Positions 1 through 64,000 of a stretch of 64,000 nucleotides of DNA are shown here, one piece after another. The translations under genes and the position numbers were made by a program. The stretch's first letter is position 1, and the number at the start of each line of letters is the position of its first letter. This DNA is from a bacterium. Lineage in GTDB: Bacteria > Electryoneota > RPQS01. Where the stretch lies: assembly GCA_036504735.1 (NCBI GenBank), contig DASXUQ010000005.1, forward strand, positions 403,377-467,376, written 5' to 3'. Under the pieces are notes generated by a model. The model had not been told where the DNA came from and did not search any database. It worked only from the letters and a program-made list of their open reading frames with translations.

Positions 1-327
1 CGCCACGCAGGCTTCGTCATTCGGCAGGAACTCAATATCGTAAGCATCGTGATAGTCGAGAATCCGCGTCGCCAGCACGCTGCGCCGCTGCAAGTCGACC
101 AATTGCACCGCCGGACCGCGCGAGGATGTGCTGTCATGCAGCAGCAGTGCCCAATGCCGCGACGGACTGATCTTAATCGCCACCGGGTTGTCATAGGTCA
201 GCCCGATCACTTCCGCCCGCGGACCGGGATTGGTCAGTTTGTCCTCATCACTGCTGCATCCCATCAGGAGCCCGATCAGCAGCAGGGCCAAGCCTGCGAT
301 CACAAAGCGAAGCCAGTTTGCCTGCAT
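1..327 (-). CDS. Lipoprotein, N-terminal part (cut by window edge)
   Basis: The first 109 codons of a minus-strand gene are present; the rest lies beyond position 1. An N-terminal hydrophobic segment ends in a lipobox (LLMGC, Cys at residue 24), followed by an acidic/polar linker, so the product is a lipoprotein anchored after export. The visible mature part (VAIKISPSRHWALLLH, then VQLVDLQ) has the rhythm of beta-propeller surface proteins of the YVTN/NHL kind, but too little is present to name a family. The ATG at 327 follows AGGGAAG at good spacing. The gene begins 7 bp after the stop of the endonuclease-fold gene and is probably the third gene of the operon that starts at 4178. Confidence 0.75.
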   Translation of the reverse strand, partial: MQANWLRFVIAGLALLLIGLLMGCSSDEDKLTNPGPRAEVIGLTYDNPVAIKISPSRHWALLLHDSTSSRGPAVQLVDLQRRSVLATRILDYHDAYDIEFLPNDEACVA

Positions 328-334
328 ATCTTCC

Positions 335-1603
335 CTACCTCACATAAGAAACGCGCTGCACGCTGGAAGCGGCAGGCGTGTGCCATTGAACAAAATAGGT
401 GCCCGTACCATACGCGGAAAAGTCAACCTGCAACGGACGGAGCGCCACGCCGTCGCCGCGAAAACTCCGCTCATACACCGGACGGCCCAAAAGATCGTAG
501 ATCGTCAAGGCTGCCGCGCCACTCACCGGCGGCAGCTCAATCGACAGCACCGAATTGAACGGATTCGGATAACAGACGACCAGCCCCATCTCTCGCGGAA
601 CCGCCGGACGCATCGCAATCGCCGTCGGCTCGCTGCGCAGCACCATGTCCACCACCACCGGAAGATGGTCCGATTGGTGATGCAGCGCATACGCCACGCT
701 GTCCGGAACCGAGTGGTTCGTCCCGTCATCGATGGACTGATTGAAATGCTGCCCGTCATTTCCAAAGGAATGATAGGTCCCCGGAATCACATGGCTTCCC
801 ACCGTATCCATCAGCGCCGCCGAAACCAGAATAAAATCAAACCGGTCATCCAGACCGCCGGACGCCCCGCCATCGCTCTCGCTCCCCGTGCGCGTAGACT
901 GCGTATGAATACCCGCAAAACTCCCGTTGTTGTTCCAGTCGCCGGGCCGGTTGATCGGATCGAAAAACTGTCCATTGGCGTTCGTGCCGGGCGTGATCAT
1001 CGTCTGGTAGGCCGGCTCGGTCGACGTGTACAGGTTGAAATCTCCGCAAATGAAGAAATTCGTCCCCGCCGGAAAAAGATTCGTCGCCTTGCGCGCCGAA
1101 TCCGCCTCCTGCCTCCGCTCTTCCTCGTAGCCCTGCGATGCTTTTAAATGCGTCACCAGCGCGTGCAGCCGAACCGACGTGTCCCCCACCGCCGGCCGCA
1201 GCACGAATTCGTTGATGTTGCGCGGTTCCGCGCGGATCGCCCGCTGCGACACCAGCGCCAGCTTCGACATCCGGTAGAAACACACCTGATTCAGCGAACC
1301 GTTGTACATAAAGCTCGCCGTCGTCCAATCCGTGTCGATCTGCGCAAATACCTGCGCCAGCATCAGGTCCATCGCCTGCTCGTTGCCCATCTCTTCCACC
1401 AGCACCAGGTCCGGATGAATCGCCCGCATCACGGTCCGGAAATACGGGATCCGCGTCGTCGCCGACTGGCCCGAAAAATCCAGCGCATTCTGCGTCACCA
1501 CCCGCAGCGTGTCGGCCAATCCGGTCTGCGCAGCCAGCAGGACTCCCGCCGCGCACAACATCACACACATCGAAGAGCGCAAGGCACGTCTAACAACAGT
1601 CAT
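335..1603 (-). CDS. Secreted endonuclease/exonuclease/phosphatase-fold protein with C-terminal sorting domain
   Basis: The 422-residue product has a signal peptide (about residues 1-30), an EEP-fold domain (about 33-320) and a C-terminal sorting domain (about 335-422; CYPNPFNS, then an IYDLLGRPVYE strand and the end RVSYVR). The EEP motifs are visible: TQNAL near the start, LVEEMGN (metal-binding Glu), ICGDFNLY (Asp/Asn pair), DDRFDFILVS, and the terminal SDHLPVV histidine. The family cleaves phosphodiester bonds in nucleic acids or phosphoesters; substrate is unknown. The ATG at 1603 is preferred over the GTG at 1606 because AAGGA lies 7 nt upstream. It starts 10 bp after the propeller gene and is probably co-transcribed with it. 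The sorting domain suggests surface display or release. Confidence 0.85.
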   Translation of the reverse strand: MTVVRRALRSSMCVMLCAAGVLLAAQTGLADTLRVVTQNALDFSGQSATTRIPYFRTVMRAIHPDLVLVEEMGNEQAMDLMLAQVFAQIDTDWTTASFMYNGSLNQVCFYRMSKLALVSQRAIRAEPRNINEFVLRPAVGDTSVRLHALVTHLKASQGYEEERRQEADSARKATNLFPAGTNFFICGDFNLYTSTEPAYQTMITPGTNANGQFFDPINRPGDWNNNGSFAGIHTQSTRTGSESDGGASGGLDDRFDFILVSAALMDTVGSHVIPGTYHSFGNDGQHFNQSIDDGTNHSVPDSVAYALHHQSDHLPVVVDMVLRSEPTAIAMRPAVPREMGLVVCYPNPFNSVLSIELPPVSGAAALTIYDLLGRPVYERSFRGDGVALRPLQVDFSAYGTGTYFVQWHTPAASSVQRVSYVR

Positions 1604-1613
1604 CACATCATCC

Positions 1614-4178
1614 TTATCGAAGTAACAGAGCTTTGGTGATGCGGGTCTGACCCGCCGCCGTCAATTGAACAAAGTACGTGCCGGACGCTGCTCCCTGGGC
1701 CGGCCACTGAATGCGCCCGCGCCCCGCCGGCTGAAAACCGCTAAGCAGCGTCGCCACTCGCCGCCCCGTAATATCGAACACCGTTAACTGGGCACGCCCC
1801 GCCGCCGGAATATCATAATCGATTGTCGTCAGGGCATTGAATGGATTCGGATACAACGATACCGTCAGATACGAGGACGGCACCCCGCGCGGCGTCTCCC
1901 CTGCGGCAAGCTGCGTCAGATCCAGCGTGTACATCGAGCGGCCGTAGGTTGCCGCCACCAGTTGGTGCGACGGCGTATGCAACACCAGTTGCATCACCGG
2001 CAGCCGGGGAAGATCCAGTCCCAGCGGCATCCAGTTCGCACCCAGATCATTCGAATAGTACACTCCGAAATCCGATGCCACATAGAGCCGTCCCGGCACC
2101 GAGGGATCGCGCACGACGTCGTTCATCGGCCCCACCGGCAGGTCGCCGCTGATGCTCTGCCAGGTGCTTCCGAAATCCGTGCTCATGAACAGATGCGCGT
2201 CTTCGTCCACATTGCGGTAACCGGAAATCGACACAAACACCGTCGCGCTGTCCACCGGGTCCGGCGTCACCCGCGTCACCCAGCGTTGCGGCAATCCCGC
2301 GCTGATGTCCGTCCATGCGTTGCCGCCGTTCCGCGTCACCCACACATGCGAGTCATCCGTCCCCGCATAAATAATGGCCGGATGAACCGGTGACACTCCA
2401 ATCGTGGTTACCGTTCCGAAGAGCACATTGCCGCTCCCGCCGCCGTTGGTCAGGTCCGGGCTGATCGCCGTCCAGTTTGCGGCGCGATCATCCGACCGGT
2501 ACACCCGGTCCGTGCCGCAGTACAATCTCGCCGGGTCATCGGGAGCAATCACCACCGGCATGGACCAGTTGATCCGGTTACTCTGATCGATCCCGCTTGT
2601 CCCGTCGAACCATGACGTCCCGCCGTCGGTCGAGCGCCCTAACCCGCCGTACTGATATTCCGCGTAAACGTAATTCGAATTCGTCGGATCCACCAGCGTA
2701 TAGAAGCCATCGCCGCCGTAGATCTGGTCCCAGTCGTTCAGGCCGCCCGTCATCGTCCGCATCGTGCCCTGATCCTGCGTGCCGCCGTAGCGCCGCTCGG
2801 GATGCTGAAAGTCCACCGATGCCGCATAAAACTGATTCAGGGGCATTCCCGTGAGGAACGTCCAGTTGTTGCCGTTGTTAGTCGAGCGGTAAAACCCGCC
2901 GTCATTGCCTTCGAGGATCGTCCCCGTATGCGCCGCATCGAACCACATGGCGTGGTGATCCACATGCACGCTGTTGGCAATCTGCGTCCACGTCTGACCG
3001 CCGTCCGTCGACCGCACCATGCCCACTCCCAACGCGAACACCATGTTCGGGTTATCGGGCCGCACGCGAATATTCCCGAAATACCATCCGAAATTGCTGA
3101 ACAGATCCGTCAGCGTGCCGTCATTGGTACGGCTCCAGGAATCGCCGCCGTTGGTGCTCTTGTAGATGCCGGCAAAAAATCCGGGATGGTCTGCATATAT
3201 CGCGTACAAAACGCTGGGGTTGGATTGACAAATCGCAATCCCGATCCGTCCCACCGTATCGCTCTGCGGCGGCAGTCCGTCCGTCAACCGGCCCCACGTC
3301 TGCCCGCCGTCGGTCGTGCGGAAAATCCCGCTGCCCCGTCCGCCCGCGCGGCGGTCCTGGGGAGTCCGGATCCTCTGCCACATGGCCGCGTACGCGATCT
3401 GTGAGTTCGTCGGATGCACCACGATGTCCGTTGCGCCCGTCGAATCATTTACGAAGAGCACATTCGCCCAAGTCGTACCGCCGTCCGTGCTGTGATACAC
3501 GCCGCGTTCGGTGTTCGTGGCAAAGAACTCGCCCGCCGCCGCCACCCAGATGCTCTGGCTGTTCTGCGGATCCAGCACAATCCTCGCAATGTAGCGGCTG
3601 TTGTCAAGCCCCAGATGCTCCCACGTGCCGCCGCCGTCTGTCGTGCGGTAAACTCCCGTTCCAAAATAGCTGTAGCCCGACGCGCACGCTTCACCCGTCC
3701 CCGCATAAATAGTATCGGGATGTTCCATGTCCAGCGCCAGTGCACCCATCGAGAGCGACGGCGACTGATCGAAGATCGGTGTCCACGTCGTGCCGGCGTT
3801 CGTCGTCTTGAAGATGCCGCCCGTAGCCGCCGCGGCATAAAACAGACTGGGATTGGTCGGATGCCCCAGCACGTCGGACACGCGTCCGCCGATGTTGTTC
3901 GGTCCGGCGGGAATCCAGCTCGGATCATCCAGCACCACATGCTGCCGGCTCATGCGCTGCGCGGCTTGAGATGCAACCAGGTAGTCGGCGGTCTCGATCT
4001 GAGTATCCGGCCAAGTCCGCTGCACCATAAACCAGTCGGAAGGAAACGGCCCGCCGCCTTCCTTCTCTTCGCCTTCTCCCTCCCCGAATTCCATAGGCCG
4101 TGAGCTATACCACTGCCACCCGTAAAATACCAGTCCAAAGGCCAGTAGCGCTGCAAAGATGATTTTGAACCGTGTCAT
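1614..4178 (-). CDS. Sortilin/BNR-repeat beta-propeller protein with C-terminal sorting domain
   Basis: 854 residues. A short N-terminal membrane/signal segment (FKIIFAALLAFGLVFYGW) is followed by an acidic linker and two stretches of BNR/Asp-box repeats (S/TTDGGxTW at roughly ten places; opening motif WIPAGPNNIGGRV and YAGTGEA), typical of VPS10/sortilin-like 'exo-sialidase-fold' propellers without a known enzymatic site. The last 80 residues are a sorting domain (LYPNPFN, FDITGRRVATLL, ending in LLLR). The ATG at 4178 is chosen because AGGAG lies 7 nt upstream and because a sigma-70-like promoter at 4245-4273 places the transcript start inside the longer open frame (which reaches 4286). Function is probably extracellular binding; no catalytic role is visible. 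Confidence 0.85.
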   Translation of the reverse strand: MTRFKIIFAALLAFGLVFYGWQWYSSRPMEFGEGEGEEKEGGGPFPSDWFMVQRTWPDTQIETADYLVASQAAQRMSRQHVVLDDPSWIPAGPNNIGGRVSDVLGHPTNPSLFYAAAATGGIFKTTNAGTTWTPIFDQSPSLSMGALALDMEHPDTIYAGTGEACASGYSYFGTGVYRTTDGGGTWEHLGLDNSRYIARIVLDPQNSQSIWVAAAGEFFATNTERGVYHSTDGGTTWANVLFVNDSTGATDIVVHPTNSQIAYAAMWQRIRTPQDRRAGGRGSGIFRTTDGGQTWGRLTDGLPPQSDTVGRIGIAICQSNPSVLYAIYADHPGFFAGIYKSTNGGDSWSRTNDGTLTDLFSNFGWYFGNIRVRPDNPNMVFALGVGMVRSTDGGQTWTQIANSVHVDHHAMWFDAAHTGTILEGNDGGFYRSTNNGNNWTFLTGMPLNQFYAASVDFQHPERRYGGTQDQGTMRTMTGGLNDWDQIYGGDGFYTLVDPTNSNYVYAEYQYGGLGRSTDGGTSWFDGTSGIDQSNRINWSMPVVIAPDDPARLYCGTDRVYRSDDRAANWTAISPDLTNGGGSGNVLFGTVTTIGVSPVHPAIIYAGTDDSHVWVTRNGGNAWTDISAGLPQRWVTRVTPDPVDSATVFVSISGYRNVDEDAHLFMSTDFGSTWQSISGDLPVGPMNDVVRDPSVPGRLYVASDFGVYYSNDLGANWMPLGLDLPRLPVMQLVLHTPSHQLVAATYGRSMYTLDLTQLAAGETPRGVPSSYLTVSLYPNPFNALTTIDYDIPAAGRAQLTVFDITGRRVATLLSGFQPAGRGRIQWPAQGAASGTYFVQLTAAGQTRITKALLLR

Positions 4179-4244
4179 GATGACTCCTTTCTCACGGGGC
4201 GATGTTTTCGAACTCTTCGCCATCCCGGAACTATCCAAGTTCTG

Positions 4245-4273
4245 AATATACACAAGAATATTCAAAAGAGCAA
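4245..4273 (-). promoter_or_regulatory. Probable sigma-70-type promoter of the propeller operon
   Basis: On the minus strand: TTGCTC (4268-4273), 17-bp spacer, TATATT (4245-4250). The start would be near 4238, giving a 60-nt leader with AGGAG before the ATG at 4178. Confidence 0.5.
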
Positions 4274-4328
4274 CGCTCTTCACCACTCTGGATCTGTCAC
4301 TTCTTTCTGATTTTTACATTCTTTACTT

Positions 4329-4356
4329 CATCCTTCATCCTTCATCCCTCATCCTT
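4329..4356. repeat. Intergenic array of four CATCCTT heptamers
   Basis: Three exact CATCCTT units and one CATCCCT unit in tandem. The same heptamer, with the same variant, forms an eight-unit array inside the gene that follows (5028-5083). The array ends about 15 bp before the candidate -35 of that gene. Confidence 0.85.
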
Positions 4357-4371
4357 TCTTCTGGAGGACTG

Positions 4372-4400
4372 TGGAAAAGATCGGAAAGAAACACTATATT
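4372..4400 (+). promoter_or_regulatory. Possible promoter giving a leaderless transcript
   Basis: TGGAAA (4372-4377), 17-bp spacer, TATATT (4395-4400). The predicted start falls within 2-3 nt of the ATG at 4409, which has no Shine-Dalgarno sequence; the two facts fit leaderless translation. The -35 is weak. Confidence 0.35.
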
Positions 4401-4408
4401 CTCATCCT

Positions 4409-5665
4409 ATGTCCACAGATTACCAATTTGCCGTTATCGGCGCGGGCGTGGTTGGCCTCGCCATTGCCGCCGAACTGGCCCCGCGCGGCTCCGTGCTGGT
4501 CCTCGAAAAGGAATGGAAATTCGGTCAGGCGACGTCCAGCCATAACTCCGAAGTCGTCCACGGCGGCCTGTATTATGCTCCCGGCTCTCTGAAGGCCCGC
4601 CTCTGTGTGGAAGGTAATCGCCTGATTCGCGATCTCGCCGCACAGCATGGCATCGGCTACAAGCAGGTGGGCAAATTCATTGTTGTCGCATCCGCTGAGG
4701 AACGCGCCTACCTCGAAAGCCTGAAAGCCAATGCCGAAGCCAACGGTGTCACCGATCTGCGCTGGGTCCCGCTCGAGGAATTGCAGGAGCAGGAGCCCGA
4801 TGTCCGTGCCGTTGCCTGTCTCTTCTCCCCCACCACCGGCATCGTCGACAGCCACGCCCTGATGGCCCATTTCAAAACCTCCGCCGAACTTTCCGGCGCC
4901 GACTTCGTCTTCAACGCAGAGGTAACGGGCATTACCCAATTCCCCCCCGTTCACGGGGGGGCTAGGGGGGGTGAGGCCAGGGGGGCCAGAGGGGGTGAGC
5001 CAGGGGGGGCCGATGCGGATGCGACCTCATCCTTCATCCCTCATCCTTCATCCTTCATCCTTCATCCTTCATCCTTCATCCTTGCCATCCGCGACTCCGA
5101 CGGCGCCGAAATCGAAATCTCCGCAGAGAAAGTCATCAATGCCGCCGGACTGCATTCCGACGAGATCGCACGCCTGGCAGGACTGGATGTTGACGGCCTC
5201 GATCTGAATTTGAACTGGACGCGCGGCTTCTACTATGCTCTGGAGAGTGGCCCGCGCTTGCACATCTCCCATCTGGTCTACCCCGTGCCGGACAAATCTC
5301 TGAAGTCCCTCGGCATTCATGCCACGGTCGATTTGCAGGGCCAGGTCCGCTTCGGCCCCACCGCCGAATACATGCCGCGCCGCGTGGAAGACTATTCCTT
5401 CAATGGCCTCGATGACATCGCTCTGGTTCGGGAGAGCATCGCCCGCTATCTTCCCGCGGTCGCCGCTGCCGAACTTGCCCCCATCATGACCGGCATCCGC
5501 CCCAAACTCGCCTCGCCCGGACAGCCCCCGCGCGATTTCTACATCTGCGAAGAATCCGCCCACGGCCTCCCCGGCTTCGTCAACCTCATCGGCATCGAGT
5601 CCCCCGGCCTCACCGCCGCCCCCGCCATTGCCAAACTGGTCAGTACGATGATTCGCGATTTATAA
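4409..5665 (+). CDS. lhgO: FAD-dependent oxidoreductase, L-2-hydroxyglutarate dehydrogenase (LhgO)-like, with repeat-derived insert
   Basis: 418 residues, DAO-family flavoenzyme. The N-terminus has the dinucleotide-binding motif VIGAGVVGLAIAAELA, then HNSEVVHGGLYYAPGSLKA, typical of L-2-hydroxyglutarate dehydrogenases, and the C-terminus has FVNLIGIESPGLTAAPAIA, also typical. The family oxidises L-2-hydroxyglutarate or related 2-hydroxyacids and passes electrons to quinones. The ATG at 4409 starts just before the Rossmann strand; the open frame reaches upstream but that part is repeat-derived. Residues of about 178-225 are a low-complexity insert not expected in the family: a Gly/Arg-rich part (PPVHGGARGGEARG) and a seven-residue repeat (ILHPSSF), encoded by G-runs and by a heptanucleotide array. 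Family length without the insert would be about 370-400. Whether the enzyme tolerates the insert is unknown. Confidence 0.8.
   Translation: MSTDYQFAVIGAGVVGLAIAAELAPRGSVLVLEKEWKFGQATSSHNSEVVHGGLYYAPGSLKARLCVEGNRLIRDLAAQHGIGYKQVGKFIVVASAEERAYLESLKANAEANGVTDLRWVPLEELQEQEPDVRAVACLFSPTTGIVDSHALMAHFKTSAELSGADFVFNAEVTGITQFPPVHGGARGGEARGARGGEPGGADADATSSFIPHPSSFILHPSSFILAIRDSDGAEIEISAEKVINAAGLHSDEIARLAGLDVDGLDLNLNWTRGFYYALESGPRLHISHLVYPVPDKSLKSLGIHATVDLQGQVRFGPTAEYMPRRVEDYSFNGLDDIALVRESIARYLPAVAAAELAPIMTGIRPKLASPGQPPRDFYICEESAHGLPGFVNLIGIESPGLTAAPAIAKLVSTMIRDL
4955..5009 (+). repeat. Block of five long G-runs inside the oxidoreductase gene
   Basis: G-runs of 7, 7, 6, 5 and 7 bases lie at 4955-4961, 4965-4971, 4980-4985, 4991-4995 and 5003-5009, with short TGAGGCCA-like spacers. 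The block is read in frame as Gly/Arg-rich peptide and could fold as a G-quadruplex on the coding strand. Confidence 0.8.
5028..5083 (+). repeat. Coding array of eight CATCCTT heptamers
   Basis: Eight 7-bp units in tandem; the second is CATCCCT. Three units make 21 bp, so the array encodes a seven-residue peptide repeat (HPSSFIL). Gain or loss of units other than in threes shifts the reading frame. Confidence 0.9.
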
Positions 5666-5819
5666 CCGATCGGAGGCGGGCTTCCGCCCCATAAGACGCC
5701 GAGCCGGGTTGAGCCGAATAATAATTTCGCAAGAACAAAGCCACAACCCGGCCGAAATACAACGCTAAGACACAATCCCGCGCGAGACTCATCTCCGCCG
5801 CGCCCACAGTCACGTTTTG

Positions 5820-6030
5820 TAGGGGCGGGGCAAGCGCACTCATTCGCCCGCAGCATCATCTGCCACGCGCGACCCGCCCGCACCCTCGCGCCGGAGACCT
5901 AATACTCCACACCCTCCGGTTGCGGGTGAAAAGAGGCCCCGCATCAGTGACACCCCCCTGTCATGCTGAAGGCCGCAACACGACCTTCGCAAAAACGAAA
6001 AGCCCACACGCGGCCTGAAGCATCTCAGCC
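5820..6030. repeat. REP-like dispersed-repeat segments in the 467-bp gap 5666-6132
   Basis: The gap holds no gene. It contains a TTTTGTAGGGGCGGGGC segment (5815-5831) and an interrupted pair, TGTCATGCTGAAGGCCGC (5960-5977) and GCGGCCTGAAGCATCTC (6010-6026), in which GGCCGC/GCGGCC pair across a 30-bp loop. Their style matches dispersed intergenic repeats of large bacterial genomes. A further CCGGGTTG/CAACCCGG pair lies at 5707-5714 and 5750-5757. Confidence 0.4.
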
Positions 6031-6132
6031 CACCTGCCGGGCTCACTAATTGCGCAGCTTTGAGATTGGTTCCGCACGTTGAATTCGACTTACACTCGAA
6101 ACACAAATGAACGCCGACCATGGAGTTTGGCA

Positions 6133-8499
6133 ATGAAAATCGAACGTATCAAATCAATTAAAGGCCACAGAACCTACCGTGATTTTTCATGGCCAGCTGC
6201 TCTCCGTGATTTTGGAAGGTTCAATCTAATCTATGGTTGGAATGGTACTGGCAAAACGACTCTGTCGAATCTGTTTACCCTCATACAGAAGCGAGAGGCT
6301 CTGTCATTAGGAGAATGCACATTCATCATCGACGGCCGTGAAGTAAAGGGACGCGACTTTGCGACTGACGTGGCGTTACCTAACGTGCGCGTCTTCAATC
6401 AAGATTTTGTTAGAAAACATGTATTCACTCCATCAAGATCCTTAACACCAATATTCTACCATAGTGAGAAAAGTTTCGAAGCTCAACAGGAGATCATCGC
6501 ACGTAAGGCAAGACTAAGTGAACTATCGGAAGATTTGCCAAGACTCAAGGCAACGCTTGACGCAGCACAGTCCGCTTTAGACAATTTCAATGTCGATCGA
6601 GCGAACAATGTAATCAAGCCGTTACTTAGGTCTAATGGCGACAACATATATAATAACTATAACAAAACTCACTTCTCAAACAAGTGCGAAGAACTCTCCA
6701 GACTATTCGCTCCATCAGCCCATATTCTTACCGAAGACGAAGAATTCGATCTGATGAGCAAGAAGAATGAGCCCGTGAAGCCAGAATTGCCGCTCATTTC
6801 GTTCGAGTTCTCGGACCTCACAATGCTCAGAAAGCAGGTTGACAACCTCCTCGCATGCACGGTTGTTTCCGCCATCTTGGAAGATCTGCGTGCAGATGAA
6901 CGCTTATCCGGATGGATAAGAGATGGCCTCCACATCCATCGCGATAAGCAGTCCAAGAAGTGCCAGTTTTGCGGCAATGAAATTACGCCCGAACGACTCG
7001 AAACTTTTGAGGCCCATTTCAATGACCATTATGAGCAATTCCTGCGCGAGATAGATTCGCAGATCCAATGCCTACAGTCTTTGATCAAGTCACTGGATGG
7101 CGTTCGCATACACGATGGAGCCAAGCTTTATTCATACCTCAATGAGAGATACACCCTTGCCTCCGCAAAGCTAATCGAAGAAATCAAAGACTACAAATCC
7201 GTACTCAACCGCTTCATCTCCGAACTTGCCGTGAAGAAGTCTGTCCCATTTCAGGAGATCGCCTCAGCTGTGGCGATGCACTCCATTGAATTCGGCAGCT
7301 TGACAACTGTAAACAATGTTATCCACGAGCACAATGATACAAGCGCGCAGCATGGGACGATTTGCACTGATGCCAGAAAACGTCTCGAGGAGTCTCGTGT
7401 TGCAGCGGCATTGCCAATTTACCGCGAAAAGAAGAACGCCATAGAGACCGCCGAAGAGGCGTACAAAAAGTTCGACAACGAGTGTCGCTCCTTGCGCGCG
7501 AGAATCGACGAACTCGAAAGAGAGGTGCTTGACCATGCACAGCCTGCACACGAACTCAATGCTGATTTGCGCGCCTACCTTGGGCATGGCGATCTCCAAC
7601 TGGAACCTGCGGAGTCTGGCTACCGAATTAAGCGGCATGACTTGTTGGCCACAGATCTCAGCGAGGGCGAGGAAACAGCGATTGCTTTCCTTTTCTTCCT
7701 AAAGTCGCTTGAGGACAAGGATTTTTCCCTAAAGGACGGTATCGTTGTAATCGATGACCCTGTCTCCAGTCTTGATACGAACGCCCTCTTCTACGCATTC
7801 GCTTTCTTGAAGGATCGGACAAAAGCAGCAAGTCAGTTGTTTATATTAACTCATAATTTCGCACTCTTCCGTCAAGTAAAAAACTGGTTCGATTTTGTAA
7901 ATAGGGGTACAAGGAAGAAAGGTGCAACGGACGATGCTCCTAATTCGCCAGCGGCATTTTTCTCCACCACGTCTTTCACCGTGCATGGAGAGCGGGGCTC
8001 GCGAATCACTAAGCTGGATCCACTACTGCGGAACTTCGAGTCTGACTATCACTATCTTTTCAATCGTGTTTTGGAAGGTGCTTCGGAGGACGGTATTGCG
8101 AGCGAGACCGAATCATACTATGACATGCCGAACATTGCTCGCAGGCTATTAGAGGCATTCCTCTCTTTTCGAGTGCCTAACCATTCGTCGCTGAATGCCC
8201 AACTGGAGGCAATCAAATTCGACCCCGAGAAGAGTACCCGAATCTACAGGTTTCTGAATACATTCTCGCACCATAGTTTTGTGGATGAACCGCAGATCGA
8301 CCCATCGGCTCTTGCAGAGACTCCTTCAGTGATGTCCCACGTTATTGAGTTGATTCAGACTGAGGATCCTCGCCATTTTGCTGAAATGAAGTCCTTGATT
8401 GACCGTCACAGAGCCCAAGATGAATCGGCGTCGAGTAAAAGCCGGGAGGGGAGGACTGGATATAAGGAGCGCCAAAAGCAAACGGAGTCAACCTCTTAA
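6133..8499 (+). CDS. AAA_13-family ATPase with C-terminal HEPN-like motif, RloC/PrrC anticodon-nuclease-like
   Basis: 788 residues. Walker A (GWNGTGKTTL, residues 35-44) sits at the N-terminus; a long central helical region carries CQFC (Cys 277 and 280), a zinc-hook-like turn; the ABC signature LSEGEETAI, Walker B VVIDDPVSSLD and the switch histidine ILTHN follow. The C-terminus has R670-x3-E674 and H713/H714 (NTFSHHSF), matching the Arg-x3-Glu...His pattern of PrrC and RloC anticodon nucleases, although the Glu-His distance (about 39) is longer than the 29-32 I recall for those. RloC-type proteins sense DNA damage or phage and cut tRNA anticodon loops. No restriction-modification genes are beside it. 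The ATG at 6133 follows GGAG at 7 nt. The gene is visibly richer in A+T than its neighbours, a sign of transfer. ATPase assignment is firm, nuclease role is inference. Confidence 0.85.
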   Translation: MKIERIKSIKGHRTYRDFSWPAALRDFGRFNLIYGWNGTGKTTLSNLFTLIQKREALSLGECTFIIDGREVKGRDFATDVALPNVRVFNQDFVRKHVFTPSRSLTPIFYHSEKSFEAQQEIIARKARLSELSEDLPRLKATLDAAQSALDNFNVDRANNVIKPLLRSNGDNIYNNYNKTHFSNKCEELSRLFAPSAHILTEDEEFDLMSKKNEPVKPELPLISFEFSDLTMLRKQVDNLLACTVVSAILEDLRADERLSGWIRDGLHIHRDKQSKKCQFCGNEITPERLETFEAHFNDHYEQFLREIDSQIQCLQSLIKSLDGVRIHDGAKLYSYLNERYTLASAKLIEEIKDYKSVLNRFISELAVKKSVPFQEIASAVAMHSIEFGSLTTVNNVIHEHNDTSAQHGTICTDARKRLEESRVAAALPIYREKKNAIETAEEAYKKFDNECRSLRARIDELEREVLDHAQPAHELNADLRAYLGHGDLQLEPAESGYRIKRHDLLATDLSEGEETAIAFLFFLKSLEDKDFSLKDGIVVIDDPVSSLDTNALFYAFAFLKDRTKAASQLFILTHNFALFRQVKNWFDFVNRGTRKKGATDDAPNSPAAFFSTTSFTVHGERGSRITKLDPLLRNFESDYHYLFNRVLEGASEDGIASETESYYDMPNIARRLLEAFLSFRVPNHSSLNAQLEAIKFDPEKSTRIYRFLNTFSHHSFVDEPQIDPSALAETPSVMSHVIELIQTEDPRHFAEMKSLIDRHRAQDESASSKSREGRTGYKERQKQTESTS

Positions 8500-8562
8500 C
8501 TCCAATGCCACCCCCCCGCAACCCCCGCCCTCCCCGGCACATAAATTCACTATGAAAAGCCC

Positions 8563-8591
8563 TTGACTTCCGCCCCTTCCCGCCGTATCTT
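8563..8591 (+). promoter_or_regulatory. Probable sigma-70-type promoter of the radical SAM gene
   Basis: TTGACT (8563-8568), 17-bp spacer, TATCTT (8586-8591), with a leader of about 210 nt to the start at 8811. Nothing else is recognised in the gap 8500-8810. Confidence 0.5.
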
Positions 8592-8810
8592 TACAGTCCG
8601 TCCGACGCACTCCAGTGCGTTAATGTTTCACAGTGAATGACCTTTCACATGCACCCTGTTTGCATCATGGTTTTCGGGTCTTTTGACGGCTTATTTTCGC
8701 CTTTTCGCTTTCCGTTTTTCGCTTTTTCTTCAGCGTTTTCTTCAGGTTAAGTAGTTCGTTTGGTCACAATTAATTTTCGTGTAAAGTTTTTGCTTAAGGT
8801 CCTGTGAATC

Positions 8811-9848
8811 ATGTTTGTGCCGCGCGGATTTACCCTCGAACCGTCGCATCTGGCCAATATGGTCAAGTGCACTGCCAGTGTTTTGGTGTCCCATCTGCTG
8901 CGCGCACCTGTGGTGTGGGGCCGTCCAGTGAGCATTTTCATCGAGCCTATCAGCCGTTGCAACTACCAGTGTCCCCTCTGCCCCATCGGAGCGCGGGAAC
9001 TCAAGCGGGAACTCGGCTCGCTGTCGCTGGAAAATTTCAAGATCATCCTCGACAATGTCGGCCCGCAAGTAAGAACTCTGGCGCTCTGGAACCAGGGAGA
9101 GCCCACCATCAATGATGCCCTGCCGGAGATGATCCGCTATGCCCATGACAAGGGCATCTACACCATGACTTCCACCAACGGCAGCCTGCTGCTGCGCCGC
9201 AATCTGGTCAACCGTCTCATCGACTCCGGCCTTGATGAACTCATCTTCTCCATCGATGGCTTGACTCAGGAGACCTATCAGACCTACCGCGTCGGCGGCT
9301 ACCTCGAACGGGTGGTCGACGGCATGAAAGCCGTGCATATGCGGCGCGATGATCTGCACAGCCTTACGCCGCGCATCGTCATGCAGTGGCTTCCCATGAA
9401 GCACAATGAGCACGAAATCCCCATGCTGCGCCGCAAGGCCGCCGAATGGGGTGCCGATACCGTCGAAATCAAGACCACGCAAGTTTATGGTGAGGAGCAG
9501 GCCGACAAGTTCCTGCCGAAGATGAAGGAACTCACCCGCTATGAACGGAAGGGTAAGCGGTGGGAGACGCGGCGGCGCTACCAGTCCTGCAAACGGCTCT
9601 GGTTCTCCACCATGATCGACTGGAATGGCACCGTCGTGCCGTGCTGCTTCGACAAGGATGAAGAATTCATCCTCGGCAACGCGCTGATGGAAGATTTCGG
9701 GGAAATCTGGACCGGCGCCGCCTACAACAAGTTCCGTGAAACCTTAGTCACCGAAGGCCGCGTCCTCGACATGTGCCAGAACTGCACCGAAGGCCTGAAA
9801 AGCTACTACGTCCCGCTCAAGAAACTGGAAATGGGAAATAGGAAATAG
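8811..9848 (+). CDS. Radical SAM/SPASM-domain protein
   Basis: 345 residues. The radical SAM cluster motif CNYQCPLC (CxxxCxxC) lies near residue 51, preceded by the usual IEPISR strand; the barrel carries WNQGEPTI (the SAM-binding GEP motif), TSTNGSLL and FSIDGLTQETY. The C-terminal third is a SPASM-type domain (CKRLW, PCCFD, then CQNC) that would hold auxiliary 4Fe-4S clusters. Such proteins modify peptides or small molecules through a 5'-deoxyadenosyl radical; no precursor peptide or partner gene is adjacent, so the substrate is unknown. The start at 8811 has AAGG about 11 nt upstream. The last codons (EMGNRK) and the stop are made of a GGAAATAG repeat shared with the 3' end of the convergent gene. 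Confidence 0.88.
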   Translation: MFVPRGFTLEPSHLANMVKCTASVLVSHLLRAPVVWGRPVSIFIEPISRCNYQCPLCPIGARELKRELGSLSLENFKIILDNVGPQVRTLALWNQGEPTINDALPEMIRYAHDKGIYTMTSTNGSLLLRRNLVNRLIDSGLDELIFSIDGLTQETYQTYRVGGYLERVVDGMKAVHMRRDDLHSLTPRIVMQWLPMKHNEHEIPMLRRKAAEWGADTVEIKTTQVYGEEQADKFLPKMKELTRYERKGKRWETRRRYQSCKRLWFSTMIDWNGTVVPCCFDKDEEFILGNALMEDFGEIWTGAAYNKFRETLVTEGRVLDMCQNCTEGLKSYYVPLKKLEMGNRK

Positions 9849-9902
9849 AAAAGCAGAATTCTCTTCGGCAGTTTCCTATTTCAAATTTCCTATTTCCTAT
9901 TT
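9836..9902. terminator. Inverted repeat of GGAAATAG units between convergent genes
   Basis: AAATAGGAAATA (9836-9847) pairs with TATTTCCTATTT (9891-9902); extra TTTCC/TATTTC units lie in the right arm. It overlaps both stop codons and may end transcription from both sides. Confidence 0.4.
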
Positions 9903-10442
9903 TCTGCTGATGTACCCATTCCCTTCTTCCCAGAACCGCCACGGCAGCTCCGTAGCCTTTGTAATCCCGATGCGCGGACCAGTAGTTATTCCTTTAGCCT
10001 TGCCGTGAAAGAGCCGGATCTGCTCGCCGATCTTTGAGCCGTTGTATGACAGGTCAAGGTCAAAGGCCCGGCAGAGTTTTCCCGGACCATTGGCGAGCAG
10101 CCTTATGTCCTCCACGCCGCGCCGTGCCTGCATCAGGCTCATCCCGGACAACGGTTCCACCGCCCGGATGAGCACCGCACCCACGCTGCTGCGGTCCGTA
10201 GTGAAGTTCAGACAGTGATTCGCACCGTAAATCAGGTAGACATACACGCTGCCATAGGTGTCATACATGATGGCCGAGCGCGACGTCCGCCGAAAGGCAT
10301 GAGATGCCGGATCGTCGGTGTAAGCCTCGACCTCCACAATCCGTCCCGAGACTCCGTTGGCTTCCATCACCATCCCGATCAGCCGCGGCGCCACCTCAAG
10401 GGTCGGCTTGGCAAAAAGCTCTATAGATACCTGTTTGGGCAT
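9897..10442 (-). CDS. mpg: 3-methyladenine DNA glycosylase (Mpg/AAG family)
   Basis: 181 residues, about the usual length. Conserved segments of the family are all seen: RLIGMVME, RIVEVEAYTDDPASHAF (Glu of EVEAY is the catalytic base, Tyr/His line the base pocket), GSVYVYLIYGANHCLNFTT, AVLIRAVEP, LANGPGKLCRAF and the terminal PWRFWEEGNGYISR. The enzyme flips out and excises alkylated purines, starting base excision repair. The ATG at 10442 is chosen: the longer TTG frame (10466) would lie only about 7 nt after the predicted transcript start, whereas AGGA precedes the ATG, though closely. It is divergent from tRNA-Thr and shares its promoter region. Confidence 0.9.
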   Translation of the reverse strand: MPKQVSIELFAKPTLEVAPRLIGMVMEANGVSGRIVEVEAYTDDPASHAFRRTSRSAIMYDTYGSVYVYLIYGANHCLNFTTDRSSVGAVLIRAVEPLSGMSLMQARRGVEDIRLLANGPGKLCRAFDLDLSYNGSKIGEQIRLFHGKAKGITTGPRIGITKATELPWRFWEEGNGYISRK

Positions 10443-10459
10443 TTCCTGAAAATCCGGCC

Positions 10460-10488
10460 TTGACAATAAATCAGGAAATCATTATACT
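10460..10488 (+). promoter_or_regulatory. Strong promoter of tRNA-Thr
   Basis: TTGACA (10460-10465), 17-bp spacer, TATACT (10483-10488): near-consensus. The start would be about 15 nt before the tRNA. Its -10 overlaps the -10 of the divergent mpg promoter. Confidence 0.8.
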
Positions 10489-10509
10489 CAAGATCTTGAA
10501 CTAATTCAA
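10481..10509 (-). promoter_or_regulatory. Divergent promoter of mpg
   Basis: Minus strand: TTGAAT (10504-10509), 17-bp spacer, TATAAT (10481-10486). The two divergent -10 boxes share four base pairs. Confidence 0.65.
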
Positions 10510-10582
10510 GCCGATGTAGCTCAGTTGGTAGAGCAGCTGATTCGTAATCAGCAGGTCAACGGTTCAAGTCCGTTCATCGGCT
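10510..10582 (+). tRNA. trnT: tRNA-Thr (anticodon CGT)
   Basis: A 73-nt cloverleaf: acceptor GCCGATG pairs CATCGGC, D-stem GCTC/GAGC, anticodon stem GCTGA/TCAGC with loop TTCGTAA (anticodon CGT, reading ACG), T-stem AACGG/CCGTT with TTCAAGT loop. The discriminator is T (10582) and CCA is not encoded, so a CCA-adding enzyme is needed. Confidence 0.97.
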
Positions 10583-10587
10583 CTAAT

Positions 10588-10615
10588 AAAAACACCAGCT
10601 TACGCTGGTGTTTTT
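10588..10615 (+). terminator. Rho-independent terminator of tRNA-Thr
   Basis: AACACCAGC (10591-10599), loop TTAC, GCTGGTGTT (10604-10612), then a T-run to 10615. Confidence 0.9.
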
Positions 10616-10719
10616 GGCATCCGGGGGCCTCCCCGCCAAGGCCGCTTCAGGTCCGCCGCCGAGTCGTCATGCGGGTCATCCGCGCCGGAAGCTCGTGCGA
10701 GGCGGAGGTCACAACATAC

Positions 10720-10749
10720 CAAACCCCTGCTCTGGCGAGCAGGGGTTTG
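10720..10749. terminator. 13-bp perfect hairpin downstream of the C10 protease gene
   Basis: CAAACCCCTGCTC (10720-10732), loop TGGC, GAGCAGGGGTTTG (10737-10749). No clear T-run follows on either strand, but its place 80 bp after the protease stop suggests a terminator or 3' stabiliser. Confidence 0.5.
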
Positions 10750-10831
10750 ATGTTTGACAGCGGAAGTTTGCCGATGCGTTCAGCGGATTAGACTATATGG
10801 CGCGGCAGTTTCCGGAGTGCTCTCTGGCATC

Positions 10832-13288
10832 TCACTTCAGGAGTTGAATCTTCTGGACATTCTGCACAGTACCCGCACTCATCCGGACAAAGTAGATGCC
10901 CGTGCTGAGATTGGTGCCGTCGATGGTGACGGCATGGGTGCCGGCTTCTTGCGCGCCGTCCATCAGGGTTGCCACCTGGCGGCCGGTGATGTCGAAGACT
11001 TCGAGCCTGACGTGAGTAGCTTCGGCAAGCTGGAAGCGGATCTGGGTGGTGGGATTGAAGGGATTCGGGTAAGCCGCTTCAAGCTTGGTTTCGGTGGGAA
11101 GAGGACCGTCCGCAAAATAGCTGCTGGAGACGGTGAAGTTCGCGTTGGACGTGTCGCCGATAGCGTAGTTGGTATTGCTCAGAATGCGGATGCGGGCGTG
11201 GGTGGTTGTGGCACCATAGACCGGCCAGGAATACGAACCGCTATTCACGGCGCTGTAGTTGAGATTCTCCCACAGGCCAGTCGGATAGTTCCGGTTGATC
11301 TGGATGCGCACGGTGGACGAACTGCTGAGACCGGAAGAGGACCAGCGGATGGGATAGAAGACATTCAGCCGCGCGGTCTCACCACCGTTCGGAGTGCTGA
11401 TGGTGATAGTGCCGCTGCCGCCACCGGAGGGCGCCAGGGTGAAGTTGGCATTGGACGTGTCACCCACGGTGGGGCTGGTCGTGCCGCGCACGCGGATACG
11501 GGCGAGGCTGCTGGTCGATCCGGCGAGGGTCCACGTATAGCTTCCGCTGTTAGCTGCGCTGGATGAAATCACTTCCCACGTCCCGGACGGATAGCTGCGG
11601 TTGAATTCGATCTGGACGTTCTGCGAGAAGTTGGCCGATGACCACGTGATTGCGTGCTGCGAACCGATAGCCCAGGACTCGCCGCCGTTGGGCGAGGTGA
11701 CGCTCAGAGAAGGAGTCGTGCTGCCGCCACCCGTGATGGAGAAGTTGGCATCGGAAACGTCCGTGACGCTGGTCTGAGAGATGCCGCTGATGCGGACACG
11801 CGCGGCAGAGCTGGCGGCGCCGGAGACGGCCCACGAATAGCTGCCGGTGTTGGCAGTGCCTGCGGTGAGGATTTCCCATGCACCCGTGGGATACGCGCGA
11901 TTCAATTCGACCTTGACATTCTCATTGAGGTTGGAGGATGTCCATGTGATTGAATGGGACGTACCGGTTGCCCAGGACTCCGCGCCATTCGGCGAGCTGA
12001 CCGTTACAGAGGCGGACGGCGGAGGAGGCGTGTTGTTGGGACGGATACCGCAAATGGCCTGTTCAACGGTCGGCGAGCAACCTGCCCACGGGCAGTAGAG
12101 ATTGTCAGCCGTATACCACGTGGTATGGCCTTCAGCCCAGCCGTAATTGAAGTGAAGCTGGTTGCCGCTGCGCGCGCCGTCACAGACGATGGCATGGCTG
12201 CGAATCGTGTAGAACATCGGACGGCCCGCCGTCAGTTCGGTCTGTAGAGCCGTCCACCATGCGGTAGCGGAGCTGTAAGAACTGCGGTTGATAACCGTTA
12301 TGCCTCCGGCCATGCCGAAGTAGTTTTGGAAGGCCGAGGTTACGGGGCCGGGCACATAGGCGCCGGAACCGCAATGGCCGTACATCATATTGACGGCAAC
12401 ACCGGTCTCATAGCTGATTTCGGCGACAGCGTCCTGTTGAACCTGCGGAGCGGAAGACGAGACCACGTTCAGCGCGTTGGCCCAATCATAGGAATCGCTG
12501 AAGGTCGCGGAGAGGGTCGCGCCCGGGGTAGCCGTGCCGCAGGAATTGTCACCAGCCCACTGGTAGCTGTGGGAGCCGGTGCCATTGGCCGGAGAGTGCC
12601 AGAAGGCGAGAATCTGCGACATGGCGGTAGCCACACAACCAACTACCGTGCGGCCGCCGCTCCCCATAGGACAGAAATTATTGAACGGTGCGCCCTGGTG
12701 CCACACGGTCGAACACAGAGGGCCTACATCCTGCGTGGCATCCAACTGGCTGCGGGGATGCGCGGCCTGCATGGCGCTGTTAAACTCTTGATAGCTGGCA
12801 GAATAAGTGTGCCAATCCTGACGGTCTTTTTCGATCTGTTCGCGAACGGGCTGCATCTCGGGAGTGGGCTGATTCGCGTCGAGGACGGTTTGCACAGCCT
12901 GGATCTTGTTCGCGAGTTCTTCCTTCAGCATCTGCACCATGCCTCCCTCGTCATTGGGATCGAAGCGGGAGTCGGTGGAGTAGGCGGTGATGGGCGGCAG
13001 TTCTTCATAGGCCGGGACGATAACATAACCTTCGCCCTGCTGCGCCACATACCCGACGAGCTGTCCATTGTAGAAGAGTTCCTGAAGAGCCGGTGCCGCA
13101 TCGAGCCTCGAGGAGTGGCTCCAGTTCATGTCCCGGCTGTACTGCATCCAGTTGTTGACCACTGCTGTGGCGGCGTCGTGATTGGAACTGGTAAGCTGTG
13201 CAGCGTAGCCCGCCAGAGGTCCAAAAACAGCACAAGCCACGATGATGATCATGGCCATGTGCAAACGCGTAGCGAAAGTCTTTTTCAC
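10832..13288 (-). CDS. Secreted C10-family (streptopain-like) cysteine protease with three Kre9/Knh1-type repeats and sorting domain
   Basis: 818 residues from the GTG at 13288, which has AGGGAG 6 nt upstream; the frame extends to a GTG at 13321 without such a site. Order: signal peptide (to about 30), an inhibitory propeptide-like region (about 30-185, with VGYVAQQGEGYVIVPAYEE typical of SpeB prodomains), the C10 catalytic domain with Cys 218 (GRTVVGCVATAMSQIL) and His 365 (SHAIVCDG, then FNYGW), a Pro linker, three repeats of about 95 residues each beginning SPNGGESW and ending DTSNANF (Ser/Thr-rich Kre9/Knh1-type beta domains, often substrate or surface binding), and a C-terminal sorting domain (YPNPFNPTTQI, FDITGRQVATLM). 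It is probably exported, self-activated and held at the surface. Confidence 0.9.
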   Translation of the reverse strand: MKKTFATRLHMAMIIIVACAVFGPLAGYAAQLTSSNHDAATAVVNNWMQYSRDMNWSHSSRLDAAPALQELFYNGQLVGYVAQQGEGYVIVPAYEELPPITAYSTDSRFDPNDEGGMVQMLKEELANKIQAVQTVLDANQPTPEMQPVREQIEKDRQDWHTYSASYQEFNSAMQAAHPRSQLDATQDVGPLCSTVWHQGAPFNNFCPMGSGGRTVVGCVATAMSQILAFWHSPANGTGSHSYQWAGDNSCGTATPGATLSATFSDSYDWANALNVVSSSAPQVQQDAVAEISYETGVAVNMMYGHCGSGAYVPGPVTSAFQNYFGMAGGITVINRSSYSSATAWWTALQTELTAGRPMFYTIRSHAIVCDGARSGNQLHFNYGWAEGHTTWYTADNLYCPWAGCSPTVEQAICGIRPNNTPPPPSASVTVSSPNGAESWATGTSHSITWTSSNLNENVKVELNRAYPTGAWEILTAGTANTGSYSWAVSGAASSAARVRISGISQTSVTDVSDANFSITGGGSTTPSLSVTSPNGGESWAIGSQHAITWSSANFSQNVQIEFNRSYPSGTWEVISSSAANSGSYTWTLAGSTSSLARIRVRGTTSPTVGDTSNANFTLAPSGGGSGTITISTPNGGETARLNVFYPIRWSSSGLSSSSTVRIQINRNYPTGLWENLNYSAVNSGSYSWPVYGATTTHARIRILSNTNYAIGDTSNANFTVSSSYFADGPLPTETKLEAAYPNPFNPTTQIRFQLAEATHVRLEVFDITGRQVATLMDGAQEAGTHAVTIDGTNLSTGIYFVRMSAGTVQNVQKIQLLK

Positions 13289-13465
13289 AGGTCGCTCCCT
13301 GATATCGCATCCCCGGCTCACGCCGGCCGGAGGGCACTTGGTGGATAGTGTAGAATCCTGCCGTGGCGTGAACGTCGTTTTGCAGGTTCTCTTACAGGTC
13401 CGCCCGCTGAATTTCAGCAGGATCTCAAGTGCCTAAAAATCTGAGCGCCCAGTCTTACTGACCCC

Positions 13466-13494
13466 AACTTAGTCATCGAGCGGCGCATTGTCAA
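13466..13494 (-). promoter_or_regulatory. Probable promoter of the C10 protease gene
   Basis: Minus strand: TTGACA (13489-13494), 17-bp spacer, TAAGTT (13466-13471). The leader would be about 170 nt, long enough for regulation. Confidence 0.55.
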
Positions 13495-13654
13495 GAGAAA
13501 AATTCAAAAAGTGCATGAAGCTGATAAATTCGATCTCATTCACTCTTTGCACGATGATTGGGGAGAATATCCCACACACACATTTTCATAGTGTAGGCTG
13601 GCAAAAAACGGCGAGAAAAAGTCGAGGGACAAACAGCATTGCGGATCATGCCAC

Positions 13655-13686
13655 AAAAATAACGGCGGCCCTTGGCCGCCGTTATT
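13655..13686 (-). terminator. Rho-independent terminator after the 13925-15661 gene
   Basis: 13-bp stem AATAACGGCGGCC (13658-13670) with its complement (13674-13686), loop of 3, and a TTTTTG run on the minus strand. It lies 240 bp past the stop, beyond the REP-like repeats. Confidence 0.7.
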
Positions 13687-13722
13687 GCGATGAAAGGAAT
13701 GGAGTGTGACGAATGTCATTTA

Positions 13723-13886
13723 GCGGGCACGGATGGCCTTAGGGCACCCACATCCACAGAAGACGGGCACGACATGGCCCTTCGGTCTCCTGGTCGAAAA
13801 CGGGCACGACATGTCGTGCCCCTACGGCGGATGCCATGCCTGCTAGAGGTGAGGCAGATGGGCACGGATAGCCCCTCGGTCTCCCC
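13723..13886. repeat. Cluster of four REP-like GGGCACG elements
   Basis: Four related units start at about 13723, 13762, 13800 and 13858, each with GGGCACGRNAT and two ending in CTCGGTCTCC or TTCGGTCTCC. The third contains a perfect 20-bp palindrome, GGGCACGACATGTCGTGCCC (13802-13821). The rest of the gap 13289-13924 holds only the promoter and terminator listed. Confidence 0.7.
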
Positions 13887-13924
13887 ATTGAAGTGGGGGA
13901 ACGAAGATCCTTGCCGTCTACCGA

Positions 13925-15661
13925 TTATTGATACCAGCGTTGCTTCAAATCTTTTAGCACGGCGGGGGTGTAGTATTGATCTCCCCAATCGTAATAGAGG
14001 ACTCGGGATGGATGCCATGGCTTCCATGCGGGATCTTCCCTGTTACGATTGGCGATAGTAATACCCGCCGTCCATGTCCAATTGCCGCCAAAGGAGTCCA
14101 GCAGCGCCTTGCAGGTGCGCGTGTCATCCTCACCCCAAAGCAGTACATCAAGAATGGCAGTATCGGGCTCGGCATAGTGACGGCTGCCGCTGAAGCCACC
14201 GCCGCGAGGGTTGCAGGCTCGAGTGTACACCTTGGAATTATGGAAGGGATCCAGCATGTCGCCATAGAAGAGCAGGCGGCTGTCGGGAAAGAGACTGTGA
14301 GCTTTGCGCGCGATCTTTCGCAACAGATCCACATAGCCTTCACCGGCATTGGCATAGGCGCGGGTGAAAGCGGGTTCCCAGCCCATCACAAAGACTTCAT
14401 CGCAGGAAGAAAAGAAGCCGATCAACGACGGGTGATGATGGAAGCGCGCGTAGCAGGAGTCCATGGTTTGGGCAATGGCATCCATCGAGCCTTCCAACTC
14501 GGGACGGAGACTCATGGAAGCAAGATAGGTAGACAGCGCGCCCTTTTGATAGAGCTTCCAACCGGACGGCAAATCCGCCGTTGAGCAGGATGCGACATCA
14601 CCGGGGCCGGGATTGACTTCTTCGATACGGACCGAATCGAGATAGGCACGACCGGAGGTGCACTGAAAGTGGGCCGTCCAATGGAGCTGTTCGAGAGTGC
14701 AAACGGTGTCGCGGAACGTTTGCCATTCGGATGTCAGCGAAAATTCGCGGCGCATGACAACGGCATCGGTATGGGGATCGGCATAACGGTCATTGCGATA
14801 CCACATGATGCGGCCACCCGCGCCCTTGGCATTGTCTTCGGCGCGCATACGGTAAGAGAGCGCCCAGAGACGAAAGGTGTCATCATCGCGGGGAAAGTCC
14901 ACAGGGATATAGAAGCGGTTGGCTTCATTGCTAGCCGCATCGAGAGCCGCGCCGCCGCGGGAGCGGGTGTTGGTGAAAAACTGCTGAGATTCGGGAGTTG
15001 CACGCCGGGGGCGAATAGGAATCCCCGTGCGAAGACAGCGATCCGTCGGCACAGTGCCGCGCCACCACTTGCTGAAGGTTGCAGTGAGCAGGCGCGCCTG
15101 AAGACCATATTGGTCACAGATCGAGAGCATTTCATCCACACGAGATACGTTGTGCGGTTTCCATACAGTAGGGAAAGCAGCAATGATGATTTCGCTGGCC
15201 CGCCCGTAGTAGATGGCATTATAGAGTTGAGTCCTTGCTTTGGGCCAGGCATCGTCCGGGCTCTGGGTGATCGTGACGATGCGGCCGGAAGTCTTGGGGG
15301 TGAAGGTCCAGGTCTGTTCACCTGACGAGGGCAGCAAGGGCGTGAGGCCGCGAGTGCTGACGCTGTCCAGAAAGTCGAGACAGGCGTAGGTTAAGCCAAG
15401 GCGGTCGCGGCCAGAGAGGTCTGCGCGGTTAGGCGAAATCCGGACCTGATAGGCAGAGGACAGACCGGAGGTGATTTCCAAATGGCAATACGGCGTGCCC
15501 GATTCGGGTCCGGCGGCGGACAGAGTGCTGCCCGTTCGGGCAGCAAGGGTGTCGCCGAACCATTGGAAGTCGGGTGGACCGTACACGGACAGGGCCTCGG
15601 CATGGGCGGCGAGTGTCAGCCCAAGCAGCAACATGCCCGAAAGGAATCGTAATCGCCGCAC
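13925..15661 (-). CDS. Secreted protein of unknown function, glycoside-hydrolase-like build
   Basis: 578 residues from the GTG at 15661, which has AAGGAGG 7 nt upstream and sits about 30 nt after a predicted promoter start; the open frame to 15805 passes that promoter and is discarded. A signal peptide (LRFLSGMLLLGLTLAAHA) leads to a mature protein with an N-terminal beta-rich region, a middle segment resembling a carbohydrate-binding beta-sandwich (FRLWALSYRM, SEWQTFRDTV, YLDSVRIEEV) and a C-terminal part with SLIGFFSSCDEVFVMGWEP and SRLLFYGDMLDPFHN, which recall the acidic loops of TIM-barrel glycosidases. I cannot assign a family. The gene at 29151-31931 shares this style, including an IYGDAFDTNVHD segment in the same place. 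Confidence 0.7.
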   Translation of the reverse strand: MRRLRFLSGMLLLGLTLAAHAEALSVYGPPDFQWFGDTLAARTGSTLSAAGPESGTPYCHLEITSGLSSAYQVRISPNRADLSGRDRLGLTYACLDFLDSVSTRGLTPLLPSSGEQTWTFTPKTSGRIVTITQSPDDAWPKARTQLYNAIYYGRASEIIIAAFPTVWKPHNVSRVDEMLSICDQYGLQARLLTATFSKWWRGTVPTDRCLRTGIPIRPRRATPESQQFFTNTRSRGGAALDAASNEANRFYIPVDFPRDDDTFRLWALSYRMRAEDNAKGAGGRIMWYRNDRYADPHTDAVVMRREFSLTSEWQTFRDTVCTLEQLHWTAHFQCTSGRAYLDSVRIEEVNPGPGDVASCSTADLPSGWKLYQKGALSTYLASMSLRPELEGSMDAIAQTMDSCYARFHHHPSLIGFFSSCDEVFVMGWEPAFTRAYANAGEGYVDLLRKIARKAHSLFPDSRLLFYGDMLDPFHNSKVYTRACNPRGGGFSGSRHYAEPDTAILDVLLWGEDDTRTCKALLDSFGGNWTWTAGITIANRNREDPAWKPWHPSRVLYYDWGDQYYTPAVLKDLKQRWYQ

Positions 15662-15698
15662 GGGACGGCCTCCTTGGTTGGATCTCATGATCAACACC

Positions 15699-15727
15699 AA
15701 TTTAGCACATAATCTGTGACGGGTCAA
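15699..15727 (-). promoter_or_regulatory. Promoter of the 13925-15661 gene
   Basis: Minus strand: TTGACC (15722-15727), 17-bp spacer, TAAATT (15699-15704); start near 15692. Confidence 0.6.
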
Positions 15728-15870
15728 TGGGAAAATAGAGTTTGCCGGATAGATCGGTTCTGGGATCCGGGGCGGGTTCCTGCTGAAGGCGATCTTGAAA
15801 TCCATTGAGGGGCCTTTGCCCTTTCAAATCAACAATTTGGCTCGGTCCAGGGAGTGCCCGCCGCCACAAA

Positions 15871-15899
15871 TTGTCGATGACGCGAGGCTTTCGTATATT
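15871..15899 (+). promoter_or_regulatory. Promoter of the sirtuin-Pat operon
   Basis: TTGTCG (15871-15876), 17-bp spacer, TATATT (15894-15899). The start near 15906 lies after the TTG at 15899 and so supports the ATG at 15929. Confidence 0.6.
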
Positions 15900-15928
15900 T
15901 GGGCTTCGGTAAGCGAACAGAAAGTGTG

Positions 15929-16696
15929 ATGGACACCGTGACAGATACGTACAAGAAGGCTGCGAAAGTCATCCGCTCGGCCAAGCGGGTGGCCGCATTT
16001 ACCGGGGCGGGGATTTCCGTGGAAAGCGGGATTCCTCCATTCCGCGGGGATAACGGGTTATGGGTAAAGTATAACCCGGATTTTCTGGAGATTGGCAACT
16101 TCAGGCGCAGCCCCAAGGCCTCTTGGGAGTTGTTGAAGACCGTCTTCTATGAAGGAGTTTCAGCGGCGCAGCCCAATGCCGCTCATTTTACTCTGGCGGC
16201 GATGGAAAAGAAGCACATGCTGGAGACCCTCATCACCCAGAACATCGACAGTCTGCATCAGAAAGCGGGCAGTCGCAAGGTGTACGAATTCCATGGCACC
16301 TTGAGAACACTGGTATGCCTCGGTTGCTCCAAGACGTATCCGCTGGCCGATGTGGATTTGGCTTTTCTGCCTCCGGAATGCCGGATATGCGGTGGCCTTT
16401 TGAAACCGGACGTGGTGCTGTTCGGCGAACCGATTCCCGAGCCGGCCAATTCACAGTCGTTTTTTGAAGCGGAGATCGCGGATGTGCTGCTGGTGATCGG
16501 CACGTCGGGCGAGATTATGCCGGCCTCGCTGATCCCACACATTGCCAAGGGCAACGGAGCGACGATCATCGAGATCAACGTGCAACCTTCCGAGTTTACA
16601 CGACAGATCACCGACATCATGATTCAGGCCAAAGCGACGGAAGCGATGAGCGGACTGGCGCGGGCCTTGGATATAGCGATACCATCTCAGAGATAG
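15929..16696 (+). CDS. cobB: NAD-dependent protein deacylase (sirtuin)
   Basis: 255 residues, usual bacterial Sir2 length. Motifs in order: FTGAGISVESGIPPFRG (NAD binding, residues 24-40), TQNIDSLHQKAG (103-114), catalytic His 122 in EFHGTLR, a zinc ribbon with Cys 130, 133, 151 and 154, then GTSGEIMPAS and IIEIN for the adenine ribose. It removes acyl groups from lysine, making O-acyl-ADP-ribose and nicotinamide. The Tyr-x-x-Arg pair that marks desuccinylases is incomplete (FYEGV: Tyr present, Arg absent), so deacetylation is more likely; this is inference. The gene is 31 bp upstream of a Pat-type acetyltransferase and shares its promoter. The Shine-Dalgarno is weak (GAAAG). Confidence 0.93.
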   Translation: MDTVTDTYKKAAKVIRSAKRVAAFTGAGISVESGIPPFRGDNGLWVKYNPDFLEIGNFRRSPKASWELLKTVFYEGVSAAQPNAAHFTLAAMEKKHMLETLITQNIDSLHQKAGSRKVYEFHGTLRTLVCLGCSKTYPLADVDLAFLPPECRICGGLLKPDVVLFGEPIPEPANSQSFFEAEIADVLLVIGTSGEIMPASLIPHIAKGNGATIIEINVQPSEFTRQITDIMIQAKATEAMSGLARALDIAIPSQR

Positions 16697-16727
16697 GCAT
16701 CATAGCAGAGAGTGCTGGAGCGACCGG

Positions 16728-19412
16728 ATGAACATTCATAATCTCGATCAGATTTTCAATCCGAAGCGGATTGCGCTGATCGGAGTCACGATAAATCCCA
16801 ATAGTGTGGGCGGCAAGGTTCTGGGGAATCTGGTGGGCGGAGGGTTCCGTGGTGTGGTGTATCCGGTGAATCCGGATAACGAAGCGGTGTTAGGCGTGCC
16901 GTGCTTTCCGAGCGTGGCCAGTTTGCCGAAGACGCCGGATCTGGCGGTGATTTGCACGCCGCCGGAGCAGGTGCCGGGACTGATTACGCAGTGCGGCGAA
17001 GCGGGAATCCGCGGCATTATTATTATGTCGGCGGGATTCAAGGAAACCGGAGAAGCCGGCAAGGCGCTCGAAGAGCGGATCATGGCAGAAGCGCGCAAGT
17101 ATGACGGGATGAGAATTCTCGGGCCGAATTGCCTGGGGATCATCGTTCCGGCGCTGAGTCTGAATGTGAGCTTTGCTTCGGGAATGCCGAAGGCGGGGCA
17201 CGTGGCGTTTATCTCGCAGTCGGGAGCACTGTGCACGTCGGTGCTGGACTGGGCGCTGGAAGGCAAGATCGGGTTTTCGCATTTTGTGTCCATCGGCAAC
17301 ACGAGCGACGTGGATTTCGGCGACCTGATCGACTACTTCGGCGAAGACGAGAATACGAAGTCGATTATTCTGTATATCGAATCGATCTCGCAGGCGCGGC
17401 GGTTCATGACGGCGGCGCGCGCCTTTGCGCGGACGAAACCGATTCTGGCGATTAAGGCGGGACGGTTTCCGGAATCGGCGCAGGTGGCGGCATCGCATAC
17501 GGGAGCGATGGCATCGGAAGATGCGGTGTACGACGCGGCGTTTCAGCGGGCAGGTCTGGCGCGGGTGTTCGAAATCGGCGACATTTTCGATTGCGCGGAA
17601 CTGATCGGCAGAAACAGGCATCCGCACGGACCGAATCTGGCGATTGTGACGAACGCGGGTGGGCCGGGCGTGCTGGCCACGGACGCACTGATTGCCGAAA
17701 AGGGCGTGCTGGCCAAGCTCACCGCGGACACGATGGAGAAGCTGAACGAGAATTTGCCCTCATCCTGGTCGCACGCGAATCCGGTGGATGTTCTGGGGGA
17801 TGCCAGTTCGAAGCGGATTGAAAAGGCCGTGCAGATTGTGCTGGCAGACAAGGGCGTGGATGCGGTGCTGGTGATTCTGACGCCGCAGGCAATGACCAAT
17901 CCCACGGCAACGGCCAAGGTGCTGGGCAAGCTGGCGGAGACCACACCGAAACCGATTCTGGCGGCATGGCTGGGCGGCAAGGCGATGCGCGACGGGATTT
18001 CGATTCTGACGGATGCGGGCATTGCAGCCTATAGGACTCCCGAACAGGCCGTACGCTCGTTCATGACGCTGGTAGCTTATTCGCGTAATTTGGACACGCT
18101 GTTCGAGACTCCGAAGGACGTGCCGATTACGTTTTCCATTGACCGGGACGACATTCGGCAGCACTTCCTTTCGGAGCATATTGGAGAGTCGGAAATCATT
18201 TCGGAAGACATTTCCAAGTGGTTGATCGACGCCTACGGGATTCCGACGACGCGGGCGATTCCGGCGCGGAACTCTTCGGAAGCGGTGCAGATTGCGGCGA
18301 AGATCGGCTATCCGGTGGTGTTGAAGATTCACTCGCCGGACATTACGCACAAGTCGGATGTGGACGGCGTGTCGCTGAATCTCGAAAACGAAGAGATGGT
18401 ACGCGGCGCGTTTGACGGGATTATTTACAGCGCCAAGGCTCTGCGGCCATTCGCGCGGCGGTTCGGGTGCACGGTGCAGCCGATGATCAGCACCAAGAAC
18501 GCGCTGGAGTTGATTCTGGGAATCAAGAAGGATTCGGTGTTCGGCACGGTGATGATGGTTGGCATGGGCGGAACCGGCGCGGAGCTGTTGCAGGACCGGA
18601 GCTTGGGTTTCCCGCCGCTGAATGAGCGGCTGGCGATGCGGATGCTGGAGTCGCTGCGGATCTGGCCGCTGCTTACAGGGTATCGCGGCAAGCCGCCCGC
18701 CAACGTAGACAAACTGGTGGAAGTGCTGATCCGGCTGTCATACCTCGCGGCAGATTATCCGGAGATCAAGGAATTGGACATCAATCCGCTGCTGGTTTCT
18801 CCGGAAGGCGCCGTGGCACTGGATGCGCGGATTGTGATGGACCGGGAACTGATCGGAAAAAACGTTCCGGCTTACTCCCATCTGGTGCTGCAACCCTATC
18901 CGGAAAAGTATGTGAAGCCGGTGACGCTGAAGGACGGCACGGAAATTTTGCTGCGACCGATCAAGCCGGAGGATGAACCGCTGTGGATGAATCTGCTGGC
19001 GAGTTGCTCGAAAGAGGCGATTTACTCGCGGTTCCGGTATCTGTTCCACTGGGCCTCGCATGAGGTGGCGACGCGGTTCTGTTTTATCGACTATGACCGC
19101 GAAATTGCGATTGTGGCGGAAACGGTGGAGAATGGCGAGCGGAAACTGGTAGGCGTGGGGCGGTTGATTGCCGATCCGGACCACGAGACTGTGGAATATG
19201 CCGTGCTGATCACGGACGCCTGGCAACAGCGGGAAATCGGAAGTCTGCTCACCGATTATTGCATGGACATCGCGCAGAAATGGAATTTGAAGCGGGTGGT
19301 GGCACAGACGACCACCGACAACCGTCCGATGATCTCCATTTTTCAGAAGCGCGGGTTTGAGGTGCGGATGGGCGAGGATTCCACGGTGGATATTGTGAAA
19401 GAAATCCGGTAG
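16728..19412 (+). CDS. ADP-forming acyl-CoA synthetase/GNAT fusion, Pat (PatZ)-type protein acetyltransferase
   Basis: 894 residues, the length and order of Pat/PatZ. Residues 1-460: CoA-binding Rossmann domain and succinyl-CoA-synthetase-like domains (IALIGV, GPNCLGII, FISQSGAL, NAGGPGVLATDA). Residues 480-700: ATP-grasp domain (YPVVLKIHSPDITHKSDVDGV, ELDINPLL). Residues 730-894: GNAT domain (VEYAVLITDAWQQREIGSLL, TTDNRPMISIFQKRGFE). In Salmonella, Pat acetylates and silences acetyl-CoA synthetase and CobB reverses it; there the phospho-His of the synthetase half is lost. Here His 257 in ASHTGA is kept, so the synthetase half may still make acyl-CoA with ATP. The GNAT A-loop (QQREIGS) is a little off the Q/RxxGxG/A consensus. 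The gene follows the sirtuin in an operon. Confidence 0.92.
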   Translation: MNIHNLDQIFNPKRIALIGVTINPNSVGGKVLGNLVGGGFRGVVYPVNPDNEAVLGVPCFPSVASLPKTPDLAVICTPPEQVPGLITQCGEAGIRGIIIMSAGFKETGEAGKALEERIMAEARKYDGMRILGPNCLGIIVPALSLNVSFASGMPKAGHVAFISQSGALCTSVLDWALEGKIGFSHFVSIGNTSDVDFGDLIDYFGEDENTKSIILYIESISQARRFMTAARAFARTKPILAIKAGRFPESAQVAASHTGAMASEDAVYDAAFQRAGLARVFEIGDIFDCAELIGRNRHPHGPNLAIVTNAGGPGVLATDALIAEKGVLAKLTADTMEKLNENLPSSWSHANPVDVLGDASSKRIEKAVQIVLADKGVDAVLVILTPQAMTNPTATAKVLGKLAETTPKPILAAWLGGKAMRDGISILTDAGIAAYRTPEQAVRSFMTLVAYSRNLDTLFETPKDVPITFSIDRDDIRQHFLSEHIGESEIISEDISKWLIDAYGIPTTRAIPARNSSEAVQIAAKIGYPVVLKIHSPDITHKSDVDGVSLNLENEEMVRGAFDGIIYSAKALRPFARRFGCTVQPMISTKNALELILGIKKDSVFGTVMMVGMGGTGAELLQDRSLGFPPLNERLAMRMLESLRIWPLLTGYRGKPPANVDKLVEVLIRLSYLAADYPEIKELDINPLLVSPEGAVALDARIVMDRELIGKNVPAYSHLVLQPYPEKYVKPVTLKDGTEILLRPIKPEDEPLWMNLLASCSKEAIYSRFRYLFHWASHEVATRFCFIDYDREIAIVAETVENGERKLVGVGRLIADPDHETVEYAVLITDAWQQREIGSLLTDYCMDIAQKWNLKRVVAQTTTDNRPMISIFQKRGFEVRMGEDSTVDIVKEIR

Positions 19413-19434
19413 AACCCTGCGCACGAATCGTATC

Positions 19435-19468
19435 CGAGAAGAGGCTCCCTTAGGGGAGCCTCTTCTCG
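19435..19468. terminator. 15-bp bidirectional hairpin between convergent genes
   Basis: CGAGAAGAGGCTCCC (19435-19449), loop TTAG, complement to 19468. T-runs are poor; the site serves the Pat gene and the gene ending at 19492. Confidence 0.6.
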
Positions 19469-19491
19469 CATGTTGCGGTGAGAAACGAATT

Positions 19492-20235
19492 CTATGGGTT
19501 GGTTTGCGCCGTGACGTAGTAAATGTATTCGATGCCGGTGGAGTGAGTATCGGTGTACGCGGTATCCGGCACCGTAGCGATCAGAACAACAGGAAGCGAC
19601 GGTTGCACCTGTTGGCGGTACAGGCGGTAGACAGGCGCAGATGGCAACGGCTGACCGAACGCCGATTGCGTAACGGCGGACCATATCAACCGTACGGAAG
19701 AAGGAGAATCGGGATAGACGGTCAGACCTTGCGGCATGGCAGGCATGCCCGGGCAGATGATCACGGTGCCGGGATGGTACGTGACGGTGGGATAGGTCCC
19801 GTCCGCCGCAACAAAGAAGGGCGCATAGGGAGCGGCGATTTCCTCAGCGCCGCACCGGCGAAGCGTGAAGCGGGCGCGGAAGAGTTCACCGGGGCCCTGC
19901 CAGAAATCGGTGCCGAAAACGGTGGCTCCGACCTCGAGCAGCGTGGGTTCAAAGGCCGCGTGATCGAAGTAGTTGAACTGAAGACCTTGACGATTGGCCA
20001 CCAGCGCGCCGGCCACGGGAGGTTCGTCCAGATCAATCACGTTGGTGTCGTAGGACATGTAGACGGTGAAGCCGCGCATCGGCTGCGACGCCGACAGTTG
20101 CGCGGAGATCCAGACGGATTGACCGGCATCCCCGGTGGACGTATCGGGAGTAAAGGTAAGATCGAGCGCCCAGGCGGACGTGCCGAAGGCCAGTCCGGCA
20201 AGAAGCAGCGTGACGCACGTCAGGCGTGCCAGCAT
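19492..20235 (-). CDS. Small secreted cohesin-like/FN3 protein
   Basis: 247 residues from the ATG at 20235 (GAGG 5 nt upstream). A signal peptide (LTCVTLLLAGLAFGTSAWA) leads to a cohesin-like beta-sandwich (about 28-165: GDAGQSVWISAQLSASQPMR, YMSYDTNVIDLD, ARFTLRRCG) and a C-terminal fibronectin type III domain (about 170-247: LTVYPDSPSSVRLIWSAV, YRLYRQ, IEYIYYVTA). There is no sorting domain. It is the last gene of the three-gene operon starting at 26971, 88 bp after the giant beta-helix gene, and has the same layout as the first gene. A role as a periplasmic or surface partner of the giant protein is inferred from context only. Confidence 0.75.
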   Translation of the reverse strand: MLARLTCVTLLLAGLAFGTSAWALDLTFTPDTSTGDAGQSVWISAQLSASQPMRGFTVYMSYDTNVIDLDEPPVAGALVANRQGLQFNYFDHAAFEPTLLEVGATVFGTDFWQGPGELFRARFTLRRCGAEEIAAPYAPFFVAADGTYPTVTYHPGTVIICPGMPAMPQGLTVYPDSPSSVRLIWSAVTQSAFGQPLPSAPVYRLYRQQVQPSLPVVLIATVPDTAYTDTHSTGIEYIYYVTAQTNP

Positions 20236-20323
20236 AGAGACCTCATGATACAGGGCCGCCGCCGCCGGGCGCAAGACCCGGCGGCGGCGAACAGATGATA
20301 CATCCGAGCCCAAGGCGAAACGG

Positions 20324-23300
20324 TTATCGCGTCAGCAGCATTTTGTGCAGAGCGCTATAACCATTCACCTCGATTTTGTAGATGTACAGGCCCGAAGACA
20401 GGCCGCTCGCGTCAAAGGAAACCGTGTGATGTCCGGCTTCCATGCTGGTGTTCACCAGAGTGGCCACCGACTGACCGAGCAGGTTATAGACGTTCAAACG
20501 GACGAAGCCATTGTCCTTCAGATCGAAGGCGATGGTGGTGGTCGGGTTGAACGGATTCGGGTAGTTCTGGAACAGAGCGTAAGCGGTCGGCAGAATGCCC
20601 TGCGCGCCGATACCGAGCGTTGAGCCACTGCCGGTAATCGCGACGCCGCCGGCGTCGGAGATCTTCACGGACTCGAGGCTGATGTTCGCCATCGCAACGC
20701 GAGTGGATTTCCAGCGGAATTCGATCACGGCCAGCGATGCTTCGCCGGCGATGGTCGCAGTCTGCCCCATGGCAGCGGCGGCGACAACCACCTTGCCGGG
20801 CTGACCTGTAACGGCCCTGGCCGTCGTCCACGGCAGACCATCCGCGGCATCAAAGCTCGCGGGCGTCACGGAGACGAGTTCCAGAACCTGCGGATCGAAC
20901 TTCACGATGGATTCGACGGCCTTGACCGAGTGGTCATTGCCGGTCAGCGACACCGCAACCGTGAAGGTGCTGTTGGCGGTGATTTCACCATCGGATGTGC
21001 GGGCGAGGTTAACGACAGGCATGGCGGAGAGGCTTGCAAACGGCTTGGCCGGCGGCGGAGTGACAAGGTAGCCACCGCTCGCAACGACGCCGAAATTGAA
21101 GCTGAAGGGCACCAGGTCATTGAAGTCAATGACGCCGTCGGGCGACGGAATGCCCTTGCCCATGCCGTTCTCGTGATTTTCCGGGCCGATGTTCACATGC
21201 TGGGATGCGGCACTGACCGTCTGGAAGTAGTACATGGAGAGTTCGGAGAGGTCCGAACCGTTGACGATTCCAGCCGAAGCAGGATCCGGCGAGAAGTCGC
21301 CCAGCCAGTAGTTAGTGGAGCGGTCAGCGTTGGCGCCGATGGTGTAGCTCGCCACCTGCGACCAGTTTCCGGTTGCGTCCTTCACGAACGTCACGTAGCG
21401 GTAGATGTCACGCGCGGTGACGGCGTCCTTCCAATAGTCCGGATGTCCCGGCGCATGCTGGGCCGGAGTTCCGAAGTCGGTGGAGTTCACACCGCCGGTC
21501 AAGGTGGCTACCAGAGTCCAGCCGGCAAGATCCGTGGCGAAGTTCTTGGCATAGTGGCTGTCATTAACATCCGTGCGCCAGAATGCACCCGCGTAAACGG
21601 GGTAGTCACCCTCGCCTTTGCGGAAGATTTTGGCTTCCACGGCGTCGGTGGTGCCCCATGCCCACTTTAACCACACGCCGTCGCTGGTGGGACGGGCATC
21701 GAACGTGGTGAAGGAGTTGGCCGGGGGCGCGAAGTCGACGCAGAACGCAAAGGAACCGGCGGTCTCATTGCCGAGGCAATCCTTCAACGACCAGTTGACA
21801 GTCACGCTGCCGGAATAGTCCGGGGCAACGTTGGCAAGGATGAAGGTCCAGAGATTCGCGGCCTGAGTGGCATCGGGGTAGCCGGTGATGGCCGCGCCCG
21901 AAATCGGAACCAAGCTGTTGGCCCCCATAGTGAAGGTCAGCGTGAAGCCGCCGGTCTGGCACGCCGCCGGAGCATCGACGGTCATGTTCAGCTCGGTGTT
22001 CAAACGCGCGGCGCCGTTGTTCGGATCATCCGCGATCTTGTTGTAGCAGGGAGCGGCCTGTGTGAAGTACACCGGCGGGGTGAAGACGGGCGCCTGCGTG
22101 TCCTTGATCACCGACACGTCGGCGGTCGTGGTGGAGTTGCAGGTGGCATCGGTAACGGTCAGGGCAAATGTGTTGCAGCCTTCCGTCATGTGGCCCCACA
22201 CCGTAGCGGCATCCGCCGTCAGCGGCCACGCGCCGTCGGCCAGCGGGACGTTGTACGTATGCGCGCCGCCGTTAAGGGAAATCACAGCGCTCGAAAGAGA
22301 GCTGATGCTGGCGCCAACCACGGCACTTAAGGCGTTGGTGAAAGCCGCGGCGTCATTATAGCCCGCGCATGTGCCTTCGCCCGCGCCACCCGTTAACGCG
22401 GTTCCCACGGGAGCCGTGCAATCCACGGTGAGGCTCGGCAGCGAGAAGTCAAATCCAGACGTGTGATGGCCGGCGGCATCCCAGAAATCGGTGCCGGAGA
22501 CGGTCACATTGTAGGCGCCATCCGTCGCGCCATTGTTCCGAACCGGCAGCAGGGCGATGTATTGTCCCGGCGTCCCCGTGCTGTAGGGCGGCTGCCAGGA
22601 GACGTCGAGCGTAATGGTGCCCGTTCCGCCGCCGGCGGCGTTAATGAAGTTCAAGTTGGTGGAACGGTTGCTGGACGGCATGGTCTGATATTGATTGCCT
22701 GTCCAGTTGGCCACGATCCCCGCAGGCAGCGAGATGATCAGATGGCCGCCAATATACTGAGCCCGGTCAAAGGCGACACGCAGCACGGCATCGGTGCAGC
22801 TTGCGCCGCCAGTGCAGCCTACGTACGGATCGTCAAAGGAAAGCGTGAAGTCGTAGGTGTTGGCGTCGTTGTAGATGCAGGCCGTCAGGCTGGCATCATT
22901 CCAATTCTCGTAGTCCACCTGAGCGGGGTTGAAGATTTTGGACGCGATGGTGGCGCTGTTGAGCGTGCCCCACCAGTTGCATTCGGCATTCACCACGCCG
23001 GTGTAGCCCGGGGTGTTGACCTTCATCTCATAGAATCCGGCGCCCGTGTGGCCCGTGAAGCTGTTGTTGTGAATAACGAAATCCGAATTCGTGCCGGCGC
23101 CGAACTGGTCGTTAAAGCTCATGCCGTTCGCACTTCCGGTGTCGAAATGGTTATCCGTTACGGTCACGTTCGTGCAGCCGCCGCCGACGTAGACATGCGT
23201 ACCCGTGGTCACATTCAACACGGAGTTGCCAGTGATCGACGAGTTTTGCAGGCCGAAGAGGACATACTGGCCGTGTGTCGAGCGGTTGTTGGAAATCGTG

Positions 23301-26035
23301 ACGTTGCTGACAGGGTGAGTCAGGTCGCCCTGAATCTCTACCACGCTGCTGTAACCGTCGAGATCATTGTTGGTGATCAGACCCGTGTTGCAGGATGTGC
23401 CGTAATCGTCCACCCACAGGCAGCCGTAGTTATAAGCGGCGTTTTCACCGTGCAGCCAGTTGCCGCTGATTTCGAAATTGTCCGAGTTGTTGAAGTCAAC
23501 CGCCTTGAACTGGTGGCTGATGACGTTGTTGCGTACGGCCACGTTGGAGAACTGGCCGCCGCCGATCTTCTCGATAGCCACAACACCGTAGCGTTCGCCG
23601 GACGTGTACGCAGCGGAATTAGTGATGGTAAAGCCATCGATGGTCACCTGGCCGGCGTGCACGGCAAACCCATGCGCCGCGGTGCTGTTGGGATCTACAA
23701 TCGACTCTGCGCCGGAGCGGGTCCGGGCAAGAATGCCCGCCTGGGCGCCAAGGAGGGTCACCGATTTGTTGACGACGACGGCCTCATTGTAGATACCGGC
23801 GGCTACGTTGACGACGCTGCCGGAGGTCAGGTCAATGCCTTCCCGAATGCGGCCCGTCGCGCCGCTCTGCGCACTGGCGGCGGAGACCCACAGGTTGGAG
23901 AAGTCACCCTGAAAACCTGCGGCCAGAAGATCGGTATCCGTACCGCTGTTCAGCCACGGAGTGTAGTCCATATAGGCAAGACCAACGCCCTTGACGGTGA
24001 TTGCGCCGCCGGGGTTGCTCGCCGATCCGCCGAACTCCAGAGGAATCTGCGACGTGTAGCCGGGCTCTCCGCCGTTGGCGCTCGTGGTCGTCGGGGCGCT
24101 CGTGCCAAGCCAGTTGCCGGAGAAGTCTTTGAGGAACGTTCCGGTACTGCGGTTTTCAATCTGACCGTACCAGTTGCCGGAGATATTGTTGTTGAAGTAG
24201 CGGGTGCCCGTGGTGTTTTCGCCCAAGCCGCCGTCACCAAGCCAGACGATACCCACCGTCCAGTTGTTCGTGATCTGGTTCTGCTCGACCGTGGTGTTCA
24301 AACTCGGATTACGGAAGACTATACCTGTCCGGTTGAAATCGATCACGTTGTTCAGAACCTGAACGTTGCCGGCATTATTAATGTCAATTGCCGTCCGGTT
24401 GCCGGTAAGCTTGTTGTTGCGCACGGTTGCGCCACCGGTGCTCTGAATCGCCACGCCCGCGCTCTTGACGTTGGCGGCCCAGTCCGTGACATTGTTGCCA
24501 TCACGAGTGATGGTGAAGCCTTCGATCACCGAACCGACCGCGGCCATGCGGACCGTGGCGGAGTTGGCGCCGGTTTTAAGGCCGCGAATGGTCGAGACAT
24601 CGATCCCGGCACCGGAAACGGTGACAGCCTTGTTCACGAGGATATCTTCGGCATAGAGCCCGGCCATGACATGGACGGTGCCGCCCACGGTGGCCAAACC
24701 GATGCCCTGCTGGATAAAACCGGGGGCATCCACTTCCACGGTTGCAGCCGCGAGCCCGGTTTGGGCAAGCGTGCCGAGACCGGAAACGACCACATCCGCG
24801 ACGCTGCCGCCAGGAGTGACGTCCGTGGTGATGGTGGCGGTGTAACCGGGATAAGATTCGGCAAAGAAGCCGTAGTCACAACCGGAAACGGTGTTGCCGG
24901 AGAACTGAGCGTTGACGTTGGCCACCCAGATTGTGGGCCAGCCGGTGGTGGCATAAAGGCCGATGTCACCCGAGGCGCCAGCTCCGCTGACGGTATTGTC
25001 GGTGAAGATGGCCGTGCCGCCCGAGGTGCCCCAGGCAAAGAGGTCCACGACCGCGCCGGTCACCGAGTTGTTGGTGGCGACGGCATTGAGGTAGGGGAAG
25101 AAGATCATGATGCCCCAACCGCCGGGAAGCGGGTTGGAGACGTTGTTGCCCTGAATCAGATCGGGGGAGCCGCCGTAGCCGCCATTGTTATCGGAGTGGA
25201 TGCCATAGCCCGCGCTCTGCGTGACGGTGTTGTTCAGGAACTGAGTTCCGCGCGACCAGTTGCTGACAATGGCGTCGTTCACATTGCTCACGGTGTTGTT
25301 GGCAATGATGCCCGCGCCGCCAAAGTTAAAAATAGCGATGGACTGGTTGCAGCCGGTCACATTGGACACCGTGCAATGATGGATATTGAATCCCGAACCA
25401 CCGCTGCGCGCATAGATGGCGCGCAGCCAGATGTTGGTGACGGTTACATCGTGAACGGTCAGGTTGTTCCAGGGACCGTTGCCTTCGATGATGCCGTTAC
25501 GGGCATCGAGGCCGACGCCATTTGCCGGGCTGTCGCCGTCAATCGCGAGATTGCTTATCACCACGTCATGGGCGTTCACCACCATCACCTGAGTGTTGCC
25601 GAGGGTGGGGTGAGTGGCATCGGGGCAGATGCCGACATCGGAGCCGGCCGGATAGATCACGGTCAGGCCCTGGCCTGCGCCGTCGAGGGTGACGGATCGG
25701 TCAATCAGAATATCTTCATAGTAGGAACCGGCGGCGATGTGAATGACGTCGCCCGGTCCCGATGCGGCGATGGCGGCCTGAATCGAAGCGTAGTCGGGGG
25801 TGCCACTTCCCAGCGGGACATAGCGATCCACCGCATCCAGCGTATGCCGAACCGCGCGCACGGCCGCGGCGGGATTGGTTCCCGGCCGGGGCTCATCGGA
25901 TGCGCGCAGCGGCGGATTGGCGCTGGCGGACGCCCACAGGGAGCCGCAGAGAGCCAGAGTGATCAGAATCGTCAGCCCCAGTGCGGGCCAACTCATGCGC
26001 GCAGAGAACGCGCCCAAAGTCCGAACGTTCCTCAT
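20324..26035 (-). CDS. Giant secreted beta-helix protein with dockerin-like, cohesin-like and sorting domains
   Basis: 1903 residues. After a signal peptide (to about 40) come three right-handed parallel beta-helix modules, each opened by the same phrase (VIHIAAGSYYEDILIDRSVT near 75, VHVMAGLYAEDILVNKAVTV near 455, VVNVAAGIYNEAVVVNKSVT near 745) and rich in NNxITxN/GNTVS turns. Residues of about 1060-1560 are Ig-like beta domains. At about 1575-1650 two EF-hand-like loops (GIVNGSDLSEL and SPDGVIDFNDL) form a dockerin-like unit; about 1665-1810 is cohesin-like (VKAVESIVKFDPQVLELVSV). The last 80 residues are a sorting domain (NYPNPFNPTTTI, VYNLLGQSVATLV). Beta-helices of this NosD type bind or cleave polysaccharide; no catalytic site is certain. 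ATG 26035 follows GAGGAAGAG. The middle gene of an operon with two cohesin-FN3 proteins. Confidence 0.88.
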   Translation of the reverse strand: MRNVRTLGAFSARMSWPALGLTILITLALCGSLWASASANPPLRASDEPRPGTNPAAAVRAVRHTLDAVDRYVPLGSGTPDYASIQAAIAASGPGDVIHIAAGSYYEDILIDRSVTLDGAGQGLTVIYPAGSDVGICPDATHPTLGNTQVMVVNAHDVVISNLAIDGDSPANGVGLDARNGIIEGNGPWNNLTVHDVTVTNIWLRAIYARSGGSGFNIHHCTVSNVTGCNQSIAIFNFGGAGIIANNTVSNVNDAIVSNWSRGTQFLNNTVTQSAGYGIHSDNNGGYGGSPDLIQGNNVSNPLPGGWGIMIFFPYLNAVATNNSVTGAVVDLFAWGTSGGTAIFTDNTVSGAGASGDIGLYATTGWPTIWVANVNAQFSGNTVSGCDYGFFAESYPGYTATITTDVTPGGSVADVVVSGLGTLAQTGLAAATVEVDAPGFIQQGIGLATVGGTVHVMAGLYAEDILVNKAVTVSGAGIDVSTIRGLKTGANSATVRMAAVGSVIEGFTITRDGNNVTDWAANVKSAGVAIQSTGGATVRNNKLTGNRTAIDINNAGNVQVLNNVIDFNRTGIVFRNPSLNTTVEQNQITNNWTVGIVWLGDGGLGENTTGTRYFNNNISGNWYGQIENRSTGTFLKDFSGNWLGTSAPTTTSANGGEPGYTSQIPLEFGGSASNPGGAITVKGVGLAYMDYTPWLNSGTDTDLLAAGFQGDFSNLWVSAASAQSGATGRIREGIDLTSGSVVNVAAGIYNEAVVVNKSVTLLGAQAGILARTRSGAESIVDPNSTAAHGFAVHAGQVTIDGFTITNSAAYTSGERYGVVAIEKIGGGQFSNVAVRNNVISHQFKAVDFNNSDNFEISGNWLHGENAAYNYGCLWVDDYGTSCNTGLITNNDLDGYSSVVEIQGDLTHPVSNVTISNNRSTHGQYVLFGLQNSSITGNSVLNVTTGTHVYVGGGCTNVTVTDNHFDTGSANGMSFNDQFGAGTNSDFVIHNNSFTGHTGAGFYEMKVNTPGYTGVVNAECNWWGTLNSATIASKIFNPAQVDYENWNDASLTACIYNDANTYDFTLSFDDPYVGCTGGASCTDAVLRVAFDRAQYIGGHLIISLPAGIVANWTGNQYQTMPSSNRSTNLNFINAAGGGTGTITLDVSWQPPYSTGTPGQYIALLPVRNNGATDGAYNVTVSGTDFWDAAGHHTSGFDFSLPSLTVDCTAPVGTALTGGAGEGTCAGYNDAAAFTNALSAVVGASISSLSSAVISLNGGAHTYNVPLADGAWPLTADAATVWGHMTEGCNTFALTVTDATCNSTTTADVSVIKDTQAPVFTPPVYFTQAAPCYNKIADDPNNGAARLNTELNMTVDAPAACQTGGFTLTFTMGANSLVPISGAAITGYPDATQAANLWTFILANVAPDYSGSVTVNWSLKDCLGNETAGSFAFCVDFAPPANSFTTFDARPTSDGVWLKWAWGTTDAVEAKIFRKGEGDYPVYAGAFWRTDVNDSHYAKNFATDLAGWTLVATLTGGVNSTDFGTPAQHAPGHPDYWKDAVTARDIYRYVTFVKDATGNWSQVASYTIGANADRSTNYWLGDFSPDPASAGIVNGSDLSELSMYYFQTVSAASQHVNIGPENHENGMGKGIPSPDGVIDFNDLVPFSFNFGVVASGGYLVTPPPAKPFASLSAMPVVNLARTSDGEITANSTFTVAVSLTGNDHSVKAVESIVKFDPQVLELVSVTPASFDAADGLPWTTARAVTGQPGKVVVAAAAMGQTATIAGEASLAVIEFRWKSTRVAMANISLESVKISDAGGVAITGSGSTLGIGAQGILPTAYALFQNYPNPFNPTTTIAFDLKDNGFVRLNVYNLLGQSVATLVNTSMEAGHHTVSFDASGLSSGLYIYKIEVNGYSALHKMLLTR

Positions 26036-26128
26036 TTTCTCTTCCTCATCGGTTAATAGAGAGTGACGTTGTATAAAGTATGTGCGCTAAAAGAACTCGC
26101 GCAGGTGGGAGAAGGAGACCTGTTTGCC

Positions 26129-26971
26129 CTACGGCTGAGTTTTGCAGGCACGCACTTCGTACACGCCGATATTGACAACCGTCGTGCAGGGGAACGTGAT
26201 GTGAATAAACTCATCGTAGAGGAAGGTATCCGGCAGCGTGGCCAGCGCGAGCGACGTGTCATTCAACACATCGTGGAGATAGATCGTGTACTGCGGATGG
26301 TTCACCGGATGGCCGTGGATATCCTGCGTGACGCGCCGCCATTGCAGGCGAACGGAATCGTCATGCGCGGGATAGGGCAGTGTGATGATGATCAGGCTAT
26401 CGGGGGGACGCGGCGGTGTGCCGTCCACGATGACGGTGGCGGTATCGCCGCTGAGCATAATGGGCTGGGGAGTGTCGGTTGTCCCACTGAAGCCATTGCC
26501 GTTGACAAACCCGATGGCCGTGGTGGTGTCAAACGGCGCAATGGCCTTGACGGTCAGAGTGGCCAGCGTCACCGCGCCGGCGGGAAAATTGGGATGAAAA
26601 AAGCCATCCACGCGCAGGGTGTTGGCCGAGAGTTGAGTAGGGAGCAGATTAAGACGCGGATCGGAGCCGGGAGTCACGGATAGCAGTTCGAGATTGGACT
26701 GATCAAAGGCGAAGCTCAAGCCGAACACCCGTGCGTCAGTGAGCGTCGCGACAATTGAGACGGAAAACTCACTGCACCCGTTATTGGTTTGAATGACGCC
26801 GGGGGTCAGATGGATGAAGCCGCCCGTGTCATCAAGCCCGTTCCCAGCGGGGCGCAAAGCCGTCGAAGAAGGATCGGCGGCAACGGAAGACAATGCCGTG
26901 CAAATGCCAAGAAAAGTAAGGGCTGCACGACAGGTTCGGAAGAAACGATTGGTCTTTATACTCACGTTCAA
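26129..26971 (-). CDS. Small secreted cohesin-like/FN3 protein, first gene of the operon
   Basis: 280 residues. Signal peptide (residues 1-32), a cohesin-like domain (about 55-190: SEFSVSIVATLTDARVFGLS, FDQSNLELLSVTPGSD, TLATLTVKAIAPFDTTTAIG) and a C-terminal FN3-like domain (about 195-275: SVRLQWRRVTQD, YTIYLHD). No sorting domain. The start is TTG at 26971 with AGGTGA 6 nt upstream; a GTG two codons later is possible. The giant beta-helix gene begins 93 bp further on. Layout and length match the gene at 19492-20235, but sequence likeness between the two seems slight, so they may be distant paralogues. Confidence 0.75.
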   Translation of the reverse strand: MNVSIKTNRFFRTCRAALTFLGICTALSSVAADPSSTALRPAGNGLDDTGGFIHLTPGVIQTNNGCSEFSVSIVATLTDARVFGLSFAFDQSNLELLSVTPGSDPRLNLLPTQLSANTLRVDGFFHPNFPAGAVTLATLTVKAIAPFDTTTAIGFVNGNGFSGTTDTPQPIMLSGDTATVIVDGTPPRPPDSLIIITLPYPAHDDSVRLQWRRVTQDIHGHPVNHPQYTIYLHDVLNDTSLALATLPDTFLYDEFIHITFPCTTVVNIGVYEVRACKTQP

Positions 26972-27053
26972 ATCTTGTCACCTGGGTTACATATTCGACG
27001 ATGTGCGAATAAGACGACGACAACGGCCTGTACTACTACAACAACGTATAGAT

Positions 27054-27082
27054 AATTTATACTCAGTCTACGGCAAGCGCAA
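27054..27082 (-). promoter_or_regulatory. Possible promoter of the cohesin operon
   Basis: Minus strand: TTGCGC (27077-27082), 17-bp spacer, TAAATT (27054-27059), leader about 75 nt. The A+T-rich gap 26972-27449 otherwise shows only the divergent promoter at 27315. Confidence 0.35.
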
Positions 27083-27314
27083 GCAATGCAAAGTTATAAG
27101 ATGGCGAATTTTTTAAGCGGATCGTTGAACCTGATTGACCCACATTGGCGACCTTGGCACCACATGAACATGTTGCGCCTGAGGAAAACACCGTCGTTTG
27201 GCAAGTTAGACGACAATGCGGATCTTGCCATATATTTATCCACATTGGGCTCAGTTGCCTTGGGCACCCGAGAGTACATTTAGGCGCATCGATTGCCTCT
27301 CTTCCGCTCGGAAA

Positions 27315-27344
27315 TTGTACAAAAAGGATAGCATTAAGTATAAT
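27315..27344 (+). promoter_or_regulatory. Probable promoter of the methyltransferase-like gene
   Basis: TTGTAC (27315-27320), 18-bp spacer, perfect TATAAT (27339-27344); about 100-nt leader. Confidence 0.55.
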
Positions 27345-27449
27345 AAACCACTAATATTAATGCCCCGGGTGGAGAGATGAATACTGGCATGAGACATCAC
27401 GATTTCGTACATTGGATTTTCGCATATATGCCGCAATAAGGAGAATTCT

Positions 27450-27884
27450 GTGAGCATGCGCAGCGTTATTCTGGTTGCCGTGCAAGTTGTCGCCATCGTG
27501 GTGATGGCGGGCAGCGGCAAGCTGGTACCGTCGCAATTCTGGCTGGTGGTGCTGGGTATTGCGGGAGTGCTATTGGCGGTATGGGGCATTGCGACTATCC
27601 GGCTGAAGAATTTGCGAGCGGTTCCGGAGGTCAAGCCCGGGTCCACGCTGGTACGGCGCGGACCCTACCGGCTGATCCGGCACCCCATGTACGCGGGATT
27701 GCTCGTGGTGGGTATTGTGTGGATGATCAGCGACTTTTCGTGGCTGCGTCTCGGGGCAATGGTTGTGCTGACGGCAGACCTCTTGGTGAAGATGCACTAT
27801 GAAGAGAGATTCCTGCAAGCGGCCTTTCCCGAGTATGCCGACTACAAGCAGCAGACAAGAAAACTGATTCCCTTCGTGTATTGA
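27450..27884 (+). CDS. Isoprenylcysteine carboxyl methyltransferase (ICMT/PEMT)-like membrane protein
   Basis: 144 residues with about four membrane segments (residues 4-20, 28-48, 81-100, 103-115). The ICMT/PEMT signature is clear: GPYRLIRHPMYAGLL in the cytosolic loop, then YEERFL, FPEYADYK and TRKLIPF at the C-terminus, which bind S-adenosylmethionine. Bacterial members methylate lipids or other small hydrophobic compounds; the substrate here cannot be told. The start is GTG at 27450 with AGGAG 6 nt upstream; an ATG two codons on has poorer spacing. It is 105 bp upstream of the glycosyltransferase gene, with no clear terminator between. Confidence 0.88.
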   Translation: MSMRSVILVAVQVVAIVVMAGSGKLVPSQFWLVVLGIAGVLLAVWGIATIRLKNLRAVPEVKPGSTLVRRGPYRLIRHPMYAGLLVVGIVWMISDFSWLRLGAMVVLTADLLVKMHYEERFLQAAFPEYADYKQQTRKLIPFVY

Positions 27885-27989
27885 GCTGGTCCGGTCATTG
27901 CACGGATGGAAGTAATGCGATGCGGGGACCACAACGGCGGTTGCGAGAGTGCATCCTGACGGCATGACGGAAACGATTGTTCACGGGAA

Positions 27990-28817
27990 ATGGGACCTAT
28001 GGCAGGAACGGCGGGCGGAAACGCTTTCAATATCGCAGGCGTGAGAGTCGATGACGTCACGCGGGACGATGTACTGGCGGCGGTGGAGCGGTTTGTGGCG
28101 GACGACGGGCTGCACCGGATTGTAACGCCGAACGTGGATCACATCCTTCACGCGCAGCGAGACCGGATGTTCAAGCAAGCGGTGAACAGCGCCGCGCTCT
28201 CGATCCCCGACGGCAAGTGGCTGCAACGGGGTGCGCGCCTGCTGGGAGTGAACATCCGCGAAGGAATCGCCGGCAGGCTGCTGGTGGAGCCGATGTGCGA
28301 ACTGGCCGCACGCCACGGGTGGTCGGTGTATATTCTCGCGTCCATCGGAAACATTGCCGAGCGCGCCGCCGACACTTTGCGAAAGCGATACCCCGGATTG
28401 AAGATTATTATGGCGCGTTCACCGTCGATGCGTTTCGGACAGGACGCCGCGGAGACGGCGGAACTGTTGCGCGAATTGAATGCACTGCGGCCCGATATAC
28501 TTTTTCTGGGACTGGGCGCGCCGAAGAGCGAGAAGTGGCTCTATGAGCACCGCGAACAGATCCCCGCGCGGGTGGCCATCGGCGTCGGATACGCGTTCGA
28601 CATACTGGCGGGCCGGATCGCGGAATGTCCGCGCTGGATCACCGCGGCAGGAATGGAATGGGCCTACCGCCTGCTCAAGGAGCCGCGCCGTTTGTGGAAG
28701 CGCTATCTGGTGCGCGACCCGCAGTTTTTCGGATTATTGATCAAACAGAGACTCTCCGGCGGTTCCACCAAATGGGTGTGGGACGCTTCCGCGCAGGCTC
28801 CGACCACGCACCCCTGA
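27990..28817 (+). CDS. WecG/TagA/CpsF-family glycosyltransferase
   Basis: 275 residues. The GT26 family pattern is complete: FNIAGVRVDDVTRDDVLAAV at the start, IVTPNVDHILHAQ (the T-P-N segment with catalytic Asp next to it), LSIPDGKWLQRGARLLG, VYILASIGNIAERAA, PDILFLGLGAPKSEKWLYEH and GVGYAFDILAGR. WecG adds N-acetylmannosaminuronate to lipid-linked GlcNAc; TagA adds ManNAc in teichoic acid linkage units. In a Gram-negative setting a step in surface polysaccharide synthesis is likely, although no other polysaccharide genes lie nearby. C-terminal extension after residue 255 is low in complexity. Start ATG at 27990; an ATG at 27999 is also possible. Confidence 0.92.
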   Translation: MGPMAGTAGGNAFNIAGVRVDDVTRDDVLAAVERFVADDGLHRIVTPNVDHILHAQRDRMFKQAVNSAALSIPDGKWLQRGARLLGVNIREGIAGRLLVEPMCELAARHGWSVYILASIGNIAERAADTLRKRYPGLKIIMARSPSMRFGQDAAETAELLRELNALRPDILFLGLGAPKSEKWLYEHREQIPARVAIGVGYAFDILAGRIAECPRWITAAGMEWAYRLLKEPRRLWKRYLVRDPQFFGLLIKQRLSGGSTKWVWDASAQAPTTHP

Positions 28818-29150
28818 TTTCCTTCCCCTCCTCCCTCCTTCCCTTCTTTTCCACATGATGACCGGCATCAACTGCGAGGTTGATGCTTTTCGACAAACGT
28901 TTCCGAATCCAACCCTGCAACCCGCTGCATAGCATCGTGCCGAATGCGGCGGCAAACGTCCAAGTCGCGGAGGCGTGACGCGCAACACCCGCCCCTGTGG
29001 CGGCAATAAGCGGGTCAGAACGGCGGAAAGATCTGGTACGGGATTTGTACCTTGCGGCGATGAATAGATGTATCTGTGAATCGCCATCGATGAACCAGGC
29101 TGCAGAGACGGATCGCCGCTTTGCAGGATGTGACGAAAGCAAGGTAACGT
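28818..29150. other. Intergenic region, nothing recognised
   Basis: 333 bp between the glycosyltransferase and the glycoside-hydrolase-like gene. I see no gene, tRNA, clear hairpin or convincing promoter, though a promoter for the gene at 29151 must lie here or upstream. Confidence 0.5.
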
Positions 29151-31931
29151 ATGCGTGGTCTGCCCTTCCACCGTATTCTCGCTCTTTTGCTGCTGGTGTG
29201 CGTTGCCCGGTACTCCTACGCCGGACTGAGGGACATTCACCCGCGCCCGCAGCAGATGGGTTTGCTGGCCTCGCAGCCTGTTGCCCTGGCGGGAACACCC
29301 TATCTACTGATTCCGGATAATCCCAATAACGACGAACAACTGGCGGTGACGGAGGCGCAGCGGCTGGTCAGCGAGCGCACCGGCCAGACTCCGATTGTGG
29401 TCAACCAGTCCGCCTACACCGGGCAGAGTCCGGCGATCTGGCTGGGCACTCCGGCGCGATTTCCGGCGCTCGAAGCGGCTCTGGATTCGACCGGAATTGA
29501 CGGGATGGGCTTGATTACGCATCCCGAAGAGTACCAGCTTGTGGTACAGGACGGCCGTATCCTGCTGGCGGCGGCGGATCAGCGCGGCGTGCGCTGGGGC
29601 ATGATGTCGCTGGTGGAATTGATGTCGACTGTGATGGGGCGAATTTATGTCGATCAGGCGTACATCCGGGACTGGCCGCTGTTCCCCAAGCGGATCGGGA
29701 CCATCAATACGCCGCTGCGCATCCCTTCCGATGTGAGCTATGCCAACCTCGTCGCGGATTATTCCTACAACGCGCGGATGAATGAGATCGAGGCGAATCT
29801 GCCCGAATGCGGCAATCGCAGCGCGTATCCGACGTGGGTGGAATACATGACGAACCTTTCAGCACGCATCCGGAACCGCGCGCAAGTTGTGACGATGTCC
29901 ACCGATGCGACGGCGCACAATGTACCGGTCATGTGGTGGCAAGAGGGCGTTCCGATTCGCGGGACCCTGATGCGCGTGAACGGCACGGCATTTGTTCCCG
30001 TGGCGGACGGATACCACATTGTGATGCCGAACGGCGATTTCGAGAGCTGGACGAACAGCAGGCCGACAGGCTGGCAGATGGCCAACGACACCCGATATGC
30101 CTATGTTTTCCGCGATGCGGTCACCCAGCATTCCGGCCAGAGCGCGATCAAATTCACCGGATTCGGTTCGAATTCGCCCAGCGACATGGAGATGTACAGC
30201 GACGTATACTTTGGTCCAAGCCGGTTGCTGAAGATCAAGTTCTGGTATAAGACGTCCGGGTATCGGGGCCAGGTGCTGATCAATTTGACGGAAATGCGCC
30301 CGCCTTACAACCGCTTCGACAATCGTTTTCTGAGTTTCAGCGCGCCGACGACACAGGATTGGACGCTGCAAGAGGTCAGTTTCTGCACGTACAATGCCGA
30401 TACGGGCACCTGCATGATCGGCCCCTGGTGTCCGGCGGAAGGCACTCTCTGGCTGGACGACATCACTTTTGAGACGGCGGATCTTTCCGAAATGGTGCGG
30501 CGTAGCGACACGCCGCTGGCGGTCAGAAAAGCGGGGCAATTCACCACACCGCTGATCGAAGGGGTGGATTACCGGGCCGTGGAGACCTACAGCACGACGT
30601 ATCCGCAATATCTTAAACAGCCACGATTGGAGCGGCTGACCGGCGGACAATTGAGCGACGGCGACACAGTAAGCGTGGACTGGTCAAGCGCCATGCGGTA
30701 TCAGGGCGGGCGGCAGACGGAATGTTTCAGTTTGCTGGATCCCTTGCTTGCCTATCAGGATCGTATCGCGGCTCTGGATTCCATGCTGCATCCGGACGGA
30801 TTTAAAATCCACATCAACGAGGTGTCGTACGCCAATTACGATGAGACGTGCACGAGCAGGCACATGACTCCGGCGCAACTGGTGGGGAGCTATTGCCGGC
30901 AGATGTACCAGATTATTCAGGGCCGGCGGCCGGGCGCACCGGTGCGGATTTATGGCGACGCGTTTGACACCAATGTCCACGACGTGCGGGCCATGCCCGT
31001 GACGGTGACCCCCTGGACCATCGGCTCTTTACAGGAGCTTCCTTCAGCGGTCGAGATGATGGCGATGCTGGGCTATTCGGACAACCTCGACTCCAGCATG
31101 ACGTACTTCAACAGCAACGGGCACTCCTCGGTCATGGCGGTTCAACTCTGGACGAATTACGGAGACTTCATAGAGGCGGTACGCGCGGCGAAACGACATA
31201 TCGCGGCCTGCCCGGGCGTGCAGTTTTATATGTGGGATGGGGATTGCAACGACCAGTTGAACTGGCGCATTCCCGATTTCGGCGACATGGCGTGGAATAT
31301 CGGGCCGTACATCGTGCACAGCCCGCCGCAATTCAGCTCGCGACCGGATAGTATCCGTCTGTTCGCCGAGATGTGGACGGACAGTTTTCACCGGGCAGAG
31401 CCGACGTTTCTGACGTCCACCACGCTGACCTATCGCTGGCTGCCGGCAGGGAGTTTCGCCACGGTACCGCTGGCACGGACAGGAACAGACGGCTACGCCG
31501 CGACGATTCAGGCGGTGCCGTCGGGAGCCACGGGGATCAGCTACTACCTGTCGGCCACCGACCATCGCGGCGAGACTCACAGCGCGCCGGCGGATGCGCC
31601 GCAGCGGACCTTTACGGCCATGTTTCCGTTGAACGGCCAGCCGCCGGGCAGTGAGAATGCAGAGCCGGTGACATTTTCGGTTCGAAGCTGCGGCGAGGGA
31701 ACCTTGGTGGAATGGCCGCAGGTCAGCGGCATCCAGTGGTACGAAGTGCATGCAGGGACGTCGCCGGATTTTGGCGAGCATTCCCGGACACTCCTGTCGC
31801 GGCAGAGCCCGTCGTGCCCGCGGTATTTGCTGCCTCCCGAGCGTGGCGAAACACCGGCCGGGAACATGCAGGTTTACGGATTCCGAACGCCGGACGCGCG
31901 TAAGCAATACATCGCGGATCGAAAGAAGTAG
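29151..31931 (+). CDS. Secreted glycoside-hydrolase-like protein (GH20-type N-domain plus carbohydrate-binding module)
   Basis: 926 residues. A signal peptide (ILALLLLVCVARYSYA) leads to an N-terminal domain like the small alpha/beta domain before GH20 barrels (IHPRPQQMG, then ADQRGVRWGMMSLVELM). A barrel-like part follows (FPKRIGTINTPLRIP), interrupted at about 290-435 by a carbohydrate-binding beta-sandwich (MPNGDFESWTNSRPTGWQMA, YSDVYFG, LWLDDITFE), then the barrel resumes (FKIHINEVSYANYDETCTSR, VRIYGDAFDTNVHD, FYMWDGDCNDQLNW). The C-terminus has Ig-like domains. The usual GH20 Asp-Glu pair is not evident, so hexosaminidase activity is doubtful; the DET or DGD loops may supply acids. ATG 29151 follows AAGG. 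There is no sorting domain. Confidence 0.75.
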   Translation: MRGLPFHRILALLLLVCVARYSYAGLRDIHPRPQQMGLLASQPVALAGTPYLLIPDNPNNDEQLAVTEAQRLVSERTGQTPIVVNQSAYTGQSPAIWLGTPARFPALEAALDSTGIDGMGLITHPEEYQLVVQDGRILLAAADQRGVRWGMMSLVELMSTVMGRIYVDQAYIRDWPLFPKRIGTINTPLRIPSDVSYANLVADYSYNARMNEIEANLPECGNRSAYPTWVEYMTNLSARIRNRAQVVTMSTDATAHNVPVMWWQEGVPIRGTLMRVNGTAFVPVADGYHIVMPNGDFESWTNSRPTGWQMANDTRYAYVFRDAVTQHSGQSAIKFTGFGSNSPSDMEMYSDVYFGPSRLLKIKFWYKTSGYRGQVLINLTEMRPPYNRFDNRFLSFSAPTTQDWTLQEVSFCTYNADTGTCMIGPWCPAEGTLWLDDITFETADLSEMVRRSDTPLAVRKAGQFTTPLIEGVDYRAVETYSTTYPQYLKQPRLERLTGGQLSDGDTVSVDWSSAMRYQGGRQTECFSLLDPLLAYQDRIAALDSMLHPDGFKIHINEVSYANYDETCTSRHMTPAQLVGSYCRQMYQIIQGRRPGAPVRIYGDAFDTNVHDVRAMPVTVTPWTIGSLQELPSAVEMMAMLGYSDNLDSSMTYFNSNGHSSVMAVQLWTNYGDFIEAVRAAKRHIAACPGVQFYMWDGDCNDQLNWRIPDFGDMAWNIGPYIVHSPPQFSSRPDSIRLFAEMWTDSFHRAEPTFLTSTTLTYRWLPAGSFATVPLARTGTDGYAATIQAVPSGATGISYYLSATDHRGETHSAPADAPQRTFTAMFPLNGQPPGSENAEPVTFSVRSCGEGTLVEWPQVSGIQWYEVHAGTSPDFGEHSRTLLSRQSPSCPRYLLPPERGETPAGNMQVYGFRTPDARKQYIADRKK

Positions 31932-31950
31932 ACTGCTGCTTATGAACCGC

Positions 31951-31984
31951 CAAAAGCCCCGTTCGCACTGCGAGCGGGGCTTTT
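31951..31984. terminator. Rho-independent terminator, bidirectional
   Basis: AAAAGCCCCG (31952-31961) pairs with CGGGGCTTTT (31975-31984), with inner pairs around loop ACT. T-run on plus, A-run before it makes it usable from the minus side for the gene ending at 32037. Confidence 0.85.
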
Positions 31985-32036
31985 CCTAATGAGCGCCGGA
32001 GGCGGGCCGGCACCGATGAAGTAATCGATACATTGG

Positions 32037-32672
32037 CTATTGAGCGGCAGCCCGAAGGGCGTTCAGATCCGAGGCGACGATGTGCTGGAGGTTGCGCGTG
32101 ATCTTTTCGACGGGCCAGTTCCACCAGGCGATTTGGAGAAGGGTTTCGATGGTTTGGGGAGAGAAGCGCATGCGCAACACCTGAGCGGGATTGCCGCCGA
32201 CCACCGCATAGGGAGGAACTTTGCCAACGACGAAGGACTTGGCGGCAATGATGGCTCCATGTCCGACTTTCACGCCGGGCATGATGACGGATTCGTAACC
32301 GATCCAGACATCGTTGCCAATCACGGTATCGCCCTTGTACGGCAAGTCACCCGGCTGCGGAAGAACCCTTTCCCAGCCTTGCGCGAAGATCGAAAACGGA
32401 AACGTGGAGAAGCCGGACAATTTGTGATTGGCGCCGTTCATAATGAACTTGACGCCTTGCGCCAGAGCACAGAACTTGCCGATGATGAGCTTATCCCCGA
32501 TGAAGGGATAGTGGTAGAGCACGTTGCGTTCGAAGTTCTCCGAGTCGTCGGGATCATCGTAGTAGGTAAAGTCACCGATAAGGATGTTCGGATTTGTGAC
32601 CGTGTTCTTGATAAAGCAGACGCGGGGGAAACCCGGCATGGGATGTTTCTGTGCGGGATCGGGTCCGTTCAT
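32037..32672 (-). CDS. CatB/Vat-family O-acetyltransferase (hexapeptide repeat)
   Basis: 211 residues, the length of xenobiotic acetyltransferases. Hexapeptide left-handed beta-helix repeats are clear (IGDKLIIGKFCALAQGVKFI, TVIGNDVWIGYESVIMPGVK, VGHGAIIAAKSFV), with the family's active-site loop MNGANHK (His 83), and the end VPPYAVVGGNPAQVLRMRF. Relatives acetylate chloramphenicol or streptogramins; many chromosomal ones have unknown substrates, so resistance should not be assumed. The ATG at 32672 is used, with GGAG about 10 nt upstream; a GTG at 32681 lies too close to that site. It follows pruA on the same strand, with a hairpin between. Confidence 0.9.
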   Translation of the reverse strand: MNGPDPAQKHPMPGFPRVCFIKNTVTNPNILIGDFTYYDDPDDSENFERNVLYHYPFIGDKLIIGKFCALAQGVKFIMNGANHKLSGFSTFPFSIFAQGWERVLPQPGDLPYKGDTVIGNDVWIGYESVIMPGVKVGHGAIIAAKSFVVGKVPPYAVVGGNPAQVLRMRFSPQTIETLLQIAWWNWPVEKITRNLQHIVASDLNALRAAAQ

Positions 32673-32696
32673 GGGAAGCACACTCCATGATATGCG

Positions 32697-32723
32697 GCAG
32701 GGGCAGTCGTGGACCGCCCCTGC
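32697..32723. terminator. Hairpin between pruA and the acetyltransferase gene
   Basis: GCAGGGGC (32697-32704) pairs with GCCCCTGC (32716-32723) over an 11-nt loop. No T-run; a REP-like element is also possible. Confidence 0.4.
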
Positions 32724-32745
32724 TTAGACAACGAAGGAAAATGGC

Positions 32746-34290
32746 TTAGAATCTTTCGGTGACGCTTTTGCCTTGCAGGAAGAGTTGCAGATAGTCGCGG
32801 CCACCGGCCTTGCTGTCGGTGCCGCTCTGGTTGAAGCCGCCGAAGGGCTGCACGGCGACGAGAGCGCCGGTGCACTTGCGGTTCAAATAGAGGTTGCCGC
32901 AGTGAGCATGAACGCGCACTTTCTCGATGTGATCACGGCGCTTGCCGAAGTAACCGCCGGTAAGGCCGAAGATGGTGTTGTTGAACACCTCGAGGCCCTC
33001 TTCGAAGGATTTGACCTTGCACACGGCGAGCACCGGGCCGAAGATTTCTTCCTGCATAATGCGCGAGGTGGGAGCGACGTCGGCGATAATGGTGGGTTCG
33101 ATAAACCAGCCGGGGTTCTTCGTGTTGCCGCCGGCGACGAGGCGACCTTCCTTCTTGCCAATCTCGATGTACTCAAGTATCTTTTTGTAGGCGCCTTCTT
33201 CGCTGACCGGTCCGTGCCAGTTGGAAAGATCCTTGGTGGGACCGCACTTGATCTTCTTCGCGCGCGCTACAACGAGGTCGAGCAGCTTGTCGTAGACCTT
33301 CTCGTGGACAATCAGGCGCGAGCAGGCGCTGCACTTCTGGCCTTGGAAGCCGAAGGCGGCGGTGACAATCTGCTCGGCGGCAAATTCGAGATCGGCGTCA
33401 TCGTCGACCAGAATGCCGTCCTTGCCGCCCATTTCGAGCACGGTGCGCTTCAGCCACTTCTGTCCCTTCTGCACTACGGAGGCGCGCTGGAAGATACGCT
33501 GGCCGACTTCCATCGAGCCGGTGAAGGCGATAAAGCGGGTGAGCGGGTGGTCCACAATGGTATCACCAATGGCTCCGCCGGGTCCGGGCAGATAGTTGAC
33601 GACGCCGGCGGGAAGTCCGGCTTCTTCGAGAATCTCCATGAAGCGATAGGCAATCACCGGAGTGATGGATGCGGGCTTCAGAATCACCGTGTTGCCCGTC
33701 ACGAGCGACGCGGAGGTCATGCCGGCCATGATGGCGCCGGGGAAGTTCCACGGCGGAATCACCGCGCCAACGCCGAGGGGAATGTAATAGAGATTGTTTT
33801 CTTCGCCGGGGAATTCCACGACGGGCTGACGCTCATTCAGACGCATCATTTCGCGGGCGTAGAACTCGAGGAAGTCAATCGCTTCGGCGGTGTCGCCGTC
33901 GGCTTCCATCCAGTTCTTGCCGATTTCCATCACCATGGTGGCGCTGAACTCATGCTTGCGGCGGCGCAGAATGGCGGCGGCGCGGAGCAGAATGCGGGCG
34001 CGGGCATCGGGATCAGAATTCTTCCACCACTGGAAGGTCTTGTTGGCACTGTCGAGCGCCTTCAGAGCCAGTTCCTGCGTGCCCTTGCCGACATAGGCCA
34101 GAACCTGATCGGGATTGGCGGGGTTGGTGGACTTGATGGTGTCATCGGTAAAGATGCGTTCGCCGCCGACGATCAGCGGGATCTTCTCGCCGAAGCCACT
34201 CTCGACCAGCGCCAGCGCCTGCTCGAAGGCGGCCTTGTTGGCGGGGTCAGCAAAGTTGGTGAACGGTTCGTTTTTGAACGGGGGAAGCAT
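32746..34290 (-). CDS. pruA: 1-pyrroline-5-carboxylate (L-glutamate gamma-semialdehyde) dehydrogenase
   Basis: 514 residues, matching the stand-alone RocA/PruA type. The start LPPFKNEPFTNFADP and the segment IPLIVGGERIFTDDTIKSTNP are characteristic. Catalytic residues: Glu 286 in LEMGGKD and nucleophile Cys 320 in GFQGQKCSACSR; NAD binding by IPPWNFPGAI and FTGSMEVG; C-terminal FGGFNQSGTDSKAGG. The enzyme oxidises glutamate semialdehyde to glutamate with NAD, the second step of proline (and arginine) breakdown. No proline dehydrogenase gene lies in the window, so the first enzyme is encoded elsewhere. ATG 34290 follows GAGGAG at 9 nt. Confidence 0.96.
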   Translation of the reverse strand: MLPPFKNEPFTNFADPANKAAFEQALALVESGFGEKIPLIVGGERIFTDDTIKSTNPANPDQVLAYVGKGTQELALKALDSANKTFQWWKNSDPDARARILLRAAAILRRRKHEFSATMVMEIGKNWMEADGDTAEAIDFLEFYAREMMRLNERQPVVEFPGEENNLYYIPLGVGAVIPPWNFPGAIMAGMTSASLVTGNTVILKPASITPVIAYRFMEILEEAGLPAGVVNYLPGPGGAIGDTIVDHPLTRFIAFTGSMEVGQRIFQRASVVQKGQKWLKRTVLEMGGKDGILVDDDADLEFAAEQIVTAAFGFQGQKCSACSRLIVHEKVYDKLLDLVVARAKKIKCGPTKDLSNWHGPVSEEGAYKKILEYIEIGKKEGRLVAGGNTKNPGWFIEPTIIADVAPTSRIMQEEIFGPVLAVCKVKSFEEGLEVFNNTIFGLTGGYFGKRRDHIEKVRVHAHCGNLYLNRKCTGALVAVQPFGGFNQSGTDSKAGGRDYLQLFLQGKSVTERF

Positions 34291-34516
34291 GAAACTACTC
34301 CTCAGAAGTTCGGAAAGGCAGCGGGAGCGCCGCCGTTAATGAGACCTCGGGCAGCTTGAAGGGCTGCTATGCAAAAGCAGAGAATCCAAATCGCAATAGA
34401 AATCACAATATAGGGTAATTCTCGGACTAATTCAAGCGTGTAAATGATTGATAATGTTAAATTGGACGCAGCCGGAGGGGACAGAAACCGCCATCTTGAG
34501 CGCTGTACGGACCATG

Positions 34517-34544
34517 AAAAAGCTGACCAGAAGGTCAGCTTTTT
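34517..34544 (-). terminator. Rho-independent terminator after yeiH
   Basis: AGCTGACC (34521-34528) pairs with GGTCAGCT (34533-34540); on the minus strand the stem is followed by TTTT. It closes the regulator-yeiH operon. Confidence 0.88.
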
Positions 34545-34571
34545 CGGTCAAACTCTGCGGTCTCTTGTGCT

Positions 34572-35489
34572 CTACACGTTCAGTAAGGTCAGGGATGACA
34601 CGGCGATCCAGAGAATTATTCCCATGACAAAGGGCCGGAAGCCGACGGATTTGAGGGTTGCGCGGGAGAGGTTGGCACCGATCAGGAAGAGGGTTACGAC
34701 CAGGCCCTGTTTAGCGATCAGGTAGATAATATGAAAGACGCTGCTGCCGGCGACAAGATAGGTGTTAAGCAGCATGGCCGCGAAGAAGGCAAAAATGAAA
34801 TAGGGGATCTTGATCCCTTTGGCGCCGGACTTGAAGATGACCGCGGAGATCAGTGTTACCGGAATGATCCACAGGGCGCGGGTGAGCTTGATGGTGGTTG
34901 CCGCCTGCAGGGCTTCTTTGCCGTATTGGGATGCCGCGCCGACGACGGAACTGGTATCGTGGATGGCAATGGCCGACCAGAGGCCGAACTGCTCCTGCGA
35001 GAGGTTCAGTTTGTGGCCGATGACGGGAAACAGCAGCAGGGCCACACTGTTGAGAATGAAGACGACGCCCAAGGCGACGCTGGTATTCTCACTCTTGGCA
35101 CCGATGGCGGGAGCGACCGCCGCGATGGCACTGCCGCCACAGATGGCGGTTCCGGTGGAAATCAGATAGGACGTGGTCTTGTCCACCTTCAAGGCGCGCG
35201 AGATCAGAAAGCCGAGGGTGAAGGTGAGCAGAATGCCCGCCACGGTGAACAACAGCCCACGCGAACCGACTTCGAGAGCTACGGTGGCATTCATGCCAAA
35301 GCCTAATCCGATAACCGACCCTTGCAGCAGTTTGTGGGTGGCGGAGCGGGTCTTGTCGATGGCAGGATTGCCGACCGTCAAGGCAAAGGCAACGCCCAAG
35401 AGCAGAGCAAGCGGCGCAGAGATTACAGGCAGAGCGCAGATGACCAGCAGGAGGACGAGCAGGATTTGATAGCAGGCTTGTTTTGTCAT
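34572..35489 (-). CDS. yeiH: YeiH-family putative sulfate exporter
   Basis: 305 residues with about ten hydrophobic segments. The UPF0324/YeiH signature is clear: STGTAICGGSAIAAVAPAIG, ENTSVALGVVFILNSVALL, LWSAIAIHDTSSVVGAASQY and IKLTRALWIIPVTL. The family is an inner-membrane carrier; some members are tied to taurine or sulfonate use, where they may release sulfite or sulfate, but transport has rarely been shown. The gene begins 26 bp after the stop of the NtrC-type regulator and is probably its co-transcribed target or partner. Most genomes place a LysR regulator beside yeiH; a sigma-54 activator here is unusual. The Shine-Dalgarno is poor. Confidence 0.92.
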   Translation of the reverse strand: MTKQACYQILLVLLLVICALPVISAPLALLLGVAFALTVGNPAIDKTRSATHKLLQGSVIGLGFGMNATVALEVGSRGLLFTVAGILLTFTLGFLISRALKVDKTTSYLISTGTAICGGSAIAAVAPAIGAKSENTSVALGVVFILNSVALLLFPVIGHKLNLSQEQFGLWSAIAIHDTSSVVGAASQYGKEALQAATTIKLTRALWIIPVTLISAVIFKSGAKGIKIPYFIFAFFAAMLLNTYLVAGSSVFHIIYLIAKQGLVVTLFLIGANLSRATLKSVGFRPFVMGIILWIAVSSLTLLNV

Positions 35490-35515
35490 ACCGTCACAGC
35501 GAGGAAGGCAGGCCC

Positions 35516-36844
35516 TTAGATGTCATATTGTTTGCGCCGCCGCCAGAGCGTCGCGGTGTCTATTCCGAGAATTTGCGCGGCTTCTTCGAGGGATTTGGCT
35601 TTGGCTAATATGCGGCGAATGTGGGCCTCTTCGATCTTCTCAATGGGGACAAGATCTCCGATCTCCACCCCATTGGCTGCCGGCGCCAAATTCGGCGGCA
35701 GGTGTTCGGTGCCCACCTGAGGGCCATGGCAGAGGATAACTGCCCGCTCCACGGCGTTGCGCAGTTCGCGAACGTTGCCCGGCCAATCGTGACTTTCGAG
35801 GATTTGCAAAGCCCCATCGGTGAAACCGGAGCAGTTGCGGTGGTTTTGCGCAGCGAGGAACGCCAGGAAATGCTCGGCCAGAATCGGGATATCCTCGCGC
35901 CGCTCGCGAAGGGGCGGAATCGTGATCTCGAAGGTATTCAGACGGTAGTACAGTTCCTGACGGAAGCGACTATCACGCACGGCATCCTGCAAATTCACAC
36001 TGGTGGCCGCGATGATTCGCACGTCGGCTTTGCGGGTAACCGCCTCGCCGATGCGTTCATACTCATGATCCTGAAGGAAACGCAGGAGCTTCGGCTGGAG
36101 CGGAAGCGGCAGATCGCCGATCTCATCGAGAAACAGCGTGCCGCCTTCGCAGGATGCGATACGGCCCGGCGAGTCTTTCACCGCGCCGGTGAAGGCTCCC
36201 TTTTTGTGTCCGAAGAGTTCACTTTCGAGAAGCTCTGCTGGCAGAGAGGGACACGAAACCACGGCGAAGGGGCGATCATGGCGCGGGCTCCATTGATGGA
36301 TCAGCCGGGCGAGCAGGCTCTTCCCCGTACCGCTCTCGCCGCGAATCAGAACCGTCACATTGGCCGAGGCGGCTTCCTTCGCCAGACTCAACGACTGCTG
36401 CATACCGATATGGGCCGTGGTCAGGTCCACCTCGGGATGAAGCTGGCTCAGAGTTTCCTGAAGGGTTTCGACCTTTTGCTCCAGGCGCCGAAAATCCGCT
36501 ACGCGTTGCAACAGAATCTGAATCTGCGCAGGGGTAAAAGGTTTCGGGATGTAGTCTGTGGCACCTCGCTTGATGGCTTCCACGGCGGTATCAATGCTGG
36601 CGTATGCGGTGATGACGATGATTTTGAGCCACGGCTGCACGGCCAGCAATTTGGGGATCAGGTCAAGGCCGGAATCCACGCCGAGGCGGAGATCCACGAA
36701 CGCCAGATCGAACGCACCGCGCCCGGCTTCGGCGACCGCGTCGTCCACGTTGCTGACAGCCACCACGGAATGCCCTTCAGTTTCCAAGAGGATGCCGAGG
36801 GTTTTGCGGATGTTCCGTTCGTCGTCTACGACAAATATTCGCAT
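35516..36844 (-). CDS. NtrC-family sigma-54-dependent response regulator
   Basis: 442 residues in three parts: receiver (1-120; acidic pocket VVDDE, phospho-acceptor Asp 51, Lys 101 in PKPF), AAA+ domain (about 140-380; Walker A GESGTGKS 169-176, sigma-54 contact GAFTGA 216-221, Walker B TLFLDEIGDLP, arginine finger region YYRLNTFEI), and a Fis-type HTH (LEEAAQILGIDTATLWRRRK) at the end. It would activate sigma-54 promoters on phosphorylation. No cognate histidine kinase is next to it. It heads an operon with yeiH, from a sigma-70-like promoter at 36898. I did not find a convincing sigma-54 promoter near either gene. Confidence 0.95.
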   Translation of the reverse strand: MRIFVVDDERNIRKTLGILLETEGHSVVAVSNVDDAVAEAGRGAFDLAFVDLRLGVDSGLDLIPKLLAVQPWLKIIVITAYASIDTAVEAIKRGATDYIPKPFTPAQIQILLQRVADFRRLEQKVETLQETLSQLHPEVDLTTAHIGMQQSLSLAKEAASANVTVLIRGESGTGKSLLARLIHQWSPRHDRPFAVVSCPSLPAELLESELFGHKKGAFTGAVKDSPGRIASCEGGTLFLDEIGDLPLPLQPKLLRFLQDHEYERIGEAVTRKADVRIIAATSVNLQDAVRDSRFRQELYYRLNTFEITIPPLRERREDIPILAEHFLAFLAAQNHRNCSGFTDGALQILESHDWPGNVRELRNAVERAVILCHGPQVGTEHLPPNLAPAANGVEIGDLVPIEKIEEAHIRRILAKAKSLEEAAQILGIDTATLWRRRKQYDI

Positions 36845-36897
36845 GAATGGCCATCGGGATTAGTGGACGGCTTCCGACCCTTGCAAATTCAAAACGC

Positions 36898-36926
36898 AAG
36901 ATACTGCAACCACACCTTATGCGCAA
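36898..36926 (-). promoter_or_regulatory. Promoter of the regulator-yeiH operon
   Basis: Minus strand: TTGCGC (36921-36926), 17-bp spacer, TATCTT (36898-36903); leader about 47 nt. Confidence 0.5.
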
Positions 36927-37033
36927 GCCGCCCTCCACAGTTCTCGCGCCTTCTGATCGACGGACCCACTGAAAAGTAGCGTCTCGGCTGCAAAGTTCAG
37001 TTATGGCTAAACTTATGCGAATGCGGGGCAGGA

Positions 37034-37062
37034 TTGCATTCCGTAAGTCGGATTTGTATCTT
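37034..37062 (+). promoter_or_regulatory. Promoter of the efflux operon
   Basis: TTGCAT (37034-37039), 17-bp spacer, TATCTT (37057-37062); leader about 115 nt to the small ORF at 37185. No metal-regulator dyad is evident. The gap 36845-37184 holds only this and the divergent promoter. Confidence 0.5.
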
Positions 37063-37184
37063 TACCGTGATGTCCAGTCCACGACTTAGTGTCTAAGCGG
37101 AGTAATGCGACAGCATTTATCGTATTGAAGCAAGGGTATCCGATTGTCGGAACCCTACGGTATTTGCTGGGTTGAATAAGCACG

Positions 37185-37466
37185 ATGAATCGTCTCCTCC
37201 TCATAACCACACTGCTTGCGTTCCTCGCCGTCGTGATGGCTCCGGTCGTTGGTGCCGTGATTCCGCATCATGACAACGCGGAGGTGCCGCATGCCGCCCA
37301 GGATGATGACTGCGGGTGCATGTGCCATGTGGCTCTGGATGCGGTGGTGGCGGAACACGGTTTGGATATTCATCTGATCTCTGCGGCTGCTGAACATTTT
37401 TACAGCCATTCCCTTCCCGATCCTATCCCCACGTCTTTCGAACGTCCTCCCGAACTGCTCTCCTGA
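37185..37466 (+). CDS. Small exported Cys/His protein heading the efflux operon
   Basis: 93 residues. An N-terminal signal peptide (LLITTLLAFLAVVMAPVVGA) is followed by an acidic/His segment (IPHHDNAEVPHAAQDDD) and CGCMCHVAL, a cluster of three Cys and a His that could bind a soft metal ion, then an ordinary polar tail. It lies 63 bp before the TolC-type gene. Its place at the head of a heavy-metal-type efflux operon suggests periplasmic metal binding or sensing; that is inference. I do not recognise a named family. No strong Shine-Dalgarno precedes the ATG, so the start is provisional. Confidence 0.6.
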   Translation: MNRLLLITTLLAFLAVVMAPVVGAVIPHHDNAEVPHAAQDDDCGCMCHVALDAVVAEHGLDIHLISAAAEHFYSHSLPDPIPTSFERPPELLS

Positions 37467-37529
37467 TTCTCTGAGTCTGAACTCCATCCTTTGATGGAGA
37501 CCATCCCCTCATGAATCTGGAGGACAGGA

Positions 37530-38780
37530 ATGCGATTTCCTTTTTTGAAATTGCCGCTCCCCGTCCGAGCGGCGCTTTTGTTTTTTCTCGTGACCTTTCT
37601 TGGCTCGTCGGCTCTGGCTGCTGGGCTGAAAGACCTATTTGCGGCGGCGGATACGCTGTCGCCTGCCATGACGGAAGCCCGGTTGGACCTGGCCCGGGCG
37701 CGAGCGGAGTATCAGGCAGCGCGGGGCATGCCGAATCCGAAGCTGTTTGCCAGCCGCGAGACGGTCTCTGACGGTCCGCTGGACGAGACGGAGCAGACAT
37801 TTGGAATCCAGCAATCGCTGGGTTACCTGTGGTCCTATGCTCCGAAACGCGCAGCGGCCCTGCGCACGTACGAATCCGCACTCACCGCTTATGATGAAGC
37901 CCGGCGTCAGCTCCTGGTAGAGATGACGGACCGGGCTTTGACGGCTCTGGCACTCCGGCAGCAGGTTACGTTAGTGGATACCGTGATGTTTCATGCGACG
38001 CATGCGGTGCAGTCGATGGGAGCGCGGTTCCGGCTGGGCGATGTTTCCGAGTACGATCTACACCGTTTGCAGGCAGAACTACTGCGACTGCACCAGCAGC
38101 GGCTGAGTCTGCTCGCAGAGCAGCAACAGGCCGGCAATGACTTCACCCGCCTTTCCGGGTTGCCCGAAAGCTGGCTGAGTCAATTGACCGTGCCAGAGCC
38201 AGCTTCGATTACTCTGACATCGGAAGATCAGGCGGTAGAGACGGCTCTGCAGCATCGTCCGCTACTGAAAGCGCGCGCGGCATCGCAGGCGGCCGGAGAA
38301 CAAGCTTACCGTGCCAGCAAGTGGAACCAACTGCCGGATATTGCGGTTGGCATTGGCCGCAAGACGGTCGATCCGGGCTTCCAGGGTGTCGCCCTCGAAG
38401 CCGAAATCGAGTTGCCGCTCTTTACGCAGCGGCGTTACGAACGTAACCTGGCGCGAACGGTTCGAGATGAGTCCGAGATTCAACTGCGAGCCGCGAGACT
38501 GCAAATTGAGCAGGAGGTGCGCGGCACGTACCGGCGCTGGCTGGAGCTTCGGGACAGAACACCGAGCATAGCGCCCTTCAACGCGGAGCAGGCGCGGCTG
38601 GATCTGAGTCGCGGTGTACTGATGTACCTGCACGGCGAGTTGTCTCCCGTGGAAGTGGTAGACATTCTGCGCAGCACCCTCGAATCCTTCGAGGCGTATC
38701 AGCAACTGACCAATTCGCGCCTGCTCACTGAAATTGAACTGCGCCGGGTAACCGGATTGCCTCTTTTGGAGAATCACTAA
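37530..38780 (+). CDS. TolC-family outer-membrane efflux protein (CusC/CzcC type)
   Basis: 416 residues. A signal peptide (about 1-31) precedes two TolC-type coiled-coil repeats; typical phrases are LDLARARAEYQAARGMPNPK, FRLGDVSEYDLHRLQAELLR and, in the second half, RPLLKARAASQAAGEQAYRAS and GIGRKTVDPGFQGVALEAEIELPLF is the expected beta-barrel region. It would form the outer-membrane duct of the tripartite pump whose adaptor and permease follow. ATG 37530 has GGAGGA 5-6 nt upstream. Its TAA stop at 38780 abuts the adaptor's ATG at 38781, which implies translational coupling. Confidence 0.9.
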   Translation: MRFPFLKLPLPVRAALLFFLVTFLGSSALAAGLKDLFAAADTLSPAMTEARLDLARARAEYQAARGMPNPKLFASRETVSDGPLDETEQTFGIQQSLGYLWSYAPKRAAALRTYESALTAYDEARRQLLVEMTDRALTALALRQQVTLVDTVMFHATHAVQSMGARFRLGDVSEYDLHRLQAELLRLHQQRLSLLAEQQQAGNDFTRLSGLPESWLSQLTVPEPASITLTSEDQAVETALQHRPLLKARAASQAAGEQAYRASKWNQLPDIAVGIGRKTVDPGFQGVALEAEIELPLFTQRRYERNLARTVRDESEIQLRAARLQIEQEVRGTYRRWLELRDRTPSIAPFNAEQARLDLSRGVLMYLHGELSPVEVVDILRSTLESFEAYQQLTNSRLLTEIELRRVTGLPLLENH

Positions 38781-40049
38781 ATGTTAAAGATATTACTGAT
38801 TGCCATCGTTGCGGCCGGTCTTTTCTTTGGCGGCTGCAAGCAAACATCAAAAGCCGAGCAACAGGGTGAAAGCGCTGCCGAACATGCCGCGCATGCGAAG
38901 ACGGCTGCGGTTGAAGACGCGCACGGGCACGAAGGCGAAGCCGCCGACGAGCACGAGACTCACGCAGGTGAAGCGGAAGCGAAGCACACGGAGACTGCCG
39001 GTTTGATTGTCTTTCCCGCCAAGTTGCAGCAGGAATTCGGAATTCAGACCAAGCCCGTGGAACGGCGCAAGGTTCATCAGACGATTCGGGCCATGGGCGA
39101 AATCAAACCCGCCGGCTCGCGGGAGGCTGAAGTGATTGCGCCCTTTGCAGGCATCCTGATGCCGGACATCGAGCGCGGTATCGTCCGTCCCGGTGAACGG
39201 GTTCAGAAGGGAGAGCATCTGGCGGTGCTGGCTCCTTCCACGGAAGAGTCAGGCTGGTCGCAGCTTTTAAGCGAATACCGCCTGGCCCAGGCGGAGTATG
39301 ACCGCGCTCGAGAACTTGCGAAGACGGGCGCGGTGGCGCCACGCCGCCTGCAGGAAGCCGAGCTTGCGTTCTCGCAGAAAGCGACGCGCCTGCGCGCGGC
39401 TTTGGGTGGCGTGGATCCGGCCACTTTGGACAGCATCGGCCTGACTTATCATCTGACGGCCCCGGCATCCGGCATTCTTTCCGATGTGCACTTGCGTTTC
39501 GGACAGCATGTGGATATGGGCGAGCATCTCTTCAATATCGTGGATCCGGCCCGAGTCTGGCTGGAGGTGCAGGTTCCGGTCTCCGAGACGCAGCGACTGG
39601 AGCATGTGGCCGACGCCTATTTCACGATTGGCGGCTATGCGACGATCTATCGCACGGGAGACCTGAATGGGCGCCTGATTACGGTGGGCGGACTGCTCGA
39701 CCCTATCACGCGGCGTGTGCCGGTGATCTTCGAAATGGATAATCCCAACAACATTTTCAAACCGGGAAGTTACTCTCAGGTTTACCTGCGCGAAGACGCA
39801 AATCGGGAGGTTCTGGCCGTGCCGCAGTCCGCCGTTCTGGATGAAGACGGCATTCCGGTGGTCATGCTGCAGGTCCATGAGGAGGATTTTCGCAAAGCCG
39901 TTTTGAAAACAGGAGCGCGGGACGAGGACTATGTGGAGGCGCTGTCGGGATTGCAAGAGGGAGACAGGGTCGTGGTGGAAGGCGCTTACAAGGTGAAGCT
40001 TGGGGCGCATCAGCCGGCGGCCGATGCACATGCCGGACACGGACACTAA
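38781..40049 (+). CDS. RND efflux periplasmic adaptor lipoprotein (CusB/CzcB type), His-rich
   Basis: 422 residues. Lipobox FFGGC (Cys 19) anchors it to a membrane. Residues 33-73 are His/Glu-rich (HAAHAKTAAVEDAHGHEGE) and the C-terminus ends HAGHGH, both likely metal-binding, which points to divalent or monovalent metal efflux. Between them are the adaptor parts: barrel-sandwich and lipoyl halves (EVIAPFAGIL, GERVQKGEHLAVLAPS, LTAPASGILSDVHLRFGQHV), a short alpha-hairpin (EYDRARELAKTGAVAPRRLQ), and beta-barrel plus membrane-proximal domains. It links the inner-membrane permease to the TolC-type duct. Confidence 0.92.
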   Translation: MLKILLIAIVAAGLFFGGCKQTSKAEQQGESAAEHAAHAKTAAVEDAHGHEGEAADEHETHAGEAEAKHTETAGLIVFPAKLQQEFGIQTKPVERRKVHQTIRAMGEIKPAGSREAEVIAPFAGILMPDIERGIVRPGERVQKGEHLAVLAPSTEESGWSQLLSEYRLAQAEYDRARELAKTGAVAPRRLQEAELAFSQKATRLRAALGGVDPATLDSIGLTYHLTAPASGILSDVHLRFGQHVDMGEHLFNIVDPARVWLEVQVPVSETQRLEHVADAYFTIGGYATIYRTGDLNGRLITVGGLLDPITRRVPVIFEMDNPNNIFKPGSYSQVYLREDANREVLAVPQSAVLDEDGIPVVMLQVHEEDFRKAVLKTGARDEDYVEALSGLQEGDRVVVEGAYKVKLGAHQPAADAHAGHGH

Positions 40050-40061
40050 GGAGCCCCCACC

Positions 40062-43000
40062 ATGTTTGATCGACTCATTCGGCTCTCGCTGGAGCAGCGC
40101 CTCGTTGTGCTGCTCGCAACCATCCTTGTGCTGCTGGCCGGACTGCTGGTCATGCGGCAGTTGCCGGTGGATGTGTTTCCGGATCTGAACGCGCCGCAGG
40201 TTACGATTCTGGCCGACGCGCACGGCATGGCTCCTGAAGAGATCGAGACACTGGTAACATTTCCGATTGAAACGGCGATGAACGGGGCTACCGGTGTGCG
40301 CCGCGTACGCTCTTCCATTGCACCGGGCATGGCCAGTATCTGGGTGGAATTTGAGTGGGGAACGGAAATCTTCCGGGCGCGACAGATTGTCGCCGAAAAG
40401 CTGCAGTCGGTGCTGGGTCAACTTCCTCCCGCGCTGGATCCGCCTGTGTTAGCGCCCGTCTCCTCGATTATGGGTGAGATTTTGCTGATCGGTGTGGAGA
40501 GTGATTCCCTCTCTCCTATGGAACTGCGCGCGTTCACGGACAACGTGCTGCGTCGCAGGCTGCTGGCGATACCCGGCGTGGCGAACGTGCTGCCGATTGG
40601 CGGGGAGCGCAAGCAGTATCAGGTTGTGGTGGATCCTGACCGTCTGGCAGCCTATGGGATCAGCCTGGACGAACTCGTGAATGCCGTGGAGAAGAGCACG
40701 CAGAATTCGACGGGCGGAACGTTTGTTGCCTCGGGGCAGGAATATCTGATACGCGGTGTGGGCCGGGTTCGGGACATGAGCGACCTTCGCCGTGCAGTGG
40801 TGGCCATGCGCAATGGACAGCCGGTGCTGGTGGAGCAGGTTGCCGATGTGCAGACAGGAGCCGCGCAGATTCTGGGCACGGCATCCGTCAACGCCAAACC
40901 AGCCGTCATCATGTCGGTGCAGAAGCAGCCCAATGCCAATACGCTGGACTTGACCAAGCGCATTGACCAGGCCCTGGTGGAGATGAAATCGCTGTTTCCG
41001 GCGGACGTCAAAGCCAACGCCAGTGTTTTTCGCCAGGCGGATTTCATTGAACTGGCGGTAGACAATGTTGTCGAGGCGCTGCGAGACGGGGCGATTCTCG
41101 TAACCATTATCCTCATTCTCTTTCTCGGACATCTGCGAACGACAGTGATCAGCTTGACCGCCATTCCGATCTCATTGCTGATCACGATGTTGATGATGCG
41201 GGTGCTGGGATTAACCATCAACACGATGACGCTGGGCGGCATGGCGATCGCGGTGGGTGTTCTGGTAGATGACGCGATTGTATACGTGGAAAACGTTTTC
41301 CGCCGGTTGCGACAGAACCGTCTGAAATCCGCGGAGGCGCAGCGGCCTGTATTCGACGTAATCTTTGAGGCTTCGCGGGAAATCCGGCAGCCGATGGTGG
41401 TGGCAACGGTGATCATCATCGCGGTCTTCCTGCCGTTGTTTTTCCTGAGCGGTTTGGAAGGCCGCCTGCTCAGGCCATTAGGCCTGGCGTTTGTCATTTC
41501 CGTGTTCGCGTCGCTACTCGTCGCCGTGACCATTGTCCCCGCGTTGTCCTACTGGCTGCTGCCGTCGATGAAATCCCATCGGGTCGAGCAGGAGCCGTGG
41601 CTGGTGCGTAAGCTGAAAAAGGTGTATGAGCCGACGTTAAGGTTCACGCTGAATCACACGCGATATGTGATGGCCGGTTCGGCGGTGCTGCTGGTGATTG
41701 CAGGGTTTGTGTATGCAAGCCTTGGGCACAGTTTCCTCCCCGAGTTCAACGAAGGTTCCATGCTGGTGATTGTCACCACTCCTCCCGGCACAAGCCTGAA
41801 AGAGTCTACCGACTACGGGCAGTACGCGGAGAAGTTTTTGACGAAGCATCCGGCGGTGGTCGGGGTGATCCGCCGAACGGGGCGCGGAGAACTTGACGAG
41901 CACACCTTCGGCTCGAATGTGACGGAATTGGAAGCCCGGCTCAAACGCGGCGTGGACAAGGAGGAGGTCTTCAAGGATGTGCGATCCCGCCTGTCTGTGT
42001 TGCCGGGGGTGATCATTACCGTGGGCCAGCCGCTGACACACCGCATCGACCATATGCTGAGTGGGACGCAGGCGGCGATTGCGATTAAGCTGTTCGGCGA
42101 TAACCTTTATGAACTGCGCCGGGTAGCCCAGGAGATCAAGACGGCGGTTAAGGACGTGGACGGGCTGGTGGATCTGTATGTGGAAACGCAGGTGGACATT
42201 CCGCAGCTTCGGATCGATATGGACCGCGAAGCGATGGCCATGTATGGGGTTCAGGTGGAAGATCTGGCCCATGATCTGGAGACGGCGTTCAATGGAGCGA
42301 CTGTCGGGCAGGTGCTGGAAGGCCAGTACCCGTATGACCTGACGGTGCGCTTTACGGACGCGGCGCGGGACAATTCCGGGGCAATTGGCTCGGCTCTGTT
42401 TGCCACACCCGCCGGGCATCAGGTGCCGCTGCGGGAACTGACGCGTATTGAGCGGTCCACAGGACCGAATACCATCAGCCGGGAAAATGTAAGCCGGAAG
42501 ATCGTGATCCAGGCCAATGCATCGGGCCGTGATGTGGGAAGCGTGATTGCCGACGTGAAAGCCCGCATTGACGAGCGGGTGAAGTTTCCCGAAGGCTACT
42601 TCGTGACCTACGGCGGACAGTTTGAAAGCGCACAGTCGGCCAACCGGATGATTCTGCTGTTGTCGCTGTTGTCTATCGGCGCAATCATCGTGCTGCTCTT
42701 CGTCGAATTCAAGAACTTCCGCGACGCGCTGCTGGTGATGGTGAACCTGCCGCTGGCGCTGATCGGCGGCGTAATTGCGATTCGCCTGACGGACGGCATT
42801 ATCTCCGTGGCTTCGCTGGTGGGATTCATCACCCTGTTCGGTATTGCCGCGCGAAATGGCATTCTGCTGATTTCCCATTACCATACCCTGATGGATGCGG
42901 AAGGCATGTCCGTACGGGAGGCGATTACTCGAGGCAGCCTGGAGCGGATGAACCCGATTTTGATGACCGCGCTGTGTGCCGGTCTGGCGCTACTGCCGCT

Positions 43001-43166
43001 GGCGCTGGGAGGCGGACAGCCGGGCAAGGAGATCCAGACGCCGATGGCGATTGTGATTCTGGGCGGACTTTTGACGTCTACCGCGCTGAACATGGTCGTG
43101 ATCCCGGCGCTGTACTACCGCTACGGGCACCGTCGATCCGGATCCGCGGTTCCTGCGAAAGGATAA
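40062..43166 (+). CDS. RND efflux permease (CusA/CzcA-like)
   Basis: 1034 residues, full RND length with 12 membrane helices and two large periplasmic loops. Helix 4 carries GGMAIAVGVLVDDAIVYVEN, the two Asp used in proton relay plus the Glu seen in heavy-metal pumps. Other marks: RQLPVDVFPDLNAPQVTI at helix 1, FPIETAMNGATGVRRVRS, and PLALIGGVIAIRLTDGIISV in the C-half. It uses the proton gradient to export substrates; the His-rich adaptor and CusC/CzcC-like duct favour metals over drugs, but specificity is inference. It begins 12 bp after the adaptor gene (GGAG upstream of ATG 40062) and ends at a strong terminator. Confidence 0.95.
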   Translation: MFDRLIRLSLEQRLVVLLATILVLLAGLLVMRQLPVDVFPDLNAPQVTILADAHGMAPEEIETLVTFPIETAMNGATGVRRVRSSIAPGMASIWVEFEWGTEIFRARQIVAEKLQSVLGQLPPALDPPVLAPVSSIMGEILLIGVESDSLSPMELRAFTDNVLRRRLLAIPGVANVLPIGGERKQYQVVVDPDRLAAYGISLDELVNAVEKSTQNSTGGTFVASGQEYLIRGVGRVRDMSDLRRAVVAMRNGQPVLVEQVADVQTGAAQILGTASVNAKPAVIMSVQKQPNANTLDLTKRIDQALVEMKSLFPADVKANASVFRQADFIELAVDNVVEALRDGAILVTIILILFLGHLRTTVISLTAIPISLLITMLMMRVLGLTINTMTLGGMAIAVGVLVDDAIVYVENVFRRLRQNRLKSAEAQRPVFDVIFEASREIRQPMVVATVIIIAVFLPLFFLSGLEGRLLRPLGLAFVISVFASLLVAVTIVPALSYWLLPSMKSHRVEQEPWLVRKLKKVYEPTLRFTLNHTRYVMAGSAVLLVIAGFVYASLGHSFLPEFNEGSMLVIVTTPPGTSLKESTDYGQYAEKFLTKHPAVVGVIRRTGRGELDEHTFGSNVTELEARLKRGVDKEEVFKDVRSRLSVLPGVIITVGQPLTHRIDHMLSGTQAAIAIKLFGDNLYELRRVAQEIKTAVKDVDGLVDLYVETQVDIPQLRIDMDREAMAMYGVQVEDLAHDLETAFNGATVGQVLEGQYPYDLTVRFTDAARDNSGAIGSALFATPAGHQVPLRELTRIERSTGPNTISRENVSRKIVIQANASGRDVGSVIADVKARIDERVKFPEGYFVTYGGQFESAQSANRMILLLSLLSIGAIIVLLFVEFKNFRDALLVMVNLPLALIGGVIAIRLTDGIISVASLVGFITLFGIAARNGILLISHYHTLMDAEGMSVREAITRGSLERMNPILMTALCAGLALLPLALGGGQPGKEIQTPMAIVILGGLLTSTALNMVVIPALYYRYGHRRSGSAVPAKG

Positions 43167-43211
43167 TCTGACCGTCGGCCCCGTTTGAGACGCTACGGAT
43201 CATCACGCGCA

Positions 43212-43240
43212 AAGCCCCGGCCTCCCATAGGCCGGGGCTT
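43212..43240. terminator. Terminator shared by the efflux operon and the enolase-family gene
   Basis: AAGCCCCGGCC (43212-43222) pairs with GGCCGGGGCTT (43230-43240) over a 7-nt loop; convergent genes lie on both sides. Confidence 0.8.
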
Positions 43241-43255
43241 CTATTCAGTTTGGGC

Positions 43256-44455
43256 TCACGCTATCCGGTAGGGTTCAAGGTCCCGCATCTTCAGATCCAG
43301 CCCGTTGCCGGGCCGGCTAAGATCCGGTTTCAGGCAGCCCTGCCGAGGCGGCGCGGCTCCGTCCATAAAGCGTTGTTCGATGCGAACGTGATCGTGAAAG
43401 TATTCGATGTGCCGGAATTGTGTGGCGGCGCACCCCAGCGGCACATGCAGGTAGGGGGCGCAGTGGGATGAGAGGGGAATCCTATACGCTTCGCACAGCG
43501 CAGCCACCTCGAGAAACCCTGTGGTGCCGCAGCGCGTAGCATCGGCCTGAAGCACATCCACCGCTCCGTCCTCCAGCAGGCGGCGAAAGTCTGTGATGTG
43601 ATAGCCATATTCCCCTGCGGAAATCTCCATTCCTGCCGGGGCACGGTCCCGGATCAGCCGCAGGCCTTGATGATCTTGATGGTGCACAGGCTCCTCGAAC
43701 CAGATGACGCCATCCTGTGCGAACGTTTCGGCCATGGCCAGCGCCTGTTTGCGCGAGTAGCCGCCATTGGCATCCACCATGAGTGACACGTCACGGCCAA
43801 TCACCCTGCGGGCAAAGCGGACGCGTTCCGCATCGTCGGCTGGATGACGGCCGACTTTCATTTTGACGTGACGGATGCCATCGGCGGCCCAGCCCCCAAG
43901 CTGCGTTTGCATCTGCTCCGGGCTGTAGGAGGTGAATCCGCCGCTGCCGTAAATCTCTACCTTAGGGCGTGCCCGTCCCCATAGTGTCGCCAGTGGAACA
44001 TTGAGGAGCTTCGCTTTGAGATCCCACAGGGCATTGTCCACAGCGGCCACGGCCATCATGGCCACTCCGGTCTCACCGTTGTTACGGATGGCGTTCCGCA
44101 TCTCCAGCCACAGGCTCGGAATGTCCAACGCATCCGTCTCACGAAGGCGCGGCGCCAACATGGAACGAATCATATCAGCCGCGGCTGATGTCGCATACGT
44201 GTAGCCAAAACCTGTCTGTCCCGCAGCGCTCACCTGCACGGTGACCAAGGTTGTGCTGTCCCAAGCGTAGGTACCATCCGACTCCAGAGCGTCCGTCGGA
44301 ATGGTGAAGGAGTGTGCAACGACGCTGACGATGGCACTTTCTACCCGGCGATGAGTCCGCAGGACACCGTTTGCAGACCGTACCGCGGAATTGTTCCGAC
44401 GTCCAGGGCTCGCTATCTGCATCTTCCGTAATCTCCTCATCGTGAGCGTAGACAT
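43256..44455 (-). CDS. Mandelate racemase/muconate-lactonizing-family enzyme (enolase superfamily)
   Basis: 399 residues from the longest start. All superfamily catalytic residues are seen: KMK (Lys 198 and 200), metal ligands Asp 228 (MVDANGGY), Glu 254 (WFEEPV) and Glu 281 (SAGEYGY), then Asp 305 (QADATRCGG-like) and His 331 (SSHCAPYLH) forming the His-Asp dyad of the mandelate racemase subgroup. It abstracts a proton next to a carboxylate; sugar-acid dehydration is the most usual activity, but the substrate cannot be read off. Start is uncertain: ATG 44455 has no Shine-Dalgarno, whereas ATG 44422 has GAGGAGA 9 nt upstream and would give 388 residues. Monocistronic. Confidence 0.93.
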   Translation of the reverse strand: MSTLTMRRLRKMQIASPGRRNNSAVRSANGVLRTHRRVESAIVSVVAHSFTIPTDALESDGTYAWDSTTLVTVQVSAAGQTGFGYTYATSAAADMIRSMLAPRLRETDALDIPSLWLEMRNAIRNNGETGVAMMAVAAVDNALWDLKAKLLNVPLATLWGRARPKVEIYGSGGFTSYSPEQMQTQLGGWAADGIRHVKMKVGRHPADDAERVRFARRVIGRDVSLMVDANGGYSRKQALAMAETFAQDGVIWFEEPVHHQDHQGLRLIRDRAPAGMEISAGEYGYHITDFRRLLEDGAVDVLQADATRCGTTGFLEVAALCEAYRIPLSSHCAPYLHVPLGCAATQFRHIEYFHDHVRIEQRFMDGAAPPRQGCLKPDLSRPGNGLDLKMRDLEPYRIA

Positions 44456-44621
44456 TTAATAGGTATACGCCACGAGCGGGATAAAATCTCCGACGATCCG
44501 TGAAAGTTGCGCCTTGGGCAGATGCAGCATACCGGGCACAACTACCACTCTCCTGATTAGAGAACTCTTATCCGCTTTTCGATGTGGCGGCAGCCGCCTC
44601 CCTTAGAGTGCGCACCCATTG

Positions 44622-46292
44622 TTACCTCACGTCGTCCTTAACTTGCTGCAGCAGCGCCAGAACATCGAATGAGTTGGATGCCTGACGAAGGCTGCCTTGG
44701 GTCTGGCGGTTACGAAGAAACTGCATGGCTTGGCTCATCCATACAAGGTATTGCTCGGACAAGTCAGCCGGGTACAAGGCCATGAAGATGGCGTGTACCG
44801 GGCCGTTTGTCTCCGCATCGCCGACACCGGCTTTCGCCAGACCGAAGGCGACACAGACCTGACGCACCGAGTCCAGCCGGGCATGGGGAACCGCGACATC
44901 TTCATTCAGGAAAGTCGAGATCTCGGCCTCGCGGGATTCGATGGATTCCAGCGCGTGCTCCAGATTCTCTTGCGGATACCGCCGAGTCATGGCTGCGACC
45001 AGATCGGCCATGACTTCGTGCTTTGTAACAGGTTTGTCCCAAACAATGACCGATGCAAGGCTGAATGCCTTTGCTAAATCATCCTTCCGAGGTGCAGGAT
45101 ACAACGGTTTCGACACTGCGAGATTGGATGCCGCGATCCTGCCGGAGTCCATTTCCGGCAGCCGCTCATCGAGGACCACAATTCGAAAGCCACTGCCCTC
45201 GGCAATCAGCCGCTCCACACTATTTCTGAATCTGAGCAGCCGCCTCCACCACCGATCAGGTCCCGGTCTTCCGATGACAATGTGCCCCACGCGGTATTCG
45301 CGGGCAAAGCGCAACACTGTTTCCACGACGCCCGCACCCTTGAACGTGAAGACCATGGCGCCGAGTTGGTTTGCCAGTGTAAGGGTTTCGGACAGCATGC
45401 GTTGCCGGGCTGCATCAATCTTCAGCGGGTCGTCTTTCGGTGTCTGGACGTGCACGGCGTACCAGCGGCGGTTCAGCCGCCCGGCGAGGCGTGAGCCATA
45501 GCGCAGAAGATGAGCGTTGTTGGTGCCCGAGGCGCTAAGACACACTAAGATTTGATCCGGTGCCACACGGGCAGGTTCGCCCGGTGTTTCCCGGCGCTTG
45601 AAATCGATCTGCGAGGCGGCTTCGCGCAGAGTCAGTTCGCGCAATTGCTCCAGATTCAGCGGCTTAAAGTAGTTTTCGCTGGCTAAGGCAATACGCTCTG
45701 GAGGATAGATCTTGCCGCTTTGCAGCCGTTTTAGCAGGTCCGCAGGCGCGAGGTCTACGTTAACGATTTCGTCGGCCTCCTTCAGCATCGCGTCGGGCAG
45801 ACGCTCTGCGACGCGGACACTGACCATGCCCTCTACCGTGTTATACAGGCTCTCCAGATGTTGAACGTTCATGGTGCTGATGACATGGATACCAGCGGCC
45901 AGAAGGTCCTCAACGTCCTGGAACCGCTTGAGGTTCTTGCTTCCGGGAGGATTGGTGTGAGCCAGTTCGTCTACCAGAGCCACTTGCGGGTGACGCGCCA
46001 GCACGGCAGCGGTATCCATCTCCTCCAGCGTAATCCCCCGGTACTCTATCCTGCGGCGCGGGATGACCTCCAGCCCTTGCACCAAAGCCGCCGTTTCCGA
46101 CCGGGCATGAGATTCCACGAAGCCCACCGCCACATCGATGCCTTCCTGTTTGAGGCGGTGCGCTTCCTGAAGCATGAGGAAGGTCTTCCCCACTCCCGGC
46201 GCATAGCCGAGGTAGAGCTTAAGCCTTCCCTGCTCCGAGCGGCGGATCATTTGCAGGAAAGTAGACGGCATCTTGTGGGCATCCTGCGGCAT
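44622..46292 (-). CDS. KdpD N-terminal domain/universal stress protein/PTS EIIA fusion, without kinase domain
   Basis: 556 residues. Residues 15-225 are the KdpD sensor domain (Walker A APGVGKT 31-37; GFVESHARSETAALVQGLE; VALVDELAHTNPPGSKN; STMNVQHLES). Residues 246-375 are a universal-stress-protein domain (ILVCLSASGTNNAHLLRYGS, HIVIGRP), as in KdpD. Instead of membrane helices and a histidine kinase, residues 405-553 form a PTS EIIA type-2 domain with the phosphorylatable His 470 in DVAVPHARL. In E. coli, unphosphorylated PtsN (EIIA-Ntr) binds KdpD and raises kp uptake gene expression; this fusion joins both partners in one chain. Its ATG overlaps the kdpC stop by one base (TAATG). It is the last gene of the kdp operon. 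It probably gates a separate kinase or the pump itself. Confidence 0.92.
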   Translation of the reverse strand: MPQDAHKMPSTFLQMIRRSEQGRLKLYLGYAPGVGKTFLMLQEAHRLKQEGIDVAVGFVESHARSETAALVQGLEVIPRRRIEYRGITLEEMDTAAVLARHPQVALVDELAHTNPPGSKNLKRFQDVEDLLAAGIHVISTMNVQHLESLYNTVEGMVSVRVAERLPDAMLKEADEIVNVDLAPADLLKRLQSGKIYPPERIALASENYFKPLNLEQLRELTLREAASQIDFKRRETPGEPARVAPDQILVCLSASGTNNAHLLRYGSRLAGRLNRRWYAVHVQTPKDDPLKIDAARQRMLSETLTLANQLGAMVFTFKGAGVVETVLRFAREYRVGHIVIGRPGPDRWWRRLLRFRNSVERLIAEGSGFRIVVLDERLPEMDSGRIAASNLAVSKPLYPAPRKDDLAKAFSLASVIVWDKPVTKHEVMADLVAAMTRRYPQENLEHALESIESREAEISTFLNEDVAVPHARLDSVRQVCVAFGLAKAGVGDAETNGPVHAIFMALYPADLSEQYLVWMSQAMQFLRNRQTQGSLRQASNSFDVLALLQQVKDDVR

Positions 46293-46876
46293 TATGGAAT
46301 CCTGTCCAAGGCGAGGTTCACCTTCAGCACATTCACTCCGGCTTCACCGAGAATGCCCCATTGCGGGCCTTGCGTATTCTCGTAGATCAGCCGCCGGACG
46401 ACGGCCTCGTTCAGGCCGCGCGCCTGTGCCACGCGTACCGCCTGAAGCCGCGCATTGGCCACGCTGATGTGCGGATCAAGACCGCTGCCTGAGGCCGTAA
46501 CCGCATCCACGGGAATCAAAACAGATACCGGAAGATTATTCTCCGCGCGATAAGCGGCGACGCGTTCTGCAACCAGCGAGTCCAGTTTCTGCGACAGGGG
46601 TCCGAGGTTGCTCCCACCGGAATTGGCCGCATCGTAACCGTTGCCTGCAGCGGACGGACGGGAATGAAAATACCGCGAAGACGTGAACGCCTGTGCCAGT
46701 AATCCTGAACCCACAACTTGTCCGTGCGCTCCGTAGACAAGGCTGCCGTTTGCCTGACGTGGAAACAACGCCTGGGCCAGTCCCCACACGAGAAGCGGAT
46801 ACACGCCGCACAGAAGCACAGTCAGGCTGACCGTCGCCCATATCGCGACCCGCAGTTCACGCACAATGGTACTCAT
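46292..46876 (-). CDS. kdpC: Potassium-transporting ATPase subunit C
   Basis: 194 residues, usual KdpC length. One N-terminal membrane helix (VAIWATVSLTVLLCGVYPLL), then the periplasmic domain with SGLLAQAFTSSRYFHSRPSA, AANSGGSNLGP, VPVDAVTASGSGLDPHIS and ANARLQAVRVAQARGL, all diagnostic. KdpC stabilises the KdpFABC complex and raises ATP affinity. The ATG at 46876 is one base after the kdpB stop; an ATG at 46888 overlaps kdpB and is less likely. Confidence 0.96.
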   Translation of the reverse strand: MSTIVRELRVAIWATVSLTVLLCGVYPLLVWGLAQALFPRQANGSLVYGAHGQVVGSGLLAQAFTSSRYFHSRPSAAGNGYDAANSGGSNLGPLSQKLDSLVAERVAAYRAENNLPVSVLIPVDAVTASGSGLDPHISVANARLQAVRVAQARGLNEAVVRRLIYENTQGPQWGILGEAGVNVLKVNLALDRIP

Positions 46877-46877
46877 T

Positions 46878-48902
46878 TCACACCACATGCAGAGCGTTGA
46901 TAAAAAGGTCTATCAGCTTGATCCCGGCGAATGGGGCGACGACTCCACCGAAACCGTAGATGGCAAGGTTACGCCGCAGGATCACGGCTGCGCTACTCGG
47001 ACGGAAGCGAACTCCACGCAATGCCAGCGGCGTCAGAGCGATGATGATCAGGGCATTGAAGACGACGGCACTCAGGATGGCACTGTATGGGCTGGCGAGC
47101 CGCATGACATTCAGCGGGGCCATGACCGCAAAGGTGCCCATCAGCATCGCCGGGATGATGGCGAAATATTTGGCGACATCATTGGCAATGCTGAAGGTGG
47201 TCAGAGCGCCGCGGGTGATGAGGAGCTGCTTGCCTGTTTCGACAACCTCGATCAGCTTCGTGGGGTTGGAGTCGAGGTCCACCATGTTTCCGGCTTCTTT
47301 GGCCGCCTGCGTGCCGGTATTCATCGCTACACCCACGTCCGCCTGCGCAAGAGCCGGAGCATCATTGGTGCCGTCACCGGTCATGGCTACAAGGTGGCCT
47401 TTCGCCTGTTCGCGCCTGATAAGGGCCAGCTTGTCCTCGGGCGTAGCTTCGGCGAGGTAATCATCCACACCGGCTTCTTGGGCAATGGTGGCGGCGGTCA
47501 GCGGGTTGTCGCCGGTGATCATTACGGTTTTGATGCCCATGGCGCGCAGCCGGGCAAAGCGGTCGGGAAGCCCGGTCTTGACAATGTCTTTCAGGTAGAC
47601 AACGCCCATCACCTGTTGGTTGCGGGAAACCACAATCGGTGTTCCGCCCTCGCGCGCGATACGGGAGACGATTTCATCAACGGCTGCGGGATAATGGCCG
47701 TCGGACATGGCCCGAATCGAATCGGCGGCTCCCTTGCGGATGACCAGATCGGGGGCATCCACGCCGCTCATGCGGGTCTTTGCGCTGAAGGGCACAAAGG
47801 CCAGACCCGGCATATCGTGCAGGCTGCGCGCACGAAAACCGTGTTCCTTGGCAAGCACGACAATGCTTCGGCCTTCCGGCGTCTCATCGGCCAGCGAGGC
47901 AAGTTGGGCAACCTCCGCAAGGTCAGTGACGGTGACTCCCGGTGCGGGAATGAACTCCGTGGCCTCGCGATTTCCCAGAGTAATGGTTCCAGTCTTGTCG
48001 AGCAGCAGCACATCCACGTCGCCGGCCGCCTCAACCGAACGGCCGCTCACGGCGAGCACGTTCTTGCGGGAGAGGCGGTCGATACCCGCGATGCCGATGG
48101 CGCTGAGGAGTCCGCCGATAGTTGTCGGAATCAGACATACGAGGAGCGCCGTCAAAACGGTGACCGAGAACCGGATCCCGGAGTATAATCCGAACGGTTT
48201 CAGTGTTACCACTACCAGCAGAAACACCAGCGTTAATGCCGAGAGCAAGATGGTCAAGGCAAGCTCGTTTGGCGTCTTTTGCCGGCGCGCGCCTTCCACC
48301 AGTGCAATCATCCGATCCATCAGACTTTCGCCGGGGTTGGCCGCGACGGCTATGAGAATGCTGTCCGAGAGCACCGTGGTGCCACCGGTCACGGAACTGC
48401 GGTCACCGCCGGACTCGCGTACGACCGGTGCGGATTCGCCGGTAATGGCAGATTCGTTGACCATCGCCGCGCCGTCGATCACTTCGCCGTCAGCGGGAAT
48501 CACTTCGCCCGCACGAACGCGGACAATGTCTCCCTTACGGAGCAACTCCGAGGAAACTTGCTCCTCGCGGCCGCCGGAGTCCAGCCGATTGGCAACGGTC
48601 TGTGCTCGCGATTTGCGCAAGGCATCCGCCTGTGCTTTGCCGCGGCTCTCCGCGAGGGATTCGGCGAAGTTGGCAAAGAGAACCGTGAACCAGAGCCAGA
48701 GGGCAATTTGAATTGTGAACGCAACAGGCTCGCCGTCCGTCCAGCCGAGCAACGGCGCGAGCGTCGTGACCATGGCGCCGACTTCGGTGACGAACATCAC
48801 CGGGTTGCGCGCCTGCTCGCGCGGACTCAACTTGCGGAGCGCCGACCAGAACGCGGGCTTGATATACGCGTCCTTCAGAAACATGTTTGATTTTGCATTC
48901 AT
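46878..48902 (-). CDS. kdpB: Potassium-transporting ATPase subunit B (P-type ATPase)
   Basis: 674 residues. P-type ATPase motifs in order: actuator TGES (154-157, with the serine that is inhibited by phosphorylation in E. coli), phosphorylation site DKTGT with Asp 302, nucleotide-binding KGAAD, hinge [11 protein letters not shown]. Membrane segment with [15 protein letters not shown] is the KdpB-specific helix 4-5 region. It hydrolyses ATP to drive potassium through KdpA at micromolar concentrations. It starts 4 bp after the kdpA stop. Confidence 0.97.
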
Positions 48903-48906
48903 AGCG

Positions 48907-50646
48907 TCAATACAGAATAGCCGTGTGCATCATCTGGAAATGTTCCAGAACGGGACCTAATGCCAAAACAGGCAGGAATGTGAGAGCGCCGACGATCACA
49001 ACCGTACCGATCAGCAGCAGGATGAAGGTCGGCCCGGTAACCGGAAAGCTGCCGGGCCCCAAGGGTACCGATTTCCTGGCTGCCAGATTGCCCGCCAGGG
49101 CCAACACCGGAACGATGATCATAAAGCGCCCGGCCAGCATAGCCAGTCCAAGAAGCGTGTTGTACCACGGCGTGTTGGTGGCAAGTCCGGCAAAGGCGCT
49201 GCCATTGTTGCCTGTGCCCGAGGAAAACGCATACAAAATCTCGGCAAGACCGTGCGGGCCGGAGTTGTTCAGCCCAGCCACACCCCATTTTGTCATCACG
49301 GCCCAAGCGGTAAGGCCGAGTGTCGAAACCACCGGCACAAGGATGCCGATGGCTGCCAGTTTGACCTCGGAGGCTCCAATCTTCTTCCCCAGATACTCGG
49401 GGGTACGTCCAACCATCAGCCCCGCAATGAAGATTGCCAGAATAACGTAGAGCAGCATCCCGTACAGCCCGGATCCTACTCCGCCAAAAACGACTTCGCC
49501 AAGTTGGATATTGAATAGCGGCACAAGACCGCCAAGTGGCGTAAAGGAATCGTGCGTCGCGTTGACGGCACCACAGGACGCATCTGTGGTGATCGTCGCA
49601 AAGAGAGCGCTGTTGAAGATGCCGAAGCGCACCTCTTTGCCTTCCATGTTTCCCCCGGCAGGATCAATCCCTAATGCGGACAGGCGCGGGTTCCCCCCCG
49701 CCTCTGTGTGCCACGCCACGAAGACTCCTCCCAAAAACAGCAGAGCCATTGCAATCCAGACCGCCCAGCCATGCTGTTGCGATTTTACCATACGGCCTAA
49801 GTAATAGGTCAAGCCGGCGGGAATAAGGAAGATCGAGAGCATTTGCAGGAAGTTCGAGAGCGGTGTCGGATTCTCGTAGGGATGGCTGGCGTTGGCATTT
49901 GTGTAGCCTCCGCCATTGGTGCCCAGCATCTTGATAGCCACTTGCGATGCCATAGGCCCCTGCACAATCGATTGAACCGGCGCAGTGGAGCTGTCCGCCG
50001 CCGTGGTCTGTACTACGGTGGCCATCGCGTAAGGCTTGAAATTCTGAATCATACCCTGACTGACCAGCATCAGCGCGAGCATCAGGCTACCCGGCAAGAG
50101 CAGATAGAGATTAACACGTACGAGGTCAACCCAGAAATTGCCGATAGTTTTCGCCGTTGCCCGCGAGATGCCCCGTACGAGCGCTGCCGCCACGGCAATG
50201 CCCACGGCTGCCGAGAAGAAGTTGTGAGAGGCAAGCGCTACCATCTGCGAAAAGTAGGACATCACGGCTTCGCCGGCATAGCTCTGCCAATTGGTGTTGG
50301 TGGTGAAGCTGGCGGCAGTGTTGAAACTCAAATGATTGCCGACCGCAGCGAGATGCTGAGAATTCAACGGCAGCGCGTTTTGCAGCCGGAGAATTGCATA
50401 GGTAACCATCATCCCTGCCAGACTGAACATCAGCAGCGAGAGCGAATACTGTTTCCAATCCTGTTCGCTCTGCGCATCAACCCGGAAGATCCGATAGAGC
50501 AGCCGCTCAACCGGCCCGAGTACCGGCTCCAGATGGGTGCGACCGTCCGGCGTGAGCACGCGGCACAGATACGCTCCGGCCGGTTTCGTCAGAAGTGCGA
50601 GGAGCCCGACATAGAGCAGCAGTTGAATCCAACCTGATCCGTTCAT
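48907..50646 (-). CDS. kdpA: Potassium-transporting ATPase subunit A (potassium channel subunit)
   Basis: 579 residues, about ten membrane helices, a four-fold repeat channel of the SKT superfamily. Selectivity-filter neighbourhoods are recognisable: [60 protein letters not shown] and [13 protein letters not shown]. It carries potassium into the KdpB-coupled tunnel. ATG 50646 has GAAGG upstream and lies 9 bp after the kdpF stop. Confidence 0.97.
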
Positions 50647-50655
50647 AGTGCCTTC

Positions 50656-50739
50656 TTAGAATTTCTCAGGGTGAATCAGGGAATAGAGCAGGTAGATCAT
50701 CAGCCCTGCGGCGAGCAAGCCTAACAGAATGTTGGCCAT
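50656..50739 (-). CDS. kdpF: Potassium-transporting ATPase subunit F
   Basis: 27 codons plus stop, a single membrane helix (start MANILLGLLAAGLMIYLL, end HPEKF) of the size and pattern of KdpF, which sits between KdpA and KdpB as a lipid-like stabiliser. GGGAGG lies 7 nt upstream of the ATG at 50739, and the gene is placed directly before kdpA, as usual. Too short for ordinary gene finding. Confidence 0.9.
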   Translation of the reverse strand: MANILLGLLAAGLMIYLLYSLIHPEKF

Positions 50740-50740
50740 A

Positions 50741-50827
50741 TCATAGCCTCCCGCAGACATCGGCAAACTTGACCATGGCCGCAAAGAAACCGACAGTCAG
50801 GAGTACGAAGAACAGGTCGCCGATCAC
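50741..50827 (-). CDS. 28-residue membrane mini-protein between the sensor kinase and kdpF
   Basis: 28 codons plus stop: hydrophobic run FFVLLTVGFFAAMVKFADVC then GRL. Its GTG overlaps the kinase stop (GTGA) and its own TGA is one base before the kdpF ATG, so all three are translationally coupled. From memory, short proteins of the style xDLLFLALTVAFFALxxxY...RL precede kdpF in other genomes; this one fits, with GDLFFVLLTVGFFAA. Function unknown; perhaps a further small subunit of the pump or of the sensor. Confidence 0.6.
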   Translation of the reverse strand: MIGDLFFVLLTVGFFAAMVKFADVCGRL

Positions 50828-52653
50828 TGCAGGCCTCCGGTTTCCGAACAGCGAAGGGTGAACATGAAGGTGGTTCCCTTGCCGATCTGGCTCTCCACTC
50901 GAATTTGTCCTCCGTGAGCTTCGACGATTTCGCGGGCGATGGTAAGGCCAAGGCCTGCTCCCTCCGAGCCGGCAGTGTCCTTGCCCCGGTAGAAGCGGTC
51001 GAACACCCGCGGCAGGTCCTCCTTGGGAATGCCGGAACCGTGATCTTGCACCGCAAACGTTACGACTCCTTCGTCCGCAGAGGCCGCCAGCTCCACATTG
51101 CCGCCCGGGGCGCTGAAGCGGAGCGCATTCGACAGCAGATTACTGAAGACAAGCGCGATTCGCTGGTCATTTGCCAGCACATGTGGCAGATCCGGCGGTG
51201 TTTCCGTGTGCAAAGTCACGCCCGCCTGTTGATAGACCGTCCGTGACCGTTCTACGGCGCGATCCACGAGCTGCTGCGCAGGAACAGGTTTCAAATCGAT
51301 CGTCGCCTCGCCGGATTCATAGCGGGCAACGTCCAGCAGATCATTCACGATGGAAAACAGCCGTTCGGCATCTTCTCTGGCTGTAGTGACAAGCTCGGAT
51401 TGCCGGGGATTCAAACCGCCGACGCGTTCGTCAGACAACAGGTGAAGCGCCATACGAACGGACGTGAGCGGGGTTTTCAGTTCATGAGATACCGTGGAAA
51501 CCATGTCGTTTTCCATCTCAGAAACCCGCCGCAGCCGGGTGACGTCGATAAACATGACAATCAGACCAACCAGTTCCTTGCTTTCCGCTTGAATCGGAAC
51601 CACACGCGGCAGGAAGAAACGCTCTTTGCCGTCCACAAATGCCTGTTTGATCTTGGGCGATGACATGTCGGACGCGGATTGCCCCCGCGGTGGATTCAAG
51701 TTGAGGGATCTTACCCACGGCGCGGACGTCGAATAGATGGTACCGCCGGGATAGACGCCGAGAATTTTGCGCGCGGCGTCATTGACCAGTTCAACAGTGG
51801 CATCGGGAGCCATGACCACGACCGCGTCCGGCAGGTTATCCAGTACAAGCTGAGCGCTTTGCTGGCTGCGGGTAAGCTTCGCTTGTTCGCCGAGCTTCAG
51901 CGCCCGGAGTTGAGCAGCCATATCATTGAAGGCTCCAATGAGCTGCCCGACTTCATCTCGATGCTGGTGGTGCAGCACCAAGTTCAGGTTTCCCTGCTGC
52001 ACCTCGCGGATGGAGCGCGTCAAGGTGCTCAACGGTTGCAAAACGGAGCGTCCCGTGACATAGAGCAGACCCAGAGCAAGCAGCATTCCGGCGGCAATCA
52101 GGGCATACGTGATCCGCTTCCCCTCCTCCGCCTGCACCTGTGCTTGGCCGTCTACCGCAACCATGTTGCCGAGATTCATGTCGCTGATGTGCTGCGAAAG
52201 GTCATGAATCCGGGACACCAGCGGCTGCAACTGGTCCGAATAAACGGCGCGGCGCGCCGACTCAGGTGAAGCGATTCGGTAGAGTGCCGGATAGCCGTCC
52301 GTGAGTTGCTGCCACGCGGTGGTGAGAGCGCGCACAGAGTCCGCCTCGCCCAGCAAGGTGATGTTGCTGCGTTCACGTGTGAGATGCTGCTCAAAGATCC
52401 GGCTTTCGGTCTGGATGGCTGCCAGAGTATTCTCGGGCTCATGCCAGATCGTTTCCTGGAGCGCCATATTGATCTTGCTCAGGGCGGCTTGCATCCCTTC
52501 ACAATAGACCATGCTTTGGTAGTTCTCGCGCAGCACCCGCTGAAGCGCATCGCTGTATGAATTAATGACCGACATTCCAACAACGCTGACAATGATCGCC
52601 ACTGCGAGCAGGCCGGCGAAGCCGGCGATGAGTTTGTTTTTGAGTGTAAACAT
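50824..52653 (-). CDS. Membrane sensor histidine kinase (HAMP-PAS) of the kdp operon
   Basis: 609 residues. Membrane helix 1 (about 8-30), a periplasmic helical sensor (about 31-178, four-helix-bundle-like), helix 2 (about 181-200), HAMP (about 200-253, PLSTLTRSIREVQQGNLN), PAS (about 265-375, LDNLPDAVVVMAPDATVELV), HisKA with phospho-acceptor His 390 (VSHELKTPLTS) and HATPase (N-box NLLSNALRF, G-boxes GSGIP and GAGLGL). It is not KdpD: it lacks the cytosolic KdpD/USP sensor, which is a separate gene at the operon's end. Likely controls kdp expression with a response regulator encoded elsewhere, possibly the one at 54177. The ATG at 52653 has no clear Shine-Dalgarno. Confidence 0.93.
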   Translation of the reverse strand: MFTLKNKLIAGFAGLLAVAIIVSVVGMSVINSYSDALQRVLRENYQSMVYCEGMQAALSKINMALQETIWHEPENTLAAIQTESRIFEQHLTRERSNITLLGEADSVRALTTAWQQLTDGYPALYRIASPESARRAVYSDQLQPLVSRIHDLSQHISDMNLGNMVAVDGQAQVQAEEGKRITYALIAAGMLLALGLLYVTGRSVLQPLSTLTRSIREVQQGNLNLVLHHQHRDEVGQLIGAFNDMAAQLRALKLGEQAKLTRSQQSAQLVLDNLPDAVVVMAPDATVELVNDAARKILGVYPGGTIYSTSAPWVRSLNLNPPRGQSASDMSSPKIKQAFVDGKERFFLPRVVPIQAESKELVGLIVMFIDVTRLRRVSEMENDMVSTVSHELKTPLTSVRMALHLLSDERVGGLNPRQSELVTTAREDAERLFSIVNDLLDVARYESGEATIDLKPVPAQQLVDRAVERSRTVYQQAGVTLHTETPPDLPHVLANDQRIALVFSNLLSNALRFSAPGGNVELAASADEGVVTFAVQDHGSGIPKEDLPRVFDRFYRGKDTAGSEGAGLGLTIAREIVEAHGGQIRVESQIGKGTTFMFTLRCSETGGLQ

Positions 52654-52682
52654 GCCGTGCTATATGGCGAATGGTATGCCAA

Positions 52683-52711
52683 GGATTAGCCGTACTTGCT
52701 CTTGCTTCCAA
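52683..52711 (-). promoter_or_regulatory. Possible promoter of the kdp operon
   Basis: Minus strand: TTGGAA (52706-52711), 17-bp spacer, TAATCC (52683-52688); short leader. The -10 is weak. Confidence 0.3.
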
Positions 52712-52733
52712 ATCATAGAGTTACGCCCACAAC

Positions 52734-52761
52734 AACGCCCTCCCACAGTGGGGAGGGCGTT
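52734..52761. terminator. 11-bp hairpin upstream of the kdp operon
   Basis: AACGCCCTCCC (52734-52744) pairs with GGGAGGGCGTT (52751-52761). No T-run. It may end minus-strand transcripts from the HAD gene or act in a kdp leader. Confidence 0.5.
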
Positions 52762-52908
52762 TCAGATTTCAATGGCTGAAAAGCCGGGGATTGAATTTTG
52801 AAATACAATCACTCACTCAAGACTGGAGGAGGGCTTAGGGAAGGGGACTACCGGTCGAATTACTACCGACCATTGGCTGGCAACCGGCCCAAGTAGCTGA
52901 ATACCACC

Positions 52909-53140
52909 TCACGTCCGGCAGGCGAAGATTGTTCCGAGCTTGCCGCCCATGAGTCCCAAACCCAGAACGCCCAGGCCGTGCAATCGCGCTGCTCCTGAAT
53001 TCAATGCGCCGCAGCTAAATGAAGAGAGTCGTGGCTGCCGAGGAGTCCGGCCATGTGCTACGGCGGCGGAAGGCCACGCGGACCGTACCCCGTATGAGTC
53101 GTGCGATTACGCGGCACACCGTGCCGATGTTCCAGGTCAT
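52909..53140 (-). pseudogene. Possible decayed small gene (DUF2892-like start)
   Basis: The 680-bp gap 52654-53333 holds no intact gene. A minus-strand ATG at 53140 opens MTWNIGTVCRVIARLIRG, like the start of DUF2892 membrane proteins (MxxNVGxxDRxIR), but the frame becomes Arg-rich and stops at once. In another frame the tail of this stretch reads GLGVLGLGLMGGKLGTIFA and stops at 52909, hydrophobic and membrane-like. This could be the remains of a frameshifted small membrane protein, or chance. Confidence 0.25.
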
Positions 53141-53333
53141 GCTGTGATCATCCTTTCTTCGTTTGGTCTGCAACCATAGATGGTCATTACGTCGAGGCGC
53201 GGACACGGCGCGGCAGAATGGCGCGTGAATGTTTGTCCGCGAGCGTGAGTCTGGCAGAAGGTGCGCCTGCTTTCAGATCTCTCCCGTTCCAGTTGAACCG
53301 GCCACCGCGCAGGAGGCAGAAACATGAGCATCC

Positions 53334-54044
53334 TCAGGTCAGGCAAGATTCACCGGTCAGTGTGTGCGGCAGGGCAGGAAGTTCATGGCCGTAGAAGTCC
53401 GCCATCACTCGCATCGCGCCCGCTCCGAGAAGCCGCCACGGATCATGCCTGCCTATTCCGACGACCGCCATTCCGGCGTCGACGGCGGCCTGAACACCGT
53501 GCACTGAATCCTCATAGACCAGGCATTGAGACGGCAGCAGTCGCATGTGGCGCGCCGCGCAAAACGGAATATCCGACGCCGGTTTGCCCCGAGTCACCAT
53601 TTCGATGCTGACACGGATCTCGATGATGGCGGACAGGCCAAGCAATTCAAGCGCCGCATTCGCTTCCGTTAGAGAGGCGTTCGTGGCTAAGGCCAACTGT
53701 ACTCCGAGGTCCGCGAGGCTCCTCACGTAAGACACCACCGCAGGGATCGCCTTGACATCGCCGGCCCGAAGGTGCGCAAGATACCGGCCGAGTTTCAGCG
53801 CGACCAGCTCTTCGGCGGAGCGCGTGCGCCGCGCCGCCGTCAGCAGGTATTTCATTGCATCCACATCGCAGAGTCCGCCAAGTTGCACATAATATTCTTC
53901 ATCGCTCAACCGATAACTCAGGGAGCGCGCAATTTCTTGAGTGAGCGACTTGTGTAGCGCTTCACTGTCTATGAGCGTACCATCCAGATCGAAGATGACT
54001 CCGAGCGGGAACGGCGAATAGTCCATACGGTGCAGGGGGATCAT
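53334..54044 (-). CDS. HAD-superfamily phosphatase, beta-phosphoglucomutase-like
   Basis: 236 residues. HAD motif I GVIFDLDGTLIDSE (nucleophile and general-acid Asp), motif II ATNAS, motif III Lys in TRGKPASD, motif IV VYEDSVHGVQAA. The helical cap of about residues 30-95 places it in subfamily I with beta-phosphoglucomutase and phosphoglycolate phosphatase. It hydrolyses or transfers phosphate on a small metabolite; substrate unknown. It lies 132 bp after the response regulator on the same strand and may be read with it. Start ATG 54044, poor Shine-Dalgarno; an ATG at 54026 is possible. Confidence 0.9.
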   Translation of the reverse strand: MIPLHRMDYSPFPLGVIFDLDGTLIDSEALHKSLTQEIARSLSYRLSDEEYYVQLGGLCDVDAMKYLLTAARRTRSAEELVALKLGRYLAHLRAGDVKAIPAVVSYVRSLADLGVQLALATNASLTEANAALELLGLSAIIEIRVSIEMVTRGKPASDIPFCAARHMRLLPSQCLVYEDSVHGVQAAVDAGMAVVGIGRHDPWRLLGAGAMRVMADFYGHELPALPHTLTGESCLT

Positions 54045-54176
54045 AGTGGAAAGTCCCAGTGTGTTTCGAATTATGGCAGTGCCGGTTCAGAGCTGTGCGA
54101 ATGATCTTCTGTCTTGCGATTCAAATATACGTATCCCATATTACCGGAAGATGCCGGTCACGTTTCCGTTCGATGA

Positions 54177-54929
54177 TCAGGCTTCATCGCTTTCGTTGTC
54201 ACGGCGGAAGCGATAGCCCATCGTGCGGACCGTTTCGATCCAATCGCCGTAGACTCCAAGCTTATTTCGCAGACGAACGATATGGACGTCTACGGACCGC
54301 AACGTCACGGACGAATTATCGCCGCGAGCAAGGTCCACCAGTTGGTCGCGGGTGAAGACCCAGCCGGGACGCCGGGCCAGCGTCACCAGAATCTTGAACT
54401 CGGTAACGGTCAGATCCACGGTGGCAGAGCTGACCCTGACTTCGTGCTGGATCGGGTAGATGACCAGGTCACGGAATTTCAGCACACTGCCAAGATCCGA
54501 GCGCGATGTCTGGCGCTTGCGAAGAATGGTCTTGATCCGTGCGGCCAGAACCCGCGCGCTGAACGGCTTAATCACATAGTCGTCCGCACCGCACTCCAAC
54601 CCTACAACAATATCCACATCTTCGCTCTTGGCGGTAATCATAATGATCGGAATATCCGCAGTCTCGGGGCTGCGCTTCAGGCGGCGGCAGACTTCGAGGC
54701 CATCTACTCCGGGAAGCATCAGGTCGAGGAGGATAACGTCTGGGGTGGACTTGCGCACGGCCTCAAGGGCCGACTCCCCGCTTTCTGCGCAGGTGACCAG
54801 GTAACCTTCCCGGGTAAGGCTGTAGCGGATGACTTCGAGAATATCATCTTCATCGTCTACCACGAGGATTTTACCTTTGCTGGGTGGCTGTTGGGGGACC
54901 GGCGAAGTTGCTGGCATAATCATGTTCAT
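54177..54929 (-). CDS. OmpR/PhoB-family response regulator
   Basis: 250 residues: a 17-residue polar leader, receiver domain (about 18-135; VVDDEDD, phospho-acceptor Asp 69 in LLDLMLPG, Thr in MITAKSE, Lys in VIKPFSARVLAARI), and a winged-helix DNA-binding domain (about 145-245; LTVTEFKILVTLARRPGWVF, SVDVHIVRLRNKLG, IETVRTMGYRF). PhoB is the closest well-known style. Two minus-strand neighbours fit a phosphate role (alkaline phosphatase upstream), yet the only sensor kinase in the window is in the kdp operon 1.5 kb downstream; either pairing is possible. Start codon lacks a Shine-Dalgarno. The gap 54930-55189 holds only the alkaline phosphatase terminator. Confidence 0.95.
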   Translation of the reverse strand: MNMIMPATSPVPQQPPSKGKILVVDDEDDILEVIRYSLTREGYLVTCAESGESALEAVRKSTPDVILLDLMLPGVDGLEVCRRLKRSPETADIPIIMITAKSEDVDIVVGLECGADDYVIKPFSARVLAARIKTILRKRQTSRSDLGSVLKFRDLVIYPIQHEVRVSSATVDLTVTEFKILVTLARRPGWVFTRDQLVDLARGDNSSVTLRSVDVHIVRLRNKLGVYGDWIETVRTMGYRFRRDNESDEA

Positions 54930-55082
54930 TGACGTTTGTAAATTCCTGATAACTTTTAACCCGGGGCGTCCGGATGCCGAATTGTACTTCCAGCCGTTAA
55001 GTTACAATATCAATATGAACTCCGTGTCAGCGCTTGGTTGATCTTCTGTAAAGCCGGATTTCAACGGCCATTTCCGGTCCAA

Positions 55083-55108
55083 AGAAGAGGGCGGCCATAG
55101 GGCCGCCC
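55083..55108 (-). terminator. Terminator of the alkaline phosphatase gene
   Basis: GGGCGGCC (55089-55096) pairs with GGCCGCCC (55101-55108); a CTCTTCTTT run follows on the minus strand. Confidence 0.75.
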
Positions 55109-55189
55109 AGGTATGTCGCCAGCCTGAACACTGGCGTGGCAAAATTAGTTCACGAATTAGTGTTTCGTTACGACCGAGGAAGGAAATAC

Positions 55190-57085
55190 TTACTTGACGA
55201 GCAGCATCTTGCGCGCGGCTTCGAAGCCGGGGGCGGACAGTTTGTAGAAGTAGATCCCCGAAGGCAAATTGGCGGCGTCGAAGCTCAGGGTGTGGTGACC
55301 CAAGGCGAGGTTTCCATTGACAAGTGAGGCGACCTGCTGGCCAGCCGGATTGAAGACTTTCAGCGTCGCGAAGCCGGATTCGGGCAGGTCAAAGGCAATC
55401 TGCGTCGTGGGATTAAAGGGGTTCGGGAAATTCTGGTAGAGCGCGTAGCGGGAAACCACCGCCGAGCCGGTTCCGTTGACGCTTACCGTGCGGGTCCCCA
55501 AATCGTTGCGCGAGCCGTTCACGTCCACCGCGACCAGCGAGTAGCCATAGGTATTGCCCTGCTGCACGTCAAGGTCCGTCCACGAATAGCTGTGGCCGCT
55601 GGCGGAATTGCCGAGGCCGGCGACCGTAGCGACGGTTCGACCGTCACGGACGACTTCGAAATGGTCATTCTTGCTCTCGGAGGCAGTAACCCAGTTCAAC
55701 ACCACACCGTTGTCGTGCGCGGAGACTTCATACGACTGCAGTTCGACGGCGAGAACGTGGTCGTAATAGCCGAAGATCACCCGCGCAATATCGGTGTTGT
55801 CCATGTACGCTCCGCGCCGGGAATCGAAGCGCGTAGCGAGCTGCGAAAAGTACTGGCTGCCCTCGCCCTTGGCGAACAGGGGAATCACCTGATTGCTGTG
55901 GTTGCCGCTGTAGAACCACATGCCCGGCACGTGGCCCGCACCGTTATCGACCAACGTGTTGTAGGTGGTCGGAGCGCCGCTGTTGGGACCCCAGAGGTAG
56001 CCGGTCTCGTGGTCGCCGGTGACGATCAGCATGGTTTCGTTCCAGTTGCTGTTGGCTTCTACCCAGGCAATAACCGTGTTTACGGCGTTATTGAAATCGG
56101 TCTCTTCTTCAATCAGACGGCCATGTTGGTCTGCGTGATCGGCCCAGTCAATGGCTCCGCCTTCGATCATCAGAAAGAAGCCGTTGGGGTTATTGTCGAG
56201 CACGTTGATGGCGCCGCGGGACATCTCCGCGAGCGAGGGGACGTCGTTCATCGGAACCGTGAACGGCGCGACGGGATTGTTGGCGCCTTCAGCGGGGATG
56301 CGAGCCTGCTGCGTGGTTGTCGCGCACTGGAAAGTACCGCACACGCGTTCCGGCGTGGGGCCACTCTGCAGCGCCTGGAACTCGGCGCGGGTCTGGATCA
56401 GATTCCAGCCCAGAGGGTGGGTGCCGTTGACCAGTTGGTTCCACTTGGCCTGACCGCCGACAAAGCTGTAATTGTGGGCGGCGGCAGGAGTGTGGTTGTC
56501 GGTGAAGTCGGGATGGCCGGCGCCCATGATGACGTCGAGGTTGCAGCTATCGAGCATTTCGGCGGCGATCTGCGCATAGTTGTTGCGGCTGACATTGTGC
56601 GCGGCGAAGCCGGCAGGTGTGGCGTGGCTCCACTCGACGGTGGTGATGACGCCGGCGCTCTTGCCGAGCTGCTTGGCGCGCTCGGTGACGGTAAACAGGC
56701 GGTGGCGGTCAAGAGGATCCACGTTGATTTCGTTGTCGCGATTCTTGACGCCGGTGGACATGGCCGTAGCGGCAGAAGCGCTGTCGGTGGGACGGAGCAG
56801 CATGTAGTTGAAATTTGTCCATGCCTGAGCGGCGTCGTATCCCGCCGGATCGCCTTGCAGCGTGTTCCAGGAGTAGTTGCTCATGTGCACGCGGACGGGG
56901 AAGCTCTCATAGGTCTGGGCGGCACCCCAGTACAGATCGGTGGCGCGAATTTCGTTGTCGCCGCAGCCATCGGAAATCATCAGGATTACATTCTTCATGG
57001 CCTCCGCGTTCGCTGAATGGGGAGCAAGGAAAAGGCCGCCCAGCAAAACGGACAGAACAAACATCCGGAACAAATTTTTCATCAC
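55190..57085 (-). CDS. PhoA-family alkaline phosphatase with sorting domain
   Basis: 631 residues. Signal peptide (to 27), metal site MISDGCGDNE (Asp 39), nucleophile Ser 102 in TDSASAATAMSTG, EGGAIDWADHADQ and TGDHETGYLW (zinc ligands) and a late AGHVPG with zinc-binding His: a complete PhoA-type site. Residues of about 455-545 are an FN3-like domain (HDNGVVLNWVTASESKNDHF), and the last 75 form a sorting domain (NFPNPFNPTTQIAFDLPESG, ending RKMLLVK). It releases phosphate from organic esters at the cell surface. ATG 57085 (two Met in a row) follows GGAG. Neighbour to a PhoB-like regulator, though a terminator separates them. Confidence 0.95.
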   Translation of the reverse strand: MMKNLFRMFVLSVLLGGLFLAPHSANAEAMKNVILMISDGCGDNEIRATDLYWGAAQTYESFPVRVHMSNYSWNTLQGDPAGYDAAQAWTNFNYMLLRPTDSASAATAMSTGVKNRDNEINVDPLDRHRLFTVTERAKQLGKSAGVITTVEWSHATPAGFAAHNVSRNNYAQIAAEMLDSCNLDVIMGAGHPDFTDNHTPAAAHNYSFVGGQAKWNQLVNGTHPLGWNLIQTRAEFQALQSGPTPERVCGTFQCATTTQQARIPAEGANNPVAPFTVPMNDVPSLAEMSRGAINVLDNNPNGFFLMIEGGAIDWADHADQHGRLIEEETDFNNAVNTVIAWVEANSNWNETMLIVTGDHETGYLWGPNSGAPTTYNTLVDNGAGHVPGMWFYSGNHSNQVIPLFAKGEGSQYFSQLATRFDSRRGAYMDNTDIARVIFGYYDHVLAVELQSYEVSAHDNGVVLNWVTASESKNDHFEVVRDGRTVATVAGLGNSASGHSYSWTDLDVQQGNTYGYSLVAVDVNGSRNDLGTRTVSVNGTGSAVVSRYALYQNFPNPFNPTTQIAFDLPESGFATLKVFNPAGQQVASLVNGNLALGHHTLSFDAANLPSGIYFYKLSAPGFEAARKMLLVK

Positions 57086-57326
57086 GTTTCTCCAGTTAGG
57101 TTCACATTCAGACCTGAGTGCGGTACATCATGTTCGACGGTCTTCATGGCCCTAATTTACCGAGACGAGATTTCGCGCTTGCTATCTCATCGTTGCGTGT
57201 TGCTAACTGTGGCGGGGCCGAAGAATTTCAATTCCAGTATCATCGCAGGTTTGCAAAGCACTCGCGTTGCCGGGCGTCCCCATTTCATACTCCGGCGCAC
57301 GAGGCGCGCCTCCCGGCGGCGACCAA

Positions 57327-57358
57327 CAAAAAGAGGGCCGCTCGGCGAGCGCCCTCTG
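57327..57358 (-). terminator. Terminator of the small lipoprotein gene
   Basis: AGAGGGC (57332-57338) pairs with GCCCTCT (57351-57357), with inner GCTC/GAGC; minus-strand TTTTTGTT follows. The rest of the gap 57086-57380 shows nothing certain. Confidence 0.8.
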
Positions 57359-57380
57359 ACACCGTCTCGTCCGGCCATTT

Positions 57381-58010
57381 CTACTTGTGAAACGCGACCA
57401 CCTTGCAGCGGCCTCCGACCATCGCGACAACGTTCATGAATCGGAATTGGATCTGCTGACCGTCATCGGGTTTCTCGGCCACAATTATCACGTTGCGGTA
57501 GGTGGTTTTGCCGGGAAATACGGTCGTCGCGGTGGAATCCCCGACGAACGTACGGATGAAGCGCAGGTTTTGACCGCCTAACGACTCCAATTTGCGGCGG
57601 ATGGCCAGATGCGAATCACTGACATTCATCAGCCACGCTTCATTCCACGGCAGGCCCGCCTTCAGGCTGTCCGGTGTGCGCGCGAAGATCACATCACGGA
57701 ATTCCGGTTCAGTAACCATTAACTGCGCCAGTTCATCGGCGCTGGTGTCGTTGAGTGCCTGAACGGCGGCACGCCCCAAATCGTTGAGGGAACGGTAGCC
57801 TTGGGAAAGAAGACTGCTGTCGGCACTCATGCGGTTTGTGCCATCATCGAGCGTGCTGCCCGACGGCGCACAGGAAGTGGACATCAGCGCAGTGCTCAGC
57901 AGAATTATGATACACATCCCCATCAGACAACGCGCGAGACACCTTTGGCTCTCTCCAGATACCTGTGTCATGTTTCGATTTCTCTTCATACGTTTCATTA
58001 CCTCGCGCAT
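57381..58010 (-). CDS. Lipoprotein of unknown function
   Basis: 209 residues from the first ATG. A charged start (RMKRNRN) and hydrophobic segment (LMGMCIIILLSTALMSTSC) end in a lipobox Cys at 47. The mature part is alpha/beta, with LGRAAVQALNDTSADELAQL, FRDVIFARTPDSLKAGLPW and QIQFRFMNVVAMVGGRCKVV; the style recalls NTF2-like or stress-tolerance lipoproteins, but I recognise no family. Several in-frame ATGs lie near the start (58010, 57998, 57989, 57971) and none has an ideal ribosome site, so the true start may be later. Own terminator at 57327; 88 bp downstream of the beta-helix gene. Confidence 0.7.
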   Translation of the reverse strand: MREVMKRMKRNRNMTQVSGESQRCLARCLMGMCIIILLSTALMSTSCAPSGSTLDDGTNRMSADSSLLSQGYRSLNDLGRAAVQALNDTSADELAQLMVTEPEFRDVIFARTPDSLKAGLPWNEAWLMNVSDSHLAIRRKLESLGGQNLRFIRTFVGDSTATTVFPGKTTYRNVIIVAEKPDDGQQIQFRFMNVVAMVGGRCKVVAFHK

Positions 58011-58098
58011 TGTCTGATGGAGACGAAGTCACTGCACCGGAGCCGCGTAAGACCTCGCGGATGCCTCTTGACGCGGCCCGGTGCTTATCATCTTCCGA

Positions 58099-60072
58099 TT
58101 ATTGCTCGTAGAAGTCAGGAAATGCCGTCCAGCCTTCCATCCAGTTGTCCGTGGGGCCGCTGAAGGCGCCAACATACGGAACATACTGGAGGCCGATGGA
58201 CTGCATCGTCGCCGGGGCCGCCGCATTGGACGGGACCAGGCAGGGCGAACCGGCCTGCGGGCGCGGATCGTACGCGTTGCCCGTGCCGCGCGGATTCGTC
58301 AGCAGCGGGTTAGCAACGCGGTTGGTGGCGTTGGTGCCGACGAAGCCGCAACCACGGTAGTTGGTGATATCCTGCGTCCAGCCCGTGGGCGCGCAAAGAG
58401 TCGAATTATTGATGCACATGCGCTGCGTGGGGCGGCAGTTGGCTTCATCCCATTCCGCCTCTTCCACCCAGAAGTGACCATCGCCGATGCCTGCCGGAGT
58501 GCTCGGGTCAATGACTTCCGTCGCTGCCGGACCGTTATCCCAGAAGAAACTGTTGTCGAAAACGGAATTGCCGTTCGGGATGCGGTGATAGTACAGACCA
58601 TCCACGTCCTGCGACGCCTGCCAGGCGGTGGAACTGTCATCGAAGTCCACGCCGCCATTGCGGCCGAGAGTCACGATGAAGTTGTGAATGTTGAAGCGCG
58701 TGCCGCGTCGCAGCATCATATCTGTGCCGGTATTGCCGGTGGGGGTCAGGTCCTTGGCGTGGATCAAGGTGAAGTTGGCCAGAGTCGGGTTGGAGCGGGG
58801 CTGATAATCGTAGCCGTTTTCGTAGTTGTCGGCTTCGATGCAGTGGTCGGACTCGGGACCACGAGTCTGAATGACGACAAACTGAGCGTGGCCATTCCAG
58901 CCGTCGGTCCAGTCAAAGCCGTCGTCGCCGGTGTTGTGGCTCACAAAGTGATCCACGTTGAAGCAGCCGCCGAAGAATTCCATCTGGTCGTCTTTGCCGC
59001 AGGTAGACTCGACATAAGAAACGGTGGTGCCGCGACCGACGCCGTACATGGCCCAGCCATTCAACTCGTTGACGTCATTGAAGCGGTAACCCGCGAACTC
59101 GAGGCGCGCATAGCGATAGACGCCGCTGCTTTCACTGTCGAACAACGTATCGGGACGCCCCGCCGGGCCGGTGTCGCCTTCGCCATTGGGAACCACGGGG
59201 AACGAACCCGCGCCGTTGGTGCGGTTGTTGTGCGCATGGCCCATGATCGTCACGCCACCCCAGTCGCCGCTGCGGCGCTGGCCGATGGCTCGATTGCTGG
59301 TGAGGACGATGGGCAGGTACTTGTCGCCGTACATATAGCACTGGCCGCCGGTGCGAATTACGAGCATGGACAGCGTCGGGTAATTGCCGACAATGGTGGT
59401 GCCCTTATCAATGGTCAGGGTCGCGCCGCTGTCCACCCACGTGTACGCCGTAAGCTGATAGACGTTGTTATTCGTCCAATGCTCATTGCCGGTGATGTGG
59501 CCGGAATGCTGTGTCCAGGCAAAGGGCTGCCACTGGGCATTCAGCGTCACCGGCTGGCCTTCAAGAATCGTCACTTCATACTGCATCACGGGGCGGTATT
59601 CGAGGTAGACGTACACATTGTACGTACCCACCGTCAAATCGCACGCGGTATACGTCCCGTTGGCAAGGGTCTGCGCGTGGAAGGTGACCGTCGTGTCGCT
59701 CTGTAATTTGCCGGAAACCCACACGCCCGGCGCGGCAACGCCGCTGGTGTCGGTGATTGTGCCGGTGATGCACCCTGCCGGCACATTGGCCGTTACAGCG
59801 TAAAAGTACTTCGCGCCACTCTGCATGGCATCCGTGTAGCTATTGGTGGCCGATACATCATACGGAAAGCTCATATCCACATTGGGATTGATATCCTTGT
59901 AGATGTTGTAGCCGATGGCGCCGGGAACAGCTTCCCAGCGAAGAACGATGTCTGTGCCATCCCAGCTTACCGCCAGGCCTTGCGGTGAGCCGACCTGTCC
60001 AAAAGACATACTTCCAAACGCGCACAAGAAAATCAGAAGCGCCACACCGTAAAACCATTTCCTTGAAACCAT
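58099..60072 (-). CDS. Secreted FN3/beta-helix protein paired with a TonB-dependent receptor
   Basis: 657 residues. Signal peptide (to 25), FN3 domain (about 28-100, DIVLRWEAVPGAIGYNIYKD), carboxypeptidase-regulatory-like domain (about 100-185, ITGTITDTSGVAAPGVWVSG), then a right-handed beta-helix (about 190-600) with GATLTIDKGTTIVGN, LVIRTGGQCYMYGDKYLPIV, SGDWGGVTIMGHAHNN, GVGRGTTVSYVES, DQMEFFGGCFNVDHFVSHNT and GDDGFDWTDGWNGHAQ. Bacteroidetes carry close relatives, often next to TonB-dependent receptors, sometimes mislabelled 'multidrug transporter'; their ligands are unknown. Here the receptor gene lies 154 bp upstream on the same strand. There is no YPNPFN sorting domain in this copy. Confidence 0.85.
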   Translation of the reverse strand: MVSRKWFYGVALLIFLCAFGSMSFGQVGSPQGLAVSWDGTDIVLRWEAVPGAIGYNIYKDINPNVDMSFPYDVSATNSYTDAMQSGAKYFYAVTANVPAGCITGTITDTSGVAAPGVWVSGKLQSDTTVTFHAQTLANGTYTACDLTVGTYNVYVYLEYRPVMQYEVTILEGQPVTLNAQWQPFAWTQHSGHITGNEHWTNNNVYQLTAYTWVDSGATLTIDKGTTIVGNYPTLSMLVIRTGGQCYMYGDKYLPIVLTSNRAIGQRRSGDWGGVTIMGHAHNNRTNGAGSFPVVPNGEGDTGPAGRPDTLFDSESSGVYRYARLEFAGYRFNDVNELNGWAMYGVGRGTTVSYVESTCGKDDQMEFFGGCFNVDHFVSHNTGDDGFDWTDGWNGHAQFVVIQTRGPESDHCIEADNYENGYDYQPRSNPTLANFTLIHAKDLTPTGNTGTDMMLRRGTRFNIHNFIVTLGRNGGVDFDDSSTAWQASQDVDGLYYHRIPNGNSVFDNSFFWDNGPAATEVIDPSTPAGIGDGHFWVEEAEWDEANCRPTQRMCINNSTLCAPTGWTQDITNYRGCGFVGTNATNRVANPLLTNPRGTGNAYDPRPQAGSPCLVPSNAAAPATMQSIGLQYVPYVGAFSGPTDNWMEGWTAFPDFYEQ

Positions 60073-60181
60073 GAGGCATTCCCTTTCGATTATTCATCCA
60101 CATTTGCACAGCAACCGCCCGGTGAACCTGAGCATTCAGCGAATTTGACACACGGTAATATACCTGATATGCTTTACAAGC

Positions 60182-60210
60182 CTGTTAGGCCACTGTTTCG
60201 AGCCTGTCAA
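60182..60210 (-). promoter_or_regulatory. Possible promoter of the FN3/beta-helix gene
   Basis: Minus strand: perfect TTGACA (60205-60210), 17-bp spacer, TAACAG (60182-60187); leader about 100 nt. The -10 is poor, so read-through from the receptor gene may dominate. Confidence 0.4.
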
Positions 60211-60226
60211 GTTCGAAGCGACAGAG

Positions 60227-63013
60227 TCAGATGCTGTAGCTGAAACCCGCCGATAAGGTGCGGCCAATGCGGTACTTCTGAATCACGTAGGAGCGGGAGC
60301 GAAATTCGACCGTGGAGTTTAAGAGGTTCGTTGCCTGAAGCTTGACCGCCCAGTGAGCAGACAGCCTCTGATTGGCGGTCAGGTCCAGCTTGGCGAAAGG
60401 CATTTCATAGGCATCATCCAGACCCAGGGCACCCACCGCGCTGATGCGCTTACCAAAGGTATTATACATCAGGCGGACACTGCTGCCCCACACCGGCTGA
60501 TCAAAGGCAACGCTGCCGTTAAGGACATAGCGGGACTGTTCGATCAGCGGTCTGTGCTTGTTGGTAAGCACGTTCTGTCCCTGGCTGTTCAGATCCACAT
60601 CGGAAGAGATAAAGGTCGCGTTGCCGATCAGCGAGAAGAATGAAATCCATTCCCCTGCGCGTGGCGCAAGCATGGACAATGTCTTGCGGAACTCGATTTC
60701 TGCGCCGAAATTGTGGGCGCTGGCGAAGTTCTCGGGGATGGTGGCAAGCTGCGAATTGCCTCCATTGGTCAGCACCCATTCGATGGGGTCTTTTATGTCC
60801 TTGTAGAACAGGCCTGCAGAGATGTTCTCTCCGACTCCGGGATAGTAATCGGCGCGGAGGTCATAGTTGGCAATTTTAGAGTGCTTGATATTGGGGTTGC
60901 CCTGCCGCTCCCGGCCCTGGGCATACTCCTGATCGGTGGAAGGCACGATTTCCGCGTAGTCGGGATTGGCAATGGTCATGCTTCCCGCCGCACGGAGATT
61001 GAGACTCTCGCTCACTTTGTACGTGACATTGATCGAGGGCAGAATGTCGGTGTGTTTGGGACCGCCCTCGCTGATCTCGGCGCTGGTGCTGCCGGCATAG
61101 GGGAAGGTCTTGTAGTGCTGATCGGTGTCCTCTACCCGCACGCCGCCGATCACCCGCCAGCGAGCGCCGAGCGCCACGTCCCCCATCGCGTAGGCAGAGG
61201 CCACTTTCATATCGGCATTGTATGAATCGAGGTTGTTGCGTTGTACGTCGAGACGGAAACTGCTCTGGAGATTCTTTGCCGAGAAAATCGCATCGGGCGG
61301 GAGTGCCCTGTCCATCTGGGGCTGATCGGTCGAGGTCATCAGCATGAAGTAAAACGTATTGGTGGGAAAGGTACGCTCCAGTTTGCGATAGGAAGCGCCG
61401 AATTTCAGCTTTGAACCGGGAGCCTTGATCATGGAAAGCGGCATGGTCCAATCCACGATGCCCTCGTACACATTATCGCGCATTTTGGCATAGCGCCGTA
61501 CGCCACTGGCTCCGTTGAACTGCGCTTGATACGTGCTGTCGCCCTCGTAATGGGCATAGGACAGATCCCGACGGTCGGGTTGATCGAAAGCGCCGCGAGA
61601 ATAGGCGCCGGTCCATTCAAAACGTGAGCCAAGGAGCGCGGGAAGTTCGTGCGCGCCTTTGAGCTGACTGGTCAGCAACGAGCGCTCCGTCCAGGTCAGG
61701 CGGTAATTGCGGTAGGTAACGCCTTCAATGACTCCATCGGCGATACGGGCTTCATCATCGGCGCTGCGGGTATAGAGGCTTTTCAGGCTGAGTTTATGAT
61801 TGCCGCCGAGGCGAGTGTTCAGGTCGAGAATTCCGCCCCAGTTCACGGAATGAATCGAACGGTCTACGGTCAGGTTTTGGCGGGCGTCATAACGGGTACT
61901 GCCATCGGCCTGCTGCTGGAGGGTATAATCGTTGGCTTCGCCCTGTCGCCGGGAATAGGTGTTCGCGTAGTTCAGGGAGATCAGGTAGCCCAGCGGCCTT
62001 CCCAGCACTTCGGATTGGTTTCCGAAAGCGAGGCTGCGCGAGCCGTTGAGCGGAGCACTGGACTTTACGGGACCGAAGGAGTAGTTGCTGAAGCTCTGCG
62101 CCGCTTGCCGCTCCTTTGCGGTGTTGCCCAGCCAGCCGCCATGGATCACATAACCGGGGATAGAGCGTGTGCCGTCATCCATCGCCAGCCAGTCTTTGTT
62201 GCCGCCGGCATAGGTGTTGAAACTCTTGAGGGAAGATTGCGTGTTGTAGCTGCTGGTGGCGCTCACGGAGAGAGTCAGTTTCTCCGGAAATTCACGGGTG
62301 TTCAATTGAACCGAACCGCCGGCGAAGTCGCCCGGTTGATCCGGCGTTGCCGTCTTCGAGACCACCACGTTGTCCAACAGATTCGCCGGAATGATGTCAA
62401 AGGGTACAGTGCGCTTTAACGGCTCGGGGCTGGCGATGGCCGTTCCGTTAAGACGGGTATTGTTGTAGCGCTCCCCCATGCCACGCACGTAAACATATTT
62501 GTCACCGACGATGGTGACGCCGGTCACGCGCTTGACGGCGGCAGACGCGTCCGAGTCCGCGGACTTCTTGATCTGCTCCGCGCTGATGCCATCGGATACG
62601 GCCACCGCTTTCTTCTGGATGCCGAGGAGAGCGGCTTCGGTGTTGTTTACCTGTGTGGCTTCGATCACGACCTCGTTCATCTGTACCGCTTCCGGCCGGA
62701 GCTTCAGATTCAACGTTTCGGTTTTTCCCCCTTGGATGAGCACGGCAGCGACGGTGAGCTTTGCGTACCCCACGGCTGTCGCCGCCACGTCGTATTTGCC
62801 CCCGGGAACGTTTACGACGCGGAAGTGGCCGTCGAGATCCGTCGCGGCTCCCATGGCGGTGCCCTTCAGCATGACACTCACGCCGATCATCGCTTCCCCC
62901 GTTTCGCCGTCGACCACCAGACCATCCAGCGTTCCGGTGGAATCAGCGGCTGCGAGCGAATGGCACAGCAGAAGCAGGCTCAGCATCAAGAAGACAGTCG
63001 TCAAAAGTCGCAT
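60227..63013 (-). CDS. TonB-dependent outer-membrane receptor with carboxypeptidase-regulatory-like N-domain
   Basis: 928 residues. Signal peptide (to 23), carboxypeptidase D-regulatory-like domain (about 27-108: LDGLVVDGETGEAMIGVSVM, GKYDVAATAVGYAKL), plug domain (about 135-245: AVSDGISAEQIKKS, GDKYVYVRGMGERYNNTRLN, VPFDIIPANLLDNVVVSK, DFAGGSVQLNTREFP) and a 22-strand barrel to the end, closing FSYSI. It takes up a ligand across the outer membrane with TonB energy. Layout is that of FCB-group receptors. It is followed by the FN3/beta-helix gene, which may supply its ligand. ATG 63013. Confidence 0.95.
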   Translation of the reverse strand: MRLLTTVFLMLSLLLLCHSLAAADSTGTLDGLVVDGETGEAMIGVSVMLKGTAMGAATDLDGHFRVVNVPGGKYDVAATAVGYAKLTVAAVLIQGGKTETLNLKLRPEAVQMNEVVIEATQVNNTEAALLGIQKKAVAVSDGISAEQIKKSADSDASAAVKRVTGVTIVGDKYVYVRGMGERYNNTRLNGTAIASPEPLKRTVPFDIIPANLLDNVVVSKTATPDQPGDFAGGSVQLNTREFPEKLTLSVSATSSYNTQSSLKSFNTYAGGNKDWLAMDDGTRSIPGYVIHGGWLGNTAKERQAAQSFSNYSFGPVKSSAPLNGSRSLAFGNQSEVLGRPLGYLISLNYANTYSRRQGEANDYTLQQQADGSTRYDARQNLTVDRSIHSVNWGGILDLNTRLGGNHKLSLKSLYTRSADDEARIADGVIEGVTYRNYRLTWTERSLLTSQLKGAHELPALLGSRFEWTGAYSRGAFDQPDRRDLSYAHYEGDSTYQAQFNGASGVRRYAKMRDNVYEGIVDWTMPLSMIKAPGSKLKFGASYRKLERTFPTNTFYFMLMTSTDQPQMDRALPPDAIFSAKNLQSSFRLDVQRNNLDSYNADMKVASAYAMGDVALGARWRVIGGVRVEDTDQHYKTFPYAGSTSAEISEGGPKHTDILPSINVTYKVSESLNLRAAGSMTIANPDYAEIVPSTDQEYAQGRERQGNPNIKHSKIANYDLRADYYPGVGENISAGLFYKDIKDPIEWVLTNGGNSQLATIPENFASAHNFGAEIEFRKTLSMLAPRAGEWISFFSLIGNATFISSDVDLNSQGQNVLTNKHRPLIEQSRYVLNGSVAFDQPVWGSSVRLMYNTFGKRISAVGALGLDDAYEMPFAKLDLTANQRLSAHWAVKLQATNLLNSTVEFRSRSYVIQKYRIGRTLSAGFSYSI

Positions 63014-63069
63014 AGTAAGGGATCCGTTAGTTTCTGGTTAGGCATGCGTAAAGCACAGACGGCCATGAA

Positions 63070-63105
63070 AGGAAAGCGCCCGCAGAATGATCCGGCGGGG
63101 CGCTT
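63070..63105 (-). terminator. Terminator of the peptidase-like gene
   Basis: AAGCGCCC-GC (63074-63083) pairs with GCGGGGCGCTT (63095-63105, one bulge); minus-strand TCCTTTC follows. Confidence 0.65.
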
Positions 63106-63129
63106 CATGTGAGCGAATCAACACCAAAC

Positions 63130-64000
63130 TTAGTACGTGCGGGTGAGGTCAATCTGAATGCTGTCCAACTCATCGCCGCTGCGAATGGTCATCCAATCGC
63201 GCAGAGGAGCTGAGTTACGGTGGTAATAGCCGTAGCGGTCACCGGTGGAGAGTTGCCGGTTGTTATCCAGATCCTGAAAGACTCCAATGTACGCCGCGGT
63301 GGAATCGCCCTCCAGCGCAAAGGACGTCTGGAACCCGGCGTTATCCGGCGTGATGATGGTGGTCAGGGGCGCTGAAGCCGTCAGCGAAATGGCGGGTGTT
63401 CCCACCTGTGCCGTGTTCAGAAACACATACAGGTTTTGCAGCGTGTGCCCCGCCCAAGTCACAGATCCGTGGACCTGCACCAGCGCCGAACCGGACTCCT
63501 GCATAGCCACTAACAGCCCTACCCAGCCGGGCTCTTCCTGGGACATGCGCAGCGTGTGGTAGATTTCCAGATCGGCGGGAGACGGAGTCATGGGCGAGTA
63601 GATGGTCATCCCCTTCCGCATGCTGCCTGGCCGGGTGCCTCGCGTTTCAATTACCATGTGATCCAGAGCAGACTGAACACGATCTGCCGTCTGGCGGATG
63701 CCCTCGACGGCATAGAAAGTGGAATCGGCCCGAATTGAACCGACAAAGGCGGGAAGATCAACCGTTGCGGAGTCACTGACCTGCAGGTCCCACAGCGATT
63801 GCCAGATCTGGAGGATTTGCGAGGAATGATTGTGCAGGACAACGCGGATCGAATCGGCCATATTGTTCACGTCACGTGCCAGCGACTCTACGGAACGGAG
63901 GTCCAGCAGGTCAAAGATGGCAAGGGTATCCCCGGAAGTCTGCGCCCGTGTGGCCATACGAGCCACCATGAACCGGCCCAACCGTTCGGCGTCCATCCCC
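63130..64000 (-). CDS. C-terminal part of a probable C11 (clostripain-like) peptidase (cut by window edge)
   Basis: About 290 codons are in view; the frame is open to position 64000, so the N-terminus lies outside. The segment TLAIFDLLDLRSVESLARDV near the visible start resembles the clostripain-family LS-AIDLS-KV--LV-A-D block found after the catalytic His and Cys, which would themselves be beyond the edge. The rest is a beta-rich C-domain (WVGLLVAMQESGSALVQVHG, SYLDLDNNR-like Ca loop in QDLDNNRQLSTGDRYGYYHR). Assignment to C11 rests on that segment and overall style; without the catalytic part it is tentative. Its terminator at 63070 separates it from the receptor gene. Confidence 0.55.
   Translation of the reverse strand, partial: GMDAERLGRFMVARMATRAQTSGDTLAIFDLLDLRSVESLARDVNNMADSIRVVLHNHSSQILQIWQSLWDLQVSDSATVDLPAFVGSIRADSTFYAVEGIRQTADRVQSALDHMVIETRGTRPGSMRKGMTIYSPMTPSPADLEIYHTLRMSQEEPGWVGLLVAMQESGSALVQVHGSVTWAGHTLQNLYVFLNTAQVGTPAISLTASAPLTTIITPDNAGFQTSFALEGDSTAAYIGVFQDLDNNRQLSTGDRYGYYHRNSAPLRDWMTIRSGDELDSIQIDLTRTY

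What the first reader, a model, noticed from the sequence alone, without database searches (positions are those of the whole stretch)
44622..46292. KdpD sensor, universal-stress and PTS EIIA domains fused in one protein without a kinase
Seen: KdpD N-domain (Walker A, residues 31-37), USP domain, then an EIIA type-2 domain with VPHAR (His 470) where KdpD would have membrane helices and kinase. Known: in E. coli EIIA-Ntr (PtsN) binds KdpD and modulates it. Inference: the fusion fixes that contact and may make potassium uptake respond to PTS phosphorylation and to KdpD-type ligands, acting on the separate kinase or directly on KdpFABC.
Basis: partly seen in the sequence, partly recalled or inferred. 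Interest (0 to 1): 0.62.

Follow-up and report, generated by a model that had tools for sequence, protein, structure and literature searches.

The report
Potassium-pump serine kinase fused to EIIA
In the operon of a bacterial potassium pump, the short KdpD protein that in other bacteria switches the pump off carries an extra sugar-phosphotransfer (EIIA) domain, which suggests that this bacterium lets its energy and sugar status, rather than the usual signal molecule, decide when the pump is shut down.

Summary
The fusion is real. It lies on the minus strand, 46292-44622, 556 aa, overlapping kdpC: KdpD domain 21-229, Usp domain about 247-375, flexible linker, EIIA type-2 domain 410-556 with His470. 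Predicted structure supports all three folds. But "without a kinase" is wrong: the KdpD N-domain is itself an atypical serine kinase that shuts KdpFABC by phosphorylating KdpB Ser162 (PMC11018627), and the required residues are present (Walker A and B, R189, KdpB TGES157; Trp39 is Phe38). Short KdpD/Usp proteins are a known class; the one tested is switched by c-di-AMP, but this genome has no c-di-AMP cyclase hit. Best reading: a KdpB-directed serine kinase whose added EIIA domain lets PTS phosphorylation gate the pump. Two further KdpD-EIIA fusions turned up, one with the same architecture (G643, KdpD part 66% identical) and one on a membrane-type KdpD lacking its histidine kinase (G323). So it is rare but recurring, with at least two origins; I found no published description. 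Control by PTS is inferred, not shown. New variant of a known kind.

The parts
44622..46292 (-). Fusion gene: KdpD serine-kinase domain, Usp domain, linker, EIIA type-2 domain (556 aa)
45606..46232 (-). KdpD N-terminal domain (PF02702), residues 21-229, atypical serine kinase fold
   Evidence: E 1e-89; 2r8r TMt 0.96
46182..46208 (-). Walker A, residues 29-37 GYAPGVGKT (G-X5-GKT)
45966..45971 (-). Walker B D108/E109, equivalent to E. coli KdpD D109/E110
   Evidence: function from PMC11018627
45255..45554 (-). Usp domain, Pfam match residues 247-346
   Evidence: sub-threshold; 7ji4 TMt 0.79
45090..45161 (-). Low-confidence, probably flexible linker, residues 378-401
   Evidence: pLDDT below 50
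44625..45065 (-). EIIA type-2 (PtsN-fold) domain, residues 410-556
   Evidence: model pLDDT 90.7, pTM 0.86; PtsN structures TMq 0.76-0.78
44931..44933 (-). Arg454 of the RExxxST motif, invariant in the EIIA alignment
44883..44885 (-). His470, predicted phosphorylation site (VPHAR)
46292..46888 (-). kdpC, overlaps the start of the fusion gene
46878..48902 (-). kdpB, 63% identical to E. coli KdpB
48432..48434 (-). KdpB Ser157 of TGES, equivalent to E. coli Ser162, predicted target of the serine kinase
48907..50646 (-). kdpA
   Evidence: position and sequence; not run through Pfam
50656..50739 (-). kdpF, 27 aa
50824..52653 (-). Separate histidine kinase (HAMP-PAS-HisKA-HATPase) of the split Kdp signalling pair
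   Evidence: related kinases lie beside 35 of 45 short KdpDs
54177..54929 (-). OmpR/PhoB-type response regulator, probable KdpE counterpart
   Evidence: role inferred from position

Best explanation
The protein is a short KdpD (KdpD domain plus Usp) that works as an atypical serine kinase: with ATP in its Walker A/B site it phosphorylates Ser157 of KdpB (E. coli Ser162) and shuts the KdpFABC pump. Its C-terminal EIIA domain, on a flexible tether, takes phosphate from PEP through EI and HPr onto His470. The phosphorylation state of EIIA (PEP/pyruvate ratio, PTS sugar flux, HprK activity) then alters the kinase or its access to KdpB, so that metabolic status gates potassium uptake at the protein level. 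It takes the place of c-di-AMP, the known input of a short KdpD, which this genome appears unable to make. Transcription is handled by the separate histidine kinase and response regulator. Shown by sequence or model: domains, catalytic residues, target serine, PTS partners, no DAC hit, recurrence. Inferred: serine kinase activity here, phosphorylation of His470, and coupling of the two. The sign of the effect is open.
For: KdpD domain with Walker A, D108/E109, R189 (= R190) and an aromatic F38 (= W39); KdpB TGES157 conserved. The isolated KdpD domain is a KdpB serine kinase, and short KdpD/Usp forms without histidine kinase are a known class, one of which is stimulated by c-di-AMP (PMC11018627). 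No DAC domain in a 98% complete genome, while 11 of 14 controls ring; the c-di-AMP motif of PMC8214093 is incomplete here (CLSASGTNN, last position N instead of Y/F). EI, HPr, HprK, EIIA-Man, IIB, IIC and IID present, and the fusion is the only EIIA_2 in the genome. EIIA model of high confidence and PtsN fold. Arg, Pro-His and RExxxSTF / PHAR kept in all three fusions although the domain is otherwise only 26-30% identical among them. Same design in G643 and a parallel one in G323. PtsN-type EIIA controlling KdpD in trans is established in four proteobacteria (PMC9239096, PMC13104625).
Against: No experiment. EIIA diverges much faster than the KdpD part between the two like fusions (30% against 66% identity), which could mean weak constraint. 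The second conserved EIIA histidine is replaced here and in G323, though it is kept in G643. The tether is predicted to be disordered, so no rigid coupling is seen. Trp39 of the adenine pair is Phe38 here. I could not test whether G323 and G643 also lack c-di-AMP cyclase. In E. coli the EIIA-KdpD link acts on the histidine kinase, not on the serine kinase.
Confidence: 0.5

Rival explanations
1. One reading: the fusion mainly controls transcription. The EIIA domain, brought by KdpD/Usp, modulates the separate histidine kinase at 52653-50824 and so the expression of kdpFABC.
For: PtsN acts on KdpD kinase output in E. coli, R. leguminosarum and S. fredii (PMC9239096, PMC13104625). A kinase of this family lies beside 35 of 45 short KdpDs, so the two chains probably work together. 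In E. coli the N-terminal region of KdpD influences kinase/phosphatase balance (cited in PMC11018627).
Against: The regions PtsN is known to touch (transmitter, GAF) are not in this chain. The kinase has no KdpD, GAF or DUF4118 domain and its relatives sit beside short KdpDs without EIIA, so the pair does not need it. It does not explain why the serine-kinase residues are kept.
Confidence: 0.2
2. The EIIA domain is an unphosphorylated structural or docking module (for example to bind HPr, KdpB or the membrane complex, or for dimerisation) with no PTS signalling.
For: Fast divergence of EIIA between like fusions; second histidine lost in two of three fusions; EIIA-like folds serve as plain regulatory domains in anion exchangers (fold matches).
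Against: The phosphorylated His, its Arg partner and the surrounding motif are the best conserved part in all three. EI and HPr are present. [quoted passage not shown]
Confidence: 0.2
3. The Usp domain with a small ligand (c-di-AMP from an unrecognised source, or another nucleotide) remains the input and EIIA only modulates it.
For: Usp fold close to the c-di-AMP-bound 7ji4; near match to the binding motif; c-di-AMP stimulates a short KdpD (PMC11018627).
Against: No DAC domain in the genome; the last motif position is Asn instead of Tyr/Phe; the fusion relative in G643 lacks the motif (GLSSRGPNS).
Confidence: 0.1

Closest known systems
Short KdpD/Usp atypical serine kinase (Deinococcus geothermalis KdpD, PMC11018627; NCBIfam NF038185 KdpD_non_kinase)
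   Same: KdpD and Usp domains in the same order, catalytic residues, place after kdpC, no histidine kinase in the chain
   Different: Has a C-terminal EIIA domain; scores 340 bits against a 550-bit NF038185 cut-off; no c-di-AMP cyclase hit in the genome
Split KdpD systems (KdpD/Usp chain plus separate histidine kinase; Alicyclobacillus acidocaldarius; short KdpDs of G285, G422 and the G065 phylum here)
   Same: Separate HAMP-PAS histidine kinase near kdpFABC and a KdpD chain without histidine kinase
   Different: Those short KdpDs end at about residue 378 of this protein, without EIIA
PtsN (EIIA-Ntr) acting on KdpD in trans (E. coli, R. leguminosarum, P. putida, S. fredii; PMC9239096, PMC13104625)
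   Same: A PtsN-fold EIIA controlling a Kdp regulator; the phosphorylated His and its Arg partner conserved
   Different: Here in cis, on a chain without transmitter or GAF; carbohydrate-type EI/HPr instead of EI-Ntr; far below the PtsN equivalog cut-off
KdpD-DUF4118-GAF-EIIA protein of G323 (L107:150-2606), found here
   Same: KdpD/Usp plus C-terminal EIIA, directly after kdpC, separate histidine kinase nearby
   Different: Keeps the membrane and GAF domains; its KdpD part belongs to the full-length group; next to a KimA-like potassium transporter

Membership tests
KdpD serine kinase (ASK), short KdpD/Usp class | KdpD domain PF02702 | tested here: met
   E 1e-89, 300 bits
KdpD serine kinase (ASK), short KdpD/Usp class | Walker A, Walker B D/E and W/R adenine pair | tested here: met
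   G29-X5-GKT37, D108/E109 and R189 present; W39 is Phe38, an aromatic also found in 12 of 67 KdpDs here
KdpD serine kinase (ASK), short KdpD/Usp class | Target serine in KdpB (TGES162) | tested here: met
   TGES157, E156 also kept
KdpD serine kinase (ASK), short KdpD/Usp class | Usp domain after the KdpD domain | tested here: met
   By fold (7ji4 TMt 0.79); Pfam score below cut-off
KdpD serine kinase (ASK), short KdpD/Usp class | c-di-AMP input: binding motif and a diadenylate cyclase in the genome | tested here: not met
   Motif lacks its last position; no DAC domain
KdpD serine kinase (ASK), short KdpD/Usp class | NCBIfam NF038185 curated cut-off | tested here: not met
   339.7 bits against 550
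KdpD serine kinase (ASK), short KdpD/Usp class | KdpB phosphorylation activity | not testable with these tools
   needs biochemistry
EIIA type 2 (PTS_EIIA_2) | PF00359 above cut-off and EIIA-Ntr fold | tested here: met
   60 bits against 27; 2a0j, 3urr, 4gqx TMq 0.75-0.78
EIIA type 2 (PTS_EIIA_2) | Phosphorylatable His and its Arg partner | tested here: met
   R454 and H470, invariant columns in 23 EIIAs
EIIA type 2 (PTS_EIIA_2) | Second conserved His (transfer to EIIB) | tested here: not met
   replaced here and in G323, kept in G643
PtsN of PTS-Ntr | PtsN equivalog cut-off and a GAF-bearing EI-Ntr | tested here: not met
   37 against 138.7 bits; EI is 600 aa without GAF
Full-length KdpD sensor histidine kinase | Four membrane helices, GAF, HisKA-HATPase | tested here: not met
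   absent from the chain

The most novel reading that the evidence does not exclude
PTS phosphorylation directly switches a KdpB-specific serine kinase, so that PEP status and sugar flux shut or spare a potassium pump after translation, as a replacement for c-di-AMP in bacteria that lack it.
Probability: 0.4. Interest if true: 0.75.

Novelty: new variant of a known kind. Interest (0 to 1): 0.55.

Why it matters
The 2024 work left open how short KdpD serine kinases are controlled where no c-di-AMP is made. Here the chain itself carries a candidate input, an EIIA domain, in a genome with EI and HPr but no detected cyclase. It would join two phosphorylation systems (PEP-driven histidine relay and ATP-driven serine kinase) in one polypeptide, and it makes the PTS-potassium link, studied mainly in proteobacteria and with conflicting signs, testable with two proteins and a pump.

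Tried and rejected
Assembly chimera: rejected, because one ORF overlaps kdpC and a like fusion exists in G643. Close relatives in genome contigs: only a full KdpD (L004) and a spurious transaldolase match (L005). Same phylum: two KdpDs without histidine kinase and without EIIA (L008, L009), other genomes no strong KdpD match. Fusion in the G285 phylum (51 genomes) and the G065 phylum (195 genomes): none seen among the loci examined; not all loci were fetched. Plasmids: 435 records with a KdpD match, none covering 80% of the query. c-di-AMP riboswitch or other Rfam family at 43-56 kb: none. Whether the three EIIA domains share one origin: trees join them, but on long branches, so undecided. Published description of a KdpD-EIIA fusion: none found in the held library.

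Full report
Observation. The ORF at 46292-44622 is on the minus strand and encodes 556 aa. Pfam finds KdpD at 21-229 and PTS_EIIA_2 at 422-550, both far above cut-off, and Usp at 247-346 just below cut-off. AlphaFold2 gives the EIIA region mean pLDDT 90.7 and pTM 0.86, and its nearest solved structures are PtsN proteins. The full-length model has pLDDT 82.5 but pTM 0.48, with a low-confidence linker at 378-401; its parts match the KdpD N-domain 2r8r, the KdpD Usp domain 7ji4 and PtsN.

Operon. Read on the minus strand: response regulator 54929-54177, HAD hydrolase 54044-53334, histidine kinase 52653-50824, kdpF 50739-50656, kdpA, kdpB, kdpC and then the fusion. The histidine kinase has HAMP, PAS, HisKA and HATPase domains and resembles the kinase found beside most short KdpDs: 35 of 45 fetched short-KdpD stretches carry a homologue that aligns beyond the kinase core. 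PMC11018627 describes such a split of serine kinase and histidine kinase onto two chains for some species.

The PTS of this genome. There is one EI (600 aa, no GAF domain) next to one HPr, IIC and IID of the Man/Sor family, and elsewhere HprK, EIIA-Man and IIB. The only EIIA type 2 in the genome is the one in the fusion. No DAC (diadenylate cyclase) domain was found, while the same search rings in 11 of 14 control genomes.

The kinase that was overlooked. PMC11018627 shows that the KdpD N-domain alone is an atypical serine kinase that phosphorylates KdpB Ser162 and inhibits the pump, that short KdpD/Usp forms without a histidine kinase are a known class, and that the D. geothermalis short form is stimulated by c-di-AMP. 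Aligned with E. coli KdpD (for its source), the window protein keeps Walker A, D108/E109 and R189; Trp39 is Phe38. KdpB keeps TGES157. The published c-di-AMP motif (A/G/C)XSXSX2N(Y/F) (PMC8214093) reads CLSASGTNN, one position short; no KdpD in my set of 67 matches it fully. The protein is thus best read as a pump-directed serine kinase whose usual second messenger is probably missing and to which an EIIA domain has been added.

How unusual it is. A domain-wide sample of 386 genomes had KdpD in 44. Scanning the fetched KdpD loci with an EIIA profile gave one more fusion, G323: KdpD-Usp-DUF4118-GAF-EIIA, 819 aa, straight after kdpC, followed by a KimA-like permease, a separate DUF4118-GAF-HisKA-HATPase kinase and a KdpE-like regulator. 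A search with the EIIA parts of these two found a third, G643: KdpD-Usp-EIIA, 567 aa, with the order kinase, regulator, permease with a Usp tail, kdpA, B, C, fusion. It is the closest relative of the window protein (KdpD part 66% identical). In the tree of KdpD parts the window and G643 proteins pair (93/75) inside a fully supported clade with short KdpDs of G285 and G422; G323 falls among the full-length and membrane-type proteins, so at least two attachments are needed. The EIIA domains of all three group together (SH-aLRT 85), but on long branches, so a single EIIA donor is possible, not shown. All three share RExxxSTF and PHAR.

Mechanism. Shown: architecture, catalytic and target residues, PTS partners, lack of a cyclase hit, recurrence. 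Inferred: kinase activity, phosphorylation of His470, and control of one by the other. The sign is open: in E. coli, R. leguminosarum and S. fredii unphosphorylated PtsN acts on KdpD, in P. putida the phosphorylated form (PMC13104625, PMC9239096), and those contacts, where mapped, use transmitter or GAF regions that this chain lacks. Against a signalling role are the fast divergence of the EIIA part (30% identity against 66%) and the lost second histidine; for it, the strict retention of the phosphorylation-site residues.

Limits. The literature library holds open-licence papers only.

Noticed in passing
window 51139-50741, minus strand: Stop-to-stop frame overlapping the end of the histidine kinase gene and ending just before kdpF (...AVIGDLFFVLLTVGFFAAMVKFADVCGRL); the hydrophobic end looks like a small membrane protein encoded before kdpF.
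   Followed up: no
L107:2642-4666: KimA-like APC potassium transporter (6s3k, E 8e-54) between the G323 KdpD-EIIA fusion and its separate kinase.
   Followed up: partly
L159:15793-17514: Permease-like protein with a C-terminal Usp domain between the response regulator and kdpA in G643.
   Followed up: partly
L102:948-2792: Amino-acid-permease-like protein (615 aa) with a C-terminal EIIA type-2 domain in a genome of the same phylum: another transport protein carrying EIIA.
   Followed up: no
L078, L079, L080: EIIA proteins with an N-terminal extension that in L080 looks like a helix-turn-helix; in L079 and L080 (same family as the window genome) next to a membrane-complex gene that looks like a hydrogenase or Complex I subunit.
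   Followed up: no
L112, L118, L120, L121: Chains of 727-781 aa with two KdpD domains in tandem.
   Followed up: no
L008, L009: Same-phylum KdpDs of 645-649 aa with a membrane/GAF-like region but no histidine kinase, directly after kdpC.
   Followed up: partly
L057:965-2939: HprK, EIIA-Man and EIIB genes adjacent in the window genome, while IIC and IID lie with HPr and EI on another contig.
   Followed up: partly
window 37530-43166, plus strand: Three-gene RND efflux operon (outer-membrane protein, HlyD-type adaptor, AcrB-type pump) beside the kdp operon.
   Followed up: no
window 55190-57085, minus strand: Alkaline phosphatase with a Por_Secre_tail (type IX secretion) signal.
   Followed up: no
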